30,180 bases of DNA from IMG/VR virus record IMGVR_UViG_3300046455_000120, positions 1-30,180 of that record, one strand, 5' to 3'. The notes beneath the pieces are model-generated. The model saw only the letters and a program-made list of their open reading frames with translations. It did not search any database and was not told where the DNA came from. This stretch comes from a virus. The translations under genes and the position numbers were made by a program. This document shows positions 1 to 30,180 of this stretch, piece by piece; position 1 is the stretch's first letter, and each line of letters begins with the position of its first letter.

Positions 1-1003
1 GCCCGCGCCGGTGCGCAACAACAACCCCGGCGCCATGATGCCAGGCGGCAAGCTCGCGCAGTATCCGGACATGCAGACTGGCTTGCAGGCGCTCGACCAG
101 AACCTCGCGAGCTATGGCAAGCAGGGCGTGAACACGATCTCGGGCGTGATCTCGAAGTGGGCGCCCCCGAACGAGAACAACACGCAAGCCTATATTCAGG
201 ACGTGTCGCAACGGCTCGGCATCCCGCCCGGCCAGAAGATCGACCTGTCGAACCCGCTTCAGCGTCAGGCATTGTCGACGGCAATCGCGCTGCATGAGAA
301 CGGGCCGGCCGGTGTCTTTGGCGGCGGCGGTGCTGCTCCGCAAGGTGGCGCGCCGGCCGCTGCGCCGCCGCTTGGCACTCAAGCTGGCGCTGAGGCCGGG
401 TCGCGCAATCTTCAGGATGAGCTGTCGAAGAAGTGGACCGACCTCAGCGCGGCCAATACGCAAGCGCAAGGCGTCATTTCGAATCTGCAAAACATCAAGA
501 CGTGGGGCGCGAAGGCCGCGACCGGCCCGCAATCTGATCGCCTCAATTACGCGAATGGGCTGCTCTCGCTCGCCGGCAGCGAGAAGGCTACCGACGCGGT
601 CACGGCCAACGATCTGTTGAACAAATATTCGAATCAGATTACGGCGCGTCTGAGCGCTGGCGGCATGGGTACTGATGCGGCGCGGGCGATTCTGCAATCC
701 GCCTATCCGAACTCGAATATGACTGATGCGGCGAGAAATGAGGCTGTCGACAATCTGGTTGGCGCGCAACAGATGGTTCAGGCCAAGGCGAAAATCCTCG
801 CGCCGTTGCGCAATAAGGGCGACGCGCAGGGTTACAACGATACCGAGGTGCAGTTCGACCAGAACGCCGATCCGCGCATTTTCCAGTACGCGAACATAAA
901 AGATCCGACCGCGCGCGCGGCATTCGCCAAAAACCTGATGCAGCAAGACCCGACGATCGTGAACAAGATCCAGTCGCTGCAAAAGCTCGGGGCGCTGCAA
1001 TGA
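1..1003 (+). CDS. Internal virion (ejection-type) protein, 5' end cut by window edge
   Basis: The frame is open from the first bases, so the GTG at 11 is probably internal and the true start lies left of the window. At least 330 residues are visible. The visible part opens with RNNNPGAM, a motif seen in phage virion-associated lysozyme-like or structural proteins, followed by about 90 residues that look globular. An Ala/Gly/Pro-rich linker (about residues 103-130) then leads into a mostly helical, Gln/Asn-rich region that ends in ...QKLGALQ. Its stop overlaps the next start (ATGA). Position ahead of a second Ala/Gly-rich virion protein and the tail fibre suggests an internal protein ejected into the cell with the DNA, possibly with peptidoglycan-degrading activity. 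The function is inferred from motif and context; a catalytic glutamate cannot be assigned because the N-terminus is missing. Confidence 0.7.
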   Translation, partial: PAPVRNNNPGAMMPGGKLAQYPDMQTGLQALDQNLASYGKQGVNTISGVISKWAPPNENNTQAYIQDVSQRLGIPPGQKIDLSNPLQRQALSTAIALHENGPAGVFGGGGAAPQGGAPAAAPPLGTQAGAEAGSRNLQDELSKKWTDLSAANTQAQGVISNLQNIKTWGAKAATGPQSDRLNYANGLLSLAGSEKATDAVTANDLLNKYSNQITARLSAGGMGTDAARAILQSAYPNSNMTDAARNEAVDNLVGAQQMVQAKAKILAPLRNKGDAQGYNDTEVQFDQNADPRIFQYANIKDPTARAAFAKNLMQQDPTIVNKIQSLQKLGALQ

Positions 1004-1917
1004 CGGACATCGCCGCTCAGTTCCTCGCTGATGCGGGCGCCGCGCCGGCAAGCACTGGCGCGACTGCCTCTGCTCCAGCTGCGACCGGCCTTGCAGCGCA
1101 GTTCCTCGCCGACGCAGCGGCGGCACCGGTCCCGGCGTCAGCAACGGGCAGCGCGGGAGCTGCGGCATCACCCCCCGTTGTTGGGCAACTTGCGCATCAA
1201 TTGGGGCTGACGGCACGCGCGGGCATCACCGGGATAACGTCGCTGCCGGCGATGGCTGGCGATGCGCTCAATGCCGGCGTGAACAAGATCTTCGGCACGC
1301 ATCTCGCGCCCGTGTCGCAATCGGTCCAGAACATCGAAAACAGTGCGGGCCTGCCGCAGCCGGCGAACGCGACAGAGCGCGTCGTACAGGACGCCGCTAG
1401 CGCGATGGCTGGCGTTGCTCCGTCTGTCGGTATCGGGAAGGCAATCGCGGGCGCTGCGTCGCCTGTGGCGCAGGCTGTGGGCCAAGCGTTGCAGACTGCG
1501 CCCGGCGCGCAGATCATGGGTTCTGCCGGCGCGGGTGCGGGATCGGGCGGGGCGCGCGAACTCGGCTTGGGACCGGGCTGGCAAATCGGGGCAGCGATGC
1601 TCGGCGGAACCGCTGGTGTCGGCGCTGGCTCGCTCGGCACCGCAGGCATCCGCGCGCTTACTCCGCGCTCGATCAGCGCGCCTCCGATGACGCCGGCCGC
1701 CGCCGCCTCACTTGCAGATGCCGGTGTCGATCAGGTCGCCAAGGAACTCGGACCGCAAGCGCGCATGACCTATGCGCCTGATGCGTCCATGACCGGGCCG
1801 GTGGATCCGAACAATCCCGGCGCGATGATGTCGCCAGCGAAACAGCAGGTCGCGACCCGGTGCAATATGCACTTGAAAAAAATATGCGCGGCGCGCCCGG
1901 TGTTGGCGAGCCATTGA
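1000..1917 (+). CDS. N-terminal part of a large internal virion protein (frameshifted)
   Basis: This frame starts at the ATGA junction with the previous gene. It begins with a repeated motif, IAAQFLADAG then LAAQFLADAA, followed by a long Ala/Gly-rich, weakly hydrophobic region of the kind seen in phage ejection proteins. The repeated GAMM motif recurs near residue 275, recalling the RNNNPGAMM of the upstream protein. After residue 287 (about position 1860) the translation becomes Cys/Lys-rich and unlike what came before, and it stops at 1917. Convincing coding sequence resumes in a different frame at 1860. The simplest reading is one gene of about 670 codons, 1000-3011, broken by a single-base frameshift. 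It may be a natural mutation, a sequence error or programmed slippage. Confidence 0.7.
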   Translation: MTDIAAQFLADAGAAPASTGATASAPAATGLAAQFLADAAAAPVPASATGSAGAAASPPVVGQLAHQLGLTARAGITGITSLPAMAGDALNAGVNKIFGTHLAPVSQSVQNIENSAGLPQPANATERVVQDAASAMAGVAPSVGIGKAIAGAASPVAQAVGQALQTAPGAQIMGSAGAGAGSGGARELGLGPGWQIGAAMLGGTAGVGAGSLGTAGIRALTPRSISAPPMTPAAAASLADAGVDQVAKELGPQARMTYAPDASMTGPVDPNNPGAMMSPAKQQVATRCNMHLKKICAARPVLASH

Positions 1918-3011
1918 TTAATCGTTTTAACCAGCAGAACACCCAGCTTCAGCAGGCGCTCTATGGGCTCGCCGGCATCCCGGCTGATACCTATCAGGCG
2001 GGTAATGCTCTGGTGGGCTCCCTGAAGTCTATTGATGACGGAATGCGGCAACAGGTGAGCAATGCCTATGCCGCAGCGCGCGCGTCGAGTGGCAAGAATC
2101 TGGACGTGCCATTGACCGGGCTCGCGCAGGACTATGCGCAAGTGCTGAACGACTTCGGCGACAAGGTGCCGAGCGGCGTGCGCAATAACTTCAATCAACT
2201 CGGACTAATGGGCGGCACGCAGCAGAAGACGTTTTCCATCGAGAACGCCGAGAACCTGCTGAAGGTCATCAACGCGAATCAGAGCAATGATCCGGCGACG
2301 AACGCTGCGCTCGGCACGCTGCGCACCAGCGTGAAGAATGCCATTCTCGGCGCTGACGATCAGGGCGGCGTTTATGCGCCGGCCCGCGCTCTCGCCGCGC
2401 AGCGTTTCGCCCTGCAAGACCAGATCCCGGCTCTGGAAGCGGCCTCATCCGGCACGATCAACCCGGACGACTTCGTTCGCAAATTCATCATTGGCGGGAA
2501 GACAGATCAGGTCGGCGCGCTGGCGAACCTGCTGAAGGCGCAAGATCCAGGCGCGTTCAACGAAGCGCGCGCGCAGATTGGCAGCCAACTCGCGTTAAAA
2601 GGGCTGGGCAACAATGTTTCCGGCGATGCGCCATTTAAACCAGATAGTTATGCAACACAAATGGCGACCTTCGGGCCGGCGAAACTAGGCGCGTTCTATA
2701 CGCCTGACGAGATTAACCAATTAAACACGATTGGTCGAGTCGGAGCGTACATGAATTCGTTCCCCTCATCAGCGCCAGTAGGAACATCCAACACGGCTGC
2801 CGCTCTCGGGGCGATGGTCGGTAATGGCGTGAAGAAGATCCCCTATGTCGGCGGCCTGATCGAGAACGCGCAGAACCGTACGCTGGTCAATCGCGCGCTT
2901 GCCGCCCAGCTATCAGATGCGGCGAAGCAGCCGATTAACACTCCGACGCAGAACGCTCTGGGGGCGCTGATTTTGCAGCAGGCGCCACGCACGCCAAGCG
3001 GCAACCGATGA
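1860..3011 (+). CDS. C-terminal part of the internal virion protein (continuation after frameshift)
   Basis: 383 residues, helical and Gln/Asn/Ala-rich, starting from an in-frame GTG at 1860 that has no ribosome site of its own. The first residues (QYALEKNMRG) read as the middle of a protein. One extra G at 1859-1860 would join the upstream frame as ...QVATR-VQYALEKN..., and seven A residues at 1876-1882 offer another slip point. Features include LNQLGLMGG near residue 117 and a C-terminal stretch, GNGVKKIPYVGGLIENAQN. It is probably an ejection or injection protein together with the upstream half. Whether the two halves are made as one protein cannot be told from this sequence. Confidence 0.65.
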   Translation: MQYALEKNMRGAPGVGEPLINRFNQQNTQLQQALYGLAGIPADTYQAGNALVGSLKSIDDGMRQQVSNAYAAARASSGKNLDVPLTGLAQDYAQVLNDFGDKVPSGVRNNFNQLGLMGGTQQKTFSIENAENLLKVINANQSNDPATNAALGTLRTSVKNAILGADDQGGVYAPARALAAQRFALQDQIPALEAASSGTINPDDFVRKFIIGGKTDQVGALANLLKAQDPGAFNEARAQIGSQLALKGLGNNVSGDAPFKPDSYATQMATFGPAKLGAFYTPDEINQLNTIGRVGAYMNSFPSSAPVGTSNTAAALGAMVGNGVKKIPYVGGLIENAQNRTLVNRALAAQLSDAAKQPINTPTQNALGALILQQAPRTPSGNR

Positions 3012-3027
3012 CTTCAGGACCAAGTAA

Positions 3028-3090
3028 ATGGCAACGCACATCATTGGCGCCAGCGCCGTAATCGAATTTTGCATAGGGGCTCACTCATGA
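3028..3090 (+). CDS. Truncated small ORF interrupted at the HNH insertion
   Basis: A 20-codon frame starts at an ATG preceded by AGGA with good spacing. It begins MATHIIGASAVIEF, which looks like a normal protein N-terminus, and stops in the first bases that overlap the 3' end of the antisense HNH gene. It sits where the next late gene would be expected. It may be the remnant of a gene split by insertion of the endonuclease cassette, or a short spurious frame. Confidence 0.3.
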   Translation: MATHIIGASAVIEFCIGAHS

Positions 3091-3689
3091 AGGGCTATTT
3101 GACGTTTCGCTGCCTGACGCAATCTTTGCCGAGCGTTATGACATGCGCGGCAGGCGCGGCCATTCTCGCCATTTGGCATTGTGTTTGCCGGCGTGAATTC
3201 ATGACCGTGCTTGCAATGGGTCTTTGCTCGATTGCGCTCGCCGTTTGCAAGGCCGCCAAGACGCAGACCTTCGTGAAATGTGCGGCGTTCCGGTGCAAGC
3301 AATTCTGCCATTGTCTTGGCATTTTTCGCCCGCGCGACAATCGTGTCAGGCTTAAATCCCGATCTTTCGGCGAGTTCGGCGATCGTGTATTTCGCTCCAT
3401 CAACCTCTATGAAAAGTGTCACGCGCCTGTTGCGCATCTGTTCTTTTTGTGTCGCCCATTTGCAATTTCCCGGTTCGTAATTGCCATTATTGTCGCGACG
3501 TTCAAGCGTATAGCCTTCAGGGCGCGGTCCCATATCGGTGACGAATGCGTCGAAAGATCCTTTCCAGCGCTCGCAAACGCTGATCCCGCGAGCGCCATAG
3601 TCTTTCCATGGCTTGGCGTTTGGGTTCCGGCATCTGTTAAGCATGCCTTGCCAAATGCTGTAGAGGGGATGTTTAGATCTCATGCGCAT
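3081..3689 (-). CDS. HNH homing-type endonuclease
   Basis: 202 residues from an ATG with AGGAG eight bases upstream. The N-terminal half carries the free-standing phage HNH pattern: YSIWQGMLNRCRNPN, DYGARGISVCERW, then LERRDNNGNYEPGNCKWAT, which contains the catalytic Asn/Asp region of this family. A central segment (about residues 95-125) resembles a helix-turn-helix used for target recognition. The C-terminus has CKHGH...CRACH, a likely second zinc site. It runs against the late operon and lies between two virion genes, the usual setting of a mobile, self-spreading endonuclease. It would nick or cut DNA of related phages lacking the insertion. Phage function is probably not dependent on it. 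Confidence 0.85.
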   Translation of the reverse strand: MRMRSKHPLYSIWQGMLNRCRNPNAKPWKDYGARGISVCERWKGSFDAFVTDMGPRPEGYTLERRDNNGNYEPGNCKWATQKEQMRNRRVTLFIEVDGAKYTIAELAERSGFKPDTIVARAKNAKTMAELLAPERRTFHEGLRLGGLANGERNRAKTHCKHGHEFTPANTMPNGENGRACRACHNARQRLRQAAKRQIALHE

Positions 3690-3757
3690 AGAGGGCTCCT
3701 GGTCAGGATGCCCAATTATCTCACGCGCATGCCATTAAACTAACCGGGAGAACGAAA

Positions 3758-4945
3758 ATTCCATACAACGGCGCAGGCCAATTTAATCTGATTTTCAACT
3801 GGCAAGCCGACGCAGCAAACGGCCTGAATATCAGTTCCTCGCGCATGCAGGGGCAGGATGCCGACATTGCGGCCGCGCTCTCCATCTGCCTGACCAAAGA
3901 CGGTCAACAGCAGGTCGCTGCGAATCTGCAAATGGGCGGCTTCACGCTCACGAACATGGCGAACGCCATCGCGCAGAAGCAGCCGATCAGCGTGCAGGAC
4001 TTCCAGAATGGTACTCCAACGTGGCTCGGTACCGTCAGCGGAACCGACACGATCAGCGGCGCCACGAACATTGCGCCCGCGGCCTATGCAAAGGGGCAGA
4101 AGTTCCGCGGTATCGCGGCCGGCGCCAACACGACGAGCGCGGTCACGCTGAACGTCAACGGGCTCGGCGCGGTGCCGGTCGTCAAGAACGGATCGAGCGC
4201 CTTGGCTCCCGGCGACTTCGCATCCGGCCAGATCTTCGAAGTCTCCTATGACGGCACGAATTTTCAGGTCACCGGCGCGAACAACGGACACGGCGCACTG
4301 ATCAATACGCAGCTCATCACGGCCACCAGCACCTACACGCCGACACCGGGTGCGACCAATGGCTTTGCATGGGTGCAGGGCGACGGCGGCGCAGGGGGCG
4401 GCACACCAACCAGCGTAAGCGCCAATTACGTGTTGGCGGGCGGCGGCGGCTCGGGCGGCACGTTTGCGATTGTCCGACTGCCGACCTTGTCGAGCCAGAC
4501 CGTGACCATCGGTGCCGGCGGCGTTGGCGTCGCGGGAGCGATTGGGGGCAATGGTACCGGGACATCGTTCGGCGGTCTCTGCATCTGCCCGGGTGGCTTG
4601 GGCGGGGCCGTCAGCATTACGGGCGTCGGCGGTGCGCAACCGGGCGACGTTTCCGGAGAGGTCGCCAATGGACCCGGAGCACCGACCGGCACTGGAAATA
4701 TTGTTTTCGTCAAACGTGGCGAATGCGGTCAGCCCGGTCTTGCCTTGCAGAATCCGCATGGCGGCGCCGGTGGCAATAGCTATTGGGGCGCTGGCGGTCC
4801 GGGCGGCGGGGCCGGCTTCGGCTCAGCCGGGTCGAACTACGGTGGAGCGGGTGCCGGGTGCGCGCGCACCGTTGGGGGTGGGGTAGCAGCGGCAGCGGGC
4901 TTCAACGGCGCACAGGGCGCGGTGCTCGTCTTCGAGTACGCATAA
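3758..4945 (+). CDS. Glycine-rich tail fibre protein, probable ATT start
   Basis: The frame is open from 3692 and contains no ATG, GTG or TTG before 3845. The protein translated from 3758 begins (I)PYNGAGQFNLIFNW, then SSSRMQGQDADIA and NLQMGGFTLTNM. This is the common N-terminus of phage tail fibres, which normally start MPYNG. The codon at that point is ATT, with GGGAG eight bases upstream, so ATT is the likely initiation codon; starting at 3845 would delete the conserved attachment region. The middle (about residues 90-160) is a compact domain ending near TNFQVTGA. The C-terminal half is a polyglycine sandwich-like domain (GGAGGG, VTIGAGGVG) typical of receptor-binding tips. About 395 residues from 3758. 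Confidence 0.8.
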   Translation: MPYNGAGQFNLIFNWQADAANGLNISSSRMQGQDADIAAALSICLTKDGQQQVAANLQMGGFTLTNMANAIAQKQPISVQDFQNGTPTWLGTVSGTDTISGATNIAPAAYAKGQKFRGIAAGANTTSAVTLNVNGLGAVPVVKNGSSALAPGDFASGQIFEVSYDGTNFQVTGANNGHGALINTQLITATSTYTPTPGATNGFAWVQGDGGAGGGTPTSVSANYVLAGGGGSGGTFAIVRLPTLSSQTVTIGAGGVGVAGAIGGNGTGTSFGGLCICPGGLGGAVSITGVGGAQPGDVSGEVANGPGAPTGTGNIVFVKRGECGQPGLALQNPHGGAGGNSYWGAGGPGGGAGFGSAGSNYGGAGAGCARTVGGGVAAAAGFNGAQGAVLVFEYA

Positions 4946-4970
4946 ATCAACACGTCACGGGGAAAATGAC

Positions 4971-5207
4971 ATGTGGAGCTTTCTAGGTCGGTACGCAATG
5001 AATTGGGTGATGCTCTCGGACCGGGCATTGAACGTCGCCTTCGGCGGATCGAGCGACGAGACGATGAGCTCGCGTGCGGGAAAGGGAATGAAGGAAGGGA
5101 AGGCGTGGGCATGCGTGCTCTGCAAGTTCCTGAATCTCTTCCAGCAGGATCACTGCCTGAAGTCGATCAATCCAGACGACGGCGTGAACGCCACCATACC
5201 GGACTGA
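4971..5207 (+). CDS. Small conserved protein of the lysis region
   Basis: 78 residues, ATG with GGGG seven bases upstream. Reading this frame gives a Trp/aromatic N-terminus, then LNVAFGGSSDETMSSRAGKG, ACVLCKFLNLF and HCLKSI. This matches my recollection of a small phage family with a GG(S/D)PDET-SSR pattern found beside lysis genes. The frame starting at 4973 has similar length but no such pattern and is taken as a shadow. The tail protein ends 26 bases upstream and a tiny membrane protein follows four bases downstream. No enzymatic role is evident. Confidence 0.65.
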   Translation: MWSFLGRYAMNWVMLSDRALNVAFGGSSDETMSSRAGKGMKEGKAWACVLCKFLNLFQQDHCLKSINPDDGVNATIPD

Positions 5208-5211
5208 CGCC

Positions 5212-5376
5212 ATGAACACTCAGCACGCAACGATCCTCTCGATGCTGCCTCCATGGCTCGGTATCGCATTGGGCCATATCGTCGACAACGCGAACATCTC
5301 AAACATCGCGTCGATCGCCTCGATTGCCTACTGTCTGGTCGGCGTCTACGTCATGTTGAAAAGGGGTAAGCCATGA
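5212..5376 (+). CDS. Small membrane protein, possible holin-like partner
   Basis: 54 residues: hydrophobic segments around residues 8-24 (ILSMLPPWLGIALGHIV) and 29-48 (ISNIASIASIAYCLVGVYVM), ending in basic KRGKP. It starts four bases after the upstream stop and its stop overlaps the endolysin start (ATGA), so it is translated within the lysis cassette. Size, two probable membrane spans and location fit a small holin or antiholin. Since a better holin candidate lies after the endolysin, this one might be the antiholin or a second holin. Confidence 0.6.
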   Translation: MNTQHATILSMLPPWLGIALGHIVDNANISNIASIASIAYCLVGVYVMLKRGKP

Positions 5377-5855
5377 GCAGCTTTGATGATGCATTCGCGG
5401 CGCTGCTTGGGAATGAAGGCGGCTATGTGGACAACAAAGCCGATCCCGGTGGCGCCACGCGCTGGGGCGTGACAGAGCGCGTCGCGCGCGCCCATGGCTA
5501 TACCGGCGACATGCACGACTTTCCGCTCGAGCAGGCCAAGCAGATCGCCAAGGGCTGCTATTGGGATCCGTACCAGTGCGACCAGTTCGACCCACGCATC
5601 GCGTTTCAGGTGTTCGACGCGGCATACAACGGCGGCCGGCCGGCGCAGTGGCTACAGCAGGCAGTCGGCGCGACTGCTGACGGCGTGATCGGCGCGAAGA
5701 CGATCGCCTCGGTGCGCGCAGCCGATCCGATGAAGATCGTCATTCTTTTCAATGCGTCGCGCATCCTTTATTACACCGGGCTCAATGCCTGGGCCGAGTT
5801 CGGCAAGGGATGGGTAAATCGAATCGCCGGTAACCTGCGGAGGGCGGCATCATGA
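5373..5855 (+). CDS. Endolysin, GH108-type N-acetylmuramidase
   Basis: 160 residues. The N-terminus has the family signature NEGGYV (residues 14-19), with Glu15 the expected catalytic acid, then DPGGATRWGVT. The second half carries VFDAAYNGG and GATADGVIGAKT, the peptidoglycan-binding type region common to this family. There is no signal peptide or N-terminal anchor, so release to the periplasm should depend on the holin. It cleaves the glycan backbone of peptidoglycan for lysis. ATGA overlaps on both sides tie it to the small membrane protein and the holin. Confidence 0.9.
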   Translation: MSSFDDAFAALLGNEGGYVDNKADPGGATRWGVTERVARAHGYTGDMHDFPLEQAKQIAKGCYWDPYQCDQFDPRIAFQVFDAAYNGGRPAQWLQQAVGATADGVIGAKTIASVRAADPMKIVILFNASRILYYTGLNAWAEFGKGWVNRIAGNLRRAAS

Positions 5856-6409
5856 GTTGGAGCGACGTTGCAAGCGTGGTAGAGAACTTGGCACCGACGA
5901 TCGCCAGCGTCATAGGCGGCCCGCTGGCGGGCTCGGGCGTGTCGGCCCTTGAGAAGCTGTTCGGACTGACTCCGGCGCCCGCTGCGAGCGTCTCTGACCG
6001 TGCAAACGATGTTGCCGCAGCGATTGCCGGCGCGACGCCGCAGCAACTCGCGGACATGCGAGCCGCAGACCAGAATTATGCGGTCGCAATGGCGCAGGCA
6101 GGGTTCAAGGATACGGAGACGCTCGCCAGTCTGAAGGTGCAGGACACGATCAGCGCGCGCGACATGCAGACCGCGAACAAATCGCCCGTTCCGGCATGGC
6201 TGACGTTCTGCGTGACGGTCGGATTCTTCGGGATGCTCGCCGCGCTTTTCGTGGTGAACGTGCCCGAGGCGAATAAAGCCATCGTTTTTAGCTTCATCGG
6301 GACGCTCGGCACCGCATGGCTTGTCATCATGCATTTTTGGTTCGGCTCTACCGCGGACACGGCTCAGGTCAACGATCTGCTCGCGAAGTCCACGCCGGCC
6401 GACAAGTAA
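5852..6409 (+). CDS. Holin, 3TM-type family
   Basis: 185 residues. The N-terminal half is soluble and Ala-rich with an amphipathic start. The C-terminal half has strongly hydrophobic segments at about residues 112-134 (VPAWLTFCVTVGFFGMLAAL) and 142-166 (IVFSFIGTLGTAWLVIMHFW, then FGS). The TAW...FWFGS ending is typical of the phage holin family of three-TM type. It starts by ATGA overlap with the endolysin. It would form the inner-membrane lesion that lets endolysin out. It is the last gene of the late strand here; no Rz/Rz1-like spanin pair follows on this strand. Confidence 0.8.
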   Translation: MSWSDVASVVENLAPTIASVIGGPLAGSGVSALEKLFGLTPAPAASVSDRANDVAAAIAGATPQQLADMRAADQNYAVAMAQAGFKDTETLASLKVQDTISARDMQTANKSPVPAWLTFCVTVGFFGMLAALFVVNVPEANKAIVFSFIGTLGTAWLVIMHFWFGSTADTAQVNDLLAKSTPADK

Positions 6410-6574
6410 TCACTGAGACGCGGGGCACGGCGGCGCATTGGCCGCCGTCGTCTCGCACGGTCGAAGCTGCGGCCCGATCGAGAACTGAGCCTTGGAACCC
6501 GCCACCGGCTGATCGTTGCCACCCCCACCGCAACCGGTCAGCAGCAGCGCTATGCAGAATGCAATTCTCTTCAT
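6410..6574 (-). CDS. Small lipoprotein, probable lysogenic-conversion gene or unusual o-spanin
   Basis: 54 residues. The N-terminus MKRIAFCIALLLTGC is a type II signal peptide with lipobox LTGC, so Cys15 would be lipidated. The mature part (about 40 residues) starts GGGGNDQP and carries two more Cys (residues 40 and 50) and several Pro. A Gly-rich SD (GGGGGA) lies upstream, with a promoter further up. It is convergent with the holin gene and shares its last base region. Size and lipidation fit an Rz1-like outer-membrane spanin, but no Rz partner is visible. Its own promoter and position beside the attachment site fit a gene expressed in the lysogen, for example one altering the envelope. Confidence 0.65.
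   Translation of the reverse strand: MKRIAFCIALLLTGCGGGGNDQPVAGSKAQFSIGPQLRPCETTAANAPPCPASQ
6427..6448. terminator. GC-rich hairpin between converging transcripts
   Basis: An 8-bp perfect stem (ACGGCGGC / GCCGCCGT) with a 6-base loop lies inside the 3' end of the lipoprotein gene, just after the holin stop. Its place fits a bidirectional transcription stop, but there is no run of T on either side, so it may simply be coding sequence. Confidence 0.25.
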
Positions 6575-6612
6575 GGCGTCCCCCGCCTTTCGTCTACTTA
6601 TTGGATATCGGC

Positions 6613-6641
6613 ACGATACTCCGATTTCTTGAGGCGTTCAA
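6613..6641 (-). promoter_or_regulatory. Predicted sigma-70 promoter of the lipoprotein gene
   Basis: On the minus strand, TTGAAC (complement of 6636-6641) and TATCGT (complement of 6613-6618) are separated by 17 bases and lie about 40 bases before the lipoprotein start. The -35 box overlaps a GTTCAAAAC copy of the integrase arm-like repeat. Confidence 0.4.
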
Positions 6642-6844
6642 AACCATTGCGTAAGTACTTGATTTGTTTACGACTCGATAGGACGTTTTAGCCTGTATTT
6701 TTCATGGAGAAATAACTCCTATCTGATTGATTTTGTTTGGAAAACGCGTGTTTTCCGAAATGTTTGTTTCAGAACTATGATTCGCCCCGCAAACCCTTGC
6801 TGGGTGGGGCCTGTTCAAAATTTGTTCACTAGATGTTCAAAACT
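6630..6844. other. Candidate phage attachment site attP
   Basis: An AT-rich, gene-free region lies against the 3' end of the integrase gene, the lambda arrangement. It contains an imperfect inverted repeat at 6736-6760 (core stem GGAAAAC / GTTTTCC around GCGT), a candidate strand-exchange core. Three TGTTCA repeats with 11-bp phasing lie at 6812-6844 and a fourth GTTCAAAAC at 6636-6644. A 12-of-13 match to the IHF consensus lies at 6720-6732 (minus strand). A second hairpin (GCCCC ... GGGGC, 6784-6810) is also present and could hold the core instead. No tRNA gene is recognisable. Confidence 0.55.
6812..6844. repeat. Three 11-bp tandem repeats, probable integrase arm-type sites
   Basis: TGTTCAAAATT, TGTTCACTAGA and TGTTCAAAACT start at 6812, 6823 and 6834, each 11 bp apart, ending at the stop codon of the integrase. 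Lambda has three adjacent P' arm sites in the same place. The shared TGTTCA would be the contact sequence for the N-terminal arm-binding domain. Confidence 0.6.
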
Positions 6845-7926
6845 CACGCGCTGATCTTTACTCGGATCGGCTCAATTCCGCGCCCATCGGCATACAGATC
6901 AGCCGCAGTTTCTGTCATGTGGCCAAGTAGGGCTTTCGTGTCGACGCCACCCTGTTTCTCATAAAGTCGCTTCGCAAGGCTTCGCAGCTCGTGAAAGCTC
7001 GGGGCGTCGTCGCCTTCGATGCCGGCCAGCTTCCGCGCGTCGGCGAATGCGTTGGTGATCGCGTCGAGCTTGATCGGTTGACCGCTCCTGGCTCCGCCCT
7101 TGTTGCGCACGTGATGGATCAGATATTTGCTGACGACGCCGGTCGACTTGCACCGCGCGATAACATCGGCGAGCGACATGCCGAGTGCATCGAGCCGGAT
7201 CGATGTCGGGATCTCTATGTAGACCTTCGTCTTCTGGCGAAAGACCGTTGCGAGACCATCTTTCACAGAGTTGCGCTCCCAGAGCCGGCAGGTTGACCGG
7301 TCCTGTCCCGAGACAAGCGCGAGTAGCATCGCATTCTGAAGCCAATCGGCGACTTGCGGCGCCTTCTCATAGATCAGGTTAAATTCCTCGATGCCGCGAA
7401 GGCGTCGGCGTTTCACCGTGATTTCTTCCTGCTCTGTGTGGGCGGCCGGATTGCCTGTCATCCATCCCAGCGCGGCGCCACGCTTGCACACAGCGAGAAC
7501 CCGAGAGCGTAGATTCCGGGCCCAGGGCGCCTTACCGGCGTCGATCAACTCTTCCAGCATGTCAGCGACGTGCTTCGTTGTCAGTTCGGCGCATGGCACT
7601 GAGCCAAGGCATTTCTCTATGTGAGCATCGAAGTATCGGCGGCTCCGGATGGTGTTCTCTGCACCTTTGACCGGCATTTTTTTTAGCAGATCAGAGACCG
7701 TGTGCGCACTCTGTTGGACTCGCTCAGCGAGCGACTTCGATGGCTTGCCATTCTCAACGATCACATTGGCCGCCTGCGCCTCGTGGATGGCCTGAGCAAG
7801 CGTCATGCGGCCGAGCACGTGCGTCTTACCATCTCGTGGGTCTCGCCACGTGTAATAGCCGGGTCGCGGCTCGTGCATGTTCTCGGGCCAGTTGGCGCGC
7901 TTGCGGATACGTGGTCGGGCAGCCAT
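6844..7926 (-). CDS. int: Tyrosine recombinase, phage integrase
   Basis: 360 residues, full length for a lambda-type integrase. Residues about 1-60 (RKRANWPENM, GYYTWRDPRDGK) form a lambda-like arm-binding domain, 75-170 the core-binding domain, and 175-360 the catalytic domain. Catalytic residues visible are Arg210 (GQDRS), Lys234 (QKTKVYIEIP), His312-x-x-Arg315 (FHELR), His336 (LLGHM) and the nucleophile Tyr345 (ADLYADGRG). It starts three bases after the excisionase stop and ends at the arm-site repeats. It would integrate and excise the phage at attP/attB. All catalytic positions are intact. Confidence 0.95.
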   Translation of the reverse strand: MAARPRIRKRANWPENMHEPRPGYYTWRDPRDGKTHVLGRMTLAQAIHEAQAANVIVENGKPSKSLAERVQQSAHTVSDLLKKMPVKGAENTIRSRRYFDAHIEKCLGSVPCAELTTKHVADMLEELIDAGKAPWARNLRSRVLAVCKRGAALGWMTGNPAAHTEQEEITVKRRRLRGIEEFNLIYEKAPQVADWLQNAMLLALVSGQDRSTCRLWERNSVKDGLATVFRQKTKVYIEIPTSIRLDALGMSLADVIARCKSTGVVSKYLIHHVRNKGGARSGQPIKLDAITNAFADARKLAGIEGDDAPSFHELRSLAKRLYEKQGGVDTKALLGHMTETAADLYADGRGIEPIRVKISA

Positions 7927-7929
7927 GAT

Positions 7930-8127
7930 TTATTGTGGAATTCGTTGGGCCAATGGCGCGCGCACGGCGCGGTCCTGAAACGTTGCGTTCTGCTCGACAT
8001 AATACGACCGGCCGACCTTGACCGGCGCGGGATAGATCTTGCCGGCGTTGATCCAAAGGCGTGCGGTGCGGATTGCGGGCGGCGGATCGAAATTCCGGCT
8101 GAGCCACAGGTCAAGGCGGATTTTCAT
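7930..8127 (-). CDS. xis: Excisionase-like protein
   Basis: 65 residues, basic. The segment TARLWINAGKIYPAPVKVGRSYYV matches the winged-helix pattern of lambda-like excisionases (recognition helix, then the wing PPVKxGRxYxV). It sits immediately upstream of the integrase with a 3-base gap, the classic xis-int order. It should bind attP DNA, bend it and direct the integrase toward excision. Its ATG overlaps the stop of the alternative frame above the methyltransferase (ATGA). Confidence 0.8.
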   Translation of the reverse strand: MKIRLDLWLSRNFDPPPAIRTARLWINAGKIYPAPVKVGRSYYVEQNATFQDRAVRAPLAQRIPQ

Positions 8128-8954
8128 GCTGCCTCACTTTCTCTTGAGTATGGTGAATGCTGCCGCAGCCACTCGCGGAACTTGTCCATTGCCAAGGGCC
8201 TTAACTCGGTCCATCCGATGGGCCACCCCATCAACCACTCGACCCATTCCGGGTTCAACTGGCCATTCAATTCCTCGGGGGTAACCATGCCGCGCAATTT
8301 CTCGCGTGACCCCGATCCGCCCCATTTGCACATCGCTGTCCCGCCCGAGTTCGTCACGGCGGTTGGCGTCGGCCAGCGGCGTGCCGATATGGCCTCGATC
8401 AGCGTTCCTCCCTCTCGCCCTTTGCTGGGAGTAATTCGGCCGCCATGCGCCGCAAGCGTTGCTGTTGGCGTCGGCCAGTATCCAGATACGCTCTCGTAAA
8501 TGGGGAGCGCCGGTATCCGCCGCAGAAACGACTCCCCATTCCGCATCGAACCCCATCGCGGCCAAGTCTCCGAGAACTTTTCCGAGTCCCCGAGAAGTGA
8601 GCATTGGGCTGTTTTCCACATAGACGAACTCTGGTCGTACTTCGCGAATGATGCGAGCCATATGCGACCAGAGACCGCTTCTTGATCCATCGATGCCGAT
8701 CCCTGCGCCGGCTGCACTGATGTCCTGGCATGGAAACCCACCAGAAACGATGTCAACAAGGCCACGCCATGCTGTTCCGTCAAAACTCGTGACGTCAGAC
8801 CAAATCGGGAATGGTCGCAAGGCTCGATCGTTTTGTCGTTGCGCCAGAACTTGTGCGGCGTAGGCATCACATTCAACTGCGCAGACGGTGCGCCATCCAA
8901 GCAGGTGTCCGCCGAGTATTCCGCCACCAGCGCCTGCGAAAAGAGCCAGCTCAT
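8124..8954 (-). CDS. Alternative-frame ORF over the methyltransferase gene (candidate overprinted gene)
   Basis: 276 residues on the same strand, shifted against the methyltransferase frame along its whole length. Its ATG follows the upstream stop directly (TGAATG) with GGAGGG eight bases upstream, a better spacing than the TTG of the methyltransferase. Its stop overlaps the excisionase start (ATGA). The protein is Trp/Ser-rich: QLNVMPTPHKFWRNDKT, SMWKTAQCSLLGDS, two WPTPTA motifs and LNPEWVEWLMGWPIGWT. From memory, proteins with these motifs are annotated in phage genomes as hypothetical or methylase-related. It may be a real second product or a by-product of a conserved, GC-rich frame; sequence alone cannot settle it. 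Confidence 0.4.
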   Translation of the reverse strand: MSWLFSQALVAEYSADTCLDGAPSAQLNVMPTPHKFWRNDKTIEPCDHSRFGLTSRVLTEQHGVALLTSFLVGFHARTSVQPAQGSASMDQEAVSGRIWLASFAKYDQSSSMWKTAQCSLLGDSEKFSETWPRWGSMRNGESFLRRIPALPIYESVSGYWPTPTATLAAHGGRITPSKGREGGTLIEAISARRWPTPTAVTNSGGTAMCKWGGSGSREKLRGMVTPEELNGQLNPEWVEWLMGWPIGWTELRPLAMDKFREWLRQHSPYSRESEAA

Positions 8955-8958
8955 TCAA
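8134..8958 (-). CDS. DNA (cytosine-5) methyltransferase
   Basis: 274 residues. Motif I LFAGAGGG (6-13), motif IV GGFPCQDIS with catalytic Cys77, motif VI VENSP (114-118), motif VIII RERIWILA and the C-terminal LGNGQVP (motif X region) are all present in order. The target recognition part (about 165-225) is short, as in other phage enzymes. The start must be the TTG at 8958: it lies right before motif I and overlaps the upstream stop (TTGA). The SD GGAGGG is only four bases away. It would methylate phage (and host) DNA, probably to escape restriction. The same DNA carries a second open frame, listed separately. Confidence 0.9.
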   Translation of the reverse strand: MNELALFAGAGGGILGGHLLGWRTVCAVECDAYAAQVLAQRQNDRALRPFPIWSDVTSFDGTAWRGLVDIVSGGFPCQDISAAGAGIGIDGSRSGLWSHMARIIREVRPEFVYVENSPMLTSRGLGKVLGDLAAMGFDAEWGVVSAADTGAPHLRERIWILADANSNACGAWRPNYSQQRARGRNADRGHIGTPLADANRRDELGRDSDVQMGRIGVTREIARHGYPRGIEWPVEPGMGRVVDGVAHRMDRVKALGNGQVPRVAAAAFTILKRK

Positions 8959-9317
8959 GCGACCCTCCGCAACGTCATCGCCAGATCCGCGCGCCGGTAC
9001 ATCTCCGCGAAGTATCCGGTGAGCTCACCTGTCATCACCGCATAAGTCCGCGGCTGCGCGACCGTCGCCGGATCGACCTTCGGCTTAGGCTCTGGCAGCT
9101 TCCGCAAGTGCTCGGTGCCGGCGAGGATGAAGGAGACGTTCTTGCGCGGCTTGATGATCGCGAGCGTGCCCTGGCTGACCATCTGGAGCAGCACCGCCTT
9201 GACCGGCGCGGCATGCGTGCGGAGTCGCTTGGCGAGGATATGCGGCGGGTAGATGGCTCCGGGCCTCATCAGCGAGAGCAGGAGTTCGGGCGTCGGTGCT
9301 TGTGTGGAGTAGGGCAT
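8955..9317 (-). CDS. Winged-helix-like small protein, paralogue of 20883-21230
   Basis: 120 residues. The N-terminal 60 residues (ELLLSLMRPGAIYPPHILAKRL, then APVKAVLLQMVSQGTLAI) have the spacing of a winged-helix DNA-binding fold: a helix, a recognition helix and a short strand pair. The C-terminus reads TGELTGYFAEMYRRADLAMTLRR. The protein at 20883-21230 shares the same arrangement, including the final (G)xLTGY...LAMxxRR. It is tightly packed between the XRE regulator (stop at 9318, next base) and the methyltransferase. A regulatory DNA-binding role is inferred, not shown. Confidence 0.65.
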   Translation of the reverse strand: MPYSTQAPTPELLLSLMRPGAIYPPHILAKRLRTHAAPVKAVLLQMVSQGTLAIIKPRKNVSFILAGTEHLRKLPEPKPKVDPATVAQPRTYAVMTGELTGYFAEMYRRADLAMTLRRVA

Positions 9318-9533
9318 TTAGATCTCCTGCAAGCCGAGTAGGTAGTCGGCCGATACACCGAGAACCTTCGTCAGCTTCACGAGATTCTCGAAGTTGGGAA
9401 GCGTCTTGCCCTGCTGATACAGGCAGATGACGCTGGCTTTCACGTCCATCGCGTTCGCCAGCCTGGACTGCGTGAGGCCAATGGCTGATTGCGCGCGAAG
9501 CAGGCGGATAGCGAATGAGTCGTCAGTCGGCAT
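9318..9533 (-). CDS. XRE/Cro-family helix-turn-helix regulator
   Basis: 71 residues when started at the ATG at 9533, which has GGAG about seven bases upstream and overlaps the preceding gene by 11 bases; an upstream start at 9581 would add 16 residues inside that gene. The HTH is clear: IGLTQSRLANAMDVKASVICLYQQGKTLPNFENLVKLTKVLGVSADYLL in the usual order. It would bind DNA as a dimer. It lies in the PL operon, away from the CI/Cro switch, so it is a second regulator, perhaps of excision or recombination genes. Confidence 0.8.
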   Translation of the reverse strand: MPTDDSFAIRLLRAQSAIGLTQSRLANAMDVKASVICLYQQGKTLPNFENLVKLTKVLGVSADYLLGLQEI

Positions 9534-9954
9534 GGTCGGCTCCGCTTGCTGGTTGCGCCGTGATCTTGAATCCTTTGCCAAGCGATCCGCCTTCCTGCGC
9601 GACGAAGCGAATGTCTTTCATGCCGCACTCAGATAGCATCACATCATCGGCGCCACTTGCACCGATACGGAAACGCAGCATGTACCCGGCGTATTTTCTA
9701 TCCCATGCCAGATTGCGCATGAACGGAAAGCGCAGCTCGGTGAGGCCGTCGTGTTCCATCGGAAGCTCGCCGGGTGTCGGCTGCGGTTTGCGATAGAGCA
9801 TCCCGCGCAGAGCGCTGTCGTACATGTCGAGCCAGGAACCGGGCCCGACCATGTAGAGGCCAATCGATAATGCCGGGACGCGATCCTTGCCGTGCTTTTC
9901 GCTGACGTTCGTCACGGAAACGATTTTCGCGAGGTGGTTGCTTACGGTGAACAT
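9523..9954 (-). CDS. Conserved phage protein of unknown function in the recombination cluster
   Basis: 143 residues. It begins MFTVSNHLAKIVSVTNVSEKHGKDRVPA and looks mainly beta-rich (LRFPFMRNLAWDRKYAGYMLRF). AGGAG lies eleven bases before the ATG. No catalytic motif is visible. I recall similar proteins next to phage recombinase genes, but give no function. It is co-transcribed with NinB upstream and the XRE gene downstream, with an 11-base overlap to the latter. Confidence 0.65.
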   Translation of the reverse strand: MFTVSNHLAKIVSVTNVSEKHGKDRVPALSIGLYMVGPGSWLDMYDSALRGMLYRKPQPTPGELPMEHDGLTELRFPFMRNLAWDRKYAGYMLRFRIGASGADDVMLSECGMKDIRFVAQEGGSLGKGFKITAQPASGADHAD

Positions 9955-9972
9955 TTCAGGGGGTTCTCCTGT

Positions 9973-10359
9973 TTAAATTGCCGCGAATTCGACGCCCAAC
10001 TCCTGCGCCGCGTAGGATTCGATTTGCGTCATGTACTGCGTGAACTGCTCGACATTCATCTGTGTGGTGCTGACGGTAAGCAGTCCGCTCGGGCCTTCGA
10101 CCTTCGGCGCGTATTGCTCTTTCGCCCATTCATGCCACACGTCCCGGCTGAACCACTTGCCATTCACCTCGACCTGTTCCGCGATCTCGCCCAGCAAGGC
10201 CCAATAGCGGGCGTTAGCCTCGCTGCTGCGCTTCGCCTTATGTTCGGTCACGGTGACGACGAGAGGCCGGCCAATGCGCGCCTGCTCGCCCGCGTTTTCC
10301 TTGATGAAGGCGACCATGGCTTTAGCGTGCTCGGGATCGCGAAGGATGAACGTGCGCAT
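9973..10359 (-). CDS. ninB: NinB-like recombination protein
   Basis: 128 residues. The protein has the NinB (lambda Orf) pattern: RTFILRDPEHAKAMVAFI at the N-terminus, PLVVTVTEHKAKRSSEANARYWALL in the middle (KR-S-x-AN-x-YW) and WHEWAKEQYAP further on. Family members bind single-stranded DNA and act as recombination mediators, replacing RecFOR. Its ATG overlaps the stop of the exonuclease gene (TGATG), and RecT lies one gene further upstream, so the three form one recombination module. Confidence 0.85.
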   Translation of the reverse strand: MRTFILRDPEHAKAMVAFIKENAGEQARIGRPLVVTVTEHKAKRSSEANARYWALLGEIAEQVEVNGKWFSRDVWHEWAKEQYAPKVEGPSGLLTVSTTQMNVEQFTQYMTQIESYAAQELGVEFAAI

Positions 10360-11039
10360 CAGGCGGCCTTCTTTTCCAGTTCGGCGATCATGGCTTGAAC
10401 TTCCTTTTCGAACTGGAGCAAGCCGGGCAGCAGCGTGCCGTTGATGTATGCGTCGTCGCGCTCGACGCGCTGCGTGTAGAGCCGGTATGGATCAGGCACG
10501 CGCGGATCGTAGGAGACGAACAGCCACCACTTGCGACCGGTGACCAGCATGCCGCCTTGTACCTGCTCAATGTGATCGTCCGGCATGCCATGCAGAAGCG
10601 TGTTGATGTGCACGGCTTCATCCATCGGGCACTTGGACTCATAGCCGCCGTCTGCCGCGATCAGGCCGTCAGGCGACGCGCCGATGAAGTCATAGCGCGG
10701 ATGCGTCACGAACTGGGCCGGCAGGATGATCAGGCCCGTCTCAAGCTCGGCCGCTTCCTTCGCATACGATTCGACGTCGGTTCCCCATTGCGTCGCACGG
10801 CCGCCTACTTCATGGCGCGGGATCGCTGCGAGGCGCTCGAACACGATCTCGCGCATGTATTTCTCACGCGCCGCAGTCGGCGTGCGCGGCTTCGGCTGGC
10901 CCTTCTTCGGGCCGGATTTGTACACGTCGCCCGGTTCGCCGCCGGAGAAGGCGATCGCGTCACCGAAGCGGCTCGCGGTCAGCTTGCCAGCGCGGGCCGC
11001 GCGCCATTCGTCGGTGCGCTGTTCGATGGCGTCACTCAT
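10359..11039 (-). CDS. YqaJ-type viral recombinase, 5'-3' exonuclease
   Basis: 226 residues from the ATG at 11039, which has AGGAG seven bases upstream; the longer frame from 11084 lacks this and lies inside recT. Recognisable parts are QRTDEWRAARAGKLTASRFGDA at the N-terminus, TQWGTDVESYAKEAA, the metal-binding GASPDGL and ESKCP (E-x-K), and QVQGGMLVTGRKWWLFVSYDP. This is the PD-(D/E)xK lambda-exonuclease fold. It would resect double-stranded ends so that RecT can anneal the single strands. It overlaps recT by eight bases and ninB by three. Confidence 0.9.
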   Translation of the reverse strand: MSDAIEQRTDEWRAARAGKLTASRFGDAIAFSGGEPGDVYKSGPKKGQPKPRTPTAAREKYMREIVFERLAAIPRHEVGGRATQWGTDVESYAKEAAELETGLIILPAQFVTHPRYDFIGASPDGLIAADGGYESKCPMDEAVHINTLLHGMPDDHIEQVQGGMLVTGRKWWLFVSYDPRVPDPYRLYTQRVERDDAYINGTLLPGLLQFEKEVQAMIAELEKKAA

Positions 11040-11955
11040 CGTCGGCTCCTGGCTGGCGTTGCTGATCCTGCGGAACCTCGTCAACCGGCTGCACGGTTTG
11101 CGCAGTTGCCAGAGCGCCGATACGGTTGCGCTCGTTCAGGCCGATAGCCGCGCGGTCTTCCTTCGGCAGCTTCGACCATTCCTCCTTGAACGGCTCGAAG
11201 CCAAGTTCCTTGGCTACCGTTTCGAGCGCTGCGATGATCTTTGTGTGGTGCTCGGTGCGCGCTGGTCGAGCGCTCTCTGCGGCGCGCTGAGCTACCTGCG
11301 CGGGCGTCTGTTTGGCCGGAGCGTTCTGAGCCATGTACACCTCGCCATCCTGAAGTTCATCCGGCGTATAGACGCCGAGGATGACGTCGGGCGCGTGCAG
11401 ACGGCCCCAGCGCTTCGCAGTCAGATAGGCGATCTGCTGGCGCGGATCGGATACCCAGTTCGGCGAGTTGCGAACGTCGCCGACCTGCGCCATCGAAACC
11501 TCGAGCGTGCGCGGCTCGCTCTCGCCTTTGAGAATGGCCCACACACGACACCAGTGGTCGGTGCTCTTGTCCGTTTTTCCGTTGACGCCTTTCCAGTCAT
11601 CCGACCATTGGAAGTTGAGGCGCGTCGACAGCGCCGGCGACGAGTTCAGCACAGCGATAACCAGCTGGGCCTCATAGCCGAGCGTGCCATTCACCAGGTG
11701 CGTTTTCTGCGCGACCGAGAACGGGTTCATGCCCCACTGCATGGCCTGAAGGCTGACCGCGAAGCAGTCGCCCTGACTGCCCTGCAGGTGCTTCGGAATC
11801 GTCGTCTTGCCGCTGGCCATCAGGTCAGCGATACGCATCACGCTTTGCATGGCGTCATTGCTCAATACAAGCGACGCGGAACTGAAGCCGGACTGTTGCG
11901 GGATCTCGGTGATGGGCGAGATTTCGCCGGTTTCGACGTTGGTAATTTCGTTCAC
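11032..11955 (-). CDS. recT: RecT-like single-strand annealing protein
   Basis: 307 residues from the GTG at 11955, with GGAG about six bases upstream. A longer frame from 12075 would extend into the preceding gene and reads as non-native Arg/Ser-rich sequence. The RecT core is visible: IPKHLQGSQGDCFAVSLQAMQWGMNPFSVAQ, GTLGYEAQLVIAVLNSS, WVSDPRQQIAYLTAKRWGRLHAPDVILGVY in order. The C-terminal third is Gln/Ala/Pro-rich and probably flexible. It pairs with the exonuclease downstream for phage recombination and genome circularisation or repair. Confidence 0.9.
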   Translation of the reverse strand: MNEITNVETGEISPITEIPQQSGFSSASLVLSNDAMQSVMRIADLMASGKTTIPKHLQGSQGDCFAVSLQAMQWGMNPFSVAQKTHLVNGTLGYEAQLVIAVLNSSPALSTRLNFQWSDDWKGVNGKTDKSTDHWCRVWAILKGESEPRTLEVSMAQVGDVRNSPNWVSDPRQQIAYLTAKRWGRLHAPDVILGVYTPDELQDGEVYMAQNAPAKQTPAQVAQRAAESARPARTEHHTKIIAALETVAKELGFEPFKEEWSKLPKEDRAAIGLNERNRIGALATAQTVQPVDEVPQDQQRQPGADDE

Positions 11956-11996
11956 GATTGCTCCATGCCCGAGACTCAGCCGGGCGTTAGGGGTGG

Positions 11997-13352
11997 TCAG
12001 GCTGCTTGTGCTTCGAGTTGAACTTCGGGGACGTAAGTCGCTTTCTTGAGAACCGCGATGACCTTGTTGGCCCATTCATTGGTGCCCGGCTGCGGGCCTT
12101 CGAGCGCGACGAGTTCATTGAGCAGGTCGAACATGTCGTGCGCGGCTGCCATGACGTGCGCGTCGGCGGGGCGCCAGACGCTTTCAGCGAGCAATGCACC
12201 TTCTTCGTAATACCGCGAGTCGTTGTGGCCCGTGCCTGCGCAGCCGGCGATCTTGACCGTCGTCAAAATTTCCGTGCCACGCATGAACCATTCGCCGCCG
12301 GTGATCTCCGGCGCATTGCGAGCGGCGAGGTTCTCTGCACGGTCGCGCTCGACGCGATCGCGTTCAGCCTTCGCCTCGGCTTCGGCCATTTCGCGCAATG
12401 CGGCTTCTTCACGCGCGCGTGCTTCGCGCTCAGCACGGTCAAGTTCAGCCTGGCGGCGTTGCATTTCCGCACGCTCATCGGCAAGGCGATTCTCTTCGGC
12501 TTCGATTGCGGCGCGGCGCTCTGTGTCCTCGCGGGCCTGCTGCTCACGACGCGCAGCTTCTTCAGCCTCACGGCGCGCACGCTCTTCGGCTTCGCGTGCA
12601 GCGCGTGCTTCAGCGTCTTTGCGGTCCTGTTCGGCGCGCGCAGCTGCGTCGCAGCGTTCCTGTTCCGCGCGTTCAGCAGCCAGGCGCTTCTGTTCGGCTT
12701 CGAGTGCCGCGCGCTGGCGCTCCAGTTCGGCGCGCTCCTCCGCGACGCGGCGTACCTCGGCTTCCTGCGCGAGCGCTGCGCCCTGCATGGCACGCAGTTT
12801 GTCGAGCGTCTCGCCGCGCGCTGCCTCAGCGTCGCCGGTCATTTCTGCGAAACCGTCGATCTCGATCGTCTCGTCGACCAGGGCGATAATCGCGCCTTCG
12901 ATCTCGGCGGACGATTTGCCGGCGGCGATGGATACACACGCGCGGATCTCATCGATCTTTGCGCGGATCGCCGCGATACGGCGAGCCTCGGCCTCGACCT
13001 TCGCGCGGCGCTCTGCCTCGCGTGCTTCATCCCACACATCGCGCAGACCAAGCAGGCGTTCTTCTTCCGGCGCGGTGATCGCGACCAGTCGCTTTTCCTC
13101 TGCGATGACTGCCTTCGAGAACGCCGTCGCATCCTCGCGCGCTGCCTTGCCAGCCCTCTCGATGTCGACGCGCGTCGTGCGCAGGACCATCGCTGCAGAG
13201 TGGCATTGATCGCGGCCCGCCATGTTCTTGATCTCGACGATCGACGCCGACTGCTTCACGAGCTCGGCAAGCTTGGCTTCGCGCTCCGACGTGCCCAGCG
13301 CAACCGCAGCGCGCTCGACAACAGTCAGTTCGGTGGTTTCATTCTTCTTCAT
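11997..13352 (-). CDS. Long coiled-coil protein of the recombination operon
   Basis: 451 residues. Residues about 10-100 are helical and conserved-looking (VEIKNMAGRDQCHSAAMVLR). A continuous charged coiled coil rich in Ala, Glu, Arg (about 100-355) follows. The C-terminal 95 residues form a different module ending ADAHVMAAAHDMFDLLNELVAL, similar to a small phage domain with an ARLIAAAPELL-type motif. It lies directly before recT. A scaffold or nuclease-inhibitor role is possible, as coiled-coil proteins often precede phage recombinases, but none can be assigned. A 454-codon open frame on the opposite strand is an effect of the biased codons. Confidence 0.8.
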   Translation of the reverse strand: MKKNETTELTVVERAAVALGTSEREAKLAELVKQSASIVEIKNMAGRDQCHSAAMVLRTTRVDIERAGKAAREDATAFSKAVIAEEKRLVAITAPEEERLLGLRDVWDEAREAERRAKVEAEARRIAAIRAKIDEIRACVSIAAGKSSAEIEGAIIALVDETIEIDGFAEMTGDAEAARGETLDKLRAMQGAALAQEAEVRRVAEERAELERQRAALEAEQKRLAAERAEQERCDAAARAEQDRKDAEARAAREAEERARREAEEAARREQQAREDTERRAAIEAEENRLADERAEMQRRQAELDRAEREARAREEAALREMAEAEAKAERDRVERDRAENLAARNAPEITGGEWFMRGTEILTTVKIAGCAGTGHNDSRYYEEGALLAESVWRPADAHVMAAAHDMFDLLNELVALEGPQPGTNEWANKVIAVLKKATYVPEVQLEAQAA

Positions 13353-13504
13353 ACAGCACCTTTCGAGTGAGAAACAGCGGGTTGGTCGACGCGCTCATAC
13401 AGCGACGGCGCGGCGAAGTAGAGAATCAGGAAGGCAACGAGGGTGCCGAGGATCATGGCGAGCACCGGGCGCGCGTCGAGGTATTGGGAGGCGCGGCGGA
13501 TCAT
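13349..13504 (-). CDS. Small single-span membrane protein
   Basis: 51 residues. One clear hydrophobic span (PVLAMILGTLVAFLILYFAA, residues 13-32) follows a basic N-terminus MIRRAS, then a short polar tail. It begins by ATGA overlap with the upstream gene and ends by ATGA overlap with the coiled-coil gene. Such coupling on both sides supports a real gene. Function unknown. Confidence 0.6.
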   Translation of the reverse strand: MIRRASQYLDARPVLAMILGTLVAFLILYFAAPSLYERVDQPAVSHSKGAV

Positions 13505-13887
13505 TGCGCGCCCCGCTTGTTTGCCGCACGCCCGATGTTGCCAATGGCACGCTTGACTGAGCCGAGAGCCTTCTTCGAAGCCTTACGCTCCAGCACGAAT
13601 TCATACGCCTTCAGGCAGCAGCCGCAGTTCTCGTAGAGGTATTCGCGAATCTCTGCATCGGTCATCCACACCTTGTGACCTTCGTCATCCACATCGCCAG
13701 TGAAAGCATCTTTTAGATGCGTTACGTCGTCATGGGCTCCGTACTGCATGCCGTCTTCGCCAACTCCGCATGTCCCGCGTACGCCTTTGCAATACCTCAG
13801 CACATCGCCGATAGACTTCGTGAGTTGCCTCACCTCTGCATTGAGGCGCGCATAGTCAGCGCATGCCTTGATTGCTTTGTTGCTCAT
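13501..13887 (-). CDS. Conserved phage protein with cysteine motifs, unknown function
   Basis: 128 residues from the ATG at 13887, with AAGGGGA six bases upstream; a longer frame from 14079 overlaps tiny upstream genes and reads as unlikely protein. The protein starts MSNKAIKACADYARLNAEV (helical). It has a Cys-rich segment CKGVRGTCGVG and another ENCGCC, which could bind a metal, and ends in a strongly basic tail (KKALGSVKRAIGNIGRAANKRG) that could contact nucleic acid. It is coupled by ATGA junctions to both neighbours. Confidence 0.65.
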   Translation of the reverse strand: MSNKAIKACADYARLNAEVRQLTKSIGDVLRYCKGVRGTCGVGEDGMQYGAHDDVTHLKDAFTGDVDDEGHKVWMTDAEIREYLYENCGCCLKAYEFVLERKASKKALGSVKRAIGNIGRAANKRGAQ

Positions 13888-13967
13888 GCGATTCCCCTTG
13901 CAGCGCAGTAGCCGAGAAAGACACCGAAGGCGACGACAATCGCCCAATCCATCGCGGCGGCTTTCAC
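13884..13967 (-). CDS. Tiny membrane protein
   Basis: 27 residues from GTG at 13967 (GTGA overlap with the upstream stop); MDWAIVVAFGVFLGYCAARG is essentially one membrane span. The stop overlaps the next start (ATGA). An internal ATG would give 22 residues. The chain of overlaps is the main evidence. Confidence 0.45.
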   Translation of the reverse strand: MKAAAMDWAIVVAFGVFLGYCAARGIA

Positions 13968-14092
13968 GGGCACACCACGTGCAAGTAGAACGTGAACACC
14001 ACAAGCGCCCCGACAGCAGCTGCACACACGCCTGCGCTAAAGGCCAAAGAAAGATCGGCAAATCGAAGATCCTTTTCACTGATTTGTTTCAT
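13964..14092 (-). CDS. Tiny membrane protein
   Basis: 42 residues, ATG with AGGGGA seven bases upstream. A charged N-terminus (MKQISEKDLRFADL) is followed by a hydrophobic span (AFSAGVCAAAVGALVVFTFY) and ends LHVVCP. It is coupled to the next tiny gene by a GTGA junction. Probably an inner-membrane protein; role unknown. Confidence 0.55.
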   Translation of the reverse strand: MKQISEKDLRFADLSLAFSAGVCAAAVGALVVFTFYLHVVCP

Positions 14093-14106
14093 CAGGGTTC
14101 CCCTTT

Positions 14107-14586
14107 TTACAGAGTGCAAAACGAATGAAGATTGCGCTTTGCAGTCAAATAGGCGTCGTGAGCAGTTTTTGGATCTTTAAATTCACCGAGATAAATTCTC
14201 TTTCCGTTTACTTTAATATGAGCAACAAATTTTCCACGGAAAGGGCTCACTCCAAGGAAGCCGGATGAGTTGTTTGAATGAGCAGTCCGTTGGTTTTGCA
14301 TATTTTCGACTCTCGTTGCATGACGCAAATTCGCAAAGCGATTGTTTCGTCGATCGCAATCGATATGGTCGATAGTGTGCTCGGGCCATTCTCCCGTCAT
14401 ATAGAACCAAGCTAGGCGGTGGTTCTTATGCGCTACAGAATCGATCTGCGTCTGATCATATCCATCACCGTTAGTACTTCCAGCTATTTGTCCTATCGAC
14501 GTTCCGCTACGTGCAACCTTCCAAGTGAAGATGCCTGTTTCCGGATCGTAGTGCAGCAGATCCTTCAAGCGTTCAATAGTGAGCAT
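14107..14586 (-). CDS. HNH endonuclease with AP2-like DNA-binding domain
   Basis: 159 residues. The N-terminal part LHYDPETGIFTWKVARSG and the central LAWFYMTGEWPEHTIDHIDCDRRNNRFANLR are the HNH pattern (DHID...NNR). The C-terminal SGFLGVSPFRGKFVAHIKVNGKRIYLGEFKDPKTAHDAY is an AP2/ERF-like domain that binds DNA. This is a well-known phage homing endonuclease layout. It is co-directional with the PL operon and overlaps the upstream gene by 14 bases, and its AT content looks higher than its neighbours, consistent with recent arrival. AAGAGG lies eight bases before the ATG. Confidence 0.85.
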   Translation of the reverse strand: MLTIERLKDLLHYDPETGIFTWKVARSGTSIGQIAGSTNGDGYDQTQIDSVAHKNHRLAWFYMTGEWPEHTIDHIDCDRRNNRFANLRHATRVENMQNQRTAHSNNSSGFLGVSPFRGKFVAHIKVNGKRIYLGEFKDPKTAHDAYLTAKRNLHSFCTL

Positions 14587-14947
14587 ATTCAGCCTCTTTT
14601 TCTAAGCGCTCGATCCACAGGTGCGCCATGACTTCGGAGTCGTCGCTGATGTACCGCTGCACAAGAGCGCGCACCAGAACGCCGACGCCGGCCATGTCGT
14701 CGGCAAGCAGGAGCCTCGCAATCATCGGCGCCGATCCGCCTTCCATGACGCTCTGCATGCCGCACACGACATCGATAGGCGCCATCGTCAGCAAGCGGGC
14801 TGCTTCGATCTCCTGGGTGCGGGCAGATACCATCTCGTCTCGCGATTCTTCGCTATCGATCGCGGCGTCGAGCTTGGATTTGGCGCGCTCGGTGGCGAAG
14901 TCGGCCATCGCGGCGGCTTGCTTGGCGCAATACGGAAGTGTGCTCAT
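14573..14947 (-). CDS. Helical early protein, unknown function
   Basis: 124 residues from the ATG at 14947 (GAGGG about seven bases upstream); the longer frame from 15301 contains another gene in a different frame and is not used. The sequence is mainly helical and acidic (FATERAKSKLDAAIDSEESRDEM, then VVCGMQSVMEGG, DDMAGVGVLVRALVQRYISDD). No motif recognised. Its stop lies inside the HNH/AP2 gene start, so that endonuclease is inserted directly behind it. Confidence 0.6.
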   Translation of the reverse strand: MSTLPYCAKQAAAMADFATERAKSKLDAAIDSEESRDEMVSARTQEIEAARLLTMAPIDVVCGMQSVMEGGSAPMIARLLLADDMAGVGVLVRALVQRYISDDSEVMAHLWIERLEKEAEYAHY

Positions 14948-14955
14948 GGCGGCCC

Positions 14956-15093
14956 TCACTGAATGCAGATGCGGTTGTAGTCGACCGTGCGGCGGATGAC
15001 CCAATGCCGCTTGCTCTCGATCATCCACGGATCGATGCAGGTCAGTTCCATGTACGCGTTGGCGAGCAACACGATGACGTTGTGCAGTTTCAT
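14956..15093 (-). CDS. Small protein of unknown function
   Basis: 45 residues with GAGGTG about six bases before the ATG: a hydrophobic start (MKLHNVIVLLANAYMEL) and a basic, Trp-containing C-terminus (DPWMIESKRHWVIRRTVDYN). Spacing to both neighbours is eight bases. No family recognised. Confidence 0.5.
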   Translation of the reverse strand: MKLHNVIVLLANAYMELTCIDPWMIESKRHWVIRRTVDYNRICIQ

Positions 15094-15101
15094 CACACAC
15101 C

Positions 15102-15440
15102 TCACTCGCTGTCGAAGGGGACGAATGCGGCCTTCTGGTACTGGCGCATTTCGCTTTCGGGATATGGCTGGAAGTTGTCGACCGGCGAGGCGCGCAGGTA
15201 AAAATCGCCATACGAACCACCGTTGCCACCGCTCGCGCTATTGCCTGCCGCTGATGCGCTCGACGAGCCACCGAATGCACCGGCCGCAGCTCCGACAGCA
15301 CCCGAATTGCCGCCGCCGTGGTGACCGTGGTTCGCCGAGGCGGTGGATGCGTGGGCCGGCGTGTATGCCCAGACGAACATGGCGGTAACCGCCGCCGTGA
15401 GGACGATGGTCTTGAGATTGGCGATGGTGTTGGATTTCAT
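15102..15440 (-). CDS. Secreted Gly/Ser-rich protein from the early operon
   Basis: 112 residues from the ATG at 15440 (GGAG seven bases upstream). Residues 1-31 form a Sec signal peptide (LKTIVLTAAVTAMFVWAY, cleavage after AHA). The mature part begins STASANHGHHGGG, continues as a low-complexity Gly/Ser/Ala region to about residue 80, and ends with a compact segment, YLRASPVDNFQPYPESEMRQ. A secreted product in a phage early operon is unusual; exclusion of superinfecting phage or envelope modification is possible, but no family is recognised. The longer frame from 15617 overlaps the neighbour. Confidence 0.65.
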   Translation of the reverse strand: MKSNTIANLKTIVLTAAVTAMFVWAYTPAHASTASANHGHHGGGNSGAVGAAAGAFGGSSSASAAGNSASGGNGGSYGDFYLRASPVDNFQPYPESEMRQYQKAAFVPFDSE

Positions 15441-15480
15441 GATGGTCTCCATGCCCGCCGAAGCGGGCCCGGTTGGTTGG

Positions 15481-15711
15481 TTATCCGAATCTGCGGCCGT
15501 TGTCCAAGCCACGGTTTGCATCGCGCAACATCCGCGCAGTGCGCTTTGCTTCTTTCTGGGTGGGTTCGGCGAGTTCGGCTTGGACGACCGTTGCGCGAGC
15601 AACCTTGAGAGCGGCATCGGCCTTCATGAAGGTGGCTTCATCTTTGTCAAACGCGGCCAAAAAAGCTTCGTAAGCCGCTTTGTATTCGCGCTCTGCTTGA
15701 TCTCGGGTCAT
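15481..15711 (-). CDS. First gene of the leftward early operon, small helical protein
   Basis: 76 residues from the ATG at 15711 (GAGGTG about six bases upstream). A start at 15753 would place the first codons in the PL -10 region and is unlikely. The protein is charged and helical (MTRDQAEREYKAAYEAFLAAF, KEAKRTARMLRDANRG). The distance from the predicted PL start point is short (about 35 bases of leader). Function unknown; position matches lambda N, but it has no visible N-like arginine-rich RNA-binding N-terminus. Confidence 0.6.
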   Translation of the reverse strand: MTRDQAEREYKAAYEAFLAAFDKDEATFMKADAALKVARATVVQAELAEPTQKEAKRTARMLRDANRGLDNGRRFG

Positions 15712-15752
15712 GTCGCACCTCACAGGGTTGGGTTTGTTGCTGCTGTGAGTCA

Positions 15753-15780
15753 ATTATATGCGGCCATGAATAGATGTCAA
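15753..15780 (-). promoter_or_regulatory. Leftward early promoter PL
   Basis: On the minus strand TTGACA (complement of 15775-15780) and TATAAT (complement of 15753-15758) are both perfect consensus boxes, with a 16-base spacer. It drives the leftward operon from 15711 to the integrase. Confidence 0.8.
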
Positions 15781-15794
15781 TGCGCAAATGAATA
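15757..15794. promoter_or_regulatory. Paired operators OL overlapping PL
   Basis: TATGCGGCCATGAATA (15757-15772) covers the -10/spacer region of PL; AATGCGCAAATGAATA (15779-15794) covers the -35 side. Both match the motif found at PR and in front of the repressor gene, and both pairs have 22-bp spacing. Confidence 0.65.
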
Positions 15795-15811
15795 ATTTGA
15801 TGCGAGGGGAA

Positions 15812-15832
15812 ACCCGGACTATTCATCCGGGT
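15812..15832 (-). terminator. Candidate terminator of the repressor operon
   Basis: A perfect 7-bp stem (ACCCGGA / TCCGGGT) with a 7-base loop lies just after the stop codon of the gene downstream of the repressor and before PL. A short T run then C residues follow in the leftward direction. It could keep the repressor transcript from running into PL. Confidence 0.45.
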
Positions 15833-15853
15833 CTGGCAGGGCGCCGGGGGGGA

Positions 15854-16144
15854 TTAAGAAGAGATGTCGAGCGCTTGGGAAAACATGCCGCTTCGCTGGG
15901 CGATTACGGCGAGTTCCAAGCACATCGAGAGTGCGACGAAGAGAAGCTGACCCGCATTTTCGGGCCGGATATTTTCGAGTGACGCCTGGGGCGCGCCGCC
16001 TTGGAGCCAGACGCGCGCGGTCGGCGGGTCCGGGTCTCCGATTACCTGTTCATGGCCCAGCTCGTGAGGCTTTTGCCGCCGTTCGCCCCTGTATTTTTCA
16101 AGACTGATGACGTTTTTTTGCACCGCCTTTACTGCGATCGACAT
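15854..16144 (-). CDS. Companion gene of the repressor, unknown function
   Basis: 96 residues from the ATG at 16144, with AGGTGA about six bases upstream. It overlaps the repressor 3' end by 47 bases, so it should be co-translated and expressed in the lysogen. The N-terminus is basic (AVKAVQKNVISLEKYRGERRQK); the C-terminal part, GQLLFVALSMCLELAVIAQ, is hydrophobic enough for a membrane or buried helix. The position equals that of lambda rex genes. No similarity is claimed. The opposite-strand frame at 15788-15982 is a shadow. Confidence 0.55.
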   Translation of the reverse strand: MSIAVKAVQKNVISLEKYRGERRQKPHELGHEQVIGDPDPPTARVWLQGGAPQASLENIRPENAGQLLFVALSMCLELAVIAQRSGMFSQALDISS

Positions 16145-16661
16145 GATCATCACCTGTGCGTTTCATGGCCTCTGTAGCCCGCTCAACGATCGTTTTCTCA
16201 TGGTCTGAGTGCGCCAGATCGTCGTTCTGAGCAATATTGCCACTTTCCACAGGTGTCAATGCATACCAAATAATGGTGCGCACATCTGAGCTTGAAATGT
16301 TGGCTCCCGTACGGAAGGCTGAAAGTACCGCCTGTAGGGCATTAGTAACATTATTAGGAAATTTTTCCCGCTCGCTTTCTTCGGGTATACCACTACGCAA
16401 AACGTTTGCGAATTGCATACTCGCTTCGATGTCCGCGATGAATTTCGGACCTCTCCCAGTTAATAGCCACTCGCATGTCACATCGAACGCCTCGGCCAGT
16501 TTCACGACGGTCGCCATCTCCGGCACTGACTTGTTGCCCAGGATGCGGTTGATGGTCGGCTGTGGCACGCCTGTGTTTCGCGCAAGGGAACTCTGCCCGC
16601 GTCCGCGGTAGAGCGGGTGCGCCTGCATGAGTTCGTCGAGTCGGTTGCCTATGGTTTCCAT
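16098..16661 (-). CDS. cI: CI-like prophage repressor lacking an S24 peptidase domain
   Basis: 187 residues from the ATG at 16661. The N-terminal part (about 1-72) is an XRE DNA-binding domain: RGQSSLARNTGVPQPTINRIL, then VVKLAEAFDVTCEWLLTG. The rest (75-187) shows no Ala-Gly cleavage site or Ser/Lys peptidase motifs, contains AFRTGANISSSDVRTIIWYAL, and ends in a basic tail. No ribosome binding site precedes the ATG; the predicted PRM would start transcription at or next to the ATG, giving a leaderless message as lambda PRM does. It should hold PL and PR silent. Without the peptidase, RecA-stimulated self-cleavage is not expected. Confidence 0.8.
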   Translation of the reverse strand: METIGNRLDELMQAHPLYRGRGQSSLARNTGVPQPTINRILGNKSVPEMATVVKLAEAFDVTCEWLLTGRGPKFIADIEASMQFANVLRSGIPEESEREKFPNNVTNALQAVLSAFRTGANISSSDVRTIIWYALTPVESGNIAQNDDLAHSDHEKTIVERATEAMKRTGDDHVDRSKGGAKKRHQS

Positions 16662-16667
16662 GCGGTA

Positions 16668-16696
16668 ACTATGCGGCCGCGAATAGGAATCAGCAA
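16668..16696 (-). promoter_or_regulatory. Candidate repressor maintenance promoter PRM with overlapping operator
   Basis: On the minus strand TTGCTG (complement of 16691-16696) and CATAGT (complement of 16668-16673) are 17 bases apart. The -10 is only six bases from the repressor ATG, so the message would be leaderless. The operator TATGCGGCCGCGAATA (16670-16685) covers the -10 and spacer, the place of lambda OR3; it matches the PL operator at 14 of 16 bases. Confidence 0.5.
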
Positions 16697-16701
16697 ATTC
16701 G

Positions 16702-16743
16702 CATTCAATCGTGTATTGACATCCATTCATTTGCGTATAGAAT
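16702..16743 (+). promoter_or_regulatory. Rightward early promoter PR with paired operators
   Basis: TTGACA (16716-16721) and TAGAAT (16738-16743) are 16 bases apart. Two operator copies lie across it: CATTCAATCGTGTATT (16702-16717, over the -35) and CATTCATTTGCGTATA (16724-16739, over the -10). They agree at 12 of 16 bases and are 22 bp apart, the same geometry as at PL. Confidence 0.75.
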
Positions 16744-16772
16744 GCTCTGTAGGTGAATAACTGGAAGAGACC

Positions 16773-16973
16773 ATGGAACGAACTCCCACTCAGCTGCTGG
16801 CCGAGATCAGGGCAGCAACGAATCTCAGCGACCAGGCAATCGGCACCCGGATCGGCTGTTCGCAACCGACGGTCCATCGCATCCGCAACGGAAACCAGCA
16901 GGAGTGCAAGTCGAGCACGCTGATGGCGATCCTTCGCCTGCACGCAGAAGTGACGCAGCAAGCAGCGGCATAG
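16773..16973 (+). CDS. cro: Cro-like repressor
   Basis: 66 residues, the first gene after PR, divergent from the repressor. The HTH is LSDQAIGTRIGCSQPTVHRIRNG, followed by STLMAILRLHAEV. GGAAGAG lies about five bases before the ATG. It should bind the same operators as CI and favour the lytic route by limiting repressor synthesis. Confidence 0.8.
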   Translation: MERTPTQLLAEIRAATNLSDQAIGTRIGCSQPTVHRIRNGNQQECKSSTLMAILRLHAEVTQQAAA

Positions 16974-17011
16974 ACCGTCCATTCAACTCCCTCTGGACCA
17001 AGGGGAATCTC

Positions 17012-17341
17012 TTGAGGCTCGTCGTGGAACAAGTATCTATTCCTCCCACCGCAAAGGCACGCACGTATCTGGCCCTTGCTTTGCAACATGTTGCGAAGGT
17101 TGGGCAAGACACCATCGGCACGCATATCGGTGCAACCGGCGTCGACGGATCTACCGTTTCCCGTTTCATGAGCGATGAGAAAGACATGTTTCGCGCGTTG
17201 CAGATTCTTGCAGCTGCCGGGCTCAAGGTCGTCCCCGCTGACATGCAGTGCTTCCCGCCGCGCAAGGTGCAACTGCTTCTTGAACTCGCGCGCGATCACC
17301 TTCACCAGCTCGAAAACGTCGAGCAGCTTCAGTGGGATTGA
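17012..17341 (+). CDS. CII-like transcription activator
   Basis: 109 residues from the TTG at 17012, with AGGGGA about six bases upstream; a GTG at 17024 is the alternative, while an ATG at 16904 would overlap cro in another frame. The core TIGTHIGATGVDGSTVSRFMSDEKDMFRALQILAAAGLKVV has the HTH and following helix of CII proteins (lambda: EAVGVDKSQISRWK). The C-terminus is a helix with heptad-like Leu (KVQLLLELARDHLHQLENVEQL), suited to tetramer formation. It lies between cro and the replication gene, the CII position. It would activate repressor establishment and integrase transcription. Confidence 0.75.
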   Translation: MRLVVEQVSIPPTAKARTYLALALQHVAKVGQDTIGTHIGATGVDGSTVSRFMSDEKDMFRALQILAAAGLKVVPADMQCFPPRKVQLLLELARDHLHQLENVEQLQWD

Positions 17342-17343
17342 CC

Positions 17344-17424
17344 ATGGACCTGTTCTGTGCGGGATGGATGGTCGGGCTCATCACTTTGTCGGCGGTCGCG
17401 TGCTGGCGCTCGGCGAGAGGTTGA
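17344..17424 (+). CDS. Possible tiny membrane peptide between cII-like and O-like genes
   Basis: 26 residues (MDLFCAGWMVGLITLSAVAC then WRSARG), one hydrophobic span. It starts two bases after the cII-like stop and ends two bases before the O-like start; GGGA lies about seven bases before its ATG. Fit in the gap is the evidence. Confidence 0.4.
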   Translation: MDLFCAGWMVGLITLSAVACWRSARG

Positions 17425-17426
17425 CG

Positions 17427-18266
17427 ATGGCTCGCATACGGACAATCAAGCCCGATTTCTGGACCGACGAGAAAATCGTCGAGCTTTCGTTTGAGGCTCG
17501 ATTGTTCTTTATCGGCTCATGGAACTTCGCCGACGACAACGGAAACCTTCAGCGCTCGGCAAAAAAACTGAAGATGCAGATCTTCCCGGCCGATGCGCTC
17601 GACTGCGAACCGATCATACAGTCATTGATGACTCATGGATTGCTCAGTGAGTATGAAGTGAAAGGAGAGAAGTACTTACACATCAAGGGTTTCACGGCGC
17701 ATCAGGTGATCAATCGCCCCTCAAAAACCGGGCTTCCGGTGCCTGTTTCAGGTAGCACTCCTACACCACTCACTGATGACTCACTGACGGAAGGGAAGGG
17801 AAGGGAAGGGAAAGGAAAGGAAGGGATTAAAACCGTAGAGGAAGTCGTCCTTGGTGGTTCACCTACGCGCGAGCCGTCTGACGATTTCACCCCGAAGGAT
17901 GCTGCCGAATGGCTGCGCCACTTCAAGGCCAAGCACGGCTTCGAAGCTGATCCGTCGAACGTCAACGACCGCAAAAAAATCTGGCCCGTGTTCTCCGGCT
18001 GGGTAAACGCCGGTCTCACCGCGTCTTTCGTGGACGCCGCCGTTGCTCTCGCAATCTCCCGGACCCGTGAGCCGATTGCCTGCCTGCCGCTCTACGTCGA
18101 TCGGCTCATGGCTGGCGAACAGGCCGCGCGCGCCTCACCGGAACGCAATGCCAAGGATGAAAGCCGCCGCACCGCCGCACAGGTGCTGACCAGCGTAACC
18201 GTGAGCCAGAGCCATGAACCACCCAACGGAAGCATCATCGATGTCGACGCCAAACTCCTCGGCTGA
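17427..18266 (+). CDS. Phage replication initiator (O-like)
   Basis: 279 residues from the ATG at 17427 (GAGAGG seven bases upstream). The N-terminus MARIRTIKPDFWTDEKIVEL, FIGSWNFADDNGNLQRS and KMQIFPADAL is the pattern of a phage origin-binding protein family with a winged-helix domain (to about residue 105). A Gly/Lys/Glu linker, EGKGREGKGKEG (about 120-135), follows. It is encoded by a homopurine tract that may be part of the origin. The C-terminal half (AAEWLRHFKAKHGFEAD, WPVFSGWVNAG) resembles the helicase-partner binding region. Together with the next gene it would recruit the host replicative helicase. Confidence 0.8.
   Translation: MARIRTIKPDFWTDEKIVELSFEARLFFIGSWNFADDNGNLQRSAKKLKMQIFPADALDCEPIIQSLMTHGLLSEYEVKGEKYLHIKGFTAHQVINRPSKTGLPVPVSGSTPTPLTDDSLTEGKGREGKGKEGIKTVEEVVLGGSPTREPSDDFTPKDAAEWLRHFKAKHGFEADPSNVNDRKKIWPVFSGWVNAGLTASFVDAAVALAISRTREPIACLPLYVDRLMAGEQAARASPERNAKDESRRTAAQVLTSVTVSQSHEPPNGSIIDVDAKLLG
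17768..17826 (+). repeat. Tandem repeats and homopurine tract in the O-like gene, candidate replication origin
   Basis: Two adjacent 11-bp repeats, ACTCACTGATG and ACTCACTGACG (17768-17789), run into 38 purines on one strand (17789-17826) with four or more GGGAA units. The four GGG runs with AA loops could form a G-quadruplex or triplex. In lambda the origin repeats lie inside gene O at the same relative place. Confidence 0.45.
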
Positions 18267-18864
18267 GTCGTGGCCGCAAGACGCCGCACCCGAAAAATGG
18301 GTGGCTGCCCTGTTCGCAAAAATGCATCGCATGTGGGGAAATTCGTTCCTCGACAAGTGGCGAGACGTTGATCTGGCAGGCGTGAAGGTCGAGTGGGGCA
18401 AGGGCCTGCGCAAACTTTCGAATGCCGAGCTGAAGGCTGGCGTCGATGCGTTGCTCACGCTCAAGTACGTGCCAAACCTTCCCGAGTTCTACGGCCTGTG
18501 CAAGCAGATGCGCCTGCACGAAATGCCGCGCCCCGATGCGCTGACGGACCAGACGAAGGCTGACGTGCACATCGTTGGCGAACAGATGGCAAAGATGCGC
18601 GCAATCATGGCGCCGCTTATGCAACCCAAAGAGCCGACCGCCGAATGGGCGTTCAAGTTGCTCATGCGCGGCGAGTCGTCAAGTGGCAAGGCATTGAGCT
18701 ACGAATCGATCCGGGGCGCGTCTGACGCGATCAGATCAAGCGCCGGTCGCAAGGTCATCGAGGATTGCGCCGACGCCGAGCTCAAGGCCGAGTATCAGAC
18801 CATCCGCAACGGCGTGATCGAAGGCTATCGCGCTGCTGGCAAGAAACTGTGGGAGACGCCATGA
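18241..18864 (+). CDS. P-like helicase-loader replication protein
   Basis: 207 residues from the ATG at 18241 (GGAAG eight bases upstream); a start at 18214 (216 residues) is possible but has a weak ribosome site and more overlap with the O-like gene. The N-terminus WVAALFAKMHRMWGNSFLDKW and LRKLSNAELKAGVDALLTLKYVPNLPEFYGLC match phage P-type proteins, which lack an ATPase and bridge the initiator and the host helicase DnaB. The end overlaps the next gene (ATGA). The rest is helical. Confidence in family is moderate, based on order after the O-like gene. Confidence 0.7.
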   Translation: MSTPNSSAESWPQDAAPEKWVAALFAKMHRMWGNSFLDKWRDVDLAGVKVEWGKGLRKLSNAELKAGVDALLTLKYVPNLPEFYGLCKQMRLHEMPRPDALTDQTKADVHIVGEQMAKMRAIMAPLMQPKEPTAEWAFKLLMRGESSSGKALSYESIRGASDAIRSSAGRKVIEDCADAELKAEYQTIRNGVIEGYRAAGKKLWETP

Positions 18865-19133
18865 ACTGCAAACCGGGTGATCTGGCGATTGTGGTCCCGC
18901 CTTCCGACAACTCTGGCCTCATCGTCCGAGTCATTCGACCTGCGATCGGCGATCACTTTTCGGGCCTGCCCTCATGGTTCGTCACCAGCGCAGGCAGGCC
19001 ACTCGAAGCTCAGAGAAAGGATGGAAGCAGGCGATCGGCAATGGCGGCCCAATGTCCTGATGCATGGCTCCGCCCCGTTAGCGGCCTGCCGATCAATGAC
19101 GAAGTGACTGACGATATTAAGGATCCAGCATGA
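18861..19133 (+). CDS. Small conserved phage protein, unknown function
   Basis: 90 residues starting MNCKPGDLAIVVPPSDNSGLIV and ending around AWLRPVSGLP. The pattern KPGDLAIVV..., then an LP-W-V centre, then DAWLRPISG recurs in proteins of Burkholderiales phages in my recollection. It looks like a small beta barrel (SH3-like). The start is chosen at the ATGA junction; a longer frame from 18765 reads through the P-like gene. Confidence 0.65.
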   Translation: MNCKPGDLAIVVPPSDNSGLIVRVIRPAIGDHFSGLPSWFVTSAGRPLEAQRKDGSRRSAMAAQCPDAWLRPVSGLPINDEVTDDIKDPA

Positions 19134-19267
19134 ACTCCACTACGCCCGCGCATGCGCGCGAATTGGTGTCATGCGCTGAATGCAGTCTGCCGCTTGGCTG
19201 GTTGGCAGGTGGAATGCTGCCATATGTCATTTGCAACGATTGTAAGGTCAGCAAGGATCAGAAATGA
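19130..19267 (+). CDS. Small zinc-ribbon-like protein
   Basis: 45 residues with two CxxC pairs, CAEC (about 15-18) and CNDC (about 36-39), suggesting one zinc site, and a hydrophobic segment between (GWLAGGMLPYVI). ATGA overlaps on both sides. Function unknown. Confidence 0.6.
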   Translation: MNSTTPAHARELVSCAECSLPLGWLAGGMLPYVICNDCKVSKDQK

Positions 19268-19809
19268 AATTCGCCTACGCCGATCCACCCTATCTCGGCT
19301 GTTCCGTGAAGCTATACGGCGACCATCCTGAAGCCGCGGTCTATGATTCGGTCGAAGGGCACAAGGCACTGATCGACAGGCTATGTAGCGAGTTCTCAGA
19401 CGGATGGGGCCTGTCAATGACTAGCGGCAACCTGCATGACATTCTGCCGCTCTGTCCGAAGGAAGCACGCGTGATGGCCTGGGTAAAACCATTCGCAGCC
19501 TTTAAACCGAATGTCGGCGTTGCCTATGCATGGGAGCCCGTCATTGTCATGGGTGGGCGCAAGCGCACTCGCCAGCAGGACACTGTGCGCGACTGGTGCT
19601 CCGTGAACATCACGCTCAAGCGTGGATTCACTGGAGCCAAGCCGGCCGAATTCACGTTCTGGCTGATGGACGTCCTGAACGTTCAGGAGGGTGACGAAAT
19701 GCATGACCTGTTTCCCGGATCTGGCGCAGTTCAATCGGCGGTCGACGCGTACTTCGGCGCGATGGGCGGACAAGTTCAAGACGGACTTTTTGCGGAGGTC
19801 TCAGCATGA
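19264..19809 (+). CDS. DNA adenine-N6 or cytosine-N4 methyltransferase
   Basis: 181 residues. Catalytic motif DPPY at residues 7-10 comes first; the AdoMet-binding motif LFPGSG is at 149-154, preceded by KPAEFTFWLMDVL. The order IV then I puts it in the beta-type arrangement. It is short, with a minimal target-recognition region. It would methylate an exocyclic amino group in a short DNA sequence, probably to protect phage DNA; this is the second methyltransferase in the window, and it lies in the rightward operon. Confidence 0.85.
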   Translation: MKFAYADPPYLGCSVKLYGDHPEAAVYDSVEGHKALIDRLCSEFSDGWGLSMTSGNLHDILPLCPKEARVMAWVKPFAAFKPNVGVAYAWEPVIVMGGRKRTRQQDTVRDWCSVNITLKRGFTGAKPAEFTFWLMDVLNVQEGDEMHDLFPGSGAVQSAVDAYFGAMGGQVQDGLFAEVSA

Positions 19810-19949
19810 CCACGACCGTCCTGCTCATCTTCCTCCTGTGCGCGCTCTCGATCGCGCTGCATGACCGGCGAATCACGCATCGGCAATTCACCTGGTGGGC
19901 GGTGCAGTCGATCGCTCTCGCAATGTTCGTTGTGGGGAGGCAGCTTTGA
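19806..19949 (+). CDS. Small membrane protein
   Basis: 47 residues with two hydrophobic spans (TVLLIFLLCALSIAL and WWAVQSIALAMFVVG) joined by a basic loop HDRRITHRQ. It overlaps the methyltransferase by ATGA and the nuclease gene by a TTGA junction. Unknown role. Confidence 0.6.
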   Translation: MTTTVLLIFLLCALSIALHDRRITHRQFTWWAVQSIALAMFVVGRQL

Positions 19950-20437
19950 CAATTCCATTTTCAGCCGACCGCATGATTCTGGCGATCGATCCGGGTACTA
20001 CTCAAAGCGGTTGGGTTCGCTTCTGCAACCAGCACGTAATCGACTCGGGTGTATGGGCGAATGACGACATGCTAGAAATAGTCGCCATGCATGGCTATGA
20101 CGACATCGCTATCGAGATGATCGCCAGCTACGGCATGGCAGTCGGTCGCGAGGTCTTCGAGACATGCGTATGGATTGGCCGCTTCGTGCAAGCAGCGAAG
20201 AATCCGAGCGCGGTCAAGTTGGTCTATCGCCGAGACGTGAAGTTGCACCTGTGCGGAACATCGAAGGCGAAGGATCCAAACGTGCGCCAAGCGGTTCTAG
20301 ACCTGTTCCCGAGGCTGGGAGGTGGGAAGACTCCGCAGATCGGCACTAAGGGGCAACCTGGTCCGTTGTATGGCGTTACATCGCATGCATGGCCGGCACT
20401 GGCTGTCGCAATCACCGCGATTGGGCGGGCTGCGTGA
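19946..20437 (+). CDS. RuvC-like Holliday-junction nuclease
   Basis: 163 residues from the TTG at 19946 (GGAGG five bases upstream, overlapping the upstream stop). An ATG at 19973 is a second option, but it lacks a ribosome site. The first strand, ILAIDPGTTQSGWV, with Asp15 is the RNase H-fold active-site motif; DIAIEMIASYGMAVG contributes the second acid; HAWPALAVAITAIG is the final helix of the family. It would resolve recombination or replication junctions before packaging. Confidence 0.75.
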   Translation: MTIPFSADRMILAIDPGTTQSGWVRFCNQHVIDSGVWANDDMLEIVAMHGYDDIAIEMIASYGMAVGREVFETCVWIGRFVQAAKNPSAVKLVYRRDVKLHLCGTSKAKDPNVRQAVLDLFPRLGGGKTPQIGTKGQPGPLYGVTSHAWPALAVAITAIGRAA

Positions 20438-20772
20438 TGAGCTACGGATCACCGACCAAGATGCTTGAGATCGCCCGCGCCCGCATGACGTCTGAGCAGT
20501 GGCAGAAGTTCGAGGCCGACTTCGAGCACTTCTGCGCGTATAGCGGGCTCAACCCGATGGCACTCGGCGGACATCATGAGCATGACATCGCATTCAGTTG
20601 GGCCAAATGGGCCTATCTCAGCGCGCGGCGGGTCGACATGCAATGCGCCGATGAGCACGCCCGCAATGCCTACTTCGAGAAGATCGCCATCGCCTCGATG
20701 ACCGACGAGCAGGCGCAGCGCAGTCTGCAACGCTTCAGCATGTGGCAACGGATGAAGGGAGAGACGGCATGA
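20437..20772 (+). CDS. Early protein of unknown function
   Basis: 111 residues from the ATG at 20437, which overlaps the upstream stop (TGATG). Helical, with ARMTSEQWQKFEADFEHFC and a C-terminal MTDEQAQRSLQRFSMWQRMK; Trp and Tyr are frequent (SWAKWAYLSARR). No motif recognised. The stop overlaps the next start (ATGA). Confidence 0.55.
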   Translation: MSYGSPTKMLEIARARMTSEQWQKFEADFEHFCAYSGLNPMALGGHHEHDIAFSWAKWAYLSARRVDMQCADEHARNAYFEKIAIASMTDEQAQRSLQRFSMWQRMKGETA

Positions 20773-20870
20773 GCATCGTTCTGATCCTCGGCGCCGCACT
20801 GGCGATCCTCATCGGTCTCAGCGCCTGGTGCATCGTCTCAGCAGCGCGCGACAACAACACACGCGACTAA
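20769..20870 (+). CDS. Tiny membrane protein
   Basis: 33 residues: MSIVLILGAALAILIGLSAW followed by a short polar end (RDNNTRD). One membrane span, start coupled by ATGA. Role unknown. Confidence 0.5.
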   Translation: MSIVLILGAALAILIGLSAWCIVSAARDNNTRD

Positions 20871-20882
20871 ACGGGGAACACC

Positions 20883-21230
20883 ATGCGGCCACGGAAACAG
20901 CGTCTCCCACTCACCCTCGATTCCCTAACCGCTCTCATGATCCCCGGCACGCCGTACACGACCCTCAAGCTATCCCACATCTTCGACGGTTCACCGGAGG
21001 CCGTAGCGGCGGTTCTGGCGACTCTCACGGCTATTGGCAGGGTCAAGACATCGCTGCCTGAATGCGGACGCCATCGCGACCGACGTGAAGAGAGGCGGAT
21101 CTACTGGATTCCGTCGCTTGAGCGCACCGATGTCGCACAGCGGCGCACCGGGCCGGCTGAGGTGGCTGGCGTCCTCACCGGGTATGACCTGACCGCCTTC
21201 CAACGCCTCGCAATGGCTTCTAGACGCTGA
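20883..21230 (+). CDS. Winged-helix-like small protein, paralogue of 8955-9317
   Basis: 115 residues, GGGGAA about six bases before the ATG. LTALMIPGTPYTTLKLSHIF, PEAVAAVLATLTAIGRVKTS and RRIYWIP give helix, recognition helix and wing-like strands. The end EVAGVLTGYDLTAFQRLAMASRR parallels GELTGYFAEMYRRADLAMTLRR of the leftward-operon protein. Likely a DNA-binding regulator, by structure-like pattern only. Forty-six bases without a gene follow it. Confidence 0.6.
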   Translation: MRPRKQRLPLTLDSLTALMIPGTPYTTLKLSHIFDGSPEAVAAVLATLTAIGRVKTSLPECGRHRDRREERRIYWIPSLERTDVAQRRTGPAEVAGVLTGYDLTAFQRLAMASRR

Positions 21231-21276
21231 GATTGCCGCCACCTAGCATCTTCGCCATTCACCACAGGGGTTTTCC

Positions 21277-21453
21277 ATGCTGAGCCGCGACGACATCGAG
21301 ACGCTCATGCGCGAGGGCGCACAGGCATTCGAGCGCGGCATGGGCGAAAACGTCTGTCCTTACCCGATGCTCAGCCCCGCGATGTGCACGTGGATGCGCG
21401 GCTATCAAAACGCGGCCTTTGGCGCCGCCCACCAGGAGAAGCACCATGACTGA
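21277..21453 (+). CDS. RMF-like (ribosome modulation factor) small protein
   Basis: 58 residues. Pattern G-x-x-A-x5-G-x5-CPY-x2-L-x6-W-x2-G-x3-A is present: GAQAFERGMGENVCPYPML, then TWMRGYQNA. Bacterial RMF has the same order (GYQAGIAGRSKEMCPYQTL, WLGGWREA). RMF pairs ribosomes into inactive dimers. A phage version might adjust host translation during replication or act on RNA in another way. It overlaps the next gene by eight bases. Similarity is by eye. Confidence 0.6.
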   Translation: MLSRDDIETLMREGAQAFERGMGENVCPYPMLSPAMCTWMRGYQNAAFGAAHQEKHHD

Positions 21454-22180
21454 TCCCGTCGCAGAAGCAGCAGCGCAGATCGCAGCACAGGCCGCCGAGC
21501 CGACCATGCTCGAAAGGGCCATGGAGACCATCCATGACCTAGAAGCGAAGGTCGAGCACCTGATCCATCCGGATACGCCGGGAAACGTCCCAGGCAGTGC
21601 GTCGACTGCGGAAACCAATTCGACGCCCGATACGGTCACGACCAATGCGCCCCCTGTTGGCACGCTTGCGACGAGCGAGACGAGCCTGGCGACGATCTCC
21701 GGTACTGGTGAACAGGGAAACGCGCCTGCGGTTGCGGAGGCATCTGTGACGGAAGCTGCTACCGCTGAAGTCCCAAACGTTGCTGCCACCACACCGCCCG
21801 CTGGCGCTGCTATCGATGCGGCTGGTGATGTCCCAAACGTTGCCTCGGCTGTGGCCGCGCCTACAGCCGAGCCGGTCTCTGCATCGAGTGCCGGTGGCGC
21901 AAGTACCACGTTGCCCACCGTCGCAAGTTCCGCTGAGCCGCAGATGGTCGCCATGGACCTGGCATCCGATGCGCCATTGCACATGAAGATCGCGCAGCAC
22001 CTGGAGTCGATCTACACGCTTGCGCGCGATCACGTCACGGCTGCACCAGCCGCCGCTGTCGCTGATACCAGCGCGCTCAAGACGCACGTCGGCGATATCC
22101 TGCACCGCATCAGCAACGGCATGGCCGTGACCGAAGGCGAGCTGGTGACGAAGCTCGAAGCGCTGTATCGGATGCTCTGA
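21446..22180 (+). CDS. Ala/Thr/Pro-rich disordered protein before terminase
   Basis: 244 residues, ATG with GGAG eight bases upstream. The N-terminal 35 residues are helical (VAEAAAQIAAQAAEPTMLER), residues 40-175 are low-complexity and disordered, and the last 60 (HMKIAQHLESIYTLARDHV, then LKTHVGDILHRISNGMAVTEGELVTKLEALYRML) are helical again. EVPNVA and DVPNVA are exact-codon repeats 60 bases apart (GTCCCAAACGTTGC). Its stop overlaps the terminase start (TGATG). Possibly a structural or packaging accessory protein; no family recognised. Confidence 0.6.
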   Translation: MTDPVAEAAAQIAAQAAEPTMLERAMETIHDLEAKVEHLIHPDTPGNVPGSASTAETNSTPDTVTTNAPPVGTLATSETSLATISGTGEQGNAPAVAEASVTEAATAEVPNVAATTPPAGAAIDAAGDVPNVASAVAAPTAEPVSASSAGGASTTLPTVASSAEPQMVAMDLASDAPLHMKIAQHLESIYTLARDHVTAAPAAAVADTSALKTHVGDILHRISNGMAVTEGELVTKLEALYRML

Positions 22181-22602
22181 TGGTCGCATCCACTTTCACG
22201 CAAGCGCTCTTTGACAAGATCTGCGACATGATCGCGGACGGGAAGAGCGTGCGTGAAATCTGCGAGATGAAGGGCATGCCGAGCCGGCGCACGTTTCATG
22301 GCTGGTGCCGGCGCACGCCCGAACTCATGGCGCAGTACGACGCCGCCTATCTCGTCGGCGAGCAATCGATTCTCGACGATATCCAGTACATCGCCGACAC
22401 CGAGACGGACGCACCCAAGGCCCGCAACAGGATCGACGCGCGCAAGTGGACGCTGAAGGTGCGCAATCGCAAGGTCTATGGCGATCACGTAACCGAGGAA
22501 GTCACCGGCCCGAATGGCGGCCCGCTTCAGGTCGTGCGCCTTCGCATGGCACCGGTTGAGGAACTGCCGGAAAGCACCGATATCCGGCGAGACGGCGAAT
22601 GA
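22180..22602 (+). CDS. terS: Terminase small subunit
   Basis: 140 residues. The N-terminal HTH (FDKICDMIADGKSVREICEM, SRRTFHGWCRRTPELMAQYDAAY) is the DNA-recognition domain of this terminase family, and the centre (ARNRIDARKWTLKVRNRKVYGD) is the typical oligomer region. It recognises the packaging start site and feeds DNA to the large subunit, which follows after 42 bases. No cos or pac site can be pointed out. Confidence 0.85.
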   Translation: MVASTFTQALFDKICDMIADGKSVREICEMKGMPSRRTFHGWCRRTPELMAQYDAAYLVGEQSILDDIQYIADTETDAPKARNRIDARKWTLKVRNRKVYGDHVTEEVTGPNGGPLQVVRLRMAPVEELPESTDIRRDGE

Positions 22603-22644
22603 ACGACGACCGCGACCACTTCGACGAGCGTCTCGGGGGCAGCC

Positions 22645-24111
22645 GTGGCCGCCGCCGGTGAGATCGAGATCCCGCACAACTGGACGCCGCGCATCTATCA
22701 AGGCCGTCTGTGGAACTACCTCATCAACGGTGGCACGCGCGCGATCGACATCGCACATCGTCGCTGGGGAAAGGATGAGGTTGCGCTGCACTGGACGTGC
22801 CTTGCTGCCCACGATCGCATCGCCAGCTACTGGCATATGCTCCCGCAGGCATCGCAGGCGCGTAAGGCCATCTGGGACGCCATCAATCCGCACACTGGAA
22901 AGCGACGCATTGACGAAGCCTTTCCGCATGAGCTGCGCAAGCGCACGCGCGAGAACGACATGTTCATCGAGTTCCGCACCGGCTCGACGTGGCAAGTGCT
23001 CGGCAGCGACAATTTCAACTCGCTTGTTGGCTCGCCGCCTGCCGGGCTCGTGCTCTCCGAGTGGGCGCTCTGCAATCCGGCTGCATGGGCCTATCTGAAG
23101 CCGATCCTTGACGAGAATGGCGGATGGGCCATCTTCATCACCACGCCGCGCGGCAAGAATCACGCGCACGCCATGTTTCAGATGGCGATGAAAAATCCGA
23201 AATGGTTCGCCGAGGTCTCGAATGTGCTGAAGACTGGCCGCTTCTCACGCGATGAGCTTGAAGAACAGCGCGCCGAGTACATCAGCATGTTTGGCGAGGA
23301 CCAGGGTAACGCGATGTTCGAGCAGGAGCTGCTATGCAGCTTCGAAGCCGCGATTCTTGGTGCCTACTATGGCGCTGAACTGGCCGCAGCCGAGCGCGAA
23401 GGGCGCATTACGCATGTCCCGCACGATCCCGCGCTTCCCGTCTACACCGCGTGGGACTTGGGCCGTACCGACGACACGAGCATCTGGTTCTTTCAGACGC
23501 ATTGGGGCGAGATCCGCGTGATCGACCACTACAAGGCCAACGGCAAAGACCCGAAGCATTACGCCGAGGTTATCCACGGTCGCAAGATCGACGTGTCGGA
23601 GTATGGCGAGAACGGCAAGCCGGTGAAATGGAAGCTCGGCGAGCCGATTCCCGAACATGCTCACCATATCGCCTATCACTACGGCAAGCACTGGTTGCCG
23701 CATGATGCGAAGCCGAAGAGTTTCGCGTCGCCGCGCTCCGCCATCGAGCAATTGAACGATTTCAACGTGAAGGCGTACATCGTGCCGAGCCTGTCAGTGC
23801 AGGATGGCATTCAGGCCGCGCGCGCCACGCTGAAACACGTCTATTTCGATGCGGAGCGCTGCGAGTTCGGTATCGAGTCGCTGAAGAACTACCGGCGCGA
23901 ATGGGATGAGGACGCGAAGATGTTCGGCGACAAGCCGGAACACGACTGGACCTCGCACGCGGCCGACGCCTTCCGCTATATGTCGCTCATCTGGCGCAAT
24001 CCTGAGTCGGAGAAGCCGATTGAGAAGCCACGATTCCTGCATGACCTGACGGCCAACGAAGTGTTCTGGCCGAAGCATGAGCAGGGCAGCGGCCAACGGG
24101 AGCGCATCTGA
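22645..24111 (+). CDS. terL: Terminase large subunit (packaging ATPase/nuclease)
   Basis: 488 residues from a GTG with GGGGG just upstream. The Walker A variant AHRRWGKDE is near residue 40, Walker B GLVLSEWA near 137, and the coupling motif ITTPRGKNH near 170. The nuclease half has AWDLGRTDDTS (first Asp) and HDWTSHAADAFRYM (last Asp cluster). Full length. It pumps DNA into the capsid and cuts the concatemer. The TGATG junction couples it to the tailspike gene, so receptor-binding genes are co-transcribed directly behind it. Confidence 0.95.
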   Translation: MAAAGEIEIPHNWTPRIYQGRLWNYLINGGTRAIDIAHRRWGKDEVALHWTCLAAHDRIASYWHMLPQASQARKAIWDAINPHTGKRRIDEAFPHELRKRTRENDMFIEFRTGSTWQVLGSDNFNSLVGSPPAGLVLSEWALCNPAAWAYLKPILDENGGWAIFITTPRGKNHAHAMFQMAMKNPKWFAEVSNVLKTGRFSRDELEEQRAEYISMFGEDQGNAMFEQELLCSFEAAILGAYYGAELAAAEREGRITHVPHDPALPVYTAWDLGRTDDTSIWFFQTHWGEIRVIDHYKANGKDPKHYAEVIHGRKIDVSEYGENGKPVKWKLGEPIPEHAHHIAYHYGKHWLPHDAKPKSFASPRSAIEQLNDFNVKAYIVPSLSVQDGIQAARATLKHVYFDAERCEFGIESLKNYRREWDEDAKMFGDKPEHDWTSHAADAFRYMSLIWRNPESEKPIEKPRFLHDLTANEVFWPKHEQGSGQRERI

Positions 24112-25700
24112 TGTACAGCACTCTCGATCTACAGAAGCTTGTTCAGATGCTGTCGTTTCTCGGCATCTCGCCGGGATCTGCCGCGCCTCCGCATTCGGTC
24201 GTGCTCGGGGGCGGAACCAATGCGGCACCGGGCGTCGCCGGCACGCTGCTCGCATCCAATGGCGTTGCTGTCGATCCGTCTTTCAAGACGCTGGCCGCAC
24301 TCGGTATTCAGGTGGCGCTCGGCTACACGCCTGCACACGCTGGCGCAAACAGTGACATCACATCGTTGCTCGGGCTCTCCACGCCTCTATCGATCGGTCA
24401 GGGTGGCACAGGTGCCAACACGTCAGCGGCGGCCCGTGCAGCGCTTGGAGCAGCAGCCAGCGGCACGAATACCGACATCACGAGCCTGGCATCTCCCGCA
24501 TTGGGCGCAGCAACAGCGACGACCGCGGCGCGCGGCATGAACTCAAATGAGGTCGCGACGACCGCCTTTGTACTGAGACAGGCGCCATTCATCAACATTC
24601 TGGATTACGGCGGCGATCCTACCGGGGTGTCCGACAATTCGGCGGCATTCGGCGCTGCGTTGGCGGCTTGCACTGCCAATCGCGTATGCATCTATTTCCC
24701 ACCCGGAAAGTATCTGTTCTCGGTGGCGATCGGCTATACATTCTCCAGTAGCGCGGCAACCTTTTCAATTTTGGGCGCTGGCGCCAATGTGACGGAGATC
24801 ACGTTCCCGAATATTTCGTCTGGAATCACGATCAATTATGACGGCCCGTTCAACTCGGTTCATATCCGGGACCTGTCAATCACCACGGGGCAGGTTGCGG
24901 CCGGCACGATCGCGATCAGCCTTATTCAGTTGGTCACGCCCATTTCTAATCCCGCGCTTACCGCTCTCTCCGATATCACGAATGTGACGATTCGCGGCGC
25001 AGATGGATATGCCATCACGGATTACTGGTCATTCGGGATCGCCGCCAACAGTGTCTCCAATATCAACTTCACAAACGTAATGATCGTTGGCAGCGGCGCG
25101 CAGCTCGGTCAGGGCGTGTTCCTCGAAGCGACTGGCGCCAATGCACCCCCCGTCGTCTTCAACTTCTCAGGATGCTGGATTGGGTATGTCCAGTTCGGTG
25201 TCAACGTCGCCGACTTTGTGCAGGGCGTGACGATCAATCAATGCAATTTCTTTGCATGCCAGAACGGGTTCATCGTTGGCGGTGGGGTGACTGGTCTCGA
25301 TCAGTTGACGATCGCAAATAGCCAGTTCGCCTGTGATGTGAACATCAGCATGGCGAGCGAGTTCCAGAACTGCATGATCACCGGCAATCTGTTCATCATT
25401 ATCACGAACGGCTTCGGCATCTTCTACAGCGCCGCAGTGCTGTTCACGATCGTCGGCAACACGTTTCAGAACGGCAACAGCGGAACGGGTGAAACGGGGA
25501 TCTACATCAACAATACATCAGGCGTGGCCGGCGTCATCACCGGCAATGTGTTCCGCGCACTCGCCGATGCAATCAAGCTTGATACGGCTGCATCTGGCGT
25601 GAATGTGCAATCGAATTTCTATGCAGGCATGACGAGTCACAACGTCAACAATCTCGGCACCGGGAACACTCTCGGCGGCGTGACTGGCGCAACCGATTAA
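24111..25700 (+). CDS. Tailspike with pectate-lyase-like beta-helix
   Basis: 529 residues. The N-terminus has tail-fibre type repeats (SIGQGGTGANTSAAARAALGA). At about residue 163 NILDYGGDPTGVSDNSAAF marks the start of the pectate lyase superfamily domain, followed by a long right-handed beta-helix with Asn/Ile-rich turns to near residue 515. Such spikes bind, and often cut, surface polysaccharide. Catalytic residues cannot be assigned by eye. It sits between terminase and portal, an uncommon place for a spike. Confidence 0.8.
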   Translation: MYSTLDLQKLVQMLSFLGISPGSAAPPHSVVLGGGTNAAPGVAGTLLASNGVAVDPSFKTLAALGIQVALGYTPAHAGANSDITSLLGLSTPLSIGQGGTGANTSAAARAALGAAASGTNTDITSLASPALGAATATTAARGMNSNEVATTAFVLRQAPFINILDYGGDPTGVSDNSAAFGAALAACTANRVCIYFPPGKYLFSVAIGYTFSSSAATFSILGAGANVTEITFPNISSGITINYDGPFNSVHIRDLSITTGQVAAGTIAISLIQLVTPISNPALTALSDITNVTIRGADGYAITDYWSFGIAANSVSNINFTNVMIVGSGAQLGQGVFLEATGANAPPVVFNFSGCWIGYVQFGVNVADFVQGVTINQCNFFACQNGFIVGGGVTGLDQLTIANSQFACDVNISMASEFQNCMITGNLFIIITNGFGIFYSAAVLFTIVGNTFQNGNSGTGETGIYINNTSGVAGVITGNVFRALADAIKLDTAASGVNVQSNFYAGMTSHNVNNLGTGNTLGGVTGATD

Positions 25701-25709
25701 GGATCATTG

Positions 25710-26555
25710 ATGAAACGGCTACTCACTGGCGCGCTCGCGCTCATCCTGTCTCTCGCAGCGCAGGCAACTACGCTCAATCCGATTCAGCTTCTCAATCCGG
25801 CCGGTTCGACTAGCGGGCAGGCGATTGTGTCGACCGGCGCGAGCACCGCGCCCGCATGGGCGAATGTCTCCGCCGCTGCATTGACGGGCCTTGTACCGAT
25901 CGCAAACGGCGGCACGAATGCGGCGACCGCATCAGCAGCGCTCACCAATCTGGGCGCTGCTCCGCTGGCCTCGCCGACATTTACGGGGACCGTCACGATT
26001 CCGACCGCGACCATCTCAGGCGGCACGATGGGTGCGGTGACGATCAACAACAGTTCAATCGGCACCACGACGCCGGCAGTCGGAAAGTTCTCGACGCTCC
26101 AGGCGACGAGCACGATTACACCATCGAGCACAGCGGGCATCGTCGGCACTACGACGAATGACAATGCACAAGCGGGAAGCGTCGGCGAATTCCCGACTCC
26201 AACCAATTTGACCGGTGTATCCCTAACAAGTGGGACGACCGCGAATACTTCTAGTGTGTCGCTTACGGCAGGCGATTGGGACGTGCAATGCACGAATGCA
26301 TTTAGCCCAGCGGGTGGTACGACTGATCAAAGTCAGATTACTGGAGTAAGCACGACTTCAGCCACGCTAGGCGCGGGTGGCAGTTTTCAGAGCATGGCAT
26401 TTACAGCCGCGGTGGGGGTTGGATCTGCCATTGCTTCGCCTGCCGTCAGGATATCAATCGCTTCGACGACGACTGTTTTTTGCGTGGCGAATTCAACTTT
26501 TTCTGGCAGCACTCAAACGGTAGCAGGATTTCTACACCCCCGCCGCGTTCGCTAA
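25710..26555 (+). CDS. Tail-fibre-like protein with N-terminal signal peptide
   Basis: 281 residues from the ATG at 25710 (AAGGA seven bases upstream; an in-frame TTG directly precedes it). MKRLLTGALALILSLAAQA is a good Sec signal peptide. The mature part has phage-fibre repeats: GLVPIANGGTNAATASAALT, APLASPTFTGTVTIPTATI and a Ser/Thr-rich beta region, ending AGFLHPRRVR with two Cys before it. A signal peptide on a virion-type protein is odd: it may be exported before assembly, serve as a decoy, or the hydrophobic start may have another role. Confidence 0.7.
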   Translation: MKRLLTGALALILSLAAQATTLNPIQLLNPAGSTSGQAIVSTGASTAPAWANVSAAALTGLVPIANGGTNAATASAALTNLGAAPLASPTFTGTVTIPTATISGGTMGAVTINNSSIGTTTPAVGKFSTLQATSTITPSSTAGIVGTTTNDNAQAGSVGEFPTPTNLTGVSLTSGTTANTSSVSLTAGDWDVQCTNAFSPAGGTTDQSQITGVSTTSATLGAGGSFQSMAFTAAVGVGSAIASPAVRISIASTTTVFCVANSTFSGSTQTVAGFLHPRRVR

Positions 26556-26565
26556 GGAGAGCATC

Positions 26566-28050
26566 ATGCTACGAGCAGTATCGAACGTCGTCACGCCGCC
26601 ATTCCCTCTTGCTGCAAATGCGCGTGGGCTGATTAACGGACTCTATGCGACGTATCCGGTCGGCTGTACGGTGGTCGCGACGCGCACGACGGGCTCTTTC
26701 AACTGGACCGGTTCAACGGCGTCCACGCCTTTTGACGTGATCACCATTCCGGCCAATACGATCGGACCATCGGGGCATCTCGAAGTCGAGATCAAATGGT
26801 CATTCACTTCGAGCGCAAATGCCAAGACGTTGGGCGTTGTGATGGGGCATACCAACTTCGCATGGACCGATGTCCAGACGACGAACCACAGTTCGACGAT
26901 GAAGTTTTCGATCCAGAATCAGGGGACGACGCAATCGCAACTCGGGGCATCGGGTACCAACAACGGCGGCAGCACACTCGATTTCGATTTTCTCGCCTTC
27001 GATTTCTCACAGGAGCAGCGGCTTACGCTGTGGGGCACGCTCGCCAACGCGGCCGATGTGATGAAGATTCAAAGCTTCACGGTCAAGGCATATAACCCGC
27101 CCTGCTACAGCACCGCGCGTCTCAAGTACGGCACGCCGCTTTTCTATGGAGCAAATGCCCACTTCGACGACAGTCAATCCATCGCCTTCCACATCGCCGG
27201 CATGAAGACGATGGGCATGAAGTTGATGCGCATGACCTACGAATGGACCGCGCTGTCGACGCTCGTTGCCTATGCTCAGGCGCTTCAGACGGACGGCACC
27301 GGTATCCAGATGCTCTGTTGTCTCGATGTGGGTATCAACAGCTATCCGGACGAAGCGAGCGCCTATTCGGCGACATTCGCGGCGGTGCTGCCGATCGTGC
27401 AGGCGCTCGCCGCAGTGGGCGTGACCCTGTTCGAATGCGGCAACGAGATGGACACGAAGGCCGGGCTCAACACTGGCGACGCGCAGGGCGGTTTGCCGTC
27501 CGACTACAGCAACACCTTGGTGCCGATCTATCGCGGCGTGCAGCGCGGCGCGATTGACGCCGTGCATGCTGTGGCCGGATGCCTTGCCTGCTCGAATGCC
27601 TACACGGTCTGCTCGATCGCCCTGGCCGACATGATGTGGTACGGCACGCAGCCGGATGGCACGAGCGGGCATCCGCTGGTGCGCTGGGATATCACGAGCT
27701 GGCACAACTACGAAGATTACGGCCCGCTGACCGCCGTCGAAATGGGCAACGCGCGCCCATGGGTGAACATCTACGAGTACTGCAATCGCCGGTTCGGTGG
27801 CGTGCCGATCATGATCACCGAATGGAACGGCAAGCAGACCGATACCGATCCGCAGCGCGCCGCATGGGCCTCACGTCATATGACTGAGGCTTATAACAAC
27901 CGCTACCGGTGGAATATCGCCTCGATCATCGTGTACGAACTCTACGGCTCGCCTTGGCAGGTTCTGGACGGGGTCGCGAACACGCCAATCAGCACCTTCG
28001 GCACCACGGTTCAATCCTTCATCTCCAGCAATCCCGACACCGGACTATAA
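26566..28050 (+). CDS. Tail-associated glycosidase, clan GH-A-like TIM barrel
   Basis: 494 residues. Residues about 1-180 look like a beta-sandwich attachment or carbohydrate-binding domain (SGHLEVEIKWSFTSS, DFDFLAFDFSQEQRLTLWG). The rest looks like a TIM barrel: MGMKLMRMTYEWTAL, then FECGNEMD with Glu294 as likely acid/base, WHNYEDYG, and IMITEWNG with Glu419 as likely nucleophile. The 125-residue distance fits strands 4 and 7 of clan GH-A enzymes. It would cut a surface polysaccharide such as capsule or exopolysaccharide. The particular family and substrate are unknown. Confidence 0.75.
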   Translation: MLRAVSNVVTPPFPLAANARGLINGLYATYPVGCTVVATRTTGSFNWTGSTASTPFDVITIPANTIGPSGHLEVEIKWSFTSSANAKTLGVVMGHTNFAWTDVQTTNHSSTMKFSIQNQGTTQSQLGASGTNNGGSTLDFDFLAFDFSQEQRLTLWGTLANAADVMKIQSFTVKAYNPPCYSTARLKYGTPLFYGANAHFDDSQSIAFHIAGMKTMGMKLMRMTYEWTALSTLVAYAQALQTDGTGIQMLCCLDVGINSYPDEASAYSATFAAVLPIVQALAAVGVTLFECGNEMDTKAGLNTGDAQGGLPSDYSNTLVPIYRGVQRGAIDAVHAVAGCLACSNAYTVCSIALADMMWYGTQPDGTSGHPLVRWDITSWHNYEDYGPLTAVEMGNARPWVNIYEYCNRRFGGVPIMITEWNGKQTDTDPQRAAWASRHMTEAYNNRYRWNIASIIVYELYGSPWQVLDGVANTPISTFGTTVQSFISSNPDTGL

Positions 28051-28053
28051 GCC

Positions 28054-28353
28054 ATGAATACACAGCCTTTTGCGATTGGACAGACCACGAAGATCGCGGT
28101 GACGAGCACGAGCCAGAACGTTGTAATCGACTCGGCGACCAAATTTCCGAATCAGACCGCGCGGGTCGTCGTCACGACCGGGAACGTCTATCTCAGATTC
28201 ACCAGCAACGCCACCGATACCGCATCTGTCACCACGGATATGCCGGTTCTTTCTGGCACCGTTGAGACGTTCTCCAAGGGCGACAATTGCAATATCGCAA
28301 TCGTTGCTGATACGACGGCGACCGTGTGGGTGACGGTCGGGGAAGGTATGTGA
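28054..28353 (+). CDS. Small beta-rich virion protein
   Basis: 99 residues: QPFAIGQTTKIAVTSTSQNVVID, ARVVVTTGNVYLRFTS and CNIAIVADTTATVWVTVG give regular alternating strands. Size and pattern suit a virion decoration or fibre-tip protein. It overlaps the portal start (TGATG). Exact place in the virion is unknown. Confidence 0.65.
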   Translation: MNTQPFAIGQTTKIAVTSTSQNVVIDSATKFPNQTARVVVTTGNVYLRFTSNATDTASVTTDMPVLSGTVETFSKGDNCNIAIVADTTATVWVTVGEGM

Positions 28354-30180
28354 TGAGCGAAGCTCGCGCGCAGGGCGACACTGCTCTCTCCACCGATAAC
28401 ACCGTCGTCCGGTGGATCAAGGAGATCGAGCTGTACGAATCCAAGGCTGATGCATGGGAGACCAAATCGAAGAAGATCCTGCGCCGGTATAAGGACGAGC
28501 GGAACGCGCGCGAGGGCAAGGAGAGCCGGTATAACGTGCTCTGGTCGAATATCCAGACGCTGCTCCCGGCGCTCTATTCGAAGAATCCGAAGCCGGACTT
28601 TCAGCGACGCTTTCTCGATGCCGATCCGGTCGGCCGCGTGACGTGTCAGGTGCTTGAGCGCGCCACGAGCTTTACGCTCGACAAGGAAGACTTCTTTCTC
28701 ACCGCGCGTCAGTGCGTGACCGATCGGCTGTTACCGGGTCGCGGCACGGTCTGGATTCGCTATGTGCCGCACTTCGCCGAGGGCGGGGACGGCATGCTTG
28801 GCAACGAAGGCGCGGAGATTGATGACGACGCCGACGCCAACGAAGCCCCGGACGTTCCGCAGACAGCATCGAGCGGCGAGCCGATCGTCGACGTTGAATA
28901 CGAAGAGATCGACATCGATTACGTGCACTGGTCGGACTTCGGCCATACGATCGCCCGCACATGGCAGGAAGTGCGCGCCGTGTGGCGCATCTGCTACCTG
29001 ACGCGCGAGGAACTGGTGAAGCGCTTCGGGGCCGACAAGGGCAAGCGCGTGCCGCTCGACTACAAGCCGGAAGACCTGAAGGGGCAGGAGGTCACGGAAT
29101 ACCAGCAGAAAGCGCGTATCTACGAGATCTGGGACAAGACGACGAAGAAGGTCTATTGGCTCTCGAAGGGCATGATGTTCGAATGCCTCGACGAGCGGGA
29201 CGACATGCTCGGGCTCGAAGACTTCTTCCCATGCCCGCGCCCGATGCTGCCGAACCATGCCAACGATACGGTCATCCCGGTGCCTGACTACGCGATGTAT
29301 CAGGATCAGGCGAACTCGCTTGACGATCTGACCTCGCGTTGCAAGCTGCTGTCGGATGCGCTGCGCGTGGCCGGAGTCTACGATTCGAGCGTGCCGGGGC
29401 TCGCGCAGATCCTTGCGGGTGGCTATGACAACCGGCTCGTGCCGGTCGACTCATGGGCGGCATTCGCGGAGAAGGGCGGCGTACAGGGGGCGATTGCGTT
29501 CATCCCTATGCAGGAGATCGCCGAGACGCTCCAATCGCTCTACGAGACGCGCGAGAAGGTCAAGCAGGACCTGTACGAGATCACCGGCATGGCCGACATC
29601 ATTCGCGGCTCGACCGATCCTGACGAGACCTACGGCGCGCAGAAGATCAAATCCAATTGGGCATCGATCCGCCTGGTGGATATGCAAGCCGAGGTGCAGC
29701 GTTTCGCGCGTGATGTCGTCGTGCTGGTGGCTGAAGTGCTCGCCAATCAGTTCGACATCAAGACGCTCGCCGAGATCTCCGGCTATCCGCTGATGACCGC
29801 GCAGGAGAAGCAGATTGCGCAGATGATCACGCAGATGGGTGGCACGCTGCCTGATGACATGGAAAAGCCATTCAGCGAGCCAACGTGGGAAGAGGTCGAC
29901 AAGCTGCTACGCGATTCGAACATGCGCCATTTCCGGCTCGACATCGAGACCGACTCGACGCTCAAGATGGACCAGATGCAGGAGAAGCAGGACCGCACCG
30001 AGTTTCTGACGGCGGTTGGCGGCTTCCTGAAGTCGGCCGAAGGCGCAGATCCGGCCATGATGCCTCTGCTCGGCCAGATGCTCATGTTCGCGGTGCGCGC
30101 GTTCCCGGTCGGAAAGCAGATGGAGTCTTGCTTGCAAGAGACGGTTGATGCGCTTGAGAAGCGGGCCAAGCAGGCGCAGA
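28353..30180 (+). CDS. Portal protein, cut by the right window edge
   Basis: 609 codons are open to the end of the window with no stop. The N-terminus has KESRYNVLWSNIQTLLPALYSKNPKPDFQRRF, the pattern of portal proteins of P22/Bcep-type podoviruses. Other segments are DYVHWSDFGH, VPDYAMYQDQANSLDDLTSRC and DLYEITGMADIIRGSTDPDETYGAQKIKSNWAS (the central stem/crown region). An acidic insertion (IDDDADANEAPDVP) is near residue 155. It forms the dodecameric DNA channel in the capsid vertex. Capsid and scaffold genes should follow to the right. Confidence 0.85.
   Translation, partial: MSEARAQGDTALSTDNTVVRWIKEIELYESKADAWETKSKKILRRYKDERNAREGKESRYNVLWSNIQTLLPALYSKNPKPDFQRRFLDADPVGRVTCQVLERATSFTLDKEDFFLTARQCVTDRLLPGRGTVWIRYVPHFAEGGDGMLGNEGAEIDDDADANEAPDVPQTASSGEPIVDVEYEEIDIDYVHWSDFGHTIARTWQEVRAVWRICYLTREELVKRFGADKGKRVPLDYKPEDLKGQEVTEYQQKARIYEIWDKTTKKVYWLSKGMMFECLDERDDMLGLEDFFPCPRPMLPNHANDTVIPVPDYAMYQDQANSLDDLTSRCKLLSDALRVAGVYDSSVPGLAQILAGGYDNRLVPVDSWAAFAEKGGVQGAIAFIPMQEIAETLQSLYETREKVKQDLYEITGMADIIRGSTDPDETYGAQKIKSNWASIRLVDMQAEVQRFARDVVVLVAEVLANQFDIKTLAEISGYPLMTAQEKQIAQMITQMGGTLPDDMEKPFSEPTWEEVDKLLRDSNMRHFRLDIETDSTLKMDQMQEKQDRTEFLTAVGGFLKSAEGADPAMMPLLGQMLMFAVRAFPVGKQMESCLQETVDALEKRAKQAQ

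Follow-up and report, generated by a model that had tools for sequence, protein, structure and literature searches.

C5-cytosine DNA methyltransferases are built from a large domain with motifs I-VIII and X and a small domain with the variable region and motif IX (PMC3404938), and in a model of M.SssI the large domain likewise comprises motifs I-VIII and X (PMC3404938). Separately expressed fragments of several of these enzymes reassemble in E. coli (PMC3404938). In the two-subunit enzyme M.AquI (CYCGRG) motifs IX and X are located on the small subunit (PMC3404938). In M.EcoHK31I (YGGCCR), an alpha/beta enzyme reported by Lee, Kam and Shaw in 1995 and summarised in PMC3404938, motif IX alone is found on the small polypeptide and motifs I-VIII and X on the large one, to which the target-recognition domain has also been assigned (PMC3404938). 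In Cluster O mycobacteriophages there are two methylase ORFs, the second of which shows coding potential already within the first (PMC4351075, 2015); whether two products assemble or a frameshift joins them was left undecided there (PMC4351075).

We analysed a viral DNA of 30,180 nucleotides, referred to as the window, in which two frames on the minus strand overlap almost end to end. The first, alpha (8134..8958, 274 aa), starts with TTG and matches PF00145 (5e-31). The second, beta (8124..8954, 276 aa), starts with ATG 4 nt further on and is a fully overlapping +1-frame ORF, for which the evidence is its openness in homologues, motif IX and constraint at alpha wobble positions. A Shine-Dalgarno sequence GGAGGG (8963..8968, minus strand) is shared, 4 nt from the alpha TTG and 8 nt from the beta ATG. 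At TTGAATG (8952..8958, minus strand) bases are shared between the alpha start (8958-8956), the TGA of the upstream gene (8957-8955) and the beta start (8954-8952). The upstream gene (8955..9317, minus strand) has no Pfam or PHROG match and, since its stop overlaps the alpha start, is probably translationally coupled to alpha. At the other end the beta stop forms an ATGA overlap with the excisionase gene (7930..8127, minus strand; ATG at 8127; PF07825 Exc, 8.6e-15). An earlier note made from the letters of the window had described these two frames, the position of the beta ATG directly after the upstream stop and behind the GGAGGG, the ATGA overlap and the methyltransferase motifs of the TTG frame (PCQ, ENS, LGNGQVP), and all of this was found as described, the motifs reading GFPCQDIS, VENSP and ALGNGQVP in full. 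Its paired shadow motifs are present as well: LADAN in one frame with WPTPTA in the other, and VEPGMGRVVDGVA with LNPEWVEWLMGW.

Elsewhere in the window we noticed that the product of the upstream gene has a weak paralogue encoded at 20883-21230 on the plus strand (29% identity, E 2e-4); both are small proteins without family matches and carry a similar LTGY...LAM..RR segment at their C-terminal ends. A DPPY-containing protein encoded at 19264-19809 (plus strand) weakly matches D12 N6-adenine methyltransferases (17.5 bits, below cut-off) and is possibly a second DNA methyltransferase of the phage.

In order to judge the open beta frame against chance, alpha was redrawn with the codon usage of the window. 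The redrawn genes contained a mean of 4.4 beta-frame stops, and the frame stayed open in 0.36% of the 20,000 redraws. Alpha has 12 stops in its other shifted frame, and ten other genes of the window have 4 to 17 in the same shifted frame. For one sequence alone a chance origin is thus unlikely but possible. Among 80 methyltransferase homologues, the best-scoring viral-contig loci found with alpha as sole query and including some near-duplicates, the beta frame is free of stops in 73, compared to 0.43 expected from synonymous-codon shuffling of each gene. This openness holds down to 45% GC, and the other shifted frame of the same homologues has a mean of 16.5 stops per gene. Across these homologues the open frame is far beyond chance, and a chance open frame at about 60% GC is ruled out by the homologues and the redraws. 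The initiation region is conserved too. Of 119 non-redundant loci, 112 begin beta with ATG, and in 111 the two starts are offset by exactly 4 nt, with beta second. A Shine-Dalgarno-like motif, most commonly spaced 8 nt from the beta ATG, precedes 169 of 185 distinct loci, and 169 of 185 have a stop codon immediately before the beta start. The usual alpha start is ATG, GTG or TTG. For the alphas lacking it (29 loci listed), all but one have an in-frame start upstream, which removes missing alpha starts as a problem for the model.

We then considered constraint at synonymous sites. Each alpha wobble base occupies the middle position of a beta codon, so that nearly every substitution at it changes the beta protein. 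Where two loci share the amino acid at a four-fold degenerate alpha site, the wobble identity amounts to 0.54-0.58 for pairs of 50-70% protein identity, compared to 0.29 expected from composition. Single-chain controls gave 0.41-0.43 at 40-60% identity, from a small set of 13 relatives in which some residual overlap is possible. The identity peaks at 0.93 (0.29 expected) in alpha 226-250, where beta encodes motif IX; in alpha 61-90, the block with the PCQ catalytic motif, it is just 0.43 (0.29 expected). Individual alpha codons are frozen or nearly so at the wobble base, namely CCC in 153/153, GTG in 144/144 and GCC in 148/148 and 158/159; the wobble of alpha A133 is C in 148/148 and that of G136 is G in 167/169. 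Invariant or near-invariant alpha wobbles lie under beta P132, G135, P235, W240, G243 and P245, so that in these alignments four-fold sites of alpha are frozen exactly at the motif positions of beta. One such block is the conserved TWPRWGSMRNG of beta (8530..8567, minus strand), which the alpha frame reads as LAAMGFDAEWG and in which frozen alpha wobbles are found. Judging by this pattern, both frames are conserved coding sequence under purifying selection, i.e. a dual-coding pair. The earlier note had held that the second frame might be a real overprinted gene; the infrequent stops in homologues and the strong synonymous-site constraint bear this out.

The methyltransferase motifs are distributed over the two frames. 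Alpha has motifs I, IV (PCQ), VI (ENS), VIII and X. Motifs I-VIII are located at 8470..8958 on the minus strand (FAGAGGG, PCQ at C77, ENS, RERIWILA) and motif X at 8176..8196 on the same strand (LGNGQVP, within ALGNGQVP). The PF00145 match covers only profile positions 4-165 of 324, the first half. Motif IX (LNPxWVEWLMGWPxGWT) was looked for in the alpha chains and found in 0 of 119; it is present in 115 of 119 betas. Motif X is reversed, with 118 of 119 alphas and 1 of 119 betas. In the window motif IX is encoded at 8208..8258 (minus strand) as LNPEWVEWLMGWPIGWT in beta, the same DNA, which lies in the alpha 226-250 block of high wobble identity, reading EPGMGRVVDGVAHRMD in alpha. It follows the beta variable region (8259..8480, minus strand), which has two WPTPTA motifs opposite LADAN segments in alpha and is probably the target-recognition part. 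An hhalign comparison placed beta 159-249 on the part of single-chain enzymes that comprises the PTP repeats and motif IX (E 8.9e-10, probability 96.5%). This alignment suggests beta as the place of target recognition; the alpha frame also spans the same DNA. Within the aligned sequences the conserved motifs are split between the frames without duplication, and the alpha/beta border coincides exactly with the known border between large and small domain. Because beta carries motif IX and the variable region that alpha lacks, it is a probable second subunit of the same enzyme. A beta that is merely a mis-called frame is ruled out by the wobble constraint together with this division of motifs.

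Searches with beta itself gave no Pfam, NCBIfam or PDB match, and a beta-profile sequence search of the PDB returned chance-level matches only. The PHROG families matched are labelled DNA methyltransferase or unknown function. No homology to a known anti-restriction family was found in Pfam, NCBIfam, PDB or PHROG. The N-terminal half of beta is long and conserved, without a recognisable fold or a counterpart in other methyltransferases. AlphaFold predicted beta alone poorly (pLDDT 55.5, pTM 0.25), best around motif IX, and a fold search with this low-confidence model was set aside as evidence. Such a poor model fits the expectation for an obligate subunit and is not positive evidence for one.

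Single-chain relatives were found in the actinophages mcgavigan, MelBins, PFR2 and Estave1. They share the core, the PTP-containing variable region and motif IX with the window pair; however, motifs I-VIII, LLPTPxA repeats, EWMMGWPAGWVT and GNGVCPQQA (or close variants) all lie in one frame, whereas the window splits them over two. Since these enzymes hold the variable region and motif IX together with I-VIII and X, the two frames appear to split the enzyme along known domains. PF00145 covers positions 20-312 of 324 in PFR2. The EWMMG/GNG block of the single-chain enzymes aligns onto M.HhaI 281-307, the score of the block itself being insignificant. A compact single-chain form (L384, 282 aa) was predicted well (pLDDT 77.9, pTM 0.79) and its predicted fold matches M.HhaI over its length (E 5e-15). 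In a set of 44 loci, many of them fetched with a single-chain query and the weakest matches only suggestive, 27 have motif IX in the +1 frame, 14 have it in frame and 2 in the +2 frame, and in 1 it was not found; one of the two +2 loci has a frameshifted core.

Several relatives showed further irregularities. In L388 (520-1551) alpha-type sequence (motifs I-VI) and then beta-type sequence (ATWPTVGTMRNG, LLPTP repeats) are joined in one ORF, and motifs IX and X come after it in a different frame, so that the pair contains a natural switch of frame. In Mycobacterium phage Llama (L246, gp74/gp75) an apparent indel relative to SG4 (L245) interrupts the methyltransferase core, which goes on in a second annotated ORF; this ORF remains free of stops since both frames are open. 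In L378 and L379 the CQD of the methyltransferase frame is immediately preceded by VVHN, the last residues of an intein-like C-terminal segment; this is a probable intein at the catalytic cysteine. The second methylase ORF of Arthrobacter phage Scavito (gp82; L255, 106-1383) has about ten PTP-type repeats before motif IX; the window has two. The number of repeats differs widely and is possibly linked to target specificity.

Comparing the locus by description with M.EcoHK31I, both have two polypeptides, a large one with I-VIII and X and a small one with IX. The small subunit of M.EcoHK31I is read from an alternate frame inside the gene of the large one. Beta likewise lies in an alternate frame of alpha, in the window and, with the 4-nt offset, in the 111 of 119 loci. 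Differences concern the extent and content of the overlap: unlike in M.EcoHK31I, the overlap of the window frames is end to end and 4 nt separate their starts, beta equals alpha in length and seems to contain the variable region, which contrasts with the target-recognition domain on the large subunit of M.EcoHK31I, and no restriction partner was noticed adjoining the window locus. M.EcoHK31I is the characterised precedent for the motif split seen here, and the window form is a variant in which the overlap runs end to end and both frames share one initiation site. M.AquI is also naturally divided into two polypeptides; in contrast to it, motif X of the window stays on alpha, so the pair is not of the AquI type. 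AquI-kind pairs do occur in actinophages (Schuy gp6/gp5, Lilbooboo gp32/gp33), and Scavito is likewise AquI-like. Pairs of the Corndog gp6/gp7 type resemble the window in having two overlapping methylase ORFs, but their overlap is partial, and the relative Schuy gp6/gp5 has IX and X in the second ORF.

Next, we assessed how the frames occur together. All 80 loci picked by a beta-only DNA pattern (WPRSGMMRNG) have an alpha match in the -1 frame with E below 1e-14. Beta as a free-standing family was therefore rejected: the search for a beta without alpha, proposed along with the stop count by the earlier note, found 0 among these 80 loci. Most annotation lists only one protein of the pair. In Salmonella phage S9-5 this is alpha; on a P. 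aeruginosa plasmid it is beta, as 'hypothetical protein', with the alpha frame open; Paenibacillus phage Leyra has both annotated. The suspicion that a database family might be a mis-called frame was thus right in that annotators usually list just one of the two and wrong in that both frames are real. Six prophage or MAG copies (L166, L173, L192, L206, L220, L236) have a nonsense codon in alpha with beta still open, directly after the catalytic cysteine in L166; these are decaying copies or sequencing errors. The reverse, a broken beta with open alpha, was seen in a few copies, and decay looks similar in both frames.

Taken together, one stretch of DNA very probably encodes, in two frames, the two parts of a single C5-cytosine DNA methyltransferase, each as a separate protein. 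The most likely and most economical reading is a heterodimer of an alpha catalytic domain and a beta DNA-recognition domain. We infer that beta is translated, assembles with alpha and sets the specificity of a protective enzyme. Ribosomes brought in by one Shine-Dalgarno sequence would have two choices of start codon, the alpha NTG and the beta ATG that lies 4 nt downstream of it. Alpha would fold as the large catalytic domain with motifs I-VIII and X, binding AdoMet and providing the PCQ catalytic loop; beta, as the small domain with the WPTPTA-containing variable region and motif IX, would recognise the target and complete the active enzyme. The heterodimer would most likely methylate phage or prophage DNA as an orphan methyltransferase and so protect it against host restriction.

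The long conserved N-terminal half of beta, which has no counterpart in other methyltransferases, and the missing Pfam, NCBIfam and PDB matches would also suit a real overprinted protein with a job of its own (anti-restriction, regulation of the methyltransferase or other) that is no subunit. We consider this improbable, since motif IX is on beta, absent from alpha and in frame in single-chain relatives, and no beta was ever found without alpha. The accessory or anti-restriction product suggested by the earlier note is disfavoured on the same grounds, as both the variable region and motif IX, missing from the methyltransferase frame, are found in beta. A single product fused by ribosomal frameshifting was left as an open possibility for the Cluster O mycobacteriophages, in which C-terminal methylase helices are encoded by the second ORF (PMC4351075). 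In the window it would need two shifts, into beta for motif IX and back to alpha for motif X, and beta has its own conserved ATG, an ideal Shine-Dalgarno spacing and, in the 169 of 185 loci, a stop directly before its start; we therefore regard frameshifting as very unlikely. It could finally be argued that beta is untranslated and that alpha sequence and GC content suffice to explain why its frame is open and similar among homologues, as any conserved gene partly conserves its shifted frames and the window alone, open in 0.36% of redraws, leaves some room for it. With 73 of 80 homologues open against 0.43 expected, synonymous positions frozen at the beta motifs and the other shifted frame rich in stops, this is hardly credible.

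The dual-frame arrangement is not restricted to the window. The same arrangement was found in prophage-like loci of Pseudomonas, Acinetobacter, Burkholderia, Geothrix, Verrucomicrobiota and others, by matches to both frames in Vibrio and Microcystis phages, and also in a Lacticaseibacillus phage, a Bacteroides plasmid and a plasmid of the archaeon Methanomethylovorans. An unrooted tree built from 74 cores places the single-chain forms within one group rich in actinophages and scatters the +1 form across the remainder. This placement suggests that the single-chain forms arose by re-fusion. Whether two-subunit enzymes, with catalytic and DNA-recognition domains written in two frames of one DNA stretch, make up a large part of the 'orphan' C5 methyltransferases found in phages, prophages and plasmids, with the dual-frame form widespread and perhaps ancestral and the actinophage single chains re-fused from it, we rate as evenly balanced. 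New here are the end-to-end overlap, the shared start and the breadth over several bacterial phyla and an archaeal plasmid; no published description of the end-to-end overlap was found in the open-access literature.

If true, this would be a long, old and widespread same-strand dual-coding pair for which a reason can be given, namely that two domains of one enzyme are written over each other. The overlapping frame would then not simply be a de novo orphan, since beta shares homology with a known domain in its C-terminal half. It would offer a testable answer to the open question of the mycobacteriophage methylase pairs (PMC4351075) and would account for the many phage methyltransferases without motif IX. 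Gene callers, which avoid long overlaps on the same strand, would in most cases leave half of the enzyme unseen, and one subunit would be silently lost from versions with optimised codons or synonymous recoding.
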